The notes beneath the pieces were generated by a model. The model was given only the letters and a program-made list of their open reading frames with translations, was not told the origin of the DNA and ran no database searches. Shown here in pieces: positions 1-64,000 of a stretch of DNA of 64,000 bases. Positions within the stretch are counted from its first letter, which is position 1; the number at the start of each line of letters is the position of its first letter. The stretch comes from Clostridiales bacterium Firm_08 (GTDB lineage Bacteria; Bacillota; Clostridia; Oscillospirales; QAKW01), in assembly GCA_001604045.1 (NCBI GenBank), contig LVAN01000007.1:1-64000 (forward strand), in the 5' to 3' direction. A program made the translations under genes and the position numbers.

Positions 1-4
1 GCGG

Positions 5-1360
5 GTGGACAGCGCCCGCGGGGGAGTGGGGACGGCGGTCTGTTTTCTTGACGATACGTCAAACGGCGGCAGGATCGGACGGGAGATCGTGGAACCGCTG
101 ACCGTAAGCGACGCGGGCACGCTTGCGGAGGCGGCGCGGAGGGTCATCCGCTGTCCGTCGCAGGAATACTGCGACGACGTTTTTCTGACCGCGGCGCGTA
201 TCGTCTCGGGAGATTGCGCGGTGCTGGCGGAGGGGGACGCCCACGCCCTTTTGCTGGACGTCAAGGCGCCCAGGGAGAGAAGCGTTTCCCAGCCGGACGG
301 CGAGGGCAGTGTGACCGGTCCCCATGACGGTTTCAACGAAAATCTGATGCACGGGCTTTCTCTGCTCAAAAAACGCCTGTCGACGCCCGATCTCAAGACC
401 GAGATCCTCACGGTGGGCAGGAGATCCCGGACGCCGGTGGCGATATGCTATCTCGAAGGGATCGCGCGGCGGGAGACGGTGCGGAAAGTGCGCCGCGCGA
501 TCCGGGCGATCGATACGGACGGGGTGTGGAACACGGCGTCGCTTGCCGAGGCGCTTTGCGCCGGCAGATGTATGCTGTTTCCGCGCGCCGGCGCCACCCA
601 GCGGCCCGACGTCGTGTGCGCCAGGCTGTGCGAGGGACGGATCGCCCTGCTGGCGGGCGGCTGTCCGACGGCGCTGACGCTGCCGTTTCTGTTCGTCGAG
701 GCGTTCCAGACGCCGGATGATTACGCTTTCACCGTTCTTTACGGCAACGTGGGGCGGGCTCTGCGATGGGCGGGGTTTTGGCTCGCCGTCCTGCTGCCCG
801 GCGTCTATCTCGCGCTCATCCTGCATCATCCGCAGATGCTGCCCGAACAACTCGCGTACAGCATCGCCGCGGCGCAGCGGGGCGTTCCGTTTTCCTCGAT
901 GACCGAGATGCTGATCCTGCTCGGCGTGTTCGAACTGCTGCGGGAAACGGGCGCGCGGATGCCGGAGGCGATCGGACTGGCGGTCAATATCGTCGGCGCG
1001 ATCATTTTGGGGCAGGCGGCGGTGGACGCCGGGTTTTTCAGCGCGCCGATGATCATCATCGGCGCGCTCGCCGGCACCTGCGGTCTGATGGTCCGTCAGC
1101 TGCGCGGCACGGTGTTTTACCTGCGCCTGGCGATGCTGCTCGCCGGGGTATGGCTGGGACTTCCGGGCGTCGCGGCGGCGTGGGCGGCGGCGCGCGCGTA
1201 TCTCTGTTCGGTCAGAAGTTTCGGCGTGCCGTATCTCTACACGGCCTCTCCGTTTTACCGCCGCTTCCGCCAGGACGCCTTTTTGAGGGATCGGGCGGAC
1301 CGGATGATATTCCGTCAGCGGATCTTTACCGATAATATCATAAGGCGGCGGAAGCGATGA
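5..1360 (+). CDS. GerA-family spore germination protein (GerAA-like); 5' end probably cut by window edge
   Basis: Soluble N-terminal region plus multi-TM C-terminal half typical of GerAA/SpoVAF (VNIVGAIILGQAAVDAGFFSAPMIIIGALAG); GTG at 5 is too close to the edge to trust as start. Confidence 0.9.
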   Translation: MDSARGGVGTAVCFLDDTSNGGRIGREIVEPLTVSDAGTLAEAARRVIRCPSQEYCDDVFLTAARIVSGDCAVLAEGDAHALLLDVKAPRERSVSQPDGEGSVTGPHDGFNENLMHGLSLLKKRLSTPDLKTEILTVGRRSRTPVAICYLEGIARRETVRKVRRAIRAIDTDGVWNTASLAEALCAGRCMLFPRAGATQRPDVVCARLCEGRIALLAGGCPTALTLPFLFVEAFQTPDDYAFTVLYGNVGRALRWAGFWLAVLLPGVYLALILHHPQMLPEQLAYSIAAAQRGVPFSSMTEMLILLGVFELLRETGARMPEAIGLAVNIVGAIILGQAAVDAGFFSAPMIIIGALAGTCGLMVRQLRGTVFYLRLAMLLAGVWLGLPGVAAAWAAARAYLCSVRSFGVPYLYTASPFYRRFRQDAFLRDRADRMIFRQRIFTDNIIRRRKR

Positions 1361-1986
1361 GAAAACACCGTGTGCTGATCGCCCTGCTTGCCGCGGCGGC
1401 CGTCCTGCTCTGCTGCGAAGGGCGGACGGAACTGCAGCAGACCTGCCGCATCGCCGGGATCTCCGTCGACAAGGGGACGAGGATGAAATATTCCTTCGGG
1501 TTTGAGATCGCGGATGTCTATCACGCCGACCGTCAGACGGTGTCCTCTTATCTGCTGACCGCGGAGGGGGATACCCTCTCGCAGGCGCTGACGGATTTGG
1601 ACGGTATAACGGACGGAACGCCGACGCTGCAGCACTGCGGACTGATCCTGCTCGGCGCCTCTCTCGCCGCGCGTCCGTCGGAGGTCTGCGCGATGCTCTG
1701 CCGGGACTGGTCGGGGCAGTCCCCTTACGTCGCGGTGACAAAAGGCGGCGCGGCGGAACTGCTCGCCGTCAGGGAACAACAGGATCTGCGGGCGCGGTCG
1801 GTACGGGATCACCTGAAAAACGCGGCGGCGTCCGCGGGCGTCAGAACGCCCTGTCTCGAGCGCGTGACGGCGGACGCGCTGCAAGGCAGATCCTGCGAAA
1901 TACCGCTTTTGGAGCCGGCGGAAGACGGCAGTCGGCTCGCCGGTGTTTTCAGGACAGAAGGATCGGGGACGACAAATGAAAAGTAA
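1357..1986 (+). CDS. GerAC-like spore germination lipoprotein, shorter than usual
   Basis: Overlaps GerA stop; lipobox-like LLCCEG; ELQQTCRIAGISVDKG as in GerC N-terminal domains; only 209 aa. Confidence 0.65.
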   Translation: MRKHRVLIALLAAAAVLLCCEGRTELQQTCRIAGISVDKGTRMKYSFGFEIADVYHADRQTVSSYLLTAEGDTLSQALTDLDGITDGTPTLQHCGLILLGASLAARPSEVCAMLCRDWSGQSPYVAVTKGGAAELLAVREQQDLRARSVRDHLKNAAASAGVRTPCLERVTADALQGRSCEIPLLEPAEDGSRLAGVFRTEGSGTTNEK

Positions 1987-2746
1987 AAATACTTTACACA
2001 TAGAAAGCCGGTATGTTTTGATCCTTGCGCGTATGACGGCGGCGATGTGGGGCGGGGGACTGCCGATGCTCGCGCTTTCGGCGGGGACTTTGGAGGCCGC
2101 GGCGGCGTGCGCCGCCGCGGGCGCACTGATCTGGCTGCCGTGGGAAAAGGCGCCCGTATGGCTCTCGCGGGTCTTTTCGGGCGTCTCCGCTCTCCTTTTG
2201 CTGTGGGCGGCGGCGCGGACGACGGGACTGTATACCGCGGGCGTGCCGACCGTACAGATCGCGGCGGGCGCCGCGGCGATCGTATGGCTGTATTCCCGCT
2301 TTGGGGAGCGCGCGCTTTGTCGGGCGATGGTAACGGCGGGCGGCGCGACAACGGCGGTGCTTGCCTTCATTACGGCGCTTTGTCTGCTGCGGGGGACCGT
2401 CGGTTCGCCGTCGTCGGGGCTTCGTCCTTTGCCGCTGCTCGCGGAGACCACGGCGCTGTTCGGCGGGGCGGTCAGCATGGCGCGGCGGGAGAAAACGACT
2501 GCCGCGCGCCGCGCGGCAAAGATCGGCGCGAGCGCCGGCGCGGCGCTCTGGATCCTCGTCTGCGCGGCGGCGATGGGAATATGTAAAGGAGTTTTGCCTT
2601 ACACTGTTTTTGCGGCGTGGCGGCGGGTGACGCTGTTTGATATTTTCTATTGTCCCGACGTCCTCGCGGCGGCGCTTCTCATCGTCTGCGCCCTGCAAAC
2701 GGCGGGCGTCTTTTTATCTGATATTTGTCTTTACAAACGAAAGTAG
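1976..2746 (+). CDS. Membrane protein, possible reduced GerAB-like permease
   Basis: Starts at ATG 1976 inside the preceding stop region; hydrophobic multi-TM protein in GerAB position of the operon. Confidence 0.5.
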   Translation: MKSKNTLHIESRYVLILARMTAAMWGGGLPMLALSAGTLEAAAACAAAGALIWLPWEKAPVWLSRVFSGVSALLLLWAAARTTGLYTAGVPTVQIAAGAAAIVWLYSRFGERALCRAMVTAGGATTAVLAFITALCLLRGTVGSPSSGLRPLPLLAETTALFGGAVSMARREKTTAARRAAKIGASAGAALWILVCAAAMGICKGVLPYTVFAAWRRVTLFDIFYCPDVLAAALLIVCALQTAGVFLSDICLYKRK

Positions 2747-2758
2747 ATGGTATATAAT
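2730..2758 (+). promoter_or_regulatory. Sigma-A-type promoter upstream of murJ
   Basis: TTTACA, 17 nt spacer, TATAAT. Confidence 0.6.
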
Positions 2759-2831
2759 GGGACTATTAGAGTGAAGCCGCGCCTTCCGCTGACGGGGAGG
2801 GCGGCCATCGACCGGAAGGGAGGCGCGCCGT

Positions 2832-4403
2832 GTGGAAAACGGGAGAGAAAAGGGCAGATCCGGCACCTATCTGCTGATCGTTGCCTGTATACTGCTCACC
2901 AAAGTGCTGGGGATGGCGCGCAATATCTTTCTGTCCGCTTACTATGGCACGGGAGACGCCGCAGCGGTGTTCCAGGCGATCAGCAAACTGCCGCTCACGC
3001 TGTATGACGTGACGCTCGGCACCGCCATCGTCAGCGCGTTCATCCCGGTGTTCAACGAGCGGCTGCAAAAGGACGGCAAAAAAGCCGCCAACCGCTTCGG
3101 CAGTAACTTTCTCGGGTTCGCGGGCATTTTGTCCGTGCTGATCTGCGCGGCGGGGATGATCTTTCCCCGCGCCTACGTCAAGATCGTCGCCGCCGGCTTC
3201 AACAAAGCGCAGATGGCGCTGGCCGTGCCGATGATGCGGTGGATCCTGCCCATCATCCTGTTCGCGACGGTCGCTTACATATTCATCGGCATCCTGCAAT
3301 CTTACGGGGAGTTCACGGCGCCGGCGCTGGTGTCGCTTTTCACCAATCTGACGATCATCGTGTATTTCCTGTTTTTCGATCGCTTTTTCGGCATCGGCGG
3401 GCTTGCCGTGGCGTTCACGCTGGGATGGAGTTTCCAACTGTTGTTTTTGCTGCCCTTCATCATCCGGCGGGGGTTCCGCTACACGCCGGTGCTGTCCTTC
3501 GGCGACAAGGACCTCACCCGGGCGCTGGTGCTGTCGCTTCCGCTGTTCGTCTCCTCTCTGGCGCAGCCCATCAACACGCTGATCTCCAACAATCTGTCCT
3601 CCGGTCTGCCGGACAGCGCGCTCAGCACGCTCAACTACGCCTACGATACCTATTTTATCCTCGCGGCGGTGTTCGCCGCCGCGATGACCAATCTGTATTT
3701 TCCGGAACTTTCCCGGCGGTTCGCGGCGGGAGACGGTAAAGGCGCCGCCGATATCGGGCGGCAGATGCTCAAGACCGTCGCCGCGATCGTTCTGCCCATC
3801 ACCGCGTTTATGGCGGTATGCGGCGCGCCGGTCATCCGCCTGCTCTATCAGAGAGGGGAGTTCACCGCGGAGAACACCGCGGCGGTCGCCGCCTGCCTTA
3901 CCGTATACTGTATCGGCATGCTGGCGCTTTCTTTCCAGGAGATCCTCAACAAATTCTACTATTCGATGCAAAAACCGTGGCTGCCCATGCTTGCGGCGCT
4001 GGCGGGCATCGCGCTCAACATCGTTTTGTCGCTGGTCTTTGTCAAAGTGTTCGGAAGATACCGCCTGCTCGCCTGGGCGACGGTCATCAGCGGCTGGTGC
4101 ATGGCGGGGATGCTGCTTCTGTTCGCGCTGAAAAAAGCGAGGGGACTGCTCGCGCGGGATCTGTGGATCTCGCTGGGCAAGACGTCGCTCGCCGCTCTGG
4201 CGCTCGCCGGCGCGGCGTATGGCACATATAAAGGACTTTCCGTTCCGCTCGGCGCCTCCTTCGCCGGGACGGGGCTTGCCACCCTCGGCGCCCTGCTGAT
4301 CGGCGCGGGGGCGTATTTCGCCGTATTGAAACTTGTCCGTTCCGCGGAACTGGACGAGATCCTGAAAACCGTCAAACGGAAGAAAAAGGGGGCGGCGTCT
4401 TGA
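2832..4403 (+). CDS. murJ: Murein biosynthesis integral membrane protein MurJ (lipid II flippase)
   Basis: 523 aa MVN/MviN-like polytopic protein (LTKVLGMARNIFLSAYYGTGDAAAVFQ); GTG start. Confidence 0.9.
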   Translation: MENGREKGRSGTYLLIVACILLTKVLGMARNIFLSAYYGTGDAAAVFQAISKLPLTLYDVTLGTAIVSAFIPVFNERLQKDGKKAANRFGSNFLGFAGILSVLICAAGMIFPRAYVKIVAAGFNKAQMALAVPMMRWILPIILFATVAYIFIGILQSYGEFTAPALVSLFTNLTIIVYFLFFDRFFGIGGLAVAFTLGWSFQLLFLLPFIIRRGFRYTPVLSFGDKDLTRALVLSLPLFVSSLAQPINTLISNNLSSGLPDSALSTLNYAYDTYFILAAVFAAAMTNLYFPELSRRFAAGDGKGAADIGRQMLKTVAAIVLPITAFMAVCGAPVIRLLYQRGEFTAENTAAVAACLTVYCIGMLALSFQEILNKFYYSMQKPWLPMLAALAGIALNIVLSLVFVKVFGRYRLLAWATVISGWCMAGMLLLFALKKARGLLARDLWISLGKTSLAALALAGAAYGTYKGLSVPLGASFAGTGLATLGALLIGAGAYFAVLKLVRSAELDEILKTVKRKKKGAAS

Positions 4404-5803
4404 GGGAAAAGATCAGACAGACGCTGCTCGCCAGCCGTTTCATCCGGATGATCAGCGGCGCGAGCATACGGCTTTCGGTATTTCTGCGCTCCTCCGCCAT
4501 CGCGGCGTGGTTCGAGGGGGAAAAAGAGAAACGCCACACCATTGACCGGTTATCGGAACGGTTTCTGAACAGTAAGATATGTGATTTCCTGCGGTCCTCC
4601 GTTTTGCTCGGATGGCTGATGAAGATCCCGGATATCGCGTGGTACGGTCTGCTGGTGACGGTCGCCGCCGCCACCTGCCTTCCGACGCTCGCGGTGATGA
4701 TGCTGTCGCTCGCCACGCTCGCGCTGACGCTGATCGCCGTCGTGTTCCGCCGGGAGACGCTGCCGGCGCTGCCCAACGCCATCGTGTTCTGGCTGCTGTA
4801 CGCGCTGGTCATCCTGCTGTACACCTTCATCGGGTACGGCGGTTCCCAGGGGGTGCTGGCGGGGGGCATACGGTTCTGTATGCTGCCGGTGATGCCCTGC
4901 GCTTTCGTTTTGCTGACAAAAAAAGACAGGTTGTGGAAAAGCGTCTGCGTGCTGACGGCGCTGTCGATGCCCATCGGGCTGTACGGTCTGTTCCAGTTTG
5001 TCACGGGGCAGATGAGCGCCGTGTGGACGGATACCGAGTTGTTTTCCGAGGATTTCGGGCGGCTGACCGCCACGTTTGAAAATCCCAATATCTACGGCGC
5101 GTTCCTGCTCATCGCCCTGCCGCTGGCGGCGGCGGTGACGATGCGGGTCAGAGGATGGCGGGGCAAGGTGTTTTTCGGCGTGACGAGCGTCGTGCTCGCC
5201 GCCAATATGGTGCTGACGTATTCCCGCGGCTGTTACGTGGCGCTGCTCATCATCCTGGCGGTCTGCCTCTGCCGGCGGGACATCCGCTGGCTGTGGCCGA
5301 TGGCGGCGCTGGCGGCCGCGAGTCCGCTCTATCTGCCGGAAAGCGTTTTGACGAGAATTCAGAGCATCGGGAATTTCTCCGATACCTCCACCTCTTACCG
5401 TCTGAATATCTGGCGGGGAAGCGTGGCGATGCTGGGAGATTTCTGGTGGATCGGCGTCGGCATCGGGGACGCGGCGTTTCGCAGTATTTATGAGCGGTAC
5501 GCGCTGACCGCCGTGGAGGACGCCCCCCACGCGCACAATCTTATTCTGCAGACGATGTGCGAGAGCGGCGTGCTGGGTATTTTGTCCCTTGCGCTCCTGA
5601 TGGTCTTTTGCTTCCGCCGCGCGCACAGCGTGCAGCGCGCCCTGCCCGCCGGGCGGGCGAGGACCCTGTCCGTCACGCTGAGCGCCGTATGGATCGGACT
5701 GCTCTTTCAGGGAATGACCGATTTTATCTTTTACAATAACAATCTTTTCTGCATTATGATGTTCTCTCTCGGCGCGATGCTTGTGAAAGGAGAAAGCGAA
5801 TGA
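4400..5803 (+). CDS. O-antigen ligase/polymerase (Wzy/WaaL-like) family protein
   Basis: Polytopic; FENPNIYGAFLLIALPL ... GVGIGDAAFRSIY ... PHAHNLILQTMCESG motifs. Confidence 0.8.
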   Translation: MREKIRQTLLASRFIRMISGASIRLSVFLRSSAIAAWFEGEKEKRHTIDRLSERFLNSKICDFLRSSVLLGWLMKIPDIAWYGLLVTVAAATCLPTLAVMMLSLATLALTLIAVVFRRETLPALPNAIVFWLLYALVILLYTFIGYGGSQGVLAGGIRFCMLPVMPCAFVLLTKKDRLWKSVCVLTALSMPIGLYGLFQFVTGQMSAVWTDTELFSEDFGRLTATFENPNIYGAFLLIALPLAAAVTMRVRGWRGKVFFGVTSVVLAANMVLTYSRGCYVALLIILAVCLCRRDIRWLWPMAALAAASPLYLPESVLTRIQSIGNFSDTSTSYRLNIWRGSVAMLGDFWWIGVGIGDAAFRSIYERYALTAVEDAPHAHNLILQTMCESGVLGILSLALLMVFCFRRAHSVQRALPAGRARTLSVTLSAVWIGLLFQGMTDFIFYNNNLFCIMMFSLGAMLVKGESE

Positions 5804-6300
5804 ACAAAAAATACAGGCTGTTCGGAAAGATCCCCGTCGTGGATATCCTGATCCTTCTGGCGCTGCTCGCCGTGACCGCCGCGGGCATATATCTGCTGAC
5901 CCGCCCCAAGGTCAAGACCCAGACCGGCACGCAGTCTCAGGTAAAGACGTATCCCTTCACCGCCACCTTTCTGCTTCCGCAGGTGCGGCAGGACAACCTC
6001 GAACTGCTGCAGATCGGGGACGAACTGTACACCGACAAGGGCGGCAAGATCGGCGAGGTGACCGCGCTGGAGCGCAAGCCGTACAAGACGGTGCGCTATG
6101 ACGGCGACGGCAAGGAAGTCAACACGCTGATGCCGCAGTACTCGGTCCTCTACGTTACGGTCAAGGGGGAGGCGACCGCGAGTTCCAACCGCGGCACCTT
6201 CGTCGGCAAACGCAGGATCGCGCTGAACAACAATATGCTGCTTGTCAGCCAAAAGATCAACTGGACCGCGCAGGTCGTGGCATTGGAGGTGGCGTCCTGA
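5800..6300 (+). CDS. DUF4330-like membrane-anchored protein (copy 1)
   Basis: Single N-terminal TM (IPVVDILILLALLAVTAAGIYLL) and short extracytoplasmic domain; ATG overlaps previous stop. Confidence 0.65.
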   Translation: MNKKYRLFGKIPVVDILILLALLAVTAAGIYLLTRPKVKTQTGTQSQVKTYPFTATFLLPQVRQDNLELLQIGDELYTDKGGKIGEVTALERKPYKTVRYDGDGKEVNTLMPQYSVLYVTVKGEATASSNRGTFVGKRRIALNNNMLLVSQKINWTAQVVALEVAS

Positions 6301-6809
6301 TGAAAAACGGAAAACTGTTCGGGAAACTCTCCTGGATCGATCTTGTCGTCCTGCTGTTCCTGGTCCTGCTCGCGGTCGTTACCGCGGTGCGGTTCATCGG
6401 ATTTCGCAGTTCCGAGGCGGCAAAGAACAGCGCGGCGACCACCGAGACGACGGCACGCGTGTCTTATGATATCACACTGCGCTTTCTCAGCGTCCCCACG
6501 ACGCTGATGCAGGAGCCTTTTGCCGAGGGGCAGGGGATGATGGTGCGAAACAAGGCGTTCGGCAAGATCCTGTCCGTCGAGAAGGAAAAAGCCTACCGTG
6601 AGACGACGCTTGCCGACGGCAGCGTGGAGTTCGTGGAAAACGCCCACGCCGTCAACTATATCGTCACCACCCGCGTCTCGCTGGAGGAGAAAAACGGCGG
6701 ACTGTACGCCGAGGGGGGAGACACCGTCGGCGTCGGAAAGATCCTGACCGTCTGTACCCGTCTGTACGCGGGCGACGCCGCTGTTTTCCGTGTGGAAAAA
6801 ACCCAATAA
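6300..6809 (+). CDS. DUF4330-like membrane-anchored protein (copy 2)
   Basis: Same architecture as neighbour (LSWIDLVVLLFLVLLAVVTAVRFIGF); ATG overlaps TGA. Confidence 0.6.
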   Translation: MKNGKLFGKLSWIDLVVLLFLVLLAVVTAVRFIGFRSSEAAKNSAATTETTARVSYDITLRFLSVPTTLMQEPFAEGQGMMVRNKAFGKILSVEKEKAYRETTLADGSVEFVENAHAVNYIVTTRVSLEEKNGGLYAEGGDTVGVGKILTVCTRLYAGDAAVFRVEKTQ

Positions 6810-6864
6810 TCGGGTGCCAAACGGACAAAAACTTGGTACATATGACAAAATTGCGGGGAATGTG

Positions 6865-6893
6865 TTGACGGCGACCGGTTTTTGGACTATTAT
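6865..6893 (+). promoter_or_regulatory. Sigma-A-type promoter upstream of HPr gene
   Basis: TTGACG, 17 nt, TATTAT. Confidence 0.55.
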
Positions 6894-6925
6894 AGTAGTA
6901 CACAAAAACTACGGGAGGCACGAAA

Positions 6926-7189
6926 ATGTATTCCAGGGAAGTCACAGTGACCAATGACGTCGGGCTGCACGCCCGTCCCGCCACGTTTTTTATTCAGAAA
7001 GCCAATGAATATAAAAGTTCGATCTGGGTGGAAAAGGAGGAGCGCAAGATCAACGCCAAAAGCTTGCTCGGCGTTCTGTCCCTCGGTATCGTGAAAAATT
7101 CCACCGTTACGATCATCGCGGACGGCGTGGACGAGGAAAAAGCGGTCGACGCTTTGGTAGACCTCATTGAAAAAGGACTGAATGACTGA
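6926..7189 (+). CDS. HPr family phosphocarrier protein
   Basis: GLHARPA active-site His motif and KSLLGVLSLGI Ser46 region. Confidence 0.93.
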   Translation: MYSREVTVTNDVGLHARPATFFIQKANEYKSSIWVEKEERKINAKSLLGVLSLGIVKNSTVTIIADGVDEEKAVDALVDLIEKGLND

Positions 7190-7193
7190 AAAC

Positions 7194-7229
7194 AAAGATC
7201 CCCGCAAGCGGCGCTTGCGGGGATCTTTT
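7194..7229 (+). terminator. Rho-independent terminator after HPr gene
   Basis: AAAGATCCCCGCAAGC-GGC-GCTTGCGGGGATCTTTT. Confidence 0.9.
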
Positions 7230-7242
7230 ATTTATTTAATTA

Positions 7243-7266
7243 AGGTTGACCCGCGATAAGGACAAA
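7243..7266 (+). repeat. Isolated TIR-like copy of MITE-like family 1
   Basis: AGGTTGACCCGCGATAAGGACAAA, 23/24 to the TIR at 34931-34954 (reverse complement). Confidence 0.75.
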
Positions 7267-7282
7267 ACGGAGGAAAAAGCAA

Positions 7283-9028
7283 GTGAAACACCGGTCTTTC
7301 AACTTACTGCGGCGGTTTCTGCCGTACTATAAAAAATATTGGGGCGTAATGGCGCTGGATCTTGTGATGGCGAGTTTTACGACGGTCTGCGAGCTGGTGT
7401 TTCCGCTCATCGTGCGCGCCATCACCGGGCGCGCCACGTCTGATCTTTCGACGCTGACGGTCTCGTTTGTCTGGAAGGTCGGTCTGTTTTACGTTTTTCT
7501 GCGGCTGGTCGACACGGCGGCGCAGTTTTATATGACGTCCATCGGGCATATTATGGGCGTACGGATGGAGACGGATATGCGCACCGCGCTGTTTGAGCAT
7601 TTGCAGCGCCTGTCCTTCAATTACTTTGACAACACCAAGATCGGACAGATCATGTCCCGCATCACGAACGATCTGTTCGAGATCACGGAATTCGCGCACC
7701 ACTGTCCCGAGGAGTTTTTCGTCGCGAGCGTCAAGATCATCGTCAGTTTCGCCATCCTCTGCCGTTTCAACGTATGGCTGACGGTCATCATTTTCGCCAT
7801 GCTGCCGGGCATGCTGATCTGTTCCCGTATTTTCAACAAACGGATGCGGCAGGTGTTCCGCGAGCGGCGGGTGCAGACCGGCGAGCTCAACGCCCGTGTG
7901 GAGGACTCCCTGCTCGGCGTGCGGGTGGTAAGATCCTTCGCGGGCGAGCCGGTGGAGCGGGAAAAATTCGAGGCGGACAACCGTCTGTTGTTCCGCATCA
8001 AAAAACGGTCATACTATTATATGGCGGGCTTTCACTCCACCACCCGCCTGTTTGACGGTATTATGTACATCGCCGTCGTTGTGGCGGGCGCGCTGTTCCT
8101 GATTAATGGCGGCATCACGGTGGCGGACTACGCGGCGTATCTGCTGTACGTGTCCGCGCTTTTGACCTCGGTGCGGCGGATCGTGGAGTTTACCGAACAG
8201 TTCCAGCAGGGGATCACGGGCATCGAACGCTTTTTCGAGATACTGGACGTGCCGGTGGATATCGAGGACGCGCCGGACGCGCGTCAGCTCGGACAGGTCA
8301 AAGGTGAGATCACGCTGGATGACGTGAGTTTCCGCTATACCGAGGAAGGCAGGGAGATCCTGTCCCATATCTCGCTTACGGTGCGTCCGGGGGAAAAGGT
8401 CGCGCTGGTCGGACCGTCAGGCGGCGGCAAGACCACGCTGGTCAGCCTCATCCCGCGTTTTTACGACGTGGAAAGCGGGCGGGTGCTGGTGGACGGCAAG
8501 GATGTGCGCGGGCTGACGCTGCAGTCTCTGCGCCGCCGGATCGGCGTGGTCCAGCAGGACGTCTATCTGTTTTCCGGCACGGTGAAAGAGAATATCCTCT
8601 ACGGGCGGCCCGACGCGGATGACGACGCCGTCATCGCCGCCGCCAGGGCGGCGGGCGCCCACGAGTTCATTTCCGAACTGCCGAACGGATATGATACCTA
8701 CGTGGGAGAGCGCGGGGTGAAACTTTCCGGCGGGCAGAAACAGCGCATTTCCATCGCGCGCGTATTCCTGAAGGATCCCCCCATCCTCATTCTGGACGAG
8801 GCGACCAGCGCCCTGGACAACGAGAGCGAGCGGCTGGTCCAGCGGTCTCTCGAAAAACTCAGCGTCGGGCGGACAGCGGTGATCATCGCGCACCGTCTCA
8901 CCACCGTGCAGAACGCCGATCGCATCATCGTGCTGACCGACGAGGGCATCGCCGAGGAGGGCGACCACAAAACGCTGATGGAAAAACAGGGGATCTACTA
9001 CGATCTCTATAAAATGTATGAGCAATAA
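7283..9028 (+). CDS. ABC transporter, fused permease/ATP-binding half-transporter
   Basis: ABC TM domain then Walker A GPSGGGKTT, signature LSGGQKQR, Walker B ILILDEATSALD. Confidence 0.95.
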   Translation: MKHRSFNLLRRFLPYYKKYWGVMALDLVMASFTTVCELVFPLIVRAITGRATSDLSTLTVSFVWKVGLFYVFLRLVDTAAQFYMTSIGHIMGVRMETDMRTALFEHLQRLSFNYFDNTKIGQIMSRITNDLFEITEFAHHCPEEFFVASVKIIVSFAILCRFNVWLTVIIFAMLPGMLICSRIFNKRMRQVFRERRVQTGELNARVEDSLLGVRVVRSFAGEPVEREKFEADNRLLFRIKKRSYYYMAGFHSTTRLFDGIMYIAVVVAGALFLINGGITVADYAAYLLYVSALLTSVRRIVEFTEQFQQGITGIERFFEILDVPVDIEDAPDARQLGQVKGEITLDDVSFRYTEEGREILSHISLTVRPGEKVALVGPSGGGKTTLVSLIPRFYDVESGRVLVDGKDVRGLTLQSLRRRIGVVQQDVYLFSGTVKENILYGRPDADDDAVIAAARAAGAHEFISELPNGYDTYVGERGVKLSGGQKQRISIARVFLKDPPILILDEATSALDNESERLVQRSLEKLSVGRTAVIIAHRLTTVQNADRIIVLTDEGIAEEGDHKTLMEKQGIYYDLYKMYEQ

Positions 9029-9662
9029 CGGCTACAAGGTGGCGGCAAAAGCCGCCGGGACGGAATTTACCGAGAAAAAGAGCCGGTTCATCACCTACGT
9101 TGAATGCGTGAGCACGCCGGCGGAGGCCGAGGCGTTTTTCGCCGCCGTGCGGGCAAAACATCCCGACGCGCGCCATGTCTGCTGCGCCTGCCGCACCCAC
9201 ACACCGTTTTTCGAGAAATGCGGCGACGACGGCGAGCCGCAGGGCACGGCGGGACGGCCGATGCTGGGCGTTCTGCAGAAAGAGGACGTGTATGATATCG
9301 CCGTCGCCGTGGTGCGGTATTTCGGCGGGATCCTGCTCGGTACGGGCGGGCTTTCCCGCGCCTATACAAGAGGGTGCGCCGACGGCGTGGCGGCGGCGGG
9401 CGTGATGGTGATGCGCCGCGCCGTGCCGATGCGTATGTCCGTTTCCTACCGGTATGCCGAGGCGATCGAAAAATGTATCGGCCGTTTTTCGGGCCGTACG
9501 GAGGAGACGGAGTTCGCGGAAAAGGTCGGGATCACTTGTCTGATCCCTCAGGAAAACGCGGACGCTTTCCGCCGGGCGATCCTCGATCTCACAGCGGGGG
9601 AAACGGCGCCGGAGAGCGGCGCGCCGGTGCTTTGCAAAATGGACGCGCCGGCCGATTTTTAA
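9018..9662 (+). CDS. YigZ/IMPACT family protein
   Basis: KKSRFITYVECV... DDGEPQGTAGRPMLGVLQ ... VVRYFGGILLGTGGLSRAYTRG. Confidence 0.92.
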   Translation: MSNNGYKVAAKAAGTEFTEKKSRFITYVECVSTPAEAEAFFAAVRAKHPDARHVCCACRTHTPFFEKCGDDGEPQGTAGRPMLGVLQKEDVYDIAVAVVRYFGGILLGTGGLSRAYTRGCADGVAAAGVMVMRRAVPMRMSVSYRYAEAIEKCIGRFSGRTEETEFAEKVGITCLIPQENADAFRRAILDLTAGETAPESGAPVLCKMDAPADF

Positions 9663-9802
9663 AAATCGTTACCGTTTTATTCACAATTTGTCCAACATTT
9701 TCCGGCAGATTTTTTTATAATAGTAGAGTAACCGTTTTGCGATCACCGCCTTCGGCGCGGTCCGATCGTCCGGCGGTTACCGGAAAGAAAGGAGTGACGG
9801 AT

Positions 9803-10489
9803 ATGGCAAGGATCCTGATCGTTGATGATGAAAAGAACATTTGTGAACTTTTGAGCCTTTATCTGCGCAAAGACGGCTATGAGACGGATTGCGTATATGA
9901 CGGATCGGCGGTGGTGGAAAAATTCAAGACCTTTTCCCCCGACCTCATCCTTTTGGATATTATGCTGCCCGGTATGGACGGCTGGCAGGTCTGCCGGGAG
10001 ATCCGCAAACTCTCCACCGTGCCGATCATTATGATCAGCGCCAAGGGCGAAACGTTTGATAAAGTGCTGGGGCTGGAACTCGGCGCGGACGATTATGTGA
10101 CCAAACCTTTTGATACCAAGGAAGTGCTGGCGCGCATCAAAAGCGTGCTGCGCCGCGCAAACGGCGAAAAGGAGACCGGCACGGGCCTGCAGGAAGTGGA
10201 ATACGAGGGTCTGTACGTCTCTCTGACCAATTATAAACTTCGGGTCGGCGGAAAGGACGTCGAGGCGCCGCCCAAGGAGATCGAACTGCTCTATCACCTG
10301 GCGAGCCACCCCAACCGCGTCTATACCAGAGACCAGCTGCTGGACGAGATCTGGGGATTTAAATATTTCGGAGATTCCCGCACGGTGGACGTGCACGTCA
10401 AACGCATCCGCGAAAAGCTGGAGGGCGTCAGCGACAAATGGAGCCTCAAGACCGTTTGGGGCGTGGGGTATAAATTCGAGGTGGTGTAA
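9803..10489 (+). CDS. OmpR/PhoB-family response regulator
   Basis: MARILIVDDEKNI receiver and winged-helix C-terminus. Confidence 0.96.
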   Translation: MARILIVDDEKNICELLSLYLRKDGYETDCVYDGSAVVEKFKTFSPDLILLDIMLPGMDGWQVCREIRKLSTVPIIMISAKGETFDKVLGLELGADDYVTKPFDTKEVLARIKSVLRRANGEKETGTGLQEVEYEGLYVSLTNYKLRVGGKDVEAPPKEIELLYHLASHPNRVYTRDQLLDEIWGFKYFGDSRTVDVHVKRIREKLEGVSDKWSLKTVWGVGYKFEVV

Positions 10490-10494
10490 AACAG

Positions 10495-11937
10495 ATGCAC
10501 CGGATGCAGAAACGCATTTTTCTCAAATATTTCATCACGTCCGCGTCCATCATCCTGCTGACGCTGGCGGCGATGGGCGGTCTTTGCGCCTCTGTTCTGG
10601 CGCAGCAGCGGATCGAGGAGACGACGGAAAATCTCGAGTCCGCCGCCGGCAAACTCGCGACGATGTACGCGCGCATGCCCAAGAACTCCTATCTCGTGGC
10701 GGGGCACATTATGGGTACGGCGATGGACGTCGTCAAGGAGGCGCTCAGCGCGGACGTCATCATCATCAATGACGGAAGTACCGTCGCGATGAGCACCGTG
10801 GAGGGCATGAGCGAGAACAGCCGCAACACGCTGGTGCCGGATGAGGCGGCCCGCCAGGTATTGAACGGACAGGACTACCGCGCGACCGGACAGTTTTTAC
10901 AGCGGGACGGCGCCCGCACCGCGTATACCGTCGGAAAACCTGTTATGACGGGGGACAACGAGATCATCGGCGCGGTGTTCGTCACGACGACGAGCGTCGG
11001 GATGTGGCGGTATCTCGCGCCGTTTCTGCTGATGTATATGGCGTTTACGGGTCTTGCGCTGATGATCGCGCTGGTCATCGTATATTTCGTGAGCGCCCGG
11101 ATGTTCCGTCCGCTCACGCAGATGGGCGAGGCGGTCAAGGCGTACGCCGACGGCGACTTTTCAATGCGGCTGGACGTGAGAGGCTCGGATGAACTCGGGG
11201 AACTTGCCTCGGCGTTCAACAATATGGCGGACTCGCTCGACCGGCTGGAAACGATGCGCCGGGGGTTCGTGGAGGACGTCTCTCACGAACTGCGCACGCC
11301 GATGACCACCATCGGCGGATTTATCGACGGCATTCTGGACGGCGTTATCGAGCCGAAGGATCAAAACAAATATCTTACCATCGTTTCGGCGGAGATCCGG
11401 CGGCTTTCCCGGATGGTGTCCTCCATGCTGGACGTCGCCCGCATCGATTCCGGCGAGATGGTATATAATAAGACGGCGTTCGATATGGCGGAGGTCCTGC
11501 AGAAAAACCTTACCGGCTTTGAGGAGCGCCTCAGGGAGAAAAACATCAACGTCCTGTGGAAGGGCGACGAAAGCGGCGATTATTACGTTTACGCCGATCA
11601 GGACAGCGTGTACCGCGTCGTGTTCAACCTGCTTGACAACGCGCTCAAATTCGTAAACGACGGCGGCACCGTCACGCTGACGCTGGCGGAAAAGGACGGC
11701 GCCGTGCTGACCGGTATCCGCAACACCGGCAAAGGGATCGACCCGAAGGACGCCGGGCATATTTTCGAGCGGTTTTATAAAACGGACAAGAGCCGTTCCG
11801 AAAACAAACGGGGCGTCGGCATCGGACTGTATCTCGTGCGTACCATTATAAAAGATCTGGGCGGGGATATCTACGTCTCCTCCGGGAAGGATGAATTCGC
11901 GGAGTTTTCCTTTACACTTCCGAAACCGGAAGTTTAA
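10495..11937 (+). CDS. HAMP-domain sensor histidine kinase
   Basis: DVSHELRTPMTTIGGFIDGILDG H-box, NLLDNALKF N-box, GVGIGLYLVR G-box. Confidence 0.95.
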   Translation: MHRMQKRIFLKYFITSASIILLTLAAMGGLCASVLAQQRIEETTENLESAAGKLATMYARMPKNSYLVAGHIMGTAMDVVKEALSADVIIINDGSTVAMSTVEGMSENSRNTLVPDEAARQVLNGQDYRATGQFLQRDGARTAYTVGKPVMTGDNEIIGAVFVTTTSVGMWRYLAPFLLMYMAFTGLALMIALVIVYFVSARMFRPLTQMGEAVKAYADGDFSMRLDVRGSDELGELASAFNNMADSLDRLETMRRGFVEDVSHELRTPMTTIGGFIDGILDGVIEPKDQNKYLTIVSAEIRRLSRMVSSMLDVARIDSGEMVYNKTAFDMAEVLQKNLTGFEERLREKNINVLWKGDESGDYYVYADQDSVYRVVFNLLDNALKFVNDGGTVTLTLAEKDGAVLTGIRNTGKGIDPKDAGHIFERFYKTDKSRSENKRGVGIGLYLVRTIIKDLGGDIYVSSGKDEFAEFSFTLPKPEV

Positions 11938-12019
11938 CAAATCATCGCGGTTTATTCATACATTTTTCAAAAAAGCGTGTTACACTATTATCATAAAATC
12001 GACAGAGGAGGCATCCCCA

Positions 12020-13501
12020 ATGGATGAAAGAATGAACGAATGGAATTCCCCCGAAAATGAAACGCAGGAAACCGAAATGACGAAAGAGCCCGCGGCGGAG
12101 GAAGCGGCGCAGCCCGTGACCGAAACGCCCGCGGCGGAGGAAGTAGCGGCGGAAGCGGCGCAGCCCTCGGCCGAAGCGCCCGCGGCGGAAGAAACGGCAA
12201 CGGAAGCGGCGGATCGTCCGCGGCCGCAGGCGGCGCCGGTGTATACAGTGCAAAATCCCAATCCGTATTATCATTACGCCTACACGGCGCCGCAGACCGT
12301 GACGCCCGTGGCGGTCAAAAAGAAAAAAAATCCCCTTATCGTGGCGCTGATCATCGTGTCGGCACTGCTGATCGTCTCACTGATCGCGTCCATGGGGGCG
12401 ATACTTGTCCTGCGCCGGCAGGCGGCGGCGCCTTCCTCCGGCGGCGCCGGCACGTCGCAGACGGAAATCAACAATGATAAAGACACCTCGGATATTCCCG
12501 AAAATCCGTCGGTGACCGTCTCGCAGAAGGAAAAGAAGGACGCCAGCGTTATGACCACCGAGGAGGTCGCCGCGAAGGTCACCCCGCAGGTCGTCGGCAT
12601 CGTCGCCTCGACTGGCGAGGGCTGGTACGCGAGTCAGGATCAGGGCAGCGGCATCATCTTTTCCGAGGACGGCTATATCATCACCAACCACCACGTCATC
12701 GACGGCTCGACCGGCGTTAAGGTCGTGCTGGCGGACGGCAAGGATACGACATATGACGCCAAGATCATCGGTTCGGACAGCAAGACCGATCTCGCGGTGC
12801 TGAAGGTGGACGCCACCGGGCTGGACGCCGCCGATATCGGCAGCAGCGCCGAACTCAAGGTCGGCGAGACGGTGCTTGCCATCGGCAACCCTTACGGACT
12901 GCAGTTCGCGAGTTCCGTCACCGCGGGCATCGTATCCGCGCTCGAGCGCAACGTCACCATCGAGAATTCCCAGATGACGCTGATCCAGACCGACGCCGCC
13001 ATCAATCCCGGCAACTCCGGCGGGGCGCTGGTCAACCTGTACGGTCAGGTCGTCGGCATCAATTCCTCCAAGATCTCGGACACCGCCGCCGAGGGGCTCG
13101 GATTTTCCATCCCCATCGACGACGCGCTGCCCATCATCCAGGAGCTGATCTCCAAGGGCTATATCAGCGGCCGTCCGATGATCGGCATCCAGGGACAGGA
13201 CGTCTCCAATCAGATGGCGCTGATGTATAATATCCCGGTGGGCGTGTACGTCAGTTATATCGACGAGACCAGCGACGCCTACAAGCAGGGTCTGCGCTCC
13301 TATGATATCATCACCGAGTTCAACGGTGAGCAGGTGACCTCCTTCGCGGAACTTGACGCCGCCAAGAGCAAATGCAAAGCGGGCGATACGGTGGAGATCC
13401 GCTACTACCGTTATGAAACCGGCAAGTACAGCACCATCAAGATCACCCTCAGCGAATCGACCGGAGAGAAGATCACCGGAAACTCCGGCAACAACCGATA
13501 A
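12020..13501 (+). CDS. HtrA/DegP-like S1C trypsin-like serine protease with PDZ domain
   Basis: GSGIIFSEDGYIITNHHVI, GNSGGALVNLYGQVVGINSSKI, C-terminal PDZ; N-terminal Ala/Glu/Pro-rich repeats and TM. Confidence 0.93.
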   Translation: MDERMNEWNSPENETQETEMTKEPAAEEAAQPVTETPAAEEVAAEAAQPSAEAPAAEETATEAADRPRPQAAPVYTVQNPNPYYHYAYTAPQTVTPVAVKKKKNPLIVALIIVSALLIVSLIASMGAILVLRRQAAAPSSGGAGTSQTEINNDKDTSDIPENPSVTVSQKEKKDASVMTTEEVAAKVTPQVVGIVASTGEGWYASQDQGSGIIFSEDGYIITNHHVIDGSTGVKVVLADGKDTTYDAKIIGSDSKTDLAVLKVDATGLDAADIGSSAELKVGETVLAIGNPYGLQFASSVTAGIVSALERNVTIENSQMTLIQTDAAINPGNSGGALVNLYGQVVGINSSKISDTAAEGLGFSIPIDDALPIIQELISKGYISGRPMIGIQGQDVSNQMALMYNIPVGVYVSYIDETSDAYKQGLRSYDIITEFNGEQVTSFAELDAAKSKCKAGDTVEIRYYRYETGKYSTIKITLSESTGEKITGNSGNNR

Positions 13502-13523
13502 TATCCACTCCGAAAAACATTAT

Positions 13524-13568
13524 AGGGAAAGCGCCCCGAAAACAGTCTGTTTTCGGGGCGCTTTCCCT
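13524..13568 (+). terminator. Long perfect terminator hairpin
   Basis: AGGGAAAGCGCCCCGAAAACA-GTC-TGTTTTCGGGGCGCTTTCCCT (21-bp stem). Confidence 0.85.
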
Positions 13569-13648
13569 ATGGCGGGGAGGAAACTCTTGATTTATCGCGG
13601 CGCGTTCCTTATAATGAAGGTAAGATGTTATCACAGGGAGGGAACGCC

Positions 13649-16600
13649 ATGTTGTACGAAAAGAACGACCGCCCGGCGGACGAGGCGCTTTTCAAAGCGC
13701 CGACGGCGGAATACCGCGCCGCGCCGTTCTGGTCATGGAACTGTAAACTTGACCGGGAGGAACTGCTGCGGCAGATCGACTGCTTTAAGGAGATGGGGTT
13801 CGGCGGCGCGCATATCCATTCCCGCACCGGGCTTGATACCGAATATCTCGGAGACGAGTTTATGGGATACGTTTCCGATTGCGTCCGCAAGGCGGAAAGC
13901 GAAAAAATGCTTGTGTGGCTGTACGACGAGGATCGCTGGTCGTCGGGACCCGCGGGCGGCAGGGTGACGGCGTTTCCGCCTTACCGCCGCAAGAGGCTCC
14001 AGCTGTTTTCCTCCGATCAGGGGTGGGACACGCCTAAGGTCAGGGCGCTTGAAAAGGGCGTGCCGTATCCGCTTGCCTGCTATGACGTTATCCTGGAAAA
14101 CGGTTTTCTGATCTCCTTTCGCCGGATCGGGAAGGACGAGCCGGCGCGGGGCGTCAAATGGTACGCCTACGTCGTCAATGAAAAGAATTCCACATGGTTC
14201 AACGGACAGACCTACATCGACGCGATGGATCGTGAGGCGGTCGCGGCGTTTATCCGCTCGACCCATGAACGCTATAAAGAAAAGGTGGGGCACGCGTTCG
14301 GAAAGACCATCCCCGCCATTTTCACCGACGAGCCCAACGCCAATCACGAAAAATCCTGCGTTTTGCCCTCTCCCGATCACACCGGGCGGATCGTGTATGC
14401 CTGGAGCCGCTTTTTCGAGGAGGCGTACCGGGAGGCGTACGGCGAGGATCTTTTGGAGACACTGCCCGAACTGTTTTGGATCCGTAAAGACCGTTCCGAC
14501 ACCGCTGTAAAGTATAAATACTTTAGTCTTGTGGCGAAACTGTTCGCGGAGAATTTCTGCGGGCAGATCGGGGCGTGGTGCGTGCAAAACGGCATCAGTC
14601 TGACCGGTCACCTTTTGCGGGAGCCGACGCTGGAAGGACAGACCATCACCTGCGGGGAAGTGATGCGGGGGTACGGCGCGTTCGGCATCCCCGGCATCGA
14701 TATGCTATGCGACGCGGTGGAACTCACCACCGCCAAGCAGACCCAGTCCGCCGTCCATCAGTACGGCAAGGAGGGGATGCTCTCCGAGTTGTACGGCGTG
14801 ACGGGCTGGTCTTTTGATTTCAGAGGACATAAGTTCCAGGGGGACTGGCAGGCGGCGCTCGGCGTCACGGTCAGAGTGCCGCATCTGGCGTGGGTGTCCA
14901 TGGCGGGGGAGGCGAAAAGGGATTATCCCGCTTCCATCGGCTATCAGTCGCCCTGGTATAAGGAATACAGGATCATAGAGGATCATTTCGCGCGGGTGAA
15001 TACCGCGATGACGCGGGGCGAGCCGATCGTTCGGATCGCCGTCGTCCATCCGTCGGAAAGTATGTGGATCTCGATGGGACCCAATACCCAAATGAGAGGG
15101 CAGATGTCGGCGCTGGAGCGGAATTTCGCCTCTGTCACCGAATGGCTGCTCGGTCAGCATCTCGATTTCGATTTTCTCTGCGAGGGGACGCTGCCGGAAC
15201 TTACCGGCTCCGACGCCCGCAAGGTCGGCAAAATGACCTACGACGCGATCGTTTTGCCCGGCAACCTGACCTTGCGCCGCGCCACCCTTGATTTTCTTGA
15301 AAAATTCGCCGCGGCGGGCGGCAAGGTCGTCTTTATGGGCGCCTGTCCCGCGTTCGTGGACGGACAAAAGAGCGGCGGCGCCGTCCCGCTCTATGAAAAA
15401 AGCGTCAGGATCCCCTTTGACAAGGCGGCGCTCGCGCGGGCGCTTGCGGAGGAAAAAATCGTCACCGTCACGACGGCGGACGGAAAAACGGCGGAAAACC
15501 TCGTCTACGCCCTGCGGCGGGACGGGAAGGACCAATGGCTGTTTATCGCCCATAAACAAAGAAACTGCACCAAATCGTCCGGCGGCGCGCCGCAGGACGA
15601 CGTCGTGCCGCCCGACGATATCACGCTGACCCTTCGCGGCGCTTTCACGCCGACGCTGTACGACACGCTGACCGGCGAAACGGAGCCGATGCCCTGTGTG
15701 ATCAAAAACGGAAATACCGTCATCTCCCGCCGCGTGGAGGGATATGACAGCCTTTTGATCCGTCTGTCTCCCGCGGCGGAGACGGCGTTTACCGCGCCCG
15801 CCCCGCGGCGCCGCGCGCTGAAAGAGTATACGATCAAGGATACCGTCTCCTATCGGCTGGAGGAGCCAAACGTTCTGCTGCTCGACCGCGCCGAATACGC
15901 GCCGGACGGCGGCGCCTGGCGGGAGGCGGAGGAAATTTTGCGCCTTGACGCCGCCCTGCGGGAGTCGTTTGGATATCCTAAACGGTACGGCAGTCTCGCG
16001 CAGCCGTATACGATGCCGCGGGCAAAAGAGGAGCATACGCTTTCCCTGCGGTTTACCGTTGAGAGCGAGCGGCGTTTTGAGGGTGTGAAACTGGCGGCGG
16101 AGGAACTTGAAAAAATGACTGTCACCCTGAACGGCGAGACGGTCTCCGCCCCGATCGACGGCTGGTTTACCGACCGTGCGATCAAGACCGTGCCCCTGCC
16201 GGTCATCCGCGAGGGCAAAAACGATTTGATCCTGACCATGCCCTTCGGCGCGCGCACCAACGTCGAGTGGTGCTATCTGCTGGGAGCGTTCGGCGTGCGG
16301 GTCGCCGGCGTGAAAACCACGCTGACCCGCCTGCCGGACAGGATCGGTTTTTCTGATATCGTGCCGCAGGGCATGCCGTTTTACGGCGGCAATATCCGCT
16401 ACGACATCCCGCTGACGACGGAAAAGACCGCCGACCTGACGATCCGGGCGTCCAGCTATAAAGGGGCGCTGATCGCCGTCCGCCTTGACGGAAAGGACGT
16501 CGGGCGGATCGTGTTCCCGCCTTATGATCTGACGGTGGAAAATGTTGAAAAAGGCGCGCACACGCTGCAAATCACGGTGTTCGGCAACCGGCAGAACTCC

Positions 16601-16753
16601 TTCGGACCGGTCCACAACGTCGATCTCAGCAACCGCTGGATCGGGCCGCCCATCTGGCGCACGACGGGCGACGCCTGGTGCTACGAGTACAAACTCACGC
16701 CTTTCGGGCTTCTCAAAAGCCCGGTCATCACCCTTTCCGAAAAAGAACAATAA
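13649..16753 (+). CDS. Large glycosyl hydrolase, distantly GH106 (alpha-L-rhamnosidase)-like
   Basis: 1034 aa; N-terminus APFWSWNCKLDREELLRQIDCFKEMGFGGAHIHSRTGL; TIM-barrel then beta-rich C-terminus. Confidence 0.6.
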   Translation: MLYEKNDRPADEALFKAPTAEYRAAPFWSWNCKLDREELLRQIDCFKEMGFGGAHIHSRTGLDTEYLGDEFMGYVSDCVRKAESEKMLVWLYDEDRWSSGPAGGRVTAFPPYRRKRLQLFSSDQGWDTPKVRALEKGVPYPLACYDVILENGFLISFRRIGKDEPARGVKWYAYVVNEKNSTWFNGQTYIDAMDREAVAAFIRSTHERYKEKVGHAFGKTIPAIFTDEPNANHEKSCVLPSPDHTGRIVYAWSRFFEEAYREAYGEDLLETLPELFWIRKDRSDTAVKYKYFSLVAKLFAENFCGQIGAWCVQNGISLTGHLLREPTLEGQTITCGEVMRGYGAFGIPGIDMLCDAVELTTAKQTQSAVHQYGKEGMLSELYGVTGWSFDFRGHKFQGDWQAALGVTVRVPHLAWVSMAGEAKRDYPASIGYQSPWYKEYRIIEDHFARVNTAMTRGEPIVRIAVVHPSESMWISMGPNTQMRGQMSALERNFASVTEWLLGQHLDFDFLCEGTLPELTGSDARKVGKMTYDAIVLPGNLTLRRATLDFLEKFAAAGGKVVFMGACPAFVDGQKSGGAVPLYEKSVRIPFDKAALARALAEEKIVTVTTADGKTAENLVYALRRDGKDQWLFIAHKQRNCTKSSGGAPQDDVVPPDDITLTLRGAFTPTLYDTLTGETEPMPCVIKNGNTVISRRVEGYDSLLIRLSPAAETAFTAPAPRRRALKEYTIKDTVSYRLEEPNVLLLDRAEYAPDGGAWREAEEILRLDAALRESFGYPKRYGSLAQPYTMPRAKEEHTLSLRFTVESERRFEGVKLAAEELEKMTVTLNGETVSAPIDGWFTDRAIKTVPLPVIREGKNDLILTMPFGARTNVEWCYLLGAFGVRVAGVKTTLTRLPDRIGFSDIVPQGMPFYGGNIRYDIPLTTEKTADLTIRASSYKGALIAVRLDGKDVGRIVFPPYDLTVENVEKGAHTLQITVFGNRQNSFGPVHNVDLSNRWIGPPIWRTTGDAWCYEYKLTPFGLLKSPVITLSEKEQ

Positions 16754-16754
16754 A

Positions 16755-16790
16755 AAACGCGCCTTTTGCCAAGCGGCAAAAGGCGCGTTT
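16755..16790. terminator. Bidirectional terminator between convergent genes
   Basis: AAACGCGCCTTTTGCC-AAGC-GGCAAAAGGCGCGTTT. Confidence 0.9.
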
Positions 16791-16793
16791 CTC

Positions 16794-17849
16794 TCAGATC
16801 TCTTTTTGAATAAAGTCCTTTGTGAACGCCGTCAGGCGGTCAAAGTCCATCGCTTCTATATAGCGCGTTTCCAGTTTGTCGTGCAGTTCCTTTTCCCGCG
16901 CGAGCAGGGAAAAGATCCCGTCATACAGGGCAAGGCAGGTCTTTTTGGAAAAGGCAAGTTTGTTTTTGTGCGCGGCAAGGATCGCCGGATCGAGAAAAGA
17001 GCGCAGACGGATCGTCTTTTCCGCGCCGTCGGCCTTTGTAGGCAGGCGGTAGTTTTTGCTGACGAACGCGATACCGCGTTCGGGCAGCAGGATGTGGTCG
17101 ATACGATCGGGATCCAGCGGATCGGCAAAGATCACGCGGTCCGCGCCGAGCCGGGAGAGCGCCCTGTCGACGACGTCCATAAACAGCGCGGCGCCGTCAT
17201 AACTGTCCTCCACGACGACGGTGTGGGCGGCGCGCAGAGTTTCGTCATACTGCAAAACGCCGTCTTTGGTGAGCGCCGAGACGATCTTTTTCGTCCTTTT
17301 CCCCGGTTTTCCTTCGGGCAGGACGGCGAGCCGCCGCAAAAGTCTTGCCGCGGTACGCTCCGCCTTTTCAGTATCGAACGCCCGGCGCAGGACGGTCTCC
17401 GCCGCCTGCCGGATCTCTCCCGCGGCGGCGAGATAGCGGTAGATCAGCGTAAAGTGATCGGAGATCGAACTTGAAAGCGTTTTGATCTCCTGCGCGTAGG
17501 GCGCGAGAAGTTCCGCGTCCCAGAACTCCCCGAAAGCAAGCAGATGCTCCCTGATACCGGGCAGTTTCGGATCGACGCAGTGCGGCGCCGTGGCGTCCAG
17601 GATCAGCATGCCCTTTTGCGGGATACGCACACCGTCCAGCGAGGCGGTATCGGAGGAACAGTGGATGCGCTCGACCGCGTATCCTTTGCGGTCCGCCGCG
17701 TCGGCGACGGCTTTCATAAACGTGCTTTTGCCGGTGCCCGGACCGCCTTTGATCAGAAAGATCTTATCGGCGCACGCCTCGATCGTCTCGTCGAACAAAC
17801 TGTAAAATCCGCGCCGCGTGTTCGCCGCGGCAAATAAATCTTGCTGCAT
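16794..17849 (-). CDS. P-loop ATPase of unknown function (PRK06851-like)
   Basis: FLIKGGPGTGKSTFMKAVADAA Walker A; no further recognised domain. Confidence 0.65.
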   Translation of the reverse strand: MQQDLFAAANTRRGFYSLFDETIEACADKIFLIKGGPGTGKSTFMKAVADAADRKGYAVERIHCSSDTASLDGVRIPQKGMLILDATAPHCVDPKLPGIREHLLAFGEFWDAELLAPYAQEIKTLSSSISDHFTLIYRYLAAAGEIRQAAETVLRRAFDTEKAERTAARLLRRLAVLPEGKPGKRTKKIVSALTKDGVLQYDETLRAAHTVVVEDSYDGAALFMDVVDRALSRLGADRVIFADPLDPDRIDHILLPERGIAFVSKNYRLPTKADGAEKTIRLRSFLDPAILAAHKNKLAFSKKTCLALYDGIFSLLAREKELHDKLETRYIEAMDFDRLTAFTKDFIQKEI

Positions 17850-17894
17850 ATCATCACTCCTATACCCACTATATGCGCCGGACGGATTTAGGTG

Positions 17895-17923
17895 TGGACA
17901 AATGAAAAAATATAGTATATAAT
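17895..17923 (+). promoter_or_regulatory. Sigma-A-type promoter upstream of mltG
   Basis: TGGACA, 17 nt, TATAAT. Confidence 0.6.
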
Positions 17924-17960
17924 AATTATGATCTTTTTAAAGAAGGAGGCGAGTCGCCCG

Positions 17961-19229
17961 ATGGAGGAAATGAGACCGCCGCGCAAGGCGGCCACCGGCA
18001 GTTATCAGCGGCAGCAGCCGCAGTCCATGCCGGCGGGGGAGTACCGCCGCACGCAGACGGATGACGCCACGCGGCGGATCCCGACCGACGGTACGCGGAA
18101 CGCGGGCGCGCCCCGCAGACGGACGCTCACCAACGCGGAAAAAGACAGATTTGATTTTAAGGAACTGTTTTCCAAAAAGAATATGAAACGATTTAACGGA
18201 CATCTGATTTTTTATCTGATCCTCGTGACTGTGTCGCTCGCGCTCGCCTGGATGCTCATATACGCCGTCAACGATATGTTCGCGCTGATCAAGGAGGAGG
18301 AGATCATCGTCGTCAACGTCCCGGAGGGGGCGGGGTCGTCCGAGATCGCCAAGATCCTGGAGCAGAATGAGGTCATCGGTTCGGGCACGGTGTTCAAGGC
18401 GTACTGCAAATTCAAAAAAGTCAGCGGTTTTCAGAGCGGCGAGCATGAACTCAACGCCGATATGGACTATAAAGAGATCATAAGAGAGCTCAAAAAGAGC
18501 GGCGAGGGCAGGGAGGTCGCCAAGATCACCATCCCCGAAGGATACGAGCAGCAGCAGATCATTGACCTGCTGGTGGAAAAGGGATACGCCGACCGGAGCA
18601 AACTGGAAAGCGCGATGAACGAGCACGAGTACGACTACGACTTTCTCAAGGATCTGCCCGCGCGCAACAACCGCCTGGAGGGCTATCTGTTCCCCGATAC
18701 TTATGAGATCTACGTCAAGGACGAGGTCAGTATCGTCAACACGATGCTGAAAAATTTCGCCGCCAAGATCAAGGACGACGAGATAGCGAAGCTTTTGAAA
18801 AGCAGTAAATACTCCCTGGATGAGATCATCACGATGGCGTCCATCGTCGAGCGGGAAGGGGCGAACGAGGCGGAGTTCGGCAAGGTCGCGAGCGTCTTTT
18901 TCAACCGGCTGGACAGCAGTACCTATCCCTATCTTGAGTCCTGCGCCACAGTGCAGTACATCCTGCCGGAGCGCAAGAGCGTGCTTTCCATCGCGGACAC
19001 CAAAACGGAAAACCCCTATAACACCTATAAATACAAAGGTCTGCCGCCCGGACCCATCGCCTGTCCGGGACTTGCCGCCATCAAGGCGGCGCTGGCGCCG
19101 GAGAAGACGGATTATTACTTCTTTGTGGCGAGCGAGGAGGGAACGCTGTTCGCCCAAACGTACAGCGAGCATATGGCGAACGTCCGCAAGGCGGGCAACA
19201 GTTCCCGCGGCACCAGCACGGTATCATAA
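17961..19229 (+). CDS. mltG: Endolytic murein transglycosylase MltG
   Basis: LEGYLFPDTYEI ... IITMASIVEREG ... GLPPGPIACPGLAAIKAAL; RBS AAGGAGG before ATG 17961. Confidence 0.93.
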   Translation: MEEMRPPRKAATGSYQRQQPQSMPAGEYRRTQTDDATRRIPTDGTRNAGAPRRRTLTNAEKDRFDFKELFSKKNMKRFNGHLIFYLILVTVSLALAWMLIYAVNDMFALIKEEEIIVVNVPEGAGSSEIAKILEQNEVIGSGTVFKAYCKFKKVSGFQSGEHELNADMDYKEIIRELKKSGEGREVAKITIPEGYEQQQIIDLLVEKGYADRSKLESAMNEHEYDYDFLKDLPARNNRLEGYLFPDTYEIYVKDEVSIVNTMLKNFAAKIKDDEIAKLLKSSKYSLDEIITMASIVEREGANEAEFGKVASVFFNRLDSSTYPYLESCATVQYILPERKSVLSIADTKTENPYNTYKYKGLPPGPIACPGLAAIKAALAPEKTDYYFFVASEEGTLFAQTYSEHMANVRKAGNSSRGTSTVS

Positions 19230-19233
19230 ATCG

Positions 19234-19261
19234 AAAAAAGCCGCCCTTTCGGCGGCTTTTT
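19234..19261 (+). terminator. Rho-independent terminator after mltG
   Basis: AAAAAGCCGCC-CTTTC-GGCGGCTTTTT. Confidence 0.85.
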
Positions 19262-19275
19262 GAAAGGAAAATTTT

Positions 19276-20487
19276 ATGGAACTTCTCTCGCCCGCGGGCG
19301 ATCCCGAACGCCTGCGCTACGCGCTTCATTACGGCGCGGACGCCGTATATATCGGCTATAAGGAATTCGGCATGCGCTCGTCCTGCGGCAATTTCGACTA
19401 TGACGATATCCGGGAGGCGGTCCGCCTCTGCCGAAGTCTTGGGAAACGGCTGTACGTGACGGTCAATATCTTTCCTTATCCCGGGGAGACGGAACGGATG
19501 ATCCCGTTTTTCCGCGAGATGGAAAAGATCCGGCCCGACGCCTTTATCATCGCGGATATCGGCGTGATGGCGCTGGCAAGGCGGTACGCGCCGGACGTGG
19601 CGATCCATATCTCCACCCAGGCGAACGTGACAGCCGCCCCTGCCGCCGTACAGTACTATGAGATGGGCGCGTCCCGCGTCGTGCTGGCGAGGGAACTCTC
19701 TCTCGAGCAGATCGCGGCGATCCGGCGGGACACCCCGCGGGAGCTTGAGATCGAATGCTTCGTGCACGGCGCGATGTGTATGTCGGTCTCCGGCAGGTGC
19801 CACCTGTCCCGGTATCTCACCGGCAGGGACGCCGGTCACGGCGCCTGCACACAGCCCTGCCGCTGGGAATACGCCGTGACGGAGCGGACGAGAGAGGGAC
19901 TGTACTTCCCCGTGGAACAGACGGAACGGGGCAGTTTTATTTTCAACGCCAACGATCTCTGTATGATCTCCCATTTGAAGGAATTGGAAGAGGCTGGCGT
20001 TACCGCCTGCAAGATCGAGGGCAGGGCAAAGACGTTTTATTACGTCGCCGCCGTGACCGCCGCCTACCGCCGGGCGCTGGACGAGATCCGCGCGACGGGA
20101 GGGCTCCAAAACGCGGAAAAATATGAGAGGGAGGTGCGCAAAGTCTCACACCGTCCCTATTCGACAGGTTTTTACTTTTCCCCGCTGGGCGGCGGCGCGG
20201 AGATCCGCAAGGGCGGCTACGAGCGCACCTATGAGGTCGTGGCGACGGTGCTGGACGGGGGGAACGGCAGGGCGCGCGTCACGCAGAAAAACAAGTTTTC
20301 CGCCGGGGACACGCTGGAGGTGCTCTCTCCCGGCAAAGACCCCGCCGCATTTACGGTGGGGGAGATGCGCACGGAGGACGGCGCGCCGGTCACCGACGCG
20401 CCGCACGCGGAGCAGACGCTTGTTCTTTCCTGCGGTCTGCCCCTTTCGCCGATGGATATCCTGAGACGAAAAAAAGAAGAGGGGTGA
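19276..20487 (+). CDS. U32 family peptidase
   Basis: MELLSPAGDPERLRYALHYGADAVYIG ... ECFVHGAMCMSVSGRCHLSRYLTGRDA. Confidence 0.95.
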   Translation: MELLSPAGDPERLRYALHYGADAVYIGYKEFGMRSSCGNFDYDDIREAVRLCRSLGKRLYVTVNIFPYPGETERMIPFFREMEKIRPDAFIIADIGVMALARRYAPDVAIHISTQANVTAAPAAVQYYEMGASRVVLARELSLEQIAAIRRDTPRELEIECFVHGAMCMSVSGRCHLSRYLTGRDAGHGACTQPCRWEYAVTERTREGLYFPVEQTERGSFIFNANDLCMISHLKELEEAGVTACKIEGRAKTFYYVAAVTAAYRRALDEIRATGGLQNAEKYEREVRKVSHRPYSTGFYFSPLGGGAEIRKGGYERTYEVVATVLDGGNGRARVTQKNKFSAGDTLEVLSPGKDPAAFTVGEMRTEDGAPVTDAPHAEQTLVLSCGLPLSPMDILRRKKEEG

Positions 20488-20500
20488 CCCTCTTCTTTTT
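20471..20500. terminator. Bidirectional terminator overlapping the U32 stop codon
   Basis: AAAAAGAAGAGGG-GTGA-CCCTCTTCTTTTT. Confidence 0.75.
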
Positions 20501-20506
20501 CGCTTT

Positions 20507-20803
20507 TTACTTTGTTTTTTTCGCGCGTTCCAGCCAGATCTGGCCGAGATCGAACGCCTCGTAGAGGCTGGACTTTTCCTTACGCTTGAGAGAGCGCTCC
20601 ATCGGCGGGAGAGACTCGTCTGTCAGCAGCAGTTCCACGCTGACGCGGGTGGGCAGTTTGTCGGGAGAGTTGTCCGTTTCCAGGATGTTCATAAACACGA
20701 TATACTCATCCGACGGATCACCGTAATAGATGAAATTCTTGCTCCGCACGAAGGGAAGCCCTTTATAGGTGAAATACTCGGTTTTTTTCTTGGCGGTCGC
20801 CAT
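20507..20803 (-). CDS. Hypothetical protein (98 aa)
   Basis: Intact ORF with upstream SD; no family recognised. Confidence 0.6.
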   Translation of the reverse strand: MATAKKKTEYFTYKGLPFVRSKNFIYYGDPSDEYIVFMNILETDNSPDKLPTRVSVELLLTDESLPPMERSLKRKEKSSLYEAFDLGQIWLERAKKTK

Positions 20804-20877
20804 AACGCATCATACCTTTCTGTCTGATCTGTATTTATTGTAGCACAATTTTTTTTGCTTGTAAAGGGGCAGGACGG

Positions 20878-20906
20878 TTGAAATCGAAAGTTGTTTCTGT
20901 TATAAT
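20878..20906 (+). promoter_or_regulatory. Sigma-A-type promoter
   Basis: TTGAAA, 17 nt, TATAAT. Confidence 0.55.
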
Positions 20907-20939
20907 AACTATATATACTTCCTAAAAAGGAGAAAAAAG

Positions 20940-21677
20940 ATGACCGTAGATGTTGTGGGCATCCCCGTGCAGAATGTCACCATGGAGGAGGCGGTGCGCG
21001 ACGCCGCCGCGTTCCTGGACGGCGCGGAGCCTAAGATCATCGTCACGCCCAACGCGGAGATCCTGCAGCTTTGCGTGGAGGACGCACGGATCAAAGAGAT
21101 CATACGCGGGGCGGATTATATCATACCGGACGGCATCGGCGTGGTGCGCGCCGCGAAAATGCTCGGCACGCCGATGAAGGGCAAGGTCGCGGGATGCGAG
21201 CTTGGCTGGAATTTACTGCCGGAGATCACAAGGCGGGGCAAACGTCTTTTTCTGCTCGGCGCGAAGCCGGGCGTGGCGCAGGCCGCGGCGGATAAAATGA
21301 AAGCGCAGTATCCCGATCTTATCATCTGCGGCGTGCGGGACGGATATTTCAAAGAGGACGACGAGGTCATCGAGTCGATCCGCGCCGCGCGCGCCGACGC
21401 GCTTTACGTCTGTCTCGGCGTTCCCAAACAGGAGAAGTGGATGGTAAAACATCGCGACCGGCTGGGGGTCAAACTGATGATCGGGCTGGGCGGCAGTCTT
21501 GATGTGTACGCGGGCAATATAAAGCGCGCGCCGAAACTCTTTATCAAACTGGGACTTGAATGGCTGTACCGGCTGATCAAAGAACCGTGGCGGATCAAAC
21601 GAATGATGAAACTGCCGGTGTTCTTTGTCAGCGTCCGCAAATACAAAAAGGAAAGAAAAAGGGGAGAGACAGAATGA
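20940..21677 (+). CDS. WecB/TagA/CpsF family glycosyltransferase
   Basis: IVTPNAEILQLC ... ADYIIPDGIGVVRAAKMLG ... VCLGVPKQEKWM. Confidence 0.93.
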   Translation: MTVDVVGIPVQNVTMEEAVRDAAAFLDGAEPKIIVTPNAEILQLCVEDARIKEIIRGADYIIPDGIGVVRAAKMLGTPMKGKVAGCELGWNLLPEITRRGKRLFLLGAKPGVAQAAADKMKAQYPDLIICGVRDGYFKEDDEVIESIRAARADALYVCLGVPKQEKWMVKHRDRLGVKLMIGLGGSLDVYAGNIKRAPKLFIKLGLEWLYRLIKEPWRIKRMMKLPVFFVSVRKYKKERKRGETE

Positions 21678-22408
21678 AAGTTGAACTGATCAGCTGTACA
21701 CCGAACGCGGAACAGATCGTCGCGGCGGCGGCAAAACTCTGCTACGCCAGCGCTGACATTTCCACCGTGATGGAGGGGCTGACAAAAGAAAAGACAGACA
21801 AATTTCTTGAAATGCTCACCTCTCTCGGACATCAGAGCCCCATCGAGCATGTTTCCTTCACCTTCGGCATCGAAGGGGTGTCCCGCTCGCTGCTCGCGCA
21901 GATCACAAGGCATCGTATCGCCTCGTTCAGCGTGCAGAGCCAGCGGTATGTAAAGGAAAATAACTTTACATTTGTGACGCCGCCCGCCATCGCGGAGGAT
22001 CCCGACGCGGCGGCGCGGTATCAAAAAACGATGGCGGACATTTTCGCCGCGTATCAGGCGCTCGCCGCGACGCTGGAGGAGAAATACACCGCCGCCGGCA
22101 TGGACAAAAAAGCGGCGGAGAAAAAGGCGATCGAGGACGCGCGTTACGTCCTGCCCAACGCCTGCGCGACCAAAATGATGATGACGATGAACGCGAGAAG
22201 CCTGCTCCACTTTTTCCATCTGCGCTGCTGCAACCGCGCGCAGTGGGAGATCCGGGCGCTCGCCACCGAAATGGCGCGCCTTGTCAAAAAAGAAGCGCCG
22301 ACGCTGTTCCGCCTGGCGGGACCGGGCTGTGTGAGCGGTCCCTGCACCGAGGGCGCGATGACCTGCGGCAAAATGAAAGAAATGAGGGAACTCTTTTTAG
22401 GGGAATGA
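21674..22408 (+). CDS. thyX: FAD-dependent thymidylate synthase
   Basis: ThyX motif RHRIASFSVQSQRYV. Confidence 0.96.
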   Translation: MKVELISCTPNAEQIVAAAAKLCYASADISTVMEGLTKEKTDKFLEMLTSLGHQSPIEHVSFTFGIEGVSRSLLAQITRHRIASFSVQSQRYVKENNFTFVTPPAIAEDPDAAARYQKTMADIFAAYQALAATLEEKYTAAGMDKKAAEKKAIEDARYVLPNACATKMMMTMNARSLLHFFHLRCCNRAQWEIRALATEMARLVKKEAPTLFRLAGPGCVSGPCTEGAMTCGKMKEMRELFLGE

Positions 22409-22409
22409 T

Positions 22410-23075
22410 ATGGGAAAACTGATCGTACTTGAAGGTCTGGACGGCAGCGGCAAAAACACGCACAGCCGCCGTCTGACCGAACGGCTGACGGAGCGGGGCG
22501 CTTTGGTGCGAAAGATCTCCTTTCCGGATTATGAGGAGCCGTCCAGCGCGCTGGTCAAAATGTATCTCGGCGGCGAGTTCGGCACCGCGCCGGAGGACGT
22601 CAACGCGTACGCCGCGTCGAGTTTTTACGCCGTTGACCGCTACGCGAGTTATAAAAAACACTGGCAGAAGTTGTATGAGGAGGGCGGCATCATCATCGCC
22701 GACCGGTACACGACGAGCAACGCCACCCACCAGATGGGAAAACTGCCGAAGGAAGAGTGGGACGGATTTCTTGACTGGCTGTGCGACTATGAATACCGGC
22801 TTTTAGGTCTGCCGAAGCCGGATCTGACGCTGTATCTCGATATGGATCCGTCGATCTCTTTCAAACTCATCGAGAAACGCTACCACGGCGACGACAGCCG
22901 TAAGGACATCCACGAAAAAGATTTCGACTATCTTGCCGCCTGCCGGCAAAGCGCGCTGTACGCCGCCGGCCGGCTCGGGTGGAAAGTGATAAAACTTTAC
23001 GGGGAAAACGGGCCCTATTCCAAGGACGAGAACTTCGAAAAGGTATGGAACGCCGCTAAAGAGGTGCTTGAATGA
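22410..23075 (+). CDS. tmk: Thymidylate kinase family protein
   Basis: LIVLEGLDGSGKNTHSRRL P-loop; FPDYEEPSS; DRYTTSNATHQMGKL. Confidence 0.85.
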   Translation: MGKLIVLEGLDGSGKNTHSRRLTERLTERGALVRKISFPDYEEPSSALVKMYLGGEFGTAPEDVNAYAASSFYAVDRYASYKKHWQKLYEEGGIIIADRYTTSNATHQMGKLPKEEWDGFLDWLCDYEYRLLGLPKPDLTLYLDMDPSISFKLIEKRYHGDDSRKDIHEKDFDYLAACRQSALYAAGRLGWKVIKLYGENGPYSKDENFEKVWNAAKEVLE

Positions 23076-23938
23076 CATTTCCTTTTCGCAGTGTCACGGC
23101 GCAGGACGCCGCGTGGATCACCGCCGCCAATTTCGCTTCCCGGCGGCTCAACTGTGAGTTGTCCTTCGGCAATATTTTCACCTGGGCGAACGACGCGGGT
23201 ATGCAGATCGCGAATATGGACGGCACGCTGATCTGCCGCTATCAAGATATGTTTTCCGTGCCGGTCGGCGCGGGACGGGACGAGGTGCTGGACGGCATCA
23301 TCGCGGAGCGTGGCGGAAAGTTTACGCTGTTCGAGGTATCGGATGACGAACTTCCGTGGCTGCGGGAGCGCCTGGGGGACATCGATATCTCTTATGACCG
23401 CCGCTGGTCGGATTATCTCTACACTTCGGAAAAACTCGCCTCTCTCACCGGCAAAAAACTCGCGGCAAAGCGCAATCATATCAACGCTTTTTTGCGGGAC
23501 AACGAGGAGTGGCGAACCGAGGAGATCACGCCGGACAATATGGCGGACGTTATCGCGTTCCGCGAGGAGTGGGCGGCGCGCAACAGCGGCCGCGCCGACG
23601 AGAATTTCAAAACGGAACTCGCAATGGGTAAAAAACAGATGGACGTCTTTTTCGAGACGGGGATGAAGGGGCTCGTGCTGATCACGGGCGGACGGATCGT
23701 CGCGTATTCCTTCGGGGAGGCGCTGTCCGATCTCTGTTTCTGCGTCCACGCCGAAAAGGCGCTGGGGGACGTGCGCGGCGCGTACCCGCTGATCAACCGC
23801 GAGTTCGTGCGGCGGTACTGTATGGAGTACCAATATGTCAACCGTGAGGACGATTCGGGCGAGGAGGGGCTTCGCAGGGCGAAACTTTCCTATGATCCCG
23901 CTCTCATCCTCCACAAATATTTGGTAAAGGTCGGATAA
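23072..23938 (+). CDS. DUF2156 / phosphatidylglycerol lysyltransferase C-terminal-like acyltransferase
   Basis: SELAAKRNHINAFLRDNEEW-type GNAT-fold protein common in Clostridia. Confidence 0.7.
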   Translation: MTFPFRSVTAQDAAWITAANFASRRLNCELSFGNIFTWANDAGMQIANMDGTLICRYQDMFSVPVGAGRDEVLDGIIAERGGKFTLFEVSDDELPWLRERLGDIDISYDRRWSDYLYTSEKLASLTGKKLAAKRNHINAFLRDNEEWRTEEITPDNMADVIAFREEWAARNSGRADENFKTELAMGKKQMDVFFETGMKGLVLITGGRIVAYSFGEALSDLCFCVHAEKALGDVRGAYPLINREFVRRYCMEYQYVNREDDSGEEGLRRAKLSYDPALILHKYLVKVG

Positions 23939-23941
23939 CAA

Positions 23942-24484
23942 ATGGTATACGTATTTTTAGCGGACGGCTTTGAGGAGGTCGAGGCGCTCACGCCCGTCGA
24001 TCTGCTCCGCCGCGCGGACGTTGAGGTCAGGACCGTCGGCGTCAGCGGCAGGAACGTCACCGGCGCGCACGGCGTGACGGTGACGGCGGACATCCCCGCG
24101 GATGAGGTCGATATCAAAACGGCGGAGATGATCGTTTTACCGGGCGGATATCCCGGATACGTCAATCTGGAGACAAGCGACGCCGTACAGACCGCCATCG
24201 ATGAGTGCGCCGCGATGGGGCGTTTTATCGCGGCGATCTGCGCCGCGCCCACCATCCTCGGGCATAAGGGACTGCTGCGGGGCAAAAGCGCGACCTGCTT
24301 TCCCGGTATGGAGGGAGAACTTGAAGGCGCCGTGCTTTCCGGCGACCCTGTGGTCCGGGACGGTATGATCGTCACTTCCCGCGCCGCCGGTACGGCGGCG
24401 GATTTCGCGCTGTGTCTGATCGGCTGTCTCGCGGGCGATGATACCGCGGAGCGGATCCGCGCGCAGATCACGTACGGAGCCTGA
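23942..24484 (+). CDS. DJ-1/PfpI family protein
   Basis: VYVFLADGFEEVEALTPVDLLRRA ... AAICAAPTILGHKGLL (Cys elbow). Confidence 0.93.
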   Translation: MVYVFLADGFEEVEALTPVDLLRRADVEVRTVGVSGRNVTGAHGVTVTADIPADEVDIKTAEMIVLPGGYPGYVNLETSDAVQTAIDECAAMGRFIAAICAAPTILGHKGLLRGKSATCFPGMEGELEGAVLSGDPVVRDGMIVTSRAAGTAADFALCLIGCLAGDDTAERIRAQITYGA

Positions 24485-24488
24485 CGGT

Positions 24489-25373
24489 ATGCGGAAAAAG
24501 GAAGTCAAAAACCGCATAGCGCTGCTGTGCCTTATCATCTTTTTACTGCTCGCCGCGCTGGCGGTCGTGCAGGATCTCAGTCTGCTGAGGATCCGCGGCA
24601 TCGGCGTGATCGGCATTTACGCGCTGATCTTTCTGCTGCCGATGGCGATCTATCTGAAGATCGGCAAAAAAAAGACCTCCGCCGCGCTTCGCCTTCACGC
24701 GATGCCGGTGAGATTTCTGCCGCACGTTTTGGTGCTGAGCGTCGCGATCTGTATGATCTGCGGCGCGCTCAACGTGGTGGGGTATACGATCTTTCACGCG
24801 CTGCGGGAGACGGATAACCCGACGGCGATGGTCTCCTTTACCGGCAGTCCGCTGACGCTGGCGCTGACGATGGTCGTTTTGCCCGCGGTCACGGAGGAAT
24901 TTCTGTTCCGGGGGCTGGCGCTGGGAGAGTATGAGAGCTGCGGCACGACCCGCGCGGTGCTGGTGACCTCTCTCATTTTCGCCCTGTTCCACGCCAATCC
25001 CATCCATCTGCTGTCGCTGTTCGTGGCGGGGATCTGCTACGCGGTGCTGACCAAACTGTTCGACTCGGTCTGGCCCGCCGTCATCGCCCATCTGCTCAAC
25101 AACGCGGCGGCGCTGCTGCTCTATACCCATTCCGATTACGTGACGTTTATTCTGTCCGACACCATTTTCGTTATTTTCGCGATCGTCGTGATATTCCTTG
25201 TGCTGGCGCTGGCGATGAAACTGCTGGAAAAGATCGTCGACGCGCGCGGTAAAAACGGCAAACTTCGCTTTGTCACGCCGGCTTCCGGCAAAAGCGTCTG
25301 GAGTTTTTATCTGCTGGTATTCGCGCTCGGCTGCATCGCCAAAATGGTCTATACCTACGTATTGGGGGGCTGA
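24489..25373 (+). CDS. CPBP (CAAX) intramembrane metalloprotease
   Basis: TEEFLFRG (EExxxR motif) ... FALFHANPIHL. Confidence 0.9.
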   Translation: MRKKEVKNRIALLCLIIFLLLAALAVVQDLSLLRIRGIGVIGIYALIFLLPMAIYLKIGKKKTSAALRLHAMPVRFLPHVLVLSVAICMICGALNVVGYTIFHALRETDNPTAMVSFTGSPLTLALTMVVLPAVTEEFLFRGLALGEYESCGTTRAVLVTSLIFALFHANPIHLLSLFVAGICYAVLTKLFDSVWPAVIAHLLNNAAALLLYTHSDYVTFILSDTIFVIFAIVVIFLVLALAMKLLEKIVDARGKNGKLRFVTPASGKSVWSFYLLVFALGCIAKMVYTYVLGG

Positions 25374-25375
25374 AG

Positions 25376-25963
25376 ATGTCCAGACGCAAGGAACGAAATA
25401 CCAAAGGAAAGATCATATCCGCCGCGTGGCGGCTGTTTTATGAGCAGGGTTACGAGGAGACGACGGTGGAGGACATCATCGAGGAGAGCGGGACGTCCCG
25501 CGGGTCCTTTTACCACTATTTCACCGGCAAGGACGCGCTGCTCAGCACCCTTTCCTATCTGTTCGACGAAAAATATGAGCAGCTTATGGAAGACCTGCCG
25601 CCGGATATGGATCGTTTCGAGATGCTGATGTATATCAACGGCGAACTGTTCGGGATGATCGAGCGGACGGTGCCGCTGGAACTTTTGGCGCGGATGTACG
25701 CGACCCAACTCATCACCAAGGGGGAAAAACACCTTCTCGACCGCAAGCGCACCTATTACCGTCTGCTGCGGCAGATCTGCGCCGAGGGGCAGGAGAGAGG
25801 GGAACTGACGACAGAGGTCAGCGTCAACGAACTTGTCAAGGTCTACGCGCTGTGCGAGCGGGCGCTGATGTACGACTGGTGCATCTGCAACGGCGAGTAT
25901 TCGCTGAAAGCCTATTCTGCCTCGATGATGCCGGTTTTGATGAGTAAATACAAAAACAAGTAA
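25376..25963 (+). CDS. TetR/AcrR family transcriptional regulator
   Basis: N-terminal HTH: IISAAWRLFYEQGYEETTVEDIIEESGTSRGSFYHYF. Confidence 0.93.
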   Translation: MSRRKERNTKGKIISAAWRLFYEQGYEETTVEDIIEESGTSRGSFYHYFTGKDALLSTLSYLFDEKYEQLMEDLPPDMDRFEMLMYINGELFGMIERTVPLELLARMYATQLITKGEKHLLDRKRTYYRLLRQICAEGQERGELTTEVSVNELVKVYALCERALMYDWCICNGEYSLKAYSASMMPVLMSKYKNK

Positions 25964-26134
25964 AAATATTTTTTTAGTGTTTATAATATTCTATTTTTTG
26001 TACAGTTAAAATCTGTTGATACAAAGCCAAATATAGTAACCGCGTTCGGAATTTGTCTGAACGCGGTTCTGTGTTTCGTTCCATTTTTTGTTATGTTATA
26101 ATACGTTTGTTTCATTTAAGAAGGAGGAAATAAA

Positions 26135-27670
26135 ATGAGTACGACAAACATTGTGATCATCTGCGCCATCGTCCTGTATATGGTTGTGATGATCATCGTG
26201 GGACTTGTCAGTTCCAAAAAGACCAAGAGTTCGGATGATTTCTATCTCGGCGGCCGCAAACTCGGGCCGCTCGTCACCGCGATGAGCGCCGAGGCGTCGG
26301 ATATGTCGGGATGGCTACTGATGGGACTGCCCGCCGTCGCGCTGATGTGCGGACTCGCGGAGGCGAGCTGGACGGCGATCGGGCTCGCGATCGGCACCTA
26401 TCTCAACTGGCTGTTCGTCGCCAAGCGCATTCGGAAATACAGCCACCATGTCGGCGCGTTCACACTGCCGGATTTCTTTGCCAGACGTTTCGGGGATAAA
26501 AGCAGTATGCTGACCTGCATCGCGGCGCTCGTCATCATCATCTTTTTCATCCCCTATACCGCGTCCGGTTTCGCGGCGTGCGGCAAACTGTTCAACTCTC
26601 TGTTCGGGATGGACTATATGACGGCGATGATCCTGTCCGCCGTTGTCATCACGCTGTACTGCACGCTGGGCGGCTTTCTCGCCGCCTCCACGACGGACTT
26701 TATCCAGAGCATCATTATGACCGTCGCGCTGGTCGTCGTTGTCGGCGTCGGCGAGGGTATGATCCACGGATTTGGCAACGTGTTTGAAAACGTAAAGGGA
26801 CTTAGCGGCTATCTTGACGTGTTCAAGGGATTTGACGTCGCGAGCGGGGAAACGCTCAGTTACGGCGCGATCCCCGTCGTCTCCACGATGGCGTGGGGTC
26901 TCGGTTACTTCGGTATGCCGCATATCCTGCTTCGCTTTATGGCGATCGAAAACAAGGAAAAACTCAAACTCTCCCGCAGAGTGGCGTCCGTCTGGGTGGT
27001 CATCTCGATGGGCGTGGCGATCCTGATCGGCGTCGTCGGCTACTCGCTGATGAAAGCGGGCATCGTCCCGACTTATGAAAGCGCGTCCGGCGCGGAGACC
27101 ATCATCGTCGACCTTGCCAAGGTGATCAGCAAATTCGGATACGTGCCGGCGCTGGCGGCGGGACTTATCCTCGCGGGCATCCTCGCGTCCACCATGTCCA
27201 CGGCGGACTCTCAGCTTCTCGCGGCGGCGTCCGGTATTTCCCAAAACCTCGTGCAGGAGACTTTCAAGGTCAAACTCTCCCAAAAGGCTTCTGTCTGGCT
27301 GGCGCGGATCAGCGTCGTCTGTATCGCCATCGTCGCGGTGTTCTTTGCCAGAGATCCGAACAGTTCGGTGTTCCGCATCGTATCCTTCGCGTGGGCGGGA
27401 TTTGGCGCCGCGTTCGGCCCGGTCATCCTGTTCTCGCTGTTCTGGAAACGCGCCAACCGCTGGGGCGCCCTGGCGGGTATGCTGTCCGGCGGCGCGACGA
27501 TCTTTCTGTGGAAATTCCTCATCCGTCCGCTCGGCGGCGTGTGGAACATCTATGAACTGCTGCCGGCGTTCGTCGTCGCCTGTATCTTTATCGTAGTCGT
27601 CAGCCTTGTCACAAAGGCGCCCGACAAGGAGATCACCGACGCCTTCGACGCGGTCCTCGCGGAGAAATAA
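26135..27670 (+). CDS. putP: Sodium/proline symporter (SSS family)
   Basis: DFYLGGRKLGPLVTAMSAEASDMSGWLLMGLP ... ILASTMSTADSQLLAAAS. Confidence 0.92.
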   Translation: MSTTNIVIICAIVLYMVVMIIVGLVSSKKTKSSDDFYLGGRKLGPLVTAMSAEASDMSGWLLMGLPAVALMCGLAEASWTAIGLAIGTYLNWLFVAKRIRKYSHHVGAFTLPDFFARRFGDKSSMLTCIAALVIIIFFIPYTASGFAACGKLFNSLFGMDYMTAMILSAVVITLYCTLGGFLAASTTDFIQSIIMTVALVVVVGVGEGMIHGFGNVFENVKGLSGYLDVFKGFDVASGETLSYGAIPVVSTMAWGLGYFGMPHILLRFMAIENKEKLKLSRRVASVWVVISMGVAILIGVVGYSLMKAGIVPTYESASGAETIIVDLAKVISKFGYVPALAAGLILAGILASTMSTADSQLLAAASGISQNLVQETFKVKLSQKASVWLARISVVCIAIVAVFFARDPNSSVFRIVSFAWAGFGAAFGPVILFSLFWKRANRWGALAGMLSGGATIFLWKFLIRPLGGVWNIYELLPAFVVACIFIVVVSLVTKAPDKEITDAFDAVLAEK

Positions 27671-27737
27671 CGCGCGTTGAGCATCGCTCATTGAACGACT
27701 TATATGAGCGTTGTTTATTGAATGACTTAAATTAAAA

Positions 27738-27768
27738 GATTTCCCCCGGTCTTTGACCGGGGGAAATC
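27738..27768 (+). terminator. Terminator hairpin sharing its core with those at 43349 and 43753
   Basis: GATTTCCCCCGGTC-TTT-GACCGGGGGAAATC then T-rich. Confidence 0.8.
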
Positions 27769-27779
27769 CTCTTTTTACC

Positions 27780-27868
27780 AGGCTCCCCTGTGTAAGGGGA
27801 GCTGTTTTTTGATTTGGAAAAAGGCTCCCTGCGGGAGCGGTTTTCCAAATCGGAAAACTGAGGGGTTG
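27780..27868. repeat. Palindromic intergenic repeat (AGGCTCCC...TGTAAGGGGAGCTG...hairpin...CTGAGGGGTTG)
   Basis: Two nested hairpins; same outline as the degenerate copy at 37284-37343. Confidence 0.65.
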
Positions 27869-27884
27869 TGAACGCGGCAATAGG

Positions 27885-27913
27885 AGACAGGGGACGGTTC
27901 CCTGTCTCCTGTT
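27885..27913. repeat. Inverted repeat AGGAGACAGGG-GACGGTT-CCCTGTCTCCT
   Basis: 11-bp perfect arms; GAGACAGGG(G/A)ACGG motif recurs twice at 43207-43246. Confidence 0.7.
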
Positions 27914-28124
27914 ACTGTTTTTGTGTTTCCGGATCGCTTTGGCTTGCCGTAAAGATCTCGTAACTATATCGACAGCCCGCGATATACGCCTTGCGCGCCA
28001 GATCGAACACCGCGCCGTTGATCTCCTCAAAAACAGGCTCCTTATCCAAAAACTTTCCGAACCCGCTCTCGAAAAACAACTCATAGAGACGGTCAAAATT
28101 CATTTTTCCAAGATCCTTCTCCAT
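27912..28124 (-). CDS. Hypothetical small protein (70 aa), start at internal Met
   Basis: MEKDLGKMNFDRLYELFFESGFGKF...; SD AAGGAG immediately upstream; preceded by promoter and structured leader. Confidence 0.65.
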   Translation of the reverse strand: MEKDLGKMNFDRLYELFFESGFGKFLDKEPVFEEINGAVFDLARKAYIAGCRYSYEIFTASQSDPETQKQ

Positions 28125-28149
28125 TTTTTTCTCCTTACAAAATAAAAAA

Positions 28150-28305
28150 GTGCGCTTCCATAGGAAACGCACCGAAAAACGCGTTTCCTCTATGCACCAC
28201 ACATATTTTACGGAATATCTTCACAGTCGGAGAAAAACCGGAGAGAACGCATTTTTACCAAAACGCTCTCCGACGGATATAAAGATATTCAAAATATGTG
28301 TGGTG
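28150..28305 (-). ncRNA. Candidate structured 5' leader with terminator/antiterminator (attenuator or riboswitch-like)
   Basis: 15-bp closing helix 28291-28305/28195-28209; inner helices; terminator 28150-28172 with U-tract; antiterminator 28159-28170/28181-28194. Confidence 0.55.
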
Positions 28306-28310
28306 GTTTC

Positions 28311-28339
28311 AGTATATCACGGCAAAACAACTTTCGCAA
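28311..28339 (-). promoter_or_regulatory. Promoter for the structured leader
   Basis: On minus strand TTGCGA, 17 nt, TATACT; predicted +1 about 28304, at the start of the closing helix. Confidence 0.6.
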
Positions 28340-28355
28340 GGTTTTTTCAAAATAA

Positions 28356-28384
28356 AAATCGGGAAACATTCTGTTTCCCGATTT
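28356..28384 (-). terminator. Terminator after aspartate kinase gene
   Basis: AAATCGGGAAACA-TTC-TGTTTCCCGATTT. Confidence 0.85.
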
Positions 28385-28402
28385 TATGATCATGTTTTTA
28401 TT

Positions 28403-29728
28403 TTACAGATCCTTCTCGAACTCCGCGTAAAGGGCGCGGATGGCGGTCTCGTAATCCTCATCCTTGATGCCGATGATGATGTTGATCTCGCTGGAGCCCT
28501 GGTCGATCATACGGATGTTGAGGTCCGCTTTCGCGATCGCGTTGAACACGCGGGCGGCAAGACCTTTGGTGCCGACCATGCCGTGTCCCACCACGGCGAT
28601 CATCGCGATGTGATCCTCGATCTTGATATTGTCGGGATGGGTGACCTCCTGGATGCGTTTGAGGATGTCGGTGCGCGCGTCCTTCCAGTCCTCGGTGGCG
28701 ACGACGACGGAAAGCGTGTCGATGCCGCTGGGCAGATGCTCAAAGGATACGTTGAAATCCGCAAAGATCTGCAGGACCCTGGCGCCGAACCCGATCTCGG
28801 AGTTCATCATGGACTTTTCGATGAGGATGTTGGTAAAGCCCTTGGTGCCGGCGATGCCGGTGATGATCTTTTCCGGCTGTGTGTTTTTTACATGGCGTAC
28901 GATCATCGTACCCTTGTCGTCGGGGCAGTTGGTGTTGCGGATGTTGATGGGGATGCCCGCCGAATAGACGGGGAACACGGCGTCCTGATGCAGGACGTTG
29001 GCGCCCATATAGGAAAGTTCCCGCAGTTCTTTATAAGAGATGACCTCGATGGGTCTCGGATCCTTGACGATGCGGGGATCCGCTACCAGCATGCCCGAAA
29101 CGTCCGTCCAGTTTTCATAGACGTTCGCCTTCGCCGCCTTGGCGACGATGGAACCGGTCACATCACTGCCGCCGCGGGAAAAGGTGTGGATCTCGCCGTT
29201 CGGCAGAGCGCCGTAAAAGCCGGGGATGACCGCTTTTTTGTGGCGGAGCAGCAGGGGGACGAGCAGTTTTTCCGTCGCTTCGCTGTCATAGACGCCGGTC
29301 TCGTCGAAGCGGATGAAGTCGGCGGCGTCCAGAAAGTCGAAACCGATGTAAGCGGCAATGATCTTGGCGTTGAGATACTCGCCGCGGCTTGCCATATAGT
29401 CCGCCTTCGGCTCATGTTCCAGATGCTTTTGCAGTGTGTCGAATTCCGCGGCAAGGTCAACGCTCGTGACGCCGAGATCCCGCGCGATCTCCTCATATCT
29501 CTCCCGGATGCCGGAAAGCGCCGACGTCCAGTCCCGCCCTTCGACCGCCCGGTCGTAGCAGGTATACAGCAGATCGGTGATCTTTACGTCGTCCGGCGTG
29601 CGTTTGCCGGGGGCGGAGGCCACCATATAACGGCGGGAGGGATTTTGCTTTACGATATCCGTCGCCTTGCGGATCTGATCGGCGTTGGCGAGCGAACTGC
29701 CGCCGAATTTTACAACGATGGTTTGCAT
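28403..29728 (-). CDS. lysC: Aspartate kinase
   Basis: MQTIVVKFGGSSLANADQIRKA; C-terminal ACT domains. Confidence 0.94.
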   Translation of the reverse strand: MQTIVVKFGGSSLANADQIRKATDIVKQNPSRRYMVASAPGKRTPDDVKITDLLYTCYDRAVEGRDWTSALSGIRERYEEIARDLGVTSVDLAAEFDTLQKHLEHEPKADYMASRGEYLNAKIIAAYIGFDFLDAADFIRFDETGVYDSEATEKLLVPLLLRHKKAVIPGFYGALPNGEIHTFSRGGSDVTGSIVAKAAKANVYENWTDVSGMLVADPRIVKDPRPIEVISYKELRELSYMGANVLHQDAVFPVYSAGIPINIRNTNCPDDKGTMIVRHVKNTQPEKIITGIAGTKGFTNILIEKSMMNSEIGFGARVLQIFADFNVSFEHLPSGIDTLSVVVATEDWKDARTDILKRIQEVTHPDNIKIEDHIAMIAVVGHGMVGTKGLAARVFNAIAKADLNIRMIDQGSSEINIIIGIKDEDYETAIRALYAEFEKDL

Positions 29729-29737
29729 ATATTTCTC

Positions 29738-30874
29738 CTACTTTTCTAAATATTTCAGCACCACGCCCGCGTGCATGGCAGCCGCGGTGGACAGCATGGC
29801 CTCATCCGGGCAAAAGTCCGCCGCGTGCAGCGCGCCGCCGCCGACGCCGATGTGGTAGAAACATCCTTCTGTTTGTTCAAGGTAATACCCGAAGTCCTCC
29901 GAGATCATCAAAGGCCGCTCAATGACCGTCACGCGGTCATTTCCGAGCAGATCCTCCGCAACCGTTTGCACCAGGGCGACGGAAGCGTCGTGATTGGTGA
30001 TGCCGATATTGCTGTCCCGGATCGTGATATCGACCTTCGTATGGTGTTCATCGGAGATCCGTTGGATGGTATCCCGCACGAGTTTTACGGACTCCAACCG
30101 TTTTTCCTTGCCGAGGGTGCGAAGCGCCCCTTTGACTTCCGCGCGCCCCGCGATGACGTTTTCCGCCGTGCCGGCGTGCAGGGTGCAGACAGACAGCACG
30201 CGATCCTCCTTCGGCAGGGCGTTCAGCGCCGTGACGATGTCAACGGCGGCCTTCAGCGCGTCCACCGCCTCCTGCGGGCGCGCGGCGTGCGCGCTTTTGC
30301 CGGTGACGGTAAAGGCAAAGGGATTGGACGCGGCGTAAAATTTGCCGTATTTCACGCCGACCGTTCCGGTCGGCAGATCCGGCGCGACGTGGAAGCCGAA
30401 GGTGGCGTCAACGCCTTGCAGCGCGCCCGCCGCGATGAGGGGCTTCGCGCCGCCGCTGCCCTCCTCGTGAGGTTGGAACAGAAATTTGACGGTGCCGGAA
30501 AAGTCGCCGCGGTGCTCCAAAAGCACTTTGACGGCGCCGAGCAGGGACGTGGTGTGGATATCATGCCCGCAGGCGTGCATCACACCCTCGTTTTGCGAGG
30601 CAAAGGGAAGCCCGGTCTTTTCCGTAACGGGCAGGGCGTCGATATCGGCACGCAGCGCCACGGTCTTTCCCGGGCCGTTCGCGAGCGTCGCGACAACGCC
30701 TGTCTCCGTCATCCGCACGCTTGGCACGGACATCTCCCGCAGTTTGCCCTCGATCCACTCGGCGGTGTGATATTCTTTGCCGCTGAGTTCCGGATGGGCG
30801 TGCAAAGTGTGCCGCCATTCGGTGAGCAGCGGTTGATACCGTTTTGCCGTATCAAGTACAGACATTTTTCTCAT
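29738..30874 (-). CDS. M20 family amidohydrolase, probably N-acetyldiaminopimelate deacetylase
   Basis: HAHPELSGKEYHTAEWI ... ALRADIDALPVTEKTGLPFAS ... MHACGHDIHTTSLLG; context in lysine operon. Confidence 0.85.
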   Translation of the reverse strand: MRKMSVLDTAKRYQPLLTEWRHTLHAHPELSGKEYHTAEWIEGKLREMSVPSVRMTETGVVATLANGPGKTVALRADIDALPVTEKTGLPFASQNEGVMHACGHDIHTTSLLGAVKVLLEHRGDFSGTVKFLFQPHEEGSGGAKPLIAAGALQGVDATFGFHVAPDLPTGTVGVKYGKFYAASNPFAFTVTGKSAHAARPQEAVDALKAAVDIVTALNALPKEDRVLSVCTLHAGTAENVIAGRAEVKGALRTLGKEKRLESVKLVRDTIQRISDEHHTKVDITIRDSNIGITNHDASVALVQTVAEDLLGNDRVTVIERPLMISEDFGYYLEQTEGCFYHIGVGGGALHAADFCPDEAMLSTAAAMHAGVVLKYLEK

Positions 30875-32007
30875 CCTTTTTTCAGATATTTGCTCAGCCG
30901 GTCAAGACCGGTCAGCAGAGTTTGATCGTCACAGGCGTAGGAAAGCCTGGCGTACCCTTCGGCGCCGAAACAGACGCCCGGCGTCAGCGCGACGCCCGCG
31001 CGGGCGATCAGATCCCGGCAGAACGCCGCCGAGTCCACACCCTCCCCGAGGCAGGGGAACAGATAGAACGCGCCGTCCGGCGTGACAACGTCCAGCCCCA
31101 TCCCGCGCAGCGCGGCAAGCGCCGTGTCCCGCCTGCGCCGGTAGGCGGCGACAAAGGAGCCAACGTCCTGCGCCAGCGCCGCGATACAGGCGTCCTGAAA
31201 GGGCGCGGGGGTGGATACCGTGATGAACTGGTGGATGAGTTCCAACCGTTCTTTTATGCTTTCATGACAGGCGAGATAGCCCATCCGCCAGCCGGTCATC
31301 GCGTAGGGTTTGGAGAAACTCTGCACGAGCAGTATGTTTTCCCTGTATTCCTCAAGATCGGAAACCGCCGGGCAGTCGTCCCGGTAGACGATGGACCGGT
31401 ACACGTCGTCGCATATTATAAAGATATTCCGCTCCGCGGCGATCTGACACACGGCGTCGGCGCTCTCCCGGTCGTACACAACGCCCGTCGGGTTGTTGGG
31501 AGAGTTGATGACGATCGCCTTGGTGCGCTCCGTCACCGCCGCGGCAAGGCGATCGAGCCGAAGCTGAAAACCGTCCGCCGTCGTATCGACGATAACAGGC
31601 TTTGCGCCGCAGAGCAGCGCCTGCTGTTCGTAGAGCACGAACGCCGGGGCGGGGATGATGATCTCATCTCCCGGCGACAGTACGCCGCGCAGGGCGATGA
31701 ACAGCGCTTCGGTCGCGCCCGCCGTCACGATGATCTCGTCGGGGGCGTAGGTATGCCCGAAACGTTCTTTTTCAAATTCCGAGATCGCGCGGCGCAGGGA
31801 AAGCGCGCCGTTGTTGGCGATGTAATGCGTTTGTCCGCCGTCCAGCGCGTCCTTTGCCGCTTGGCGGACGGCGGCGGGGGTGTCCTCCGACGGCTCGCCC
31901 AGCGTCAGCCGCACACAGTCGGGCGCGGCTGACGCCAGCGCGGAAAACTCGCGGATCATACTGCGCCGCAGGGAAAACAGCGCGGGATCCAGCCGGTCTC
32001 TCATCAT
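30871..32007 (-). CDS. PLP-dependent class I/II aminotransferase, probably N-acetyl-L,L-diaminopimelate aminotransferase
   Basis: VINSPNNPTGVVYDRES, SFSKPYAMTGWRMGYLA; lysine operon context. Confidence 0.85.
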   Translation of the reverse strand: MMRDRLDPALFSLRRSMIREFSALASAAPDCVRLTLGEPSEDTPAAVRQAAKDALDGGQTHYIANNGALSLRRAISEFEKERFGHTYAPDEIIVTAGATEALFIALRGVLSPGDEIIIPAPAFVLYEQQALLCGAKPVIVDTTADGFQLRLDRLAAAVTERTKAIVINSPNNPTGVVYDRESADAVCQIAAERNIFIICDDVYRSIVYRDDCPAVSDLEEYRENILLVQSFSKPYAMTGWRMGYLACHESIKERLELIHQFITVSTPAPFQDACIAALAQDVGSFVAAYRRRRDTALAALRGMGLDVVTPDGAFYLFPCLGEGVDSAAFCRDLIARAGVALTPGVCFGAEGYARLSYACDDQTLLTGLDRLSKYLKKG

Positions 32008-33260
32008 TGCTTTGAGAACTCCTCATCCACGTCCAGCGTGACGAAGTAATCATCCAGCGTTTCGGCGCGGCGGATCATTTGGAAAGAGCCGTCCTTTTTC
32101 CACAGATATTCCGCGCACCGCAGTTTGCCGTTGTAGTTATAACCCATCGCGTGTCCGTGCGCGCCCGCGTCGTGGATGACGAGCAGGTCGCCCAGGTCGA
32201 TGCGGGGGAGCAGACGGTCGACGGCGAATTTGTCGTTGTTCTCGCACAGCGAGCCGACGACGTCCACCTTGGTGTCCTTCGGCGCGTTCTCCTTGCCCAG
32301 CACCGTCAGATGGTGGTAGGCGCCGTACATGGCGGGGCGCATCAGATCACAACAGCTCGCGTCCACGCCGACGTATTCTTTATAGATGTGTTTATAGTGG
32401 ATGGCGGTGGTCAGCAGATAACCGTAGGGGCCGGTGATATACCGTCCCATCTCGGTGAACAGCGCGACCTTCATCCCGGCGGGCGTGATCACCTGATCGT
32501 AGACCTCCCTGACCATCGCGCCGATCTTCATAATGTCCACGGGTTTTTCCTGCGGCAGATAGGGGATGCCGATGCCGCCGGACAGGTCGACGAATTCGAT
32601 GGTAACGCCGATCTCCTCCCGGATCTCCAAAATGAGGCGGAACAACTCTCTGGCGAGGTTGGGGTAGTAATTGTCGTCCAGCGAACAGCTCGCCAGCATC
32701 GCGTGCAGACCGAAGCGTTTGACGCCTTTTTCTTTTAAAACGCGGTACGCCTCTTTGAGCTGGGGCAGGGTCATACCGAACTTGGTATCGTACAGATGCC
32801 CCATAATGTCGTTGGTGATCTGGAAAGAACCGGGATTGTAGCGGCAGCAGACGGTGTCCGGCAGACCGACGGTGTTTTCGACAAATTCGATGTGGGTGAT
32901 ATCGTCGAGGTTGAGGATGGCGCCCATCGCTTTGGCGGTGCGGTATTCCGTCTCGGTCGTCTCATTGGAACTGAACATGATGTCCTCGCCCTGAATGCCG
33001 ACCTTCTCGCACAGCACCAGTTCCGGCACCGACGCGCAGTCCGCGCCGCAGCCGAGACTTTTGAGAAGTCGCAGGATGGCGGGATTGGGCAGCGCCTTGA
33101 CGGCAAAATATTCTTTAAATCCTTCGTTCCAGGCGAACGCCTTATAAAGATCCGTCACGCACTTTTCAATGCCTCTTTCGTCATAGACGTAAAAAGGCGT
33201 GGGATGCTCCGCCGTCCAGCGGAGGGCGTCTTGTTTGGTAAAGGGAAGCGTTTTTTCCAT
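32004..33260 (-). CDS. lysA: Diaminopimelate decarboxylase
   Basis: PLP group IV decarboxylase fold; TPFYVYDERGIEKCV; HDAGAHGHAMGYNYNG. Confidence 0.85.
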   Translation of the reverse strand: MEKTLPFTKQDALRWTAEHPTPFYVYDERGIEKCVTDLYKAFAWNEGFKEYFAVKALPNPAILRLLKSLGCGADCASVPELVLCEKVGIQGEDIMFSSNETTETEYRTAKAMGAILNLDDITHIEFVENTVGLPDTVCCRYNPGSFQITNDIMGHLYDTKFGMTLPQLKEAYRVLKEKGVKRFGLHAMLASCSLDDNYYPNLARELFRLILEIREEIGVTIEFVDLSGGIGIPYLPQEKPVDIMKIGAMVREVYDQVITPAGMKVALFTEMGRYITGPYGYLLTTAIHYKHIYKEYVGVDASCCDLMRPAMYGAYHHLTVLGKENAPKDTKVDVVGSLCENNDKFAVDRLLPRIDLGDLLVIHDAGAHGHAMGYNYNGKLRCAEYLWKKDGSFQMIRRAETLDDYFVTLDVDEEFSKQ

Positions 33261-33270
33261 TTCGGTCTCC

Positions 33271-33963
33271 TTACAGGGTGCGCAGCGCCTGTTCCAGCGC
33301 CGTTTTCTGACTTGTCGTCTCGTCTTTCATTTTGATGACCTTCGCGGGGCATCCCGCGACGACCGCGTTTTCCGGCACGTCTTTGATGACGACGGCGCCG
33401 GCGGCGACCACCGCGCCTTTGCCGATATGCACGCCCTCGATGATGACGGCGTTGGCGCCGACCAGCACGCCGTCCTCCACGATGACGGGGGTTGCGCTCG
33501 CCGGTTCGATAACGCCCGCCAGCACGGCGCCCGCGCCGATGTGGCAGTTTTTGCCGACGGTCGCTCTGCCGCCCAGCACCGCGCCCATATCGATCATGGT
33601 GCCCTCGCCGATGACGGCGCCGATGTTGATGATCGCGCCCATCATCACGACGGCGTTTTTGCCGATCGTGACGTGATCTCTGATGATCGCGCCCGGCTCG
33701 ATCCGCGCCGGTATGTCTTTGAGGTCGAGCATCGGTACCGCCGAGTTGACCCTGTCGTTTTCCACGACGATATCGATGATATCGCCGGCGTGTTTCTCAA
33801 GGATGGGACGGAGTTCTTTCCAGTCGCCGAACACGATCTTATCCCCGGCGCCGAACACTTTCGCGTTTCCGTAGTCGACGGGGCGTTTTTCCTTGATGAA
33901 AAGCCGTACCGGCGTTTTCTTTTCGGCGTCCGCGATGAATTTGATGATCTCCTGTGCGTTCAT
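33271..33963 (-). CDS. dapH: 2,3,4,5-tetrahydropyridine-2,6-dicarboxylate N-acetyltransferase
   Basis: [25 protein letters not shown] and left-handed beta-helix hexapeptides. Confidence 0.92.
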
Positions 33964-33985
33964 AAGTGAACTCCTTTCCCAATAA

Positions 33986-34026
33986 AAAAGCGTATTATCA
34001 CTAATATAATATGATAACACGCTTTT
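33986..34026 (-). terminator. Hairpin between trmL and dapH, overlapping a possible dapH promoter
   Basis: Minus strand AAGCGTGTTATC...GATAATACGCTT followed by TTTTATT; TTGACG-17-TATCAT overlaps it. Confidence 0.55.
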
Positions 34027-34062
34027 CTTTTGCCGTCAATATAAATATATTATAATAAAATA

Positions 34063-34569
34063 TCAGTCTTCTCTGCCGGTCAGACTGCCCCTGCCGCAAA
34101 GCCCGGGGTAGCCCTGCTGGCGCAGGACCTCGTAGGTGACGACCGCCACGGCGTTGGAAAGGTTGAGGGAGCGCACCTCGTCCCGCATCGGGATGCGGAT
34201 GCAGCGGTCGTAGTTTTCTTTGAGAAGCGGCTCGGGCAGTCCGTGGCTCTCTTTGCCGAAAATGAGAAAGATATCCTCCGGGATCTCCGCGAAGCCTATG
34301 TCGCTGTATGTTTTCTCCCCCTTGGTGGAGCAATAAAAAAAGGCGCCTTCGTTTTTCGACCGGAACGACTGCCAGTCGGGATAGACGGAGAGATCGAGAT
34401 ATTTCCAGTAGTCAAGCCCCGCCCGGCGGATGCTGCGCTCGCTGATGTCGAAGCCCAGCGGCTCGATCAGATGGAGCCTTGCGCCGGTCACGGCGCAGGT
34501 GCGGGAGATATTGCCGGTGTTCTGCGGGATCTCCGGCTCGTAAAGAACGATATTCAGCACGTTTTTCAC
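34063..34569 (-). CDS. trmL: tRNA (cytidine(34)-2'-O)-methyltransferase
   Basis: SpoU-type: LYEPEIPQNTGNISRTCAVTGARLHLIEPLGF ... LIFGKESHGLPEPLL. Confidence 0.93.
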   Translation of the reverse strand: MKNVLNIVLYEPEIPQNTGNISRTCAVTGARLHLIEPLGFDISERSIRRAGLDYWKYLDLSVYPDWQSFRSKNEGAFFYCSTKGEKTYSDIGFAEIPEDIFLIFGKESHGLPEPLLKENYDRCIRIPMRDEVRSLNLSNAVAVVTYEVLRQQGYPGLCGRGSLTGRED

Positions 34570-34675
34570 CTCTACGCTATTGTAGCATCTTGTTTCTTTT
34601 TTTGCAAGTGGACGGGCGCTTTATCATACACTTGAATATCGGAACTTCAAGCGGTCAAAAATATGAAGTAGAAAA

Positions 34676-34954
34676 AGGCTGACCCACGATAAGGACAAAG
34701 CGGTTTTGAAAGGTAAAATTTCCGCCATACTTTGCCGCAAAGCCTTGAAAACCGCCAGGTTTCCTGCGTTTTACGGCTTTGTCTGATCGAAAATTTTTCT
34801 CTTTCAAAACTGCTTCGCACCTGAAAATGAGGAAAAATCGAGTGATTTTTGGTGCGAAGGACGACGGCGGGCTGGCGCCCGCCGAGGACAACAAGCCGAA
34901 AAGCGCTGATTTTTACCGTTTATCAGGCGTTTTGTCCTTATCGCGGGTCAGCCT
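34676..34954. mobile_element. Full-length MITE-like element, family 1 (about 279 bp, 24-bp TIRs)
   Basis: AGGCTGACCCACGATAAGGACAAA ... TTTGTCCTTATCGCGGGTCAGCCT (23/24 inverted match); no transposase inside. Confidence 0.8.
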
Positions 34955-34966
34955 AATGTGAGGTGT

Positions 34967-37300
34967 ATGATGGATCGTTTTACCAAAAAAGCGGCGGCGG
35001 CGATCGGGCAGGCGCTGGAAATGGCGGCGGCGATGGGACATACCTATATCGGAAGCGAGCATCTTTTGCTCGGCATCCTGCGGCAGGGGGACGGCATCGG
35101 CGCGCGGATATGCCTGGCGGCGGGCGTGACCTTTGAGAAAGCGGAAAAGAAGGTGCGCGCGCTCATCGGTACGGCGCGGCCGGTATTTTTGTCCTCCGCC
35201 GATATGACGCCGCGCGCGAGGCGGATCGTCAGCGCCGCGTTTTCCGCGGCGCACCGGTTCGGGCAGGCGCAGGTGGGCAGCGAGCATCTTTTATACGCGA
35301 TGCTGCGGGAAAACGGATGCACCGCTTCGGTCATCCTTAAAAAATGCGGGGCGGATCCCGCCGTGCTGCGGGATACGACGGAGGATCGTCTGCGGGCGGG
35401 AGAACCGGACCGGGGCGGCAGACGGCTTCCCAAAACGCTTGCTAAATACGGCGTGGATCTCTGCGCGCTTGCCCGCGCGGGCAAGGTCGATCCGCTGATC
35501 GGCAGGGAACAGGAGATGGAGCGGATGATGAGCGTCCTCGGGCGGCGGCGAAAAAACAACCCCTGTCTCATCGGACCGCCGGGCGTCGGAAAAACAGTGA
35601 TGGCGGAAGGACTGGCGGACCGCATCGTCAAGGGCGGCGTGCCGGCGGGACTGCGGGGCAAGACCGTTTACACCTTACAGCTCAACAATATGGTGGCGGG
35701 TTCCAAATACCGCGGGGAGTTTGAGGAAAGGCTCAAAAACATTGTGGAGGAATGCGAGAAAGATCCCGATATCCTGCTGTTCATCGACGAGATCCACACG
35801 CTGATCGGCGCCGGCGCGGCGGAGGGAGCGGTGGACGCCGCCAATATCCTCAAACCCGCGCTGTCGCGGGGCAGGATCCGCGTCATCGGCGCGACGACGC
35901 CGGAGGAATACCGCCGGCATATCGAAAAGGACGCCGCGCTGGAGCGGCGGCTCGCGCCGGTGATATTGCGGGAGGCGACCGCCGAACAGACGGCGGAGAT
36001 CCTGAAAGGGGCGCGCGCGGGACTGGAAGCCCATCATGGCGTGATCATCGAAAACGACGCGCTTTCCGCGGCGGTGGAACTTTCCGAACGGTACATCCAC
36101 GACCGCTTTCAGCCGGATAAGGCGCTCGATCTTCTGGATGAGGCGGCGGCGCGGCTGGTGCTGACCTGCGAACAGACAGATGACCGCGCGGCGTTTGAGG
36201 CGGCGGTGACGGACGGACGGGTCGACCTGTGGCTGGGGGAGCGGCGGTCGCCTGCCAAACCGCGCCTTACCCGCGCCGATATCGCCGCCGTGGTGTCCCG
36301 CTGGACCGGCATCCCCGCGGGGATCTGCGATGAGGAGGAAAACGACCGCCTGCGGGATCTCGAGAAAACGCTCGGCCGCAGCGTTTACGGACAGGAGGAA
36401 AGCCTTGCCGCGCTGGCGGCGGCGATCCGCGGCGCCAGGCTCGGGCTGACCGATCCCGAGAGACCTTACGGCTGTTTTCTGTTCGCGGGGCCGACGGGCG
36501 TTGGGAAAAGTTTTGTCTGCAAAGCGCTTGCCCGCGCGGTGTACGGTACGGAAAAGTCGCTGATACGGTTCGATATGAGCGAGTATATGGAAAAGCACGC
36601 CGCCTCCCGTCTCATCGGCGCGCCGCCGGGATATGTCGGGCACGATGACGGCGGCACGCTCATCAAGGCGGTGCGTGCCGATCCGTACAGCGTTATCCTG
36701 TTCGACGAGGCGGAAAAGGCGCACCCCGACGTTTTGGGACTTTTGCTTCAAATTATGGAGGAGGGGACGCTGACCGGCTCGGACGGCAGGCGGGCGGACT
36801 TCAGAAACGCCGTCATTGTACTGACGACCAACGTCGGCGCACGACTGACAGACGGCGTATCCATCGGCTTTGCCGGCGAGGGCAGGGCGGACAAAAGGCG
36901 GCTGGACGATCTGCTTCGAAAGCGGTTTTCCCCGGAACTCATCAACCGTCTTGATGAGATCGTGCTGTTCCACCGGCTGACCGCGCCGGCGCTGGAGCGT
37001 ATCGCGAAAGGGTATCTCGAGGAGATCGCGCGGCGGCTCGATGCCAAGGGGTATCGGGTTTCCTTCGGGGAGGACGTGGCGGCGTGGATCGCGGGCTGTC
37101 CCGATACCGACCGCTACGGCGCCCGGCCGCTGCGCCGTTTTGTGCGGCACAGGATAGAGCGGCCGCTCGGCGATCTCATTCTGGACGGCGCGCTGACGCC
37201 CGGTACGCCGACAGCGGCGGATCGCGCTTTTTTGGAGGCCGCCGCCTCCCGTTCTTACGCTCTCAATGGGATAGGTACACTCAAAGGCCCCCTTGTGTAA
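34967..37300 (+). CDS. ClpC/ClpA-type AAA+ ATPase (start 34967 or 34970)
   Basis: N-domain, two AAA modules ([30 protein letters not shown]); no ClpB-like long coiled middle domain; SIGF loop before [13 protein letters not shown]. Confidence 0.88.
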
Positions 37301-37343
37301 AGTGAGCAGTCAGACCGTCGCAGACGGCCCTGCTGAGGGATGG
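37284..37343. repeat. Degenerate palindromic intergenic repeat overlapping the 3' end of the Clp gene
   Basis: AAGGCCCCCTTGTGTAAAGTGAGCAG...CTGCTGAGGGATGGG, parallel to 27780-27868. Confidence 0.6.
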
Positions 37344-37419
37344 GAAACGAGACAAAAGCGGGCGCTGTTCGCCGTAGGGGCGGCAATCTGCCGCCCGCCG
37401 TGTCGGAACGAAACAAAAC

Positions 37420-37494
37420 GGGGCGCCGGGGTCGTCGCCCCCTACAACGCACCCATTTTGTCGGGAGGGCAGGGGGCGACGGCCCCGGCGCCCC
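37420..37494. repeat. GC-rich inverted repeat
   Basis: GGGGCGCCGGGGTCGTCGCCCCC (37420-37442) vs reverse complement of 37472-37494, 22/23. Confidence 0.75.
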
Positions 37495-37513
37495 GCATAT
37501 CAGAACGCAAACG

Positions 37514-37546
37514 AAAAACTGTCCGGCGGCCGCCGGACAGTTTTTT
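37514..37546. terminator. Bidirectional terminator between convergent clp genes
   Basis: AAAAACTGTCCGGCGGCCGCCGGACAGTTTTTT. Confidence 0.88.
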
Positions 37547-37554
37547 ACAATGAT

Positions 37555-40146
37555 TTACCGTACGATAAGGGCGCCGTTCACACAGTCGACGGTCAGTACA
37601 GTGCCCGGCGGGACGTCCCTCGCGATCAGCGTTTTGGCGAGCAGGGTCTCGACGCTGGTCTGCAAAAACCGTTTGAGCGGTCGCGCGCCGAACAGGGGAT
37701 CAAAGCCCCCTTCGATGATAAAGTCGATCGCGGCGGGGGTGAGTTCGCACCGCACGTCCCGGTCGGCAAGTCTCGCGTTGAGGTCGCGCGTCATCAGCGT
37801 AAGGATGCGGCGCACGTCGTCTTTGGTCAGCGGCTTGTAGCATACGATCTCGTCCAGACGGTTGAGAAACTCCGGACGGAAGGTCGCCTTCAGCGCCGCG
37901 TCCACTTTGGAAAGCGCCTCCGGCGAGATATCGCCCTCCGCTGTCATCCCCTCCAGCAGATAACTTGCGCCGAGGTTGCTGGTCATGATGAGGATGGTAT
38001 TCTTGAAATCGACGGTGCGGCCCTGCGAGTCGGTCACCCTGCCGTCGTCCAGCACCTGCAAAAGGACGTTGAAAACGTCCGGGTGCGCCTTTTCGATCTC
38101 ATCGAACAGCACGACGGAATAAGGTCTGCGGCGGACCGCCTCGGTGAGCTGACCGCCCTCCTCGTAACCGACGTATCCCGGCGGCGCGCCGATGAGGCGG
38201 GAGACGGAGAATTTCTCCATATACTCGCTCATATCAATGCGCACGATGTTGTTCTCGTCGTCGAACAGCACCTCGGCGAGCGCTTTGGCAAGTTCCGTCT
38301 TGCCCACGCCGGTGGGGCCGAGGAACAGGAAAGAGCCGATGGGGCGCTTCGGGTCGGAGATGCCGGCGCGGGAGCGCAGAATGGCGTCGCTGACCTTGCG
38401 GACCGCCTCGTCCTGCCCGATGACCCGCTTGTGCAGGAGATCCGGCATACCGAGCAGTTTTTCCCGCTCGCCCTCCATCAGTTTGGCGACGGGGATGCCT
38501 GTCCAGCGTTCGATGATGCGGGCGATCTCCTCGCTCGTCACCTTGTCGCGGAGCAGGGAATTCTCACTTTTCGCGGCGTCCGCTTTTTGTTCCAGCGCCT
38601 CCAGTTTTTCTTTGAGCGCGGGCAGTTTGCCGTATTTGAGTTCCGCCGCCTTGTTGAGATCGTACGCCTGCTCCGCCTGCTCGATCTCACGGCTGATCTG
38701 CTCGATCTCGGATTTTACGGCGTGGGCGTTTTGGATCGCGTCTTTTTCCGAGATCCATTTCGCCTGCTTGGCGGCGAAATCCTCCCGCATCTCGGCGAGT
38801 TCCTCCCGGATGGCGGCGAGATGCCCCGCGGTCTTGTCATCTTTTTCTTTTTTGAGCGCCGCCTCCTCGATCTCGAGCTGTATGATCTTGCGGCGGATGA
38901 TATCAAGTTCGGTCGGCATCGAGTCGATCTCGGTGCGGATCATGGCGCACGCCTCGTCGATGAGGTCGATGGCTTTGTCCGGCAGAAAGCGGTCGGTGAT
39001 ATAGCGGTCGGACAGGGTGGCGGCGGTGATGATGGCGCCGTCCTGGATCTTGACGCCGTGGTAGACTTCATACCGTTCTTTCAGACCGCGCAGGATGGCG
39101 ATGGTGTCCTCCACCGTCGGCTCCTCCACTAAAACCGGCTGAAAGCGGCGTTCCAGCGCCGCGTCCTTTTCGATATACTCGCGGTACTCGTTGAGGGTGG
39201 TCGCGCCGATACAATGGAGTTCTCCCCGCGCCAGCATGGGTTTGAGCAGGTTGCCCGCGTCCATCGCGCCGTCCGTCTTGCCCGCGCCGACGATGGTGTG
39301 CAGCTCGTCGATGAACAGGATAGTCCGTCCCTCGGAACGTTTGATCTCGGTCAGCACCGCCTTGAGGCGTTCCTCAAATTCGCCGCGGTATTTCGCCCCG
39401 GCGATGAGGGAACCCATATCCAGCGAAAAAACGGTCTTGTCTTTGAGCGATGCCGGCACGTCCCCCCGCACGATGCGCTGGGCGAGCCCCTCGGCGATGG
39501 CGGTCTTGCCGACGCCCGGTTCGCCGATCAGTACGGGATTGTTTTTGGTCTTGCGGGAGAGGATGCGGATGACGTTGCGGATCTCATCGTCCCGCCCGAT
39601 GACCGGATCGACGTTGCCGCCTCTGGCTTTTTCCACCAGATCGACGCCGTATTTTTTGAGCGCCTCGTAGGTCTCCTCCGGGTTGTCGGAGGTCACTCTC
39701 TGGCCGCCGCGCACCCGCTGCAGCGCCTCATAGATCTTATCCTCGGTGACGCCGTAACTTTGGAACAGCGCCTTGAGTTCCCGGTTCGCGGCGCGAAACA
39801 GCGCGAGGAACAGATGCTCCACCGAGACGTATTCGTCCTTCATATTTTCGGCGATCTTTTCCGCCAGCGTCAGCGTTTTTTCCACGTCTGACGAGACGTA
39901 GATATTGTTTACGTCCCGATCTCCGCTCACCTTGGGCAGCGCCTCCATGCGGCGGCGCACCTCGTCGGTCAGCCCCTGCGGGTTGGCGGTCAGCGATCCC
40001 GTCAGTTCCCGGATCAGCCCCTCGCCGGTCAGCAGGGCATAGAGAAGATGCTCCTGTTCGATGGCGGGCGCGCCGTGCTCCGAGGCGAGCGACTGCGCGG
40101 CGCGGATGGTTTCCAGCGTTTTTTGCGTATATTTTTGTGTGTTCAT
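37555..40146 (-). CDS. clpB: ATP-dependent chaperone ClpB
   Basis: Two AAA modules with long coiled middle domain; [35 protein letters not shown]. Confidence 0.96.
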
Positions 40147-40178
40147 TATAGTAAACCCACCTTTCTTGCCTTGATCGT

Positions 40179-40214
40179 TGGCTGACCCGCGTTGTCCTTA
40201 TCGCGGGGCAGCCT
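40179..40214. repeat. TIR-to-TIR remnant of MITE-like family 1 in clpB leader
   Basis: GGCTGACCCGCG-ttgtccttat-CGCGGGGCAGCC (11/12 bp hairpin). Confidence 0.7.
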
Positions 40215-40276
40215 ACTTGTATTGTATACCATCTTTCGGCGGAAAGTGTGAACAAACTATGAACAGAATGTAAAAA

Positions 40277-40303
40277 TTAGCACTCTCATATCGAGAGTGC
40301 TAA
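40277..40303. promoter_or_regulatory. CIRCE element (HrcA operator) upstream of clpB
   Basis: TTAGCACTC-N9-GAGTGCTAA exact consensus. Confidence 0.95.
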
Positions 40304-40314
40304 TTTTACCTGTT

Positions 40315-40728
40315 TTATTCGGTTTCGCGCTTTTTCTTTTTCAAACGGAACCACGGGAAGCGGAAGCAGACAAGGACAAAGCCGATCCCGAAGCATATAA
40401 GCGGCGGGACGGGACTGCGCGCGTCGCCGCGGAAAACGGGGTAGGGGGGAAACAGCCAGTAATGGCAGACGCCCTCCTCTCCCACAGTGGGAAAGACGTC
40501 TTTGTAGAGGATCTCTTTGTAATCCGCCGTCCGTTCCGTCTCACCGCGCGGGTAAGCGTATTCGACGCGGAAGGTATTATACGTTTCGTCACTGTCGTCG
40601 ATCAGCGTGTAGCCTTTGATATGATAGACGGTCGTGCGGACCGCCAGCGCCGGGATCAGCCACACAACGCCGATGATCATCAGGATCACGCCGATGACCG
40701 TTTTATGCTTCGCGATGTACCGTATCAT
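40315..40728 (-). CDS. Hypothetical two-TM protein (DUF3592-like)
   Basis: N- and C-terminal TM segments flanking a small soluble domain. Confidence 0.5.
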   Translation of the reverse strand: MIRYIAKHKTVIGVILMIIGVVWLIPALAVRTTVYHIKGYTLIDDSDETYNTFRVEYAYPRGETERTADYKEILYKDVFPTVGEEGVCHYWLFPPYPVFRGDARSPVPPLICFGIGFVLVCFRFPWFRLKKKKRETE

Positions 40729-40760
40729 ACGTTTCCCGCCTTTCTTGCCGCAGTCCGGTT

Positions 40761-43100
40761 TTACGCTCTGTCAAGCACTTTCGCGGCGGCGCGGATGGCG
40801 TCGATGGCGCGGCGGATCACGGTGCCGGGATCCGCGGGAGCGTCCGGCTGTAGTTCGGCGAGCGGTTTGTCATAGAACCGATCCACAAGGGGAGCGATCT
40901 GTTTTTCGAAATCCGGTTTTTCGGTGTCGGGAGCCGCTGTTTTCAGCCAGTCGAAAACGAGGCGCGCTTCGTCGACATAGATCCCTTTTATCAGTTCACA
41001 GGCAGGCTGAGCGCTGTAACGGTTGTGGATATTGTGTTTGATGATGGTCTCGGCGCGGGGGTTGACCGGCGCGACGCGGCGCATCTCTTCCAGCGTTTGA
41101 TAGATGGAGAAATCCCCGGGATTGAGCGCCAGCACTTCCTCTATCGCGGCGAGCAGTTCGAAATAGCAGGGTTCCGCCGCGCGAAGGTAGTCTTTGTTCG
41201 AGATATCGAAGGTCACGGAAACGATGACGAGGTTGAGATATCTGCCGAGCGCGGTGCGGACCATATCCACGGTATCCCGCAGGACAAAGCGATCGCTTGT
41301 CGCGGGGCCGAGTGTCGACAGGATCTCCAGCGCCTTGATCGTCGAGGGCAGTACTTTTTGCTCGGCGGCGAGCTTGCGGCGGTAGTATTCCGCCAGCGCG
41401 GCGTCCCCGTAGTACTTTTGCAGCCAGACCGTCAGCCGCGTCCAAAGATCGAGATGCGCGTAGGCGTTGGGGGCAAAGTCGTAGCGGTGCGGGTCGCTCT
41501 CGGGACGGCGGGAATATTCGCCCCAGTCTCCGAGTTTGATCAGCGGCAGCATATGCTGCCAGGCGTCGTTCATCACGGCGGCGTTTTCGCCGTAGCGCGC
41601 TTTGCTGAAGTTTTCTACCAGACCCTCAACAGTATTGGCAAGCGGCGACCACGCGTTTTGCGTGAGAAATTCAAGAATGATGGGATCGCTGTGGCTGAGT
41701 TCCGGCCACAGGACCATCCCTTTGCAGTAGGGATCCTCCGCCGCCACTTTCAACCGTTCGCAGCTGCGGTCATAGGGACCGCGCAGTTCGCTTTCCGATT
41801 CAAAACTGTGGAACAGACCGAAGATCCAGGGGAATTTTCCGACGACGCCCCAGTTAAGGAAACAGATCTCCGGATCGTCCGCTTCCGACGTGTAATCGAG
41901 GATGATCGTTTTTTCGGGATCGAATTCCTTGAGAAGGCCCTGTACCTCCTCCGGCGTCCACCAGCCGATGAAGTCCCACGCGGCGATCATCATTGTAGAG
42001 TCGGGGAACCGCTCGCGGATGCTCTCTAAAATACGGCGGTAGGTGAACAGTTTGAGTGTAAAGTTTTTTTGCTTGTCAGGATATATTTTCCGCTCGCCAA
42101 GCCCTATGGTGTGGAACAGCGCCGTCTGCTTGTCGTATTCCTCTACCATCGTCTCGGTGAGTTTCATATAGTAGTCCATATTCTGTTTCTGACGGAAATC
42201 AAAGACCTTTCCGGTGTCGTTTTCGTTGTGCTTTCTGTCGCACTGCTCCAGGAAGGTCGGCTGTTTCGCCTCCAGAAACGTCGTCGGCGTGCGGCTGTAC
42301 CAGTGGGTCATCGTGCCGCAGTCGGTGGGGTAGGAGAGATCGAGATCTCTCGCGTACGCCAGCACCTTTTCCCGCAGCTCGCCGCGATAGCGCAGTTTCC
42401 AAAGGTCGGAACGGTCGTTATAACCGGGCGTGAGTTTTCCGTCCGCGTTATAAAAATCAGCGGGGTAGTTGATGTTCTCGTATTCCTCGGGGTAAGGAAC
42501 GTCCTCCGGGAAAGCGCGCTGCCAAACGTCGTCCATCCCGATGCGAAGCATAAAGAAGTTGAGCCGTTTTTTCGCCATCCAGTCAAGTTCTTTTTTCCAA
42601 TCCTCAAAGGACCAGTGCTCCGCCTGGAAGCGTTTGAGTCCGCGGTGGGCGAAGTAGCGAAGTCCGCGGTATTCAAAGCGCGGGCTTTCTTTCACGTCGA
42701 TGCCCTCCATCGGGAGGTCGTCAAGATGAGGGATGATATCGCCGTCCCAGAAATAGTGACAGCCGGCGTATCTCTCGAAATAGTCGTAGACGGCATACAG
42801 CGTCGAGCGGGGTCTGCCGCCCGCCAAAAGCACCGCGCGTCTGCCGTCCAGATCGAAGGAAAGCAGGCGGTAGTCGTCCGTGCCGTAGCGCAGGTCAAGA
42901 GAACCGATATGTCCTTCCAGGATCTCCCGCGCGGCAACGTCGTTGACGGCGTCGGTGCCGAGCAGAAACAGATCGCTTTGGCCGTCGTCCTTGTCCGACA
43001 CAAGGATGTCCCGCCCTGTGACGCTCCGGAACATTTTACAAAAAGCGTCGGCCGCCGCCTGATATGCTCCGGTGTTCGCCGTGATCAAAAGTTGAGCCAT
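40761..43100 (-). CDS. Putative GH89-like (alpha-N-acetylglucosaminidase/NAGLU-like) glycoside hydrolase
   Basis: 779 aa; EDWKKELDWMAKKRLNFFMLRIGMDDVWQRAF, ILDYTSEADDPEICFLNWGVVGKFPWIFGLFHSFE resemble the NAGLU barrel. Confidence 0.5.
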   Translation of the reverse strand: MAQLLITANTGAYQAAADAFCKMFRSVTGRDILVSDKDDGQSDLFLLGTDAVNDVAAREILEGHIGSLDLRYGTDDYRLLSFDLDGRRAVLLAGGRPRSTLYAVYDYFERYAGCHYFWDGDIIPHLDDLPMEGIDVKESPRFEYRGLRYFAHRGLKRFQAEHWSFEDWKKELDWMAKKRLNFFMLRIGMDDVWQRAFPEDVPYPEEYENINYPADFYNADGKLTPGYNDRSDLWKLRYRGELREKVLAYARDLDLSYPTDCGTMTHWYSRTPTTFLEAKQPTFLEQCDRKHNENDTGKVFDFRQKQNMDYYMKLTETMVEEYDKQTALFHTIGLGERKIYPDKQKNFTLKLFTYRRILESIRERFPDSTMMIAAWDFIGWWTPEEVQGLLKEFDPEKTIILDYTSEADDPEICFLNWGVVGKFPWIFGLFHSFESESELRGPYDRSCERLKVAAEDPYCKGMVLWPELSHSDPIILEFLTQNAWSPLANTVEGLVENFSKARYGENAAVMNDAWQHMLPLIKLGDWGEYSRRPESDPHRYDFAPNAYAHLDLWTRLTVWLQKYYGDAALAEYYRRKLAAEQKVLPSTIKALEILSTLGPATSDRFVLRDTVDMVRTALGRYLNLVIVSVTFDISNKDYLRAAEPCYFELLAAIEEVLALNPGDFSIYQTLEEMRRVAPVNPRAETIIKHNIHNRYSAQPACELIKGIYVDEARLVFDWLKTAAPDTEKPDFEKQIAPLVDRFYDKPLAELQPDAPADPGTVIRRAIDAIRAAAKVLDRA

Positions 43101-43257
43101 TGATGTATCCCCCTTTTATTATCATAATCCTATTATAATAACGTTTTTCATAGAAAACAAGATAAAAAACAAAACTTTACGTTAAAAAAACAGAACAGAG
43201 CGGGCGGGGAGACAGGGAACGGCACTGAGGAGACAGGGGACGGCACTATGTCTTCTA

Positions 43258-43345
43258 AATGATGTTGCGGCAAAGCCGCAAATGATGTCAGGCTCCGCCT
43301 GAATGATGTTGCCTTCGGCAAATGATGTTGCGCTGCGCGCAAATT
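43258..43345. repeat. Array of four small hairpins with AATGATGT spacers
   Basis: Hairpins 43266-43280, 43289-43301, 43310-43320, 43329-43341 preceded each by AATGATGT. Confidence 0.85.
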
Positions 43346-43348
43346 AAG

Positions 43349-43381
43349 GATGATCCCCCGGTCTTTGACCGGGGGATCATC
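43349..43381. terminator. Terminator-like hairpin, distal duplicate
   Basis: GATGATCCCCCGGTC-TTT-GACCGGGGGATCATC. Confidence 0.75.
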
Positions 43382-43382
43382 A

Positions 43383-43751
43383 CAGCGTGTCAAAGAACCT
43401 CTTTGACACGCTGGCAGACTGCAAAAAAGGAAGTTGCATTTCACCGAGCCGTTCTCGTCGGCGTACTTTTCCACCCGAAAAAAGTGAATACTTTTTTCGG
43501 AAAAGGAGATGCAACGTTGCAAAGCGATCGGCTTTTTTCGAAAAAGCCGACGCTCATCAACTTTTGCATCGACGCACGGTAGAGAGCGGATCGGTGGAAA
43601 ACAGAGAAAAGCCTTGCAGAGCAAGGCTTCCTTGGATGAGAACATTTGTTTTTCTCAGTTTTGATTTCAGGCTTTGAACTTTCCCGAAAACGAAACTATT
43701 TAAAACTATGTTTCTGTTTCTCTGTGGTGAAACGACTTTTTTGACAGTCTG
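43383..43751. mobile_element. Hairpin-rich non-coding element family 2, copy 1 (369 bp)
   Basis: Outer hairpin CAGCGTGTCAAAG..CTTTGACACGCTG, TIR-like CAGACTG(C/T)(A/C)AAAAAAG ends, shared with 54243-54507. Confidence 0.75.
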
Positions 43752-43752
43752 G

Positions 43753-43785
43753 GATGATCCCACGGTCTTTGACCGGGGGATCATC
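43753..43785 (-). terminator. Terminator of the RCC1-repeat gene, proximal duplicate
   Basis: GATGATCCCACGGTC-TTT-GACCGGGGGATCATC, 32/33 to 43349-43381. Confidence 0.75.
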
Positions 43786-43800
43786 AGTGTTCAATATTCA

Positions 43801-45426
43801 TTATTTCAGCGACCAGTTGCCGATCAGGCCCTCTTCATAGGACTGCTCTCCGAAAAACATCAGGCTTCCGTCATACTGCAGCGTTATGGTGTAGTTCTGC
43901 CCGGTGATGACGGCGGCGGCGTCCCGCACGTCGTCCAGCGACGTCTGCCCGCGCTGATTGGTGCCGCAGGCGACCAGCGTGCCGTCCTCCCGGACGCCGA
44001 CGGTGAAGTGCCTGCCCGCCGAAACGGCGATGACGTCCGACCACTGCCCGACTTCCAGCGCGCTCATCGTGCGGTCGCCCGCGCCGACGACGGCGCCGTC
44101 CGCCGTAACGCCGACAGCGTGTGTGTTGCCCGCGGCGAACTGTACGACGTTTTGCCACTGTCCGACGCCTTCGGCCAGCCCGTCGTGATCCTTGCCGGCG
44201 AACAGCATCTCGCCGCTTTCCGTCTGTCCCAGCACAAAGTCCCGTCCGACCGCGATGGCCTTGACGTTTTTCCAGCCGGAAACGGCGCACTGACCGCTGG
44301 CGTTATTGCCCGCCGCCACGACGGTCCCGTCCGAACGCAGGCCGACCGTAAAGCCGTTTCCCGCGCCGATGGCGACGATATCCTTCCAGGCGGTAAGATT
44401 GCACTCTCCGAATTTGTTTTTTCCGACCGCCATCACGGTGCCGCTGAAATGCAGGCCGACTGTATGGGTCTCCCCGCAGGCGACCGCGCGGATCGCGTTC
44501 CATTTGGAGGTCAGCAGGACGCCGTCTTTGGCGTATCCCGTGCCCTGCACCTTGCCGGCGGTGTCGACGATCACGGTATGCAGATATCCGGCGGCAACGC
44601 GCGTCTTGCAGGTGAGCAGACGGCGCATCTCCACCACTTTCTCCGGCGCGTCGCGGTAGCCGCCCGCCGCCCGGTATTCCTCCAGGGCGCCGAAAAAGTT
44701 ATCGATGCTTTCCGCGCGGGTGGCAAAATAGTAGTGCCGCGCCGGGCGGAAGAAAAAGAGCGTAAGCGTGAGGATAACGGCGAAAAATACGATGATACCG
44801 CCGCCAAGCCCCGCGTACGCGAGGATCCTGCCGCGTTTTTCCCGGCGTTTCTCGGCGCGGGCGGCGGCCTGTTTTCGCGCGGTCTCCCGCGACGCCTGTT
44901 CTGCCTGTTCCGTTTTAAGACATGTCTCGCCGTCGGCGTGGGCGGTCACCCATTCCTTCGGTCTGTCACAGCCGCCGCAGAAGGTCAGCCCCGCTTCGTT
45001 GATCTGCCCGCAGCCGCACCGCCAGAAGCGGTCGGTGTATTCGGTCCGGTACAGCGGGTCGGTGCCTTTCCACGCTTCAGCATACCGCTCAAACTCCGGC
45101 ATGGACGGTCCCGCCGCCGCGGGCGCCGGCAGATCCTCTCCCGCGGAGAGCGTCTCGTTGCGCCAGGCGACGCCGTCCGAAAACACGACGTTCCGCACCA
45201 CCGGTTCCGCGCCGCTCGGAAACGCCGCGCGGACCTCGGCGCGGGAGGGTATGTCCGTCAGCGTCTGCCGCGTATCGCCCGCGGCAAGTTCCGCGGACGT
45301 CAGATCGCACCAGCTGACATTGCGAAAGATAAAGACCGTTTGCTCCCCCTCGGCCCGGGCGCGCATGAGCTGCAGCGGACAGCCGGGAAGCAGTCGGTAA
45401 AAGACGGTTTCCGTCAAGGAGGGCAC
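43801..45426 (-). CDS. Membrane protein with zinc ribbon (RanBP2-like) and RCC1-like repeats
   Basis: WRCGCGQINEAGLTFCGGCDRPKEW; TM; repeats such as IAVGRDFVLGQTESGEMLFAGKD, VSAGRHFTVGVREDGTLVACGTN. Confidence 0.75.
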   Translation of the reverse strand: MPSLTETVFYRLLPGCPLQLMRARAEGEQTVFIFRNVSWCDLTSAELAAGDTRQTLTDIPSRAEVRAAFPSGAEPVVRNVVFSDGVAWRNETLSAGEDLPAPAAAGPSMPEFERYAEAWKGTDPLYRTEYTDRFWRCGCGQINEAGLTFCGGCDRPKEWVTAHADGETCLKTEQAEQASRETARKQAAARAEKRREKRGRILAYAGLGGGIIVFFAVILTLTLFFFRPARHYYFATRAESIDNFFGALEEYRAAGGYRDAPEKVVEMRRLLTCKTRVAAGYLHTVIVDTAGKVQGTGYAKDGVLLTSKWNAIRAVACGETHTVGLHFSGTVMAVGKNKFGECNLTAWKDIVAIGAGNGFTVGLRSDGTVVAAGNNASGQCAVSGWKNVKAIAVGRDFVLGQTESGEMLFAGKDHDGLAEGVGQWQNVVQFAAGNTHAVGVTADGAVVGAGDRTMSALEVGQWSDVIAVSAGRHFTVGVREDGTLVACGTNQRGQTSLDDVRDAAAVITGQNYTITLQYDGSLMFFGEQSYEEGLIGNWSLK

Positions 45427-45431
45427 CTCCC

Positions 45432-46613
45432 TTACATTTCGATGAAATCTTTGAGTTTTTTGGAACGGGAGGGATGACGCAGTTTGCGCAGCGCCTTGCT
45501 TTCGATCTGACGGATGCGCTCACGGGTGACGTTGAATTCTTTGCCGACCTCTTCCAGCGTCCGCTGTCTGCCGTCCACCAGGCCGAAACGAAGTTCCAGC
45601 ACTTTGGCTTCCCGCTCGTGCAGGGTGCCCAGCACCTCTTTGAGTTGTTCCTTGAGCATGATATGCGCCGTCGCCTCGACCGGGGCGGGGATGTCCTCAT
45701 CCGGGATGAAATCACCCAGATGGCTGTCCTCCTCCTCACCGATCGGCGTTTCCAGCGATACGGGATCCAGCGCGATCTTCATGATCTCCCGCACCTTGTC
45801 CTCGGGATATCCCATCTCCTTGGCGATCTCCTCGCTGGTCGGGTCTCTGCCAAGTTCCTGTACGAGTTGTCTGGATACGCGCATCACACGGTTGATGGTC
45901 TCCACCATATGCACCGGGATGCGGATGGTGCGCGCCTGGTCGGCGATGGCGCGGGTGATCGCCTGACGGATCCACCACGTCGCGTAGGTGGAAAATTTAT
46001 AGCCCTTTTCATAATCGAATTTTTCCACCGCCTTGATCAGACCGAGGTTGCCTTCCTGGATGAGATCGAGGAACTGCATCCCTCTGCCGACGTAACGCTT
46101 GGCGATGGATACGACGAGCCGCAGGTTGGCTTCCGCCAGTCTGCTTTTCGCGCGTCTGCCCGCGTCGATCTTTTTTTGCAGGAACGCCTTTTCCTCTTCT
46201 GTCTCCGCCTCGGCGATCGCTTCCTCCGCCTTGTTGCCGTCCATCATCTGCTTGGCAAGTTCGATCTCCTCGTCGCCCGAAAGCAGCGGCACTTTGCCGA
46301 TCTCTTTGAGATACACTTTGACCGGATCATCCACGATCGCGTAGTCCGCGGCGGCGTCGTCATCGGAAGCGGCGGCATCTCCCTGCTCGCTTCCCTCGAT
46401 GTCATCCACGTTGAGGTTGGAAAGATCCTCCAGGGTATCCTCCACGATCTCGATACCGGCATCCGCCAGGGAATCGTAAAACCGCTCCATCTCCTCGGGA
46501 TCCAGCGCGATATCATCCAGCGCGTAGTTGATCTCCTTGTTGGTGAGCATCCCTTTTTGTTTGCCGGTCTCCAGCAGTTCATTCAGTACCTTTTTTTCAA
46601 TTGCCGTTGCCAT
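45432..46613 (-). CDS. rpoD: Primary sigma factor RpoD/SigA
   Basis: [62 protein letters not shown]. Confidence 0.97.
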
Positions 46614-48363
46614 CGTTTTTTCTCCTTTTTGTTATAAGATCCTGCAAGACGCTCGCGGAAAGCGTGCCGGGGTCGACGCGCCTTTCCCGCTCGCGACGCA
46701 GCGTATTCGCGTAGTCCCCGACCTGCGCCGTCGTATTTTCCCCCAAAACCTCGGTGTTTATGATCTTCATGATCCGCGCCACCTCCGGCGGTTCGAAATG
46801 CGCGGACAGCACGCTGTCCGCCGCTTCGCCGTTTTGCAGGCGGGTCAGATAAAACTCATAGACTTTTTTGTTGAAAGAAGTCACAAAATCGTCCGGCGGG
46901 ATGTCCTTTGCCATCCGGCTCGCGAGATCCGGGTGGCGGCTGAGAATGGCGATCAGCCCTTCCTCCGCCTTTGCCGCGCGGATGTTGGAGGATCGCTCGG
47001 GATTGACGGGATCGGCGCGGTATCCGCCGTCCGTACCGCTCTCCCTGCGGATGAGTTCCGCCCGGGCGCGGGAGACGAACCGCTTTCGCGCTTTATCCAC
47101 TTCCAGGCGGATGGTCTGCGCGGAGATGTCCGTTTGAGAGGCGATGACGCCGCAGAACAACTCCCGCTCGATGTCCGAGGAAAGTTCCGCCAGCAGTTTG
47201 ACCGCGGCGCGGATATATTCCGTCTTTCCCGTGATCTCGGCCAGGTCGTATCGCTCCCTCAGCCTGTCCAGCGCGTATTGTGTGGGATTTTTTGATCCCG
47301 AAAGGATCATCGCGAAGCGGTCTTTGCCGTATTTTCGCAAAAATTCATCCGGATCCTTCGCCCCTGCGAATTGCAGGACCCGCACCGTGACGCCGACCTC
47401 CTCGAGATAGGCGACGGCTTTGTCCGTCGCTTTGCGGCCCGCCGCGTCCATATCGAAGGCGATCAGCACCGTTTTCGCGTATTTCGCGAGCAGGCGCGCC
47501 TGCTCCTTGGTGAACGCCGTGCCGAGCGGCGCCACCGCGTTTTTAAATCCCGCCTGATGGAGCGTCGCGACGTCGATGTTGCCCTCCACCAGAATGATGG
47601 TGCCCGTCTCGCTTGTTTTGGCGAAGTTCAGCCCGAACACCGTCTGACTTTTCCGGTAGAGCAGCGTCTCGGGGGAGTTCATATATTTCGGCTTGCTGTC
47701 GTCCAGCACCCTGCCGGAAAACGCCACGACGTTGCCCCGCACGTCGATGACGGGGAACATCACGCGGTTGCGGAATTTGTCGTAATAGGTATCGCTTTTC
47801 TGGGACTTGGCGAGCAGTCCCGCCTCGAACGCCTCCTCGTCCCGGAACCCGTTTTTGCGGAGCAGGGAACGCAGATCGTCAAAACTGTCGATCGCCATGC
47901 CCAGTCCGAAGCGGGTGATGGTGTTTTTGGCGAGCCCCCGCCCGGTGAAATAGGCGAGCCCCGCCGCGCCCTCCGGCTTGTGCAGGTTGTCGTAAAAATG
48001 CCGGGCGGCGATCTTGTGCATTTCCAGCTGCCGCTCCCGCTTGCGGGACGTCTTTTGGTAATCGGCGTCCTCCTCCGGCAGCGGCATATGTGCCCGTCCG
48101 GCAAGAAACTGTACCGCGTCGGTATAATCGAGGTGTTCGGTGTTCATAATAAACGTGATCACGTCTCCGCCCGCGCCGCAGCCGAAACAGTAATACGAGG
48201 ACGTATCGGGGAACACCGTGAAAGACGGCGTCTTTTCACTGTGGAAAGGACAAAGCCCGTTGAGCCGGCTGCCGGCGCGGCGAAGCACGACGTATTGCCC
48301 GATGACGTCGCTGATATCGTTGCGGGATTTCAGTTCCGCGATAAACCGGTCGTCAAACCGCAT
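46597..48363 (-). CDS. dnaG: DNA primase
   Basis: CHC2 zinc finger [30 protein letters not shown]; Toprim. Confidence 0.96.
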
Positions 48364-48364
48364 A

Positions 48365-49354
48365 TCACACCTCCCAGGATGAGGGGATGAACAATTCCTT
48401 GTACAACTTGACGCTGTACAGATCCGTCATACCCGAAACATAGTCACAGATCGCGCGTTCCGCGCCGTCCTCCTCCACGATCCGGCGGTATTCGGGCGGG
48501 ATGCGGCCGGGATCCTCCGTAAAATACTCGAAAAGCCGCGCGATCATCCGCTGCGCCTTGCTTTCCTCCTGCTTGGCGGCGGAGCCGAAATAGACGTTGT
48601 CGAACAGGAACTGCCGCAGCTCCTTCGTCGCGGCCAGCACGTCCGGCGCCATCGCGACGTCGCCCTGTTTTTGACTTTCCGAAAGCACGGCGGTGATCAT
48701 CGTGTTGATCCGCTCGCCGGAGGAAAGCCCCAGCACCGTTTTCGCCGACCAGGGCAGATCGCCGCGGGAGATGATGCCGCCCCGCTCCGCGTCGTCGATA
48801 TCATGATTGATATAGGCGATCCAGTCGGAGATCTGCACCACCTTTCCCTCCAGCGTCGAGGGCGTACCGGAGGAGGTGTGATGAAGGATGCCGTCCAGCA
48901 CCTCCCGGCAGAGGTTGAGCCGCTCGATGGTCTCGCAGACGCGCACGCTCTGTTCATTATGATGGAATGGAAAGGAACAAAGTTCATTCAGCACTCTCTC
49001 ACCGGCGTGTCCGAACGGCGTATGTCCGAGGTCGTGTCCCAGCGCGATCGCTTCGGTGAGATCCTCGTTGAGCCGCAGGGCGCGCGCGATGTCGCGGGAG
49101 ATCTGACTGACCTCCAGCGTGTGGATCAGCCGGGTGCGGTAGTGATCGCCCACCGGGCTCAAAAACACCTGCGTTTTCTGCTTCAGCCGCCGGAACGCCT
49201 TGCTGTGGATGATCCTGTCCCGGTCCCTGCAAAAACAGGTGCGGATAGGGCAGGGTTCGATCGGCTCTTTCCGTCCGGCGCTGTTTGCGGAAAGGCACGC
49301 CTTTTCGCTCAGATTTTCTTTTTCCCACGCTTCCCGTTCTTGGCGGTAGTTCAT
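48365..49354 (-). CDS. dgt: dGTP triphosphohydrolase-like HD protein
   Basis: FCRDRDRIIHSKAFRRLKQKTQVF ... HTLEVSQISRDIARAL ... LGHDLGHTPFGHAGE. Confidence 0.93.
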   Translation of the reverse strand: MNYRQEREAWEKENLSEKACLSANSAGRKEPIEPCPIRTCFCRDRDRIIHSKAFRRLKQKTQVFLSPVGDHYRTRLIHTLEVSQISRDIARALRLNEDLTEAIALGHDLGHTPFGHAGERVLNELCSFPFHHNEQSVRVCETIERLNLCREVLDGILHHTSSGTPSTLEGKVVQISDWIAYINHDIDDAERGGIISRGDLPWSAKTVLGLSSGERINTMITAVLSESQKQGDVAMAPDVLAATKELRQFLFDNVYFGSAAKQEESKAQRMIARLFEYFTEDPGRIPPEYRRIVEEDGAERAICDYVSGMTDLYSVKLYKELFIPSSWEV

Positions 49355-49436
49355 AGGCCCGTTCCTTTCATTTTTTTTCGCTCTACTTACTAAATACAAC
49401 AAAAAACGGGAAAATCCTTGTTTTGTTAAAAATTTC

Positions 49437-49465
49437 TTGACAAACAGGGGAACTCTTGCTAAAAT
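49437..49465 (+). promoter_or_regulatory. Promoter of tRNA-Lys
   Basis: TTGACA, 17 nt, TAAAAT. Confidence 0.75.
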
Positions 49466-49482
49466 AAAAAAGCATTCCCTAT

Positions 49483-49558
49483 GACCCAGTAGCTCAGCTG
49501 GCAGAGCACATGACTTTTAATCATGGTGTCCGGAGTTCGATTCTCCGCTGGGTCACCA
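49483..49558 (+). tRNA. tRNA-Lys (anticodon TTT), encoded CCA
   Basis: GACCCAG acceptor paired with CTGGGTC; anticodon loop CTTTTAA; T-loop GTTCGATTC; CCA end. Confidence 0.97.
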
Positions 49559-49592
49559 AAAAATCCGTCGGCGAAAGCCGACGGATTTTTTA
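49559..49592 (+). terminator. Terminator after tRNA-Lys
   Basis: AAAATCCGTCGGC-GAAA-GCCGACGGATTTTTT. Confidence 0.9.
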
Positions 49593-49610
49593 TCCAAGCC
49601 GCCGAAGGCG

Positions 49611-49916
49611 GGTTGGTATGTCATCACCGCGCGAAGTGCGGTGTATGGAATCGCCGAAGGCGTATGGCATCACGCCGAAGGCGTGTATGACGTTGTGCTC
49701 GCGCGGCGTATGGCATCACGCCGAAGGCGTGTATGACGTTGTGCCCGCGCGGTGTATGACAGCGCGCCCGCCCGGCGTATGGCATCACGCCGAAGGCGTG
49801 TATTTGGCACGGCGGCTTGATAACATACAACACTTTGTGTTGATGCCATACCGCTTTCGCGGATCACATACGCGACTTCGTCGCGATGACATACAACGCT
49901 TCGCGTTGATCCGGCT
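49611..49916. repeat. Mirror-image hairpin array with GTATGNNATC / GATNNCATAC spacers
   Basis: Three identical GTATGGCATC-ACGCCGAAGGCGT units plus diverged units; spacer orientation flips at about 49825. Confidence 0.8.
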
Positions 49917-49936
49917 GTGAAAGGAGAGAGACCCCT

Positions 49937-50293
49937 ATGGCGAAGAACCTGCTTTTGGAATATTCCGAAAAACTCGCCTTACAATGCGAAACGCTATGCA
50001 AAACGATCAAAGGCAATTCGAATACGGTCTTTCAACTTCGCAAATCGTCATCAAGTGTTTTCGCGAATATTACGGAAGCGCAGTATCCGCAAAGTCTCGC
50101 CGATATGCTCTCCAAATTCAAGATTGCCCGAAAAGAGTGTGCCGAGACTGAAAGTTGGTTGAAAATGCTTTGGAATTCCGGCAGTATCGACGGGGCGGTT
50201 TTCAAGGATCTCCGTAATCTTTGCGGGCGGATCCGGAGAATGCTGACTTCGTCCTGTGTTACGATAGAGAAAAAGATCGACGGGAACAGATAA
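49937..50293 (+). CDS. Four-helix-bundle protein (S23/bAvd-like family)
   Basis: NTVFQLRKSSSSVFANITEAQYPQSLADMLSKFKIARKECAETESWLKMLW. Confidence 0.7.
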   Translation: MAKNLLLEYSEKLALQCETLCKTIKGNSNTVFQLRKSSSSVFANITEAQYPQSLADMLSKFKIARKECAETESWLKMLWNSGSIDGAVFKDLRNLCGRIRRMLTSSCVTIEKKIDGNR

Positions 50294-50297
50294 TGTC

Positions 50298-50489
50298 CCG
50301 TCGTCCTTCGCGCCAAAAAACGTTTGATTTTTCCTTGTTTTCAGGTGCGAAGCAGTTTTAAAAGAGGGAAATTTTCGATCAGGCACAGCCGCAAAACGCG
50401 GGAAACCTGGCGGTTTTCAAGGCTTTGCGGCAAAGGGTGGTGGAAATTTCACCTTTCAAAACCGATTTGTCCTTATCGTGGGCCAGCCT
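50298..50489. mobile_element. Truncated MITE-like family 1 element (inverted)
   Basis: Reverse complement matches 34676-34870 region; TIR AGGCTGGCCCACGATAAGGACAAA at 50466-50489. Confidence 0.75.
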
Positions 50490-52069
50490 TATTTCATCCT
50501 TTTCACGATCTCGTCGATCTCGGCGGTGAGCGCGGCGAGTTCCTTGTTGGGCCGCCCTTTCAGGGAACCTGCGGTCTTTTGCAGTCTGGCGGCGGCGGCA
50601 AGCAGTTTTTCATACGCGGCGTTCTGTCCCTTGCGAACAAAGCGGGGAGACGCCGTGAACACAGCGCTGCCGGTGGCGAGATTATACGTCGTGCCGCTGT
50701 ACGGCGCGACGGCGTTCAGCCCTTTCTCGAATTCCAGCGTGTCGCGGAACGCGGTGCAGGAGGCGTCGTCGCCGTGATTGACGAAAACGAGCGACGGTTT
50801 TTTGCGAAACCCGTCCACCCAGCGAAGCAGACCCGAGCGGTCGGCGTGGCCGCTGGTGCCGTGCAGTTGACAGATCTCGGCGTGGACGATGATCTCCTCG
50901 CCGAACAGCGATACGCTTTTGACGCCGTCGAGCAGTCTGCGCCCCAGCGTGTGGGACGCCTGATATCCCACGAACAGGATCGTGTTTTTGGCGTTCCACA
51001 GATTGTGCTTGAGATGGTGGCGGATCCGTCCCGCCTCGCACATACCGCTGGCGGACAGGATGACCTTCGGGCGGGTATCGAAATTGATGGCTTTGCTCTC
51101 CTCGCTCGTGGCGCTGAGTTCTATGCCTTTGAACCAGATGGGGTTGACGCCTTTTTTGAGCAGCGCTTTCGTCTCCTCGTCAAAATACACGGGATCGGTC
51201 TGCAAAAAGATCTGCGTGGACTCGCTTGCCAGGGGAGAGTCGATATAGACGGGAAAGTCCCCGATGTCGGCGAGCAACCCTTTTTCGCGGATCTCCCGCA
51301 GGGCGTAGAGCATTTCCTGCGTTCTGCCGACAGCAAAGGAGGGGATCACGACGTTGCCGCCCCGCCGCAGGGTGCGGCGCAGGATGCCGACCAACTCGTC
51401 CAGCATATCGCCCGTCGCGGCATGCTCGCGGTTGCCGTAGGTGGACTCGATCATAAGATAGTCCGCGCTTTCCACCGTCTGCGGATCCCGCAGGATGGGC
51501 TGACGTACGTTGCCGATATCACCGCTGAACACCATTTTCTTTTCCGTGCCTTTTTCCCGCATCCATACTTCGATACAGGCGGAACCGAGCAGATGCCCGA
51601 TGTCGGTGAAGCGTATGTCGACGCATTCGCTGACGGGATAGACGCGGTCGTAGTCCAGCCCGATGAAATGCCGAAGCGCGGCGGCCGCGTCCGCCGTCGT
51701 GTAGAGAGGTTCGATCTCCGGCTCGCCCGCCCGTCTGGCCTTTCGGTTCAGCCACTCGGCGTCCGACTCCTGGATGTGCGCGGCGTCCAGCAGCATGATG
51801 CCGCAGAGATCCGCGGTGATGCGGGTGGTGTAGATCTTGCCGTCAAAGCCGTCTTTGACGAGTTTGGGCAGCAGACCGGAATGGTCGATGTGCGCGTGGG
51901 TGAGGAACACCGCGTCGATCTCGGCGGGGCTGACGGGCAGCGGCGCGTTTTCAAGATCGTCGGAGCCCTGCTCCATGCCGCAGTCGATGAGATAGTATCT
52001 GCCGCCGACCTCGAGCAGTGTGCAGCTGCCGGTGACTTCGTGGGCGGCGCCCAAAAACGTGATCTTCAA
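50489..52069 (-). CDS. MBL-fold beta-CASP metallohydrolase (RNase-like)
   Basis: GAAHEVTGSCTLLEVGGRYYLIDCG ... FLTHAHIDHSGLLP ... SASGMCEAGRIRHHL ... HGTSGHADRSGLL. Confidence 0.9.
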   Translation of the reverse strand: MKITFLGAAHEVTGSCTLLEVGGRYYLIDCGMEQGSDDLENAPLPVSPAEIDAVFLTHAHIDHSGLLPKLVKDGFDGKIYTTRITADLCGIMLLDAAHIQESDAEWLNRKARRAGEPEIEPLYTTADAAAALRHFIGLDYDRVYPVSECVDIRFTDIGHLLGSACIEVWMREKGTEKKMVFSGDIGNVRQPILRDPQTVESADYLMIESTYGNREHAATGDMLDELVGILRRTLRRGGNVVIPSFAVGRTQEMLYALREIREKGLLADIGDFPVYIDSPLASESTQIFLQTDPVYFDEETKALLKKGVNPIWFKGIELSATSEESKAINFDTRPKVILSASGMCEAGRIRHHLKHNLWNAKNTILFVGYQASHTLGRRLLDGVKSVSLFGEEIIVHAEICQLHGTSGHADRSGLLRWVDGFRKKPSLVFVNHGDDASCTAFRDTLEFEKGLNAVAPYSGTTYNLATGSAVFTASPRFVRKGQNAAYEKLLAAAARLQKTAGSLKGRPNKELAALTAEIDEIVKRMK

Positions 52070-52081
52070 TGGCGGAGCCTC

Positions 52082-52753
52082 CTATCCGTAGATCACGGCG
52101 TCCATTTTCTCATCGGGAGAGGGGGCGCCGTCGTTGACCCGGGAGAGCATCCAGCGAAGGACCTCGGGGTCGCGGTAGGTGTCGTCCCAGGAATTGTGCC
52201 CGTTTTCGGGATAGATCGTCAGTCTGGCGTTGCCGCCTTTCCGGTTGACGGCTTCCACCATCTTTTCCGACTCGCGCGGCAGGACCGTCTGATCCTTGCC
52301 GCCGTGGAACGCCCATACCGGCACGTTTTGCAGACGGGAGGCGTTCCAGTACATCCCGCCGCCGCAGATCGGCACGAGACAGGAGAAATATTCCGGCATG
52401 CTCATCCCCAGCGCCCAGGTGCCGTAGCCGCCCATGCTGTTGCCGATCAGCGACACACGGGTATGGTCGACACAGGGCAGGGAAGCCGTTTGCCGGACGA
52501 GCTTTTCAAGCGTTTCGAAAACGTCCCACCACGAGTTGCGGGAACAGAGCGGCGCGACCGCCACGAAGGAAAACTGCGGCATTTCCGCGGTGATGCGGAA
52601 AAACGCGTTCCGTTTCAGCACCTCGATATCGTCGCCGCGCGTGCCCGCGCCGTGCAGGAATATGACAAGGGGATATTTTTTTTCGGCGTCAAAGCCGTCG
52701 GGGAAGCGGATCAGATACCGCAGACCGTCAAGCTCTCTCTCTTCTGTTTTCAT
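52082..52753 (-). CDS. Alpha/beta hydrolase, phospholipase/carboxylesterase-like
   Basis: PLVIFLHGAGTRGDD ... VSLIGNSMGGYGTWALG. Confidence 0.85.
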   Translation of the reverse strand: MKTEERELDGLRYLIRFPDGFDAEKKYPLVIFLHGAGTRGDDIEVLKRNAFFRITAEMPQFSFVAVAPLCSRNSWWDVFETLEKLVRQTASLPCVDHTRVSLIGNSMGGYGTWALGMSMPEYFSCLVPICGGGMYWNASRLQNVPVWAFHGGKDQTVLPRESEKMVEAVNRKGGNARLTIYPENGHNSWDDTYRDPEVLRWMLSRVNDGAPSPDEKMDAVIYG

Positions 52754-52785
52754 AGTGACATCTCCCGTTTTTTGTTTTTGATGTG

Positions 52786-52822
52786 AAAAAGCACTTCCTT
52801 CTATCTTAAAAAGGAAGTGCTC
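52786..52822 (-). terminator. Terminator after rpsT
   Basis: AGCACTTCCTT...AAGGAAGTGCT with T-tract on minus strand. Confidence 0.8.
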
Positions 52823-52838
52823 TCGCGTTTTTCAGGGT

Positions 52839-53102
52839 TTAGCCGACACTGTTGAGTTTTTTGGTCAACTGGCTCTTTTTGCGTGCCGCTTTATTTTTGT
52901 GGAGAAGGTTGACGGATGCTGCTTTGTCCACTTTCTTGACCGCAACGGTATACGCTACTGTGGCTGCATCCTTATCCCCTGCTTCAACGGCAGCGTCGAA
53001 TTTCTTGATGAGCGTTTTCAGTTCGCTCTTCGCGCTCTTATTGGCGTTGGTTTTCGTCTCGGTGACGATCACTCTTTTTTTCGCGGATTTGATATTCGGC
53101 AT
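52839..53102 (-). CDS. rpsT: 30S ribosomal protein S20
   Basis: MPNIKSAKKRVIVTETKTNANKSAKSELKTLIKKFDAAVEAG. Confidence 0.96.
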   Translation of the reverse strand: MPNIKSAKKRVIVTETKTNANKSAKSELKTLIKKFDAAVEAGDKDAATVAYTVAVKKVDKAASVNLLHKNKAARKKSQLTKKLNSVG

Positions 53103-53196
53103 ATCTGCACCCTCCTCTCATTTTTACAGTTGTTTGTATTTTACCACTTACCTTTTGCAAAATCAATACTTTTTTTCAAAAAAGTGATAATTTTTC

Positions 53197-53225
53197 TTGA
53201 CTTTACGCGAGGAATATTATAAAAT
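53197..53225 (+). promoter_or_regulatory. Promoter of the sigma factor gene
   Basis: TTGACT, 17 nt, TAAAAT. Confidence 0.65.
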
Positions 53226-53268
53226 ATGTACATATAGACGAAAAATTTTAAACAGAAAGGCCCTCGAT

Positions 53269-53817
53269 TTGGAGAAACAGACATTTTTCGACACGTCGCT
53301 GCTGGATCAGGCGCGGCAGGGGAGTGAAAAAGCGTACGGCGCCATCCTTCGTTTTTTCTTTCCCGTCATCAAGGGCATTTCCGGCTCGTATTTTCTGACG
53401 GGGGGCGACCGGGAGGATCTTTTTCAGGAGGGTCTTATCGGTCTGTATGGCGCGGTGCAGAGTTATGACGCGTCCCGCCATGAGGATTTCGTCAAGTACG
53501 CCAAGATCTGTATCCATCGCGCGATGATCAACGCCATCCGCAGCGACCGCCGCAAAAAGCATATGCCCCTCAACGGCAGTGTGCCGCTGGAGGAGACGCT
53601 TTCCGACCGCACGGGCGATCCCGAGCAGATCGTGCTGCGGCAGGAACGGTACGTTGAGGTCTACGACAAGATGATGGAAGCGCTCTCCCCCTGGGAGAGA
53701 AAGGTGCTGGCATTATACCTGGAAGGGCGCGGCACGCGGGAGATCGCGTCTCTTTGCGGACGGAGCGTCAGATCGGTCGGCAACGCGCTGACCCGTGTGC
53801 GGGGGAAATTTCGATAA
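53269..53817 (+). CDS. Sigma-70 family factor, SigH-like; probable TTG start
   Basis: DREDLFQEGLIGLYGAVQSYD; C-terminal region 4 HTH; AGAAAGG SD before TTG 53269; longer ORF would start inside the promoter. Confidence 0.8.
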   Translation: MEKQTFFDTSLLDQARQGSEKAYGAILRFFFPVIKGISGSYFLTGGDREDLFQEGLIGLYGAVQSYDASRHEDFVKYAKICIHRAMINAIRSDRRKKHMPLNGSVPLEETLSDRTGDPEQIVLRQERYVEVYDKMMEALSPWERKVLALYLEGRGTREIASLCGRSVRSVGNALTRVRGKFR

Positions 53818-53901
53818 TATGCCTGTCTTTGGTAAGGAAAAGCGGTTCGATTCCGCTTGCAGGTAAAATATTTTTTTCCAAAAAAGGAAGAGGTAAAGCA
53901 A

Positions 53902-54183
53902 ATGTTTGAAGACAAAACACTGGTATGCAAAGAGTGCGGTAAAGAATTCGTGTTTACCGCCGGCGAGCAGGAATTCTACGCGGAAAAGGGTTTCCAGAAC
54001 GAGCCCCAGAGATGCAAAGAATGCCGTGACGCGAGAAAAGCCGCCGCCAAGAGCGCGAGAGTCATGTACGACGCCGTATGTGCCGCTTGCGGAGCCGAGT
54101 GCAAGGTTCCTTTCAAACCGACAGAAGACAGACCTGTTTATTGCAGTGAATGCTTCGCCAAAATGAAAGAACAGGAAGCATAA
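53902..54183 (+). CDS. CxxC zinc-ribbon protein
   Basis: LVCKECGKEFVFTAGEQEFYAEKGFQNEPQRCKECRDARK; second CxxC pair CAACGAE...YCSEC. Confidence 0.88.
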   Translation: MFEDKTLVCKECGKEFVFTAGEQEFYAEKGFQNEPQRCKECRDARKAAAKSARVMYDAVCAACGAECKVPFKPTEDRPVYCSECFAKMKEQEA

Positions 54184-54208
54184 ACTTATCATATAATTTT
54201 ATTGCTCC

Positions 54209-54242
54209 GAAAACAGCCGACCTTTCAAGGTCGGCTGTTTTT
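54209..54242. terminator. Terminator hairpin, left duplicate
   Basis: GAAAACAGCCGACC-TTTCAA-GGTCGGCTGTTTTT. Confidence 0.85.
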
Positions 54243-54507
54243 CAGCGTGTTAAAGAGGTTCTTTAACACGCTGGCAGACTGCAAAAAAGGAAGTTGCATT
54301 TCACCGAGCCGTTCTCGTCGGCGTACGTGGGTACGGTAGAGAGCGGATCGGTGGAAAACAGAGAAAAGCCTTGCAGGGCAAGGCTTCCTTGAATGAAATC
54401 ATTTGTTTTTTCTGTTGTGATCTTGGACTTTGAACTTTACTGAAAACGAAACTATTTAAAACTATGTTCCTGTTTCTCTGTGGTGAAACGACTTTTTTGA
54501 CAGTCTG
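54243..54507. mobile_element. Hairpin-rich non-coding element family 2, copy 2 (265 bp)
   Basis: Same ends as 43383-43751; lacks the internal segment of about 100 bp. Confidence 0.75.
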
Positions 54508-54541
54508 GAAAACAGCCGACCTTGAAAGGTCGGCTGTTTTT
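54508..54541. terminator. Terminator hairpin, right duplicate with inverted loop
   Basis: GAAAACAGCCGACC-TTGAAA-GGTCGGCTGTTTTT. Confidence 0.85.
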
Positions 54542-54555
54542 GTCGCGCGGACTGT

Positions 54556-55137
54556 TTATTTTTCGTATTCCTCCCACGGGATGAGCGTGTCGCCTTTGAC
54601 GATAAAGCTTTTGCCCTCGGCGATGCACGCCATCGGCGTGTCGGAGAGGGAGTCGGAGTAGAAATCGTCCACCGTCGCGTAGGGGATCTCCTCCCGCAGG
54701 CGGCGGACCTTTTCCTCCCCCCAGCAGTTGAGGCCGGTGTATTTTCCGGTCTTTTTATCCACCCGGGAAGCGATGAGGTTGCAAAGTCCCAGCCGCTCTA
54801 TCGCCGGACGGAGCAGAAACTCCGGCGAGGCGGAGATGATGAGATCGTCCGGTTTTTTCTGCGCGAGATACCATTCTTTTATATTTTTGAAATGGCTCTC
54901 CCAAAAGGCGTCCACCATCCCGTCGATGTCGTCGACGGCGGTGAAAAAGCGGTAGAAATTCTCCTTGAAGGTCGTCTTGTCGATCTTTTTCAGCAGTTTC
55001 CAGGACAGCGCCTTTCCGCCCTGCATCGGCAGAAAGCGCAAAACGCCCGGGCGCTGTTTCAGACAGAAAAAGTAGAAATCTCTCGTACTGTCGCCGTTAT
55101 AGATGGTCTCGTCGAAATCGTATCCGTTCATTTGCAT
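54556..55137 (-). CDS. HAD-IB family phosphatase
   Basis: YDFDETIYNGDSTRDFYFFCLK ... LIISASPEFLL. Confidence 0.88.
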   Translation of the reverse strand: MQMNGYDFDETIYNGDSTRDFYFFCLKQRPGVLRFLPMQGGKALSWKLLKKIDKTTFKENFYRFFTAVDDIDGMVDAFWESHFKNIKEWYLAQKKPDDLIISASPEFLLRPAIERLGLCNLIASRVDKKTGKYTGLNCWGEEKVRRLREEIPYATVDDFYSDSLSDTPMACIAEGKSFIVKGDTLIPWEEYEK

Positions 55138-56888
55138 CGTATCCTTTCCGCAAGTTTTTCATCGGGGGTGACCACGACGGTGTAGTAGCCCTCATAGACC
55201 ACCATACCGGGCCGGGCGCCCGCCGGTTTTTTAACGTGCCCCACCGGGCAGTAGTCGACGCTGACTTTGCCGTCGTTTTTCGCCTTGGAATAGAAGGCGC
55301 ACAGACTCGCCGCCTGCAGCAGGGTGTTGTCGGGGATATCCTCGAGCGCCTTGCCGCCCGTCACGAGCAGCGTGTGGCTGCCGTGGACGTCTTTGGTGTG
55401 CATCCATATATCGCCCTTGCGGCTGAGCCGCACGGTGATATGATCGTTTTGCAGATTGTTCTTGCCGACCAGGACGGTGTAGCCGTCGTCGGTGATAAAA
55501 CGGCGGGGGCCGGAGAGATCCGGTTTTCTGATATCCTTGCCGCCGCGCGGTTTGAGATATCCGCAGGAGATGAGTTCCGCGCGGATCTGTCCGATATCCT
55601 CCTCGGTCTCCGCGTCGCACAGCGCGACGAATACCGAGTCGAGATAGGCGAGTTCCTCGTCGTCCTTGCGGATGAGTTCGGCTATGATGCCGGCGCCCTT
55701 TTTCGCCTTGTTGTATTTTTTGAAATACGCCGCGGCGTTTTGGATGGGACTTTTGTCCGGCGCGAGCGGGATGGAGACCTCGGCAAGCGCCGGGTCGTAG
55801 AAATTCGCGGCGGTAAGCGTACGGTCGCCTTTCCGGATGGCGCCGAGGTTGGCCTGGATGATCTCGCCGTACACGCGGAAGGTGTCCGCGCTTTTGCTGT
55901 TTTCCAGTTCTTTTTGCCGGACCGAGCGGGTGCGCTTGATGCGCGCGCCGGTGCGGGCGAGGAAATTCAAAAGATCGTCGCTGCGCTGCCGCATACGGCG
56001 GGCGTCCGCCTCTTTGGTGTAAAATTCCTCCAGCAGAGCGCTGGGGGACGGTTGAGGGATCTCATAACAGGCCGCGCCGTACTGCCGCACCGGGGTGAAG
56101 GTGAAGTCCAGCGTCTTGCCGTCGGAGCGGCGGCGAAGCATCACGCCGTTCCACCGGCCGGCGCGGATGGTATCGACCAGCGCCGCGATGTCCGCCGCGA
56201 CGCGCTCTTTCTGCGGCGCGGAAAGGTCCCCGATCCGTTTGTCCGTCGCGTAAACGGCGCGGTAGCAGATCTCACGGGCGGTGAGGGGACAGATGCCGGC
56301 ATAGGTGTCCATCAGCGCCGCCCACAGTTCGGTATCCGCCGGTCTGTCCCACAGGGGATCGACAGGGGAGGCGTCAAGAAAGGGGATCTTGCCTTGCAGG
56401 GGCGGCATCTCATAGGGAAGCCCCGGCAGGATCTCCCGGCTGTGCGCCGACAGATCGGCGTAGCGGACGGCGTTTACGATCCTGTGATTTTCGTCGATGA
56501 GTATGATGTTGGCGCTGCGGCCGAGGATCTCCAGCAGCAGCGTTTTCTCGACCGGTTCGAAAAATTCGTTTTTCGCGTCGAATTCGAGACAGAGTACCCG
56601 CTCGAACGCCGGGCATACTACGCGTTTCAGCCGCGCGCCGCCGAGGTGTTTGCGCAGTACCATACAAAAATTGGGCGGGACTTTCGGATTTTCCGGCGAC
56701 ACGTCCGTCAGATGGGCGCGCGCGGCGTTCGGCGCGCAGGAAAGCATCAGCGAATGCTTGCCCTCGCCCCGGAACCGCAGGATGATCTCGTCCCGTGAGG
56801 GCTGATAGATCTTGTCGACGAATGCGCCGGAAAGCGTGTCGTCGAGTTCCCGCCGGATATATGTCAAAAACGCGGCGTCCAGTGCCAT
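55128..56888 (-). CDS. rqcH: NFACT family protein, RqcH-like
   Basis: NFACT-N MALDAAFLTYIRRELDDTLSGAFVDKIYQPSRDEIILRFR; NFACT-R KGDIWMHTKDVHGSHTLL. Confidence 0.92.
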   Translation of the reverse strand: MALDAAFLTYIRRELDDTLSGAFVDKIYQPSRDEIILRFRGEGKHSLMLSCAPNAARAHLTDVSPENPKVPPNFCMVLRKHLGGARLKRVVCPAFERVLCLEFDAKNEFFEPVEKTLLLEILGRSANIILIDENHRIVNAVRYADLSAHSREILPGLPYEMPPLQGKIPFLDASPVDPLWDRPADTELWAALMDTYAGICPLTAREICYRAVYATDKRIGDLSAPQKERVAADIAALVDTIRAGRWNGVMLRRRSDGKTLDFTFTPVRQYGAACYEIPQPSPSALLEEFYTKEADARRMRQRSDDLLNFLARTGARIKRTRSVRQKELENSKSADTFRVYGEIIQANLGAIRKGDRTLTAANFYDPALAEVSIPLAPDKSPIQNAAAYFKKYNKAKKGAGIIAELIRKDDEELAYLDSVFVALCDAETEEDIGQIRAELISCGYLKPRGGKDIRKPDLSGPRRFITDDGYTVLVGKNNLQNDHITVRLSRKGDIWMHTKDVHGSHTLLVTGGKALEDIPDNTLLQAASLCAFYSKAKNDGKVSVDYCPVGHVKKPAGARPGMVVYEGYYTVVVTPDEKLAERIRCK

Positions 56889-56891
56889 TTC

Positions 56892-57659
56892 CTATTTCTC
56901 CCAAAGCGTGACGGGATTTCGCGTGATATGCTCCTCGACCGCCACGCCGTTATTTCTCAAATGATTTGCCAGGACCGGGACGATGATCTGCTCCGTCTCG
57001 AAATGTCCGAGGTCGATAAGGTCAAGCCCCATCTCCGCCGCCTCCATAAAGGCGGAATACTTTACATCCCCCGTGACCAGTGTGTCCGCACCGGCGGCGA
57101 ATGCTTCCCGCATCGCGAAGGTGCCGCTGCCGCTCACCCAGGCGATCTTTTGAAAAACGCCGTGCGTGAAGCGATACCGCGGGCGGGTGCCAAGCGCCTT
57201 CGCGGCGTGCGCCAGAAACGCCTCCCTGCTTTCAAAGGAGTGAGAGCCCAGCCTTCCCAGCATGCCGCCGTTTTGGGTCGGCAGGAATTTGCCCGTCCGC
57301 CGCAGACCCAGCGTTTCACCCAGCACGTCGTTGATACCGCCCTCGCAGCTGTCGAGATTGGTATGGGCGCAGAGGATCGCCACGCCCTGTTCGACGGCGC
57401 GCAGGATCTTTTCTCCCTGCGGCGTGCCGTCGGTCACGGCGCTTTCCCCGCGGAAGAAAAAGGGATGGTGGCTGACGATCATCGAACAGCCCGCTTCCTT
57501 CGCGTGGCGCAGGGCGGACGCGTCGGCGTCCAGCGTCACAAGTACGCGCCCGACCTCACGGTCGCGCCGCCCGATCAGCAGCCCGCTGTTGTCCTCCTCC
57601 ATCGCGATGTTAAAGGGCGCGAAAGCGTCTGTGATGTCGTAGATATCCTGTACTTTCAC
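56892..57659 (-). CDS. Nif3-like dinuclear metal center hexameric protein
   Basis: VSHHPFFFRG, AHTNLDSCEGGINDVL, DLGHFETEQ. Confidence 0.93.
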   Translation of the reverse strand: MKVQDIYDITDAFAPFNIAMEEDNSGLLIGRRDREVGRVLVTLDADASALRHAKEAGCSMIVSHHPFFFRGESAVTDGTPQGEKILRAVEQGVAILCAHTNLDSCEGGINDVLGETLGLRRTGKFLPTQNGGMLGRLGSHSFESREAFLAHAAKALGTRPRYRFTHGVFQKIAWVSGSGTFAMREAFAAGADTLVTGDVKYSAFMEAAEMGLDLIDLGHFETEQIIVPVLANHLRNNGVAVEEHITRNPVTLWEK

Positions 57660-58337
57660 TTAAAAATCACCGTACCTTTCGATCTGCCGCAGCCGTTTTT
57701 CCACTTCGGTAAGCCGCGTATCGTCCCGGGTCTCTGCGTTTTCGAGACCGTTTTTCTGTATCATGAACCGCCACCGCTGCGCCGTGAGATAGCAGGCAAA
57801 CAGCGGATCCTCCCGCAGATGATAAAAGGGATCCGCCGCTCCGTCCGTTCGTCCCGTAAAGGCGGCCTTGATCACTATGTAAAGTTTATCACCTTCACAG
57901 GCGATCCGTTCCTGTATCGTTTCAAATCCGGCGGTCCGCAGATAGTCTTTGAGTTCGTAGACCGCCGTCATCGGTTGGAGCAGCAGCGTTTTGCGCTCGG
58001 TTTTGACAAACGGCGCTTTTTCGATGAGATCACGGATCAGCAGTCCTCCCATCCCCGCCATCACGACGGTATCGATGTCCCGCCGCTCCTCATCGGTCAG
58101 CGCGGACAGCCCGTCGGAAAGCCGCAGGGTGACGGCGTTTGTAAGACCGCACTTTTCGACGTTGCGGCGCGCCGCCTCCAGGGGACCTTTTCGCACGTCC
58201 CCCGCGTAGGCGCGGGAGATCTTTCCGGTCTGCAGGGCGTAGATCGGCAACTTGCAGTGATCGGTGCCGACGTCCATCGGCACACACCCCACATCCAGCA
58301 TTTCATATATCGTTTTCAGTCGTTCGTCCAGCTGCAT
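57660..58337 (-). CDS. trmK: tRNA (adenine(22)-N(1))-methyltransferase
   Basis: VGCVPMDVGTDHCKLPIYALQTGKISRAYAGDV; TVVMAGMGGLLIRDLIE. Confidence 0.9.
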   Translation of the reverse strand: MQLDERLKTIYEMLDVGCVPMDVGTDHCKLPIYALQTGKISRAYAGDVRKGPLEAARRNVEKCGLTNAVTLRLSDGLSALTDEERRDIDTVVMAGMGGLLIRDLIEKAPFVKTERKTLLLQPMTAVYELKDYLRTAGFETIQERIACEGDKLYIVIKAAFTGRTDGAADPFYHLREDPLFACYLTAQRWRFMIQKNGLENAETRDDTRLTEVEKRLRQIERYGDF

Positions 58338-58353
58338 CTTTCATGAAAGAAAA

Positions 58354-58381
58354 GCCGGGTGAACAAGTACGCTCACCCGGC
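58354..58381 (-). terminator. Hairpin downstream of the DUF1858 gene
   Basis: GCCGGGTGA...TCACCCGGC. Confidence 0.6.
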
Positions 58382-58388
58382 GTTTCCG

Positions 58389-58583
58389 TTATGCTCCCAA
58401 AAATTCGTTGAGCTTCTCGACCAGCGCGTCGGCGTCCTCGCCGTGCACGGCGCACGCCTGCTCTATCGTCTCGCCCCTGGCGGAGGGACAGCCGAGACAG
58501 TGCATGCCGATCTCAAAAAAGAACGGCGCGGTGTCGGGATTTTGATCCAGAACGTCAGCGATGATCGTATCTTTCGTGATCAT
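58389..58583 (-). CDS. DUF1858 domain-containing protein
   Basis: MITKDTIIADVLDQNPDTAPFFFEIGMHCLGCPSARGETIEQACAVHG. Confidence 0.9.
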   Translation of the reverse strand: MITKDTIIADVLDQNPDTAPFFFEIGMHCLGCPSARGETIEQACAVHGEDADALVEKLNEFLGA

Positions 58584-58672
58584 ATTCTTTACCTCCTTTT
58601 TCGGTTGCTGTTTTCATTATACACGATGTCGTACGGATTTTCAATATTTTTATCCGAAAAGTTAAAATAGGG

Positions 58673-58701
58673 TGGACAACCGCGCGGATTTTCGGTATAA
58701 T
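58673..58701 (+). promoter_or_regulatory. Promoter upstream of femX-like gene
   Basis: TGGACA, 17 nt, TATAAT. Confidence 0.6.
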
Positions 58702-58735
58702 ATAAATAAATCCTGCTAAAAAGGAGTTGTATATT

Positions 58736-59803
58736 TTGGAATTTCTGAATATAAACGACCCGAAAGCGGTCGAGGAATACGAACAGTTCAACCGCGCCTG
58801 CCCCAAGGGGCATTTCGCTCAGTCGGTCGGGTGGGGGAAACTCAAAAGGGAATGGACCTTTGAGGGCGTCATCTCCCGAAACGCCGCGGGGGAGATCCGC
58901 GGCATCATGTCGGTGCTGATCCGCAAGATGCCGATGCTGCCCACCTCGGTGCTGTACGCGCCGAGAGGGCCGGTCTGCGACCTGCACGATAAAGAGGTGC
59001 TGAAAGACCTTGTGGACGGCGCGGCGGCGCTGGCGGAAAAATACGGCGGGTACGCGCTCAAAATGGACACCGACGTCAAAAGCGACGATCTTGAATATCT
59101 CGGCATCATGAAGGATCTCGGGTTCCGTCTGCCGAAGGACACAAAGAATTTCGAGGGCATCCAGCCGCGCTACGTGTTCCGCCTGCCGATCAACGGCAGG
59201 GACGAGGAGGAACTTCTCGCTTCTTTTGAGCAAAAAACGCGCTATAACATCCGTCTTGCGAAGCGCAAGGGCGTGACGGTGAAGGTGGAGACCGCCGAAA
59301 AACTGCACGATTTCTATACCATTATGCTGGAGACCGGCGTGCGGGACAACTTCGTCATCCGCACCGAGGAGTATTTCCGGAGGCTGATGGAATGCCTCGG
59401 GGACAGCGCGCGGCTCTATATGGCGTATAAGGATGAAACGCCCATCGCGGGCACGCTCGCCGTCGGATACGGCAACAAGGTGTGGTATCTTTACGGCGCG
59501 TCCTCCAATTCCTACCGCAATCTGATGCCGAACTATCTTTTGCAGTTCGAGATGATCAAATGGGCGGTGGAGCGCGGCAGTGATATCTATGATTTCCGCG
59601 GCGTTTCGGGCGATCTTTCGGAGGACAATCCGCTTTACGGGCTGTACCGTTTCAAGAAAGGATATAACGGCGAGTTCACGGAATTTTGCGGAGAGATCAA
59701 CCTTGTGTATCATCCCGCGAAAATGTGGATGGCGGAAAAGGGACAGAAGGCGTACCGCAAAATGCAGCACGTCCTGTTCAAAATCAAAAACAAAAAGAAG
59801 TGA
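58736..59803 (+). CDS. FemAB/FemX family peptidoglycan bridge peptidyltransferase (probable TTG start)
   Basis: CPKGHFAQSVGWGKLKREW ... RYNIRLAKRKGVTVK ... YDFRGVSGDLSEDNPLYGLYRFKKGYNGEFTEFCGE. Confidence 0.92.
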   Translation: MEFLNINDPKAVEEYEQFNRACPKGHFAQSVGWGKLKREWTFEGVISRNAAGEIRGIMSVLIRKMPMLPTSVLYAPRGPVCDLHDKEVLKDLVDGAAALAEKYGGYALKMDTDVKSDDLEYLGIMKDLGFRLPKDTKNFEGIQPRYVFRLPINGRDEEELLASFEQKTRYNIRLAKRKGVTVKVETAEKLHDFYTIMLETGVRDNFVIRTEEYFRRLMECLGDSARLYMAYKDETPIAGTLAVGYGNKVWYLYGASSNSYRNLMPNYLLQFEMIKWAVERGSDIYDFRGVSGDLSEDNPLYGLYRFKKGYNGEFTEFCGEINLVYHPAKMWMAEKGQKAYRKMQHVLFKIKNKKK

Positions 59804-60897
59804 AGACCGTGACCTATTATGAGGTAGATCTGAAAGACGTCGTCTCCAATTACCGCGAGGCGGCGCGGCATACCCGGGCGCTTTGCGTGCCGATGCTCAA
59901 GGCGAACGGATACGGGCTCGGCGCGGCGGCGGTCGCCGACGCGCTGGAGGAGGAAGGCGTACACGCTTTCGCCGTCTCCCGCCTGGAGGAGGCGGACGAG
60001 ATCGCGGCGCCCGGCCGCAGGATCTGGGTGCTGAGCTGCTACCATACGCCCGCGGAACTTTCCGCGATCGTTGAGAAAGGATATACCGCGGCGGTGGACG
60101 GCGTGCCGCAGGCGGAGGAGATCTCCCGCCTCGCGCTCGCCGCGGGCAGGACCGCCGTCATCCATATCAAGGTGGATACCGGCTTCGGCAGGTTCGGTTT
60201 CGCGCCGGACGCCGTGGAGGATATCTGTCGGGTCTGCGCGCTGCCGGGGATCGAGGCGCAGGGTATTTTTTCCCACCTCGGCGCGGCGTTTTTGCAGAAA
60301 GACCCTTCAGCGGACAAGCAGCTTGCGTTGTTCGAGCGGACGGTCGACGCGCTGAAAGAGGCGGGTGTGACCTTTCCGCTCTGCCATATCGCGGGATCCT
60401 CCGGACTCGCGCGGGGAGAGAAATTTCACCTGGACGCCGTGCGCGTCGGTTCTTTGCTGTGCGGCAGGATGCCGGCGGCGAGCGAAATGTCGCTCAAACG
60501 GGTGGGACGGCTGTGCAGTGAGATCATTGACGTCCGTCCGGTCGGCAAAGGACATTTCATCGGCTACGGCAACGTATATAAGACCCGCCGCCCGACGCGT
60601 GTGGCGGTGCTTGCCGTCGGATACGCGGACGGCGTGCAGACGCGAAAGGACTACGACACCTTCCGCTTTCGCGATCTCTGCCGGTACGGCGCGGACATCC
60701 TGAAAATGCTGTGCAGGCGGGACAACCGGATGTACGTGACGGTAAACGGAAAACGCGCGCCGGTCATCGGACGCGTCGCGCTGACGCATACTATGATCGA
60801 CGTGACGGATATCGAATGCCGCCCGGGAGATACGGCGGAGATCCCCGTCTCGCCGCTGCTGCTGTCGGCGGACGTGGAACGCAGGTATTTGAAATGA
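59800..60897 (+). CDS. alr: Alanine racemase (start GTG 59800 or 59809)
   Basis: VPMLKANGYGLGA PLP-lysine motif; HIKVDTGFGRFGF. Confidence 0.92.
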   Translation: MKTVTYYEVDLKDVVSNYREAARHTRALCVPMLKANGYGLGAAAVADALEEEGVHAFAVSRLEEADEIAAPGRRIWVLSCYHTPAELSAIVEKGYTAAVDGVPQAEEISRLALAAGRTAVIHIKVDTGFGRFGFAPDAVEDICRVCALPGIEAQGIFSHLGAAFLQKDPSADKQLALFERTVDALKEAGVTFPLCHIAGSSGLARGEKFHLDAVRVGSLLCGRMPAASEMSLKRVGRLCSEIIDVRPVGKGHFIGYGNVYKTRRPTRVAVLAVGYADGVQTRKDYDTFRFRDLCRYGADILKMLCRRDNRMYVTVNGKRAPVIGRVALTHTMIDVTDIECRPGDTAEIPVSPLLLSADVERRYLK

Positions 60898-61871
60898 CGG
60901 AGATGGTGGGACAAGAGAATATCCTCTCGCAGATGCGCGCCGCGGCGCGGGAGGGCAGGATATCGCACGCCTATCTTTTGTGCGGTCCCGAGGGCGGCGG
61001 CAAACGGACGCTGGCGCGGGCGCTTGCCGGGATCTTTATGTGCCCGCGGGGCGGGGAGGACGACTGTGCGGACTGCCGCAAGGCGGCCTCCGGCGTACAC
61101 CCCGATATCATCACCGTTTGCGGAGAGACGAAAAAGACCGGCGCGTTCCCCATCGATCAGATCCGCGCCCTGCGGCGGGACGTCTTTGTGATGCCCAACG
61201 AGGGAAAACGAAAGATCTACATTATGGAGGACGTCCACAAGATGACGCCCGAGGCGCAGGACGCTTTTTTGAAGGTACTTGAGGAGCCGCCCGCTTACGC
61301 GGTGTTTTTAATGACGACCTCCCGGGAGGACAAACTGCTCTCTACCATCCTGTCCCGCGTCGTGCGGATCCGTGTGCCGCTGCCGGAGAAGGCGGAGGCG
61401 GCGCGGTATCTTGCGGCGCTCGGGTTCGATCCCGGGGAGGCGGAAACGGCGCTGGGGCTTTGCGGCGGCGCGATCGGCGGCGCCCGCGCGCTGCTGGAAA
61501 GCGGCACCCTTCCGGAAAAGATCGCCCTGTGCGAAAGGTTCTGCGACTGCCTGATCCGCGGCACGCCCTACGATCTTGCCGCGCTGGTGCACAGCGTCGC
61601 GGCGGACCGGGAAACGCTTGCCGCGTTTCTGGGCTTGCAGCAAACGTATTTTCGTGATATACTGTATCTGAAAAAGACGGGAAAGACGGACGCGCTGGTG
61701 TTTCGCGGCAGCGTCACGGCGAATGAGGCGAGATATTCCCGTATGAAAGAGAGCGGCATTGCCGCCGTGATAGAGAAAACAGAGCATTTGCGTCGGCTTT
61801 GCGCCGCGCCGATCAGCCTGGTGCTGCTCGAGACGCGGGTCGTCACGCTGTGCGGGGAGGAGATATTTTGA
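60894..61871 (+). CDS. holB: DNA polymerase III delta' subunit
   Basis: HAYLLCGPEGGGKRTLARALA; zinc module C..CADCRK; MTPEAQDAFLKVLEEPPAYAVFLMTT. Confidence 0.93.
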   Translation: MTEMVGQENILSQMRAAAREGRISHAYLLCGPEGGGKRTLARALAGIFMCPRGGEDDCADCRKAASGVHPDIITVCGETKKTGAFPIDQIRALRRDVFVMPNEGKRKIYIMEDVHKMTPEAQDAFLKVLEEPPAYAVFLMTTSREDKLLSTILSRVVRIRVPLPEKAEAARYLAALGFDPGEAETALGLCGGAIGGARALLESGTLPEKIALCERFCDCLIRGTPYDLAALVHSVAADRETLAAFLGLQQTYFRDILYLKKTGKTDALVFRGSVTANEARYSRMKESGIAAVIEKTEHLRRLCAAPISLVLLETRVVTLCGEEIF

Positions 61872-62743
61872 AAACGATCGTCGGCATCCGCTTCAGGGAA
61901 GGCGGAAAAGTGTATTATTTCGATCCGGGGGACAGAGAGTTCAAAAAGGGATCGTTCTGCATCGTAGAGACGAGTTACGGCACTGAGTGCGGCGAGGTGG
62001 TCCTTGCCAACTGCGAGGTGCCGGACGAGCAGATCAAGACGCCGCTCAAAAGCGTGCGCCGGCAGGCGACGGAGGAGGATCTGCGCCGTCTGCGGGAAAA
62101 CGGGGAAAAAGAGAAAAAGGCGCTGCGCGTCTGTGAGGAACGCATCGAAAAACTGGGGCTGGAAATGTCGCTGGTGGATGTCGAGTATTCCTTCGACCGC
62201 GGCAAGATCCTGTTTTACTTCACGGCGGACGGCCGGGTGGATTTCAGGGAACTTGTCAGAGATCTTGCCGGTATTTTCAAGACCCGCATCGAACTGCGCC
62301 AGATCGGCGTGCGGGACGAGAGCAAGATGATGGGCGGGCTCGGCGTGTGCGGCAGGCCGTTCTGCTGTCACAGTTTTATGGCGGATTTCCATTCCGTCTC
62401 CATCAAGATGGCGAAGGAGCAGGGTCTGTCCCTCAATCCCGTCAAGATCTCCGGGACCTGCGGCAGGCTGATGTGTTGTCTGGAATACGAACAGAAAGCC
62501 TATGAGCAGTACTGGAAGACCACGCCGCGCGTCGGCACCGTTGTCAAAACGGCGGACGGCGTCGGTTCCGTCGTGGACGCGAACGTTTTGAAAGAGGAGG
62601 TCCGCGTCAAATTCGTAAACGGCGACGATATCTCCTATAAAGTCTATGCCGTAAGCAACATCACCCCGCTGCACGGACCCAAGAGCGGCGCGGAGAAAAG
62701 CGGCAAAGGCGGCAAGAAAAAAACGGACAAGGTGGAAGGCTGA
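61868..62743 (+). CDS. ricT: PSP1 domain protein RicT (TTG start)
   Basis: GTECGEVVLANCEV ... LGVCGRPFCCHSFM ... CGRLMCCLEYE. Confidence 0.92.
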   Translation: MKTIVGIRFREGGKVYYFDPGDREFKKGSFCIVETSYGTECGEVVLANCEVPDEQIKTPLKSVRRQATEEDLRRLRENGEKEKKALRVCEERIEKLGLEMSLVDVEYSFDRGKILFYFTADGRVDFRELVRDLAGIFKTRIELRQIGVRDESKMMGGLGVCGRPFCCHSFMADFHSVSIKMAKEQGLSLNPVKISGTCGRLMCCLEYEQKAYEQYWKTTPRVGTVVKTADGVGSVVDANVLKEEVRVKFVNGDDISYKVYAVSNITPLHGPKSGAEKSGKGGKKKTDKVEG

Positions 62744-62816
62744 CCCGCGATAAGGACAAAGCGGTTATGAAAGGTGAAATTTCCGCCACCCTTTGCCGCA
62801 AAGCCTTGAAAACCGA
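62737..62816. mobile_element. Truncated MITE-like family 1 element
   Basis: AGGCTGACCCGCGATAAGGACAAAGCGGTTATGAAAGG... matches the left part of 34676-34954 up to CTTGAAAACCG. Confidence 0.75.
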
Positions 62817-62878
62817 AGCGTAAAATTTTTGCAAAACCACTTGCAAATCTCTATATAGTTGTGGTATTATGATGGTAA

Positions 62879-63070
<192 letters not shown>

Positions 63071-63078
63071 TGGATGAA

Positions 63079-63110
63079 AAAACGCGGCAATCGCACGGTT
63101 GCCGCGTTTT
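63079..63110 (+). terminator. Terminator after ferredoxin gene
   Basis: AAAACGCGGCAA...TTGCCGCGTTTT. Confidence 0.85.
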
Positions 63111-63186
63111 TGTCGAATTTCGCGCGGCGCCGGGGGATCCCGCGAGCGGATCACCCGGCGTTTGCTTGACATAACGGGAGGACCGG

Positions 63187-64000
63187 ATGAAAGGAAAAAC
63201 CATTTATACCGTGACGGCGGCAGGCGTATTGCTGCTTGCGGCGGCGCGGCTCATACAACTCGGCACCGTGGTGGGTTCCGACGGATTTTTTGTGAAGGAT
63301 ACGGCGGGGCAGCGGTTTTTGTCGGTGTCTCTTTATATCGTTATGGCGCTCGTCGCCGCCGGAAGCCTCGCGCTCCGCGCGGCGGGATCGCTGCGCGTGC
63401 CCGGCGTCGCCGGGGACGTGATGACGCGCCCGGTGGGCTTTGTCAGCCTTCTGACCGCCGCCGCGCTGGCGGCGGACGCGATCTGCAAACTCGCGGGCAA
63501 ACAGTGGATGGGCGTGATGTCACTGCTCGCCGCCGTTTACTTTTTGCTGCTGGCTTTCAACGCGTTCGGCGGGAGCGTATCCGCCGTGCAGATCTTCGCG
63601 CCGTTCGCGCTGGCATACCCCTGCGCCAGACTGATCAAACTGTTTTTCGACACCTTCCGTTCCATCAAGGCGTCGGAGAATATCATCGAGATATTCGGGC
63701 TGTGCGCCATGATCCTTATGATGATCGTACTGACGAAACAGGTCTACCGCTTTGAGGAAAACTACTCAAAGATCCTTTGGAGCGTGTTCCTGTTCGTATC
63801 GTTCGGCGCGCTGTCCGGCCCGGTGCGGCTGATCACCTTCCTGTGGGGCAAACTGACGGTCTCCGCGTATGACAAGGCGGCGTTTGCCGTGGACATCGCG
63901 CTGTGGGTGTTCGCGATCCTGTATCTCATCACGGCCGCCGCGGCGCTGCCCGCGGCGCGGGAGAGAGCGGCGCGGGATGACGCTCCGCCGGCAGAGGCGG
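63187..64000 (+). CDS. Multi-TM membrane protein, truncated by window end
   Basis: Open frame from ATG 63187 to the window edge (MKGKTIYTVTAAGVLLLAAARLIQLGTVVG...), hydrophobic. Confidence 0.65.
   Translation, partial: MKGKTIYTVTAAGVLLLAAARLIQLGTVVGSDGFFVKDTAGQRFLSVSLYIVMALVAAGSLALRAAGSLRVPGVAGDVMTRPVGFVSLLTAAALAADAICKLAGKQWMGVMSLLAAVYFLLLAFNAFGGSVSAVQIFAPFALAYPCARLIKLFFDTFRSIKASENIIEIFGLCAMILMMIVLTKQVYRFEENYSKILWSVFLFVSFGALSGPVRLITFLWGKLTVSAYDKAAFAVDIALWVFAILYLITAAAALPAARERAARDDAPPAEA

Follow-up and report, generated by a model that had tools for sequence, protein, structure and literature searches.

The window analysed here is a stretch of 64,000 nucleotides from the Clostridiales bacterium Firm_08 (contig LVAN01000007.1). 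It contains two copies of a non-coding element, each lying between two copies of a hairpin, and copy 1 is the neighbour of a minus-strand gene (43801-45426) that encodes RCC1 repeats. The features of the two copies are as follows.

43348-43382, no strand: left hairpin of copy 1 (target-site duplication), delimited by in-register alignment of the flanks
43383-43751, plus strand: non-coding element, long form, 369 bp (copy 1)
43383-43413, plus strand: 5′ end hairpin of copy 1, CAGCGTGTCAAAGAACCTCTTTGACACGCTG, the end repeat folded back onto its own inverted copy
43414-43430, plus strand: inner left terminal inverted repeat of copy 1, GCAGACTGCAAAAAAGG
43456-43466, plus strand: 5′ half of the core motif of copy 1, CGTCGGCGTAC
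43467-43573, plus strand: extra hairpin-rich stretch of 107 bp in copy 1, within the core hairpin's apical loop and confined to the long form
43574-43582, plus strand: 3′ half of the core motif of copy 1, GCACGGTAG
43736-43751, minus strand: right terminal inverted repeat of copy 1, reverse complement CAGACTGTCAAAAAAG
43752-43786, no strand: right hairpin of copy 1; the RCC1-repeat gene has its stop 16 bp away
54209-54242, no strand: left hairpin of copy 2
54243-54507, plus strand: non-coding element, short form, 265 bp, same family as copy 1 (copy 2)
54243-54273, plus strand: 5′ end hairpin of copy 2
54304-54351, plus strand: core hairpin P1 of copy 2, with a covarying stem of 13 bp and an internal loop and inner stem that are invariant (match to covariance model R1 at E=2.7e-15)
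54358-54366, plus strand: 5′ strand of helix P4 of copy 2, ACAGAGAAA
54473-54481, plus strand: 3′ strand of helix P4 of copy 2, TTTCTCTGT
54492-54507, minus strand: right terminal inverted repeat of copy 2
54508-54541, no strand: right hairpin of copy 2, reverse complement of the left hairpin

The apical loop of the internal hairpin has 107 bases in the long form (43467-43573) and only 4 in the short one. An earlier note, made from the sequence alone, had placed the stretch 43383-43751 between two copies of a hairpin in the same orientation. This is borne out: read in register, the flanking hairpins of copy 1 are 35-bp direct repeats, identical at 34 of 35 positions. The note had also reported a second insertion with the same layout at 54209-54541, and there another hairpin than that of copy 1 does stand on both sides, as 34-bp repeats (32/34 identical). 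Here, however, one hairpin is the exact reverse complement of the other (loop TTTCAA vs. TTGAAA), whereas those of copy 1 are direct.

The element is short (265-370 bp in its various forms), multicopy, and devoid of a transposase gene. It is bounded by terminal inverted repeats, CAGCGTGTCAAARAA and an inner CAGACTGNCAAAAAAG facing CAGACTGTCAAAAAAG at the right end. About 13 copies are present in the window's genome (size 1.72 Mb, completeness 86%), and those compared with one another have a median pairwise identity of 91.6%; more than 30 are present in the relative G005. Further copies were gathered from relatives and by scanning species genomes for the conserved core. All the core-scan matches inspected came from Clostridia, Oscillospiraceae or other Bacillota records, while comparison with plasmids and phages gave no match. 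At one locus (L065; G001:C39, about 26.2-26.5 kb), two elements stand in tandem with a single hairpin common to both, as expected if one terminator had been hit twice. At another (L026/L079; G000:C27:31944-31970), a lone intergenic hairpin is near-identical to the 5′ end hairpin of the element, the rest of which is absent.

The flanks were compared in 120 non-redundant copies from many Clostridia for which both sides were available, with boundaries taken from the element ends only. In 86 of these, the left and right flanks match as one locus-specific hairpin. The median flank-match score of the 120 copies is 23.25, against 5.5 for shuffled left/right pairs; a score of at least 15 is reached by 84 copies but by just 0.13% of the shuffled controls, and no shuffled pair scores as high as 18. 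The duplication in the 86 copies measures 16-40 bp (median 27); in 59 of them no base separates it from either end of the element. The duplicated sequences are palindromic, with 0.72 of the symmetric positions paired (control, 0.38), and a perfect stem of at least 5 bp adjoins both element ends in 76% of copies, compared with 14% in a one-sided control. The element is alike at all loci and the hairpin pair is different at each. Because the duplicated sequence changes from locus to locus, it belongs to the site rather than to the element, as had been proposed from the window alone; the accompanying proposal, that the element targets terminators and duplicates the whole hairpin, is likewise supported by the paired flanks, which shuffling almost never reproduces.

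Copies without a flanking duplication, which had been named in advance as an argument against this reading, do occur. In about a quarter of the 120 copies, a different hairpin lies on each side or the flanks are otherwise unmatched. Boundary errors of the script account for some of these. For three mismatched copies, the odd hairpin turned up elsewhere in the same genome, where it bounds a different copy at the opposite end (right of L123 and left of L132; right of L177 and left of L137; right of L037/L346 and left of L057/L361), which points to recombination between copies or to chimaeric assembly. As for orientation, an inverted match scores better in 8 of the 79 decidable flank pairs, including copy 2 of the window, although for L240, one of these eight, an asymmetric flank probably accounts for the result. 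Flipping of the loop as a step of transposition was considered on this account and rejected, since so few pairs are inverted and ordinary hairpin inversion suffices.

In sister species, element-free orthologous genes (L380, L382, and L369) have a single terminator directly after the stop. The expectation of sister-species empty sites with one terminator thus holds for the number of hairpins but not for their sequences, which are not conserved, hence these are not strict empty sites. A search for strict ones, in which the joined flanks of the G005 copies were compared with sister species, recovered orthologous genes but no matching intergenic DNA.

A likely gene end lies within 250 bp of every one of the 86 copies with a duplicated hairpin, while for background points 400 bp away the figure is 33-39% per side. 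Two convergent likely genes enclose 67 of the 86, an approximate share, as the open reading frames are uncurated; where a sole gene flanks the element, it is on the left in 9 cases and on the right in 10. When transcription comes from the left, a T-rich stretch (at least 5 T in 7 nt) follows the near hairpin in 16% of copies and the far hairpin in 71%; from the right, the values are 13% and 69%. The U-run goes mostly with the far hairpin, and therefore termination would shift to the far side and the element would become part of the 3′ UTR. At copy 1, the hairpin next to the RCC1 stop lacks a U-run on the strand of that gene. It is the left hairpin that has the U-run beyond it, being followed on the minus strand by the T-rich tail CTTAATTTGC, and only this far hairpin is called for the RCC1 gene by the terminator scan. 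The right hairpin had been taken for the natural terminator of the gene, a view with which its 16-bp distance from the stop agrees but the lack of a U-run does not. Similarly, the host gene was said to be left terminated: a hairpin with a U-run does persist, but usually at the far copy only, with the element drawn into the 3′ UTR.

What moves such an element? When the fetched loci were searched for autonomous copies with the element's ends, a single decayed insertion sequence (IS) of the IS1182 family fitted (L082, in a relative); it has the end repeat of the element itself, CAGACTGTCAAAAAA, at its borders and a hairpin adjoining each end. A search with its transposase across 347 genomes of the order yielded intact relatives in 29. 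These ISs are about 1.5 kb long, with transposases of about 470-495 amino acids, and their ends, CAGNCTGTCRAAAAA, are those of the element. All four transposases scanned match NF033551, the IS1182 model curated at NCBI, at 386-406 bits for a cutoff of 270. Hairpins adjoin both ends in all 17 ISs analysed, the left stem of L303 being imperfect, and in 10 of them the two hairpins are the same (L310, for instance, has ACAGGTCCGGCATTTCAAATGCCGGACCTGT at either end). The other seven (L302, L303, L304, L306, L309, L314, and L322) have two different hairpins at their ends; these being mostly single copies, they are less readily explained by recombination between copies. Beyond the ends, no visible sequence is common to the element and the ISs. 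A PF13751 search for the mobiliser in G000-G011 found none. Among 18 element carriers searched by transposase alignment, one gave a near-complete match and three gave partial or weak ones, with no IS1182 transposase found in the window's genome or in most of the element-rich relatives. The mobiliser is thus deduced from other genomes, because no IS1182 transposase was found in that of the window; it is plausible that the IS was lost after a burst, the copies now being 6-8% apart.

The element is very probably a non-autonomous MITE, moved in trans by a DDE transposase of the IS1182 family, with duplication of the whole target hairpin. In favour are its end sequences, its hairpins as targets, the exactness of the duplication, and intact IS1182-family ISs of the order that behave alike. 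The interpretation given in the earlier note was largely right, although it named neither the mobilising family nor the conserved fold. The transposase would attack the 5′ feet of a putatively extruded hairpin (cruciform), and repair of the two single-stranded hairpins would leave one complete hairpin on each side of the element. A transcript coming from either side would usually meet a first hairpin lacking a U-run, read through the element, and terminate at the far side on a hairpin followed by a U-run; the element would then be a 3′ UTR carrying P1, P4, and the paired end repeats.

Within the element lies a conserved, highly-structured interior. The element's folding is far superior to that of shuffled sequence (z values of -6.4 and -13.0), and the predicted fold consists of the 5′ hairpin followed by a three-way junction between the paired end repeats, core hairpin P1, and helix P4. 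Pairing in P1 reaches 12.1 of 13 positions within a sequence vs. 7.8 across sequences, and in P4, 9.9 vs. 7.3. In 35 diverse sequences, chosen partly for their pairing, 12 of the 13 P1 pairs show changes on both sides and the covariation score is 0.69, against 0.16 when shuffled and at most 0.13 when slid; a safer figure is the proportion of about 90% standard pairs over 104 unfiltered stems. Almost no variation is seen in the internal loop and inner stem (GUCGG-CGUAC / GUACG-GUA). This core module is common to elements with quite different ends (the CAGCGTGTC, CAGTCTGTCGAAAAA, CAGCTTAATGACAAAG, and GGGGCTGT types), and was not found inside the ISs. Neither the window element nor the core-bearing loci gave a gathering-level match in Rfam 15, only weak E-value matches. 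Among 199 genomes of the order screened with strict filters, 18 have the core; among 399 drawn across the phylum, only the window's own does. A coding core (peptide SSAYVGTVES) was discarded, as the apical loop, whose length ranges from 3 to 5 nt, breaks the frame while compensatory changes keep the stem.

Two other origins for the arrangement have to be weighed. The strong conserved RNA-like structure and the restriction of targets to terminators would suit a mobile structured RNA inserted via RNA or reverse transcription. Group IIC introns, like the element, insert beside intrinsic terminators, but unlike it they are retroelements with neither end repeats nor target duplication, and an intron would not be expected to produce a target duplication on insertion. 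The inverted end repeats, the exact duplication, DDE insertion sequences with identical ends and behaviour, and the failure of Rfam, group II introns included, to match the element make such a route very unlikely. Even less credence goes to tandem terminators that pre-existed, with the element between them and no targeting by transposition. The quarter of copies with unmatched flanks could be read in this way, yet the 86 pairs match each other and not the pairs of other loci, the odd hairpins of the three mismatched copies reappear at the opposite end of another copy of the same genome, and element-free orthologous genes have one terminator, not two.

Tentatively, the core may be a new functional RNA present in several families of terminator-targeting mini-transposons with different ends, a self-installed 3′ UTR between terminator hairpin and U-run that would act on the host mRNA or in transposition. 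It is also possible, though less likely than not, that the core is a DNA-level cruciform bringing the ends together for transposition, and not a functional RNA: covarying helices would stabilise this too, and the sole flanking genes, 9 and 10, are equally frequent left and right. The invariant 5-by-3 internal loop and the 5-bp inner stem, however, exceed what pairing needs. G.U outnumbers A.C by 63 to 20 over all distinct stems, which speaks against a purely DNA structure, but the excess falls to 27 to 14 when only diverse stems are counted.

This type of transposition has a known relative in IS1182/IS1272. In staphylococci, IS1272 and TnSha1, of the IS1182 family, target stem-loops, several of them confirmed terminators, recognised by shape and not by sequence (PMC5678879, PMC4923244). 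They share with the element the transposase family of its presumed mobiliser and the preference for hairpins and terminators, but with them the target hairpin is deleted or replaced, and no duplication results (PMC5678879, PMC4923244). Here the hairpin is duplicated whole, the pattern of a hypothetical pathway (b, Fig. 13) with 5′-foot attack on a cruciform; palindromic targets are mentioned there as reported, without detailed data (PMC5678879). MITEPye1 of Paracoccus yeei is likewise non-autonomous with end repeats like those of IS1182-family ISs, but has 4-bp direct repeats and 1-3 copies, and the available part of its description contains no terminator duplication (PMC11578231). The bcr1-bcr3 repeats are also MITE-like and often transcribed in UTRs, but belong to another host group, the Bacillus cereus group, again with no terminator duplication in the portion of the source at hand (PMC3446304). 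As side observations, six GGGGCTGT-ended elements (L356, L357, L217, L236, L200, and L188) have the same core and no obvious hairpin duplication, and in an IS with ends similar to that type (L081), the hairpin may instead be replaced, as by IS1272.

The literature searched, outside which most subscription journals lie, holds no report of whole-hairpin duplication or of the conserved core. In catalogues of insertion sequences, the IS1182 family is given palindromic targets and repeats of variable length, and the duplication as such may therefore be known in part. Roughly 90 sites of the element and the ISs now document duplication of a whole stem-loop, previously only drawn as a possibility for IS1182-type transposition. 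Target duplications are normally short and of fixed length, but here the hairpin sets the length, and recognition of DNA shape by a DDE transposase therefore becomes directly testable. In addition, the element would bring a conserved structured segment, one that Rfam lacks, into the 3′ ends of genes in many gut Clostridia.

Other repeats were seen along the way. On the reverse strand of L249 (about 3.7-4.1 kb), three core copies lie in a tandem array whose non-coding repeat unit is related yet distinct. Immediately to the left of copy 1, window positions 43251-43345 hold an array of short units made of AATGATGTT and a small variable hairpin (GCGGCAAAGCCGC, CAGGCTCCGCCTG, TGCCTTCGGCA, and GCGCTGCGCGC). 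Positions 43208-43247 contain a tandem pair of near-identical units, GGAGACAGGGAACGGCACT and GGAGACAGGGGACGGCACT, which we take to resemble the kind found beside REP-type repeats.
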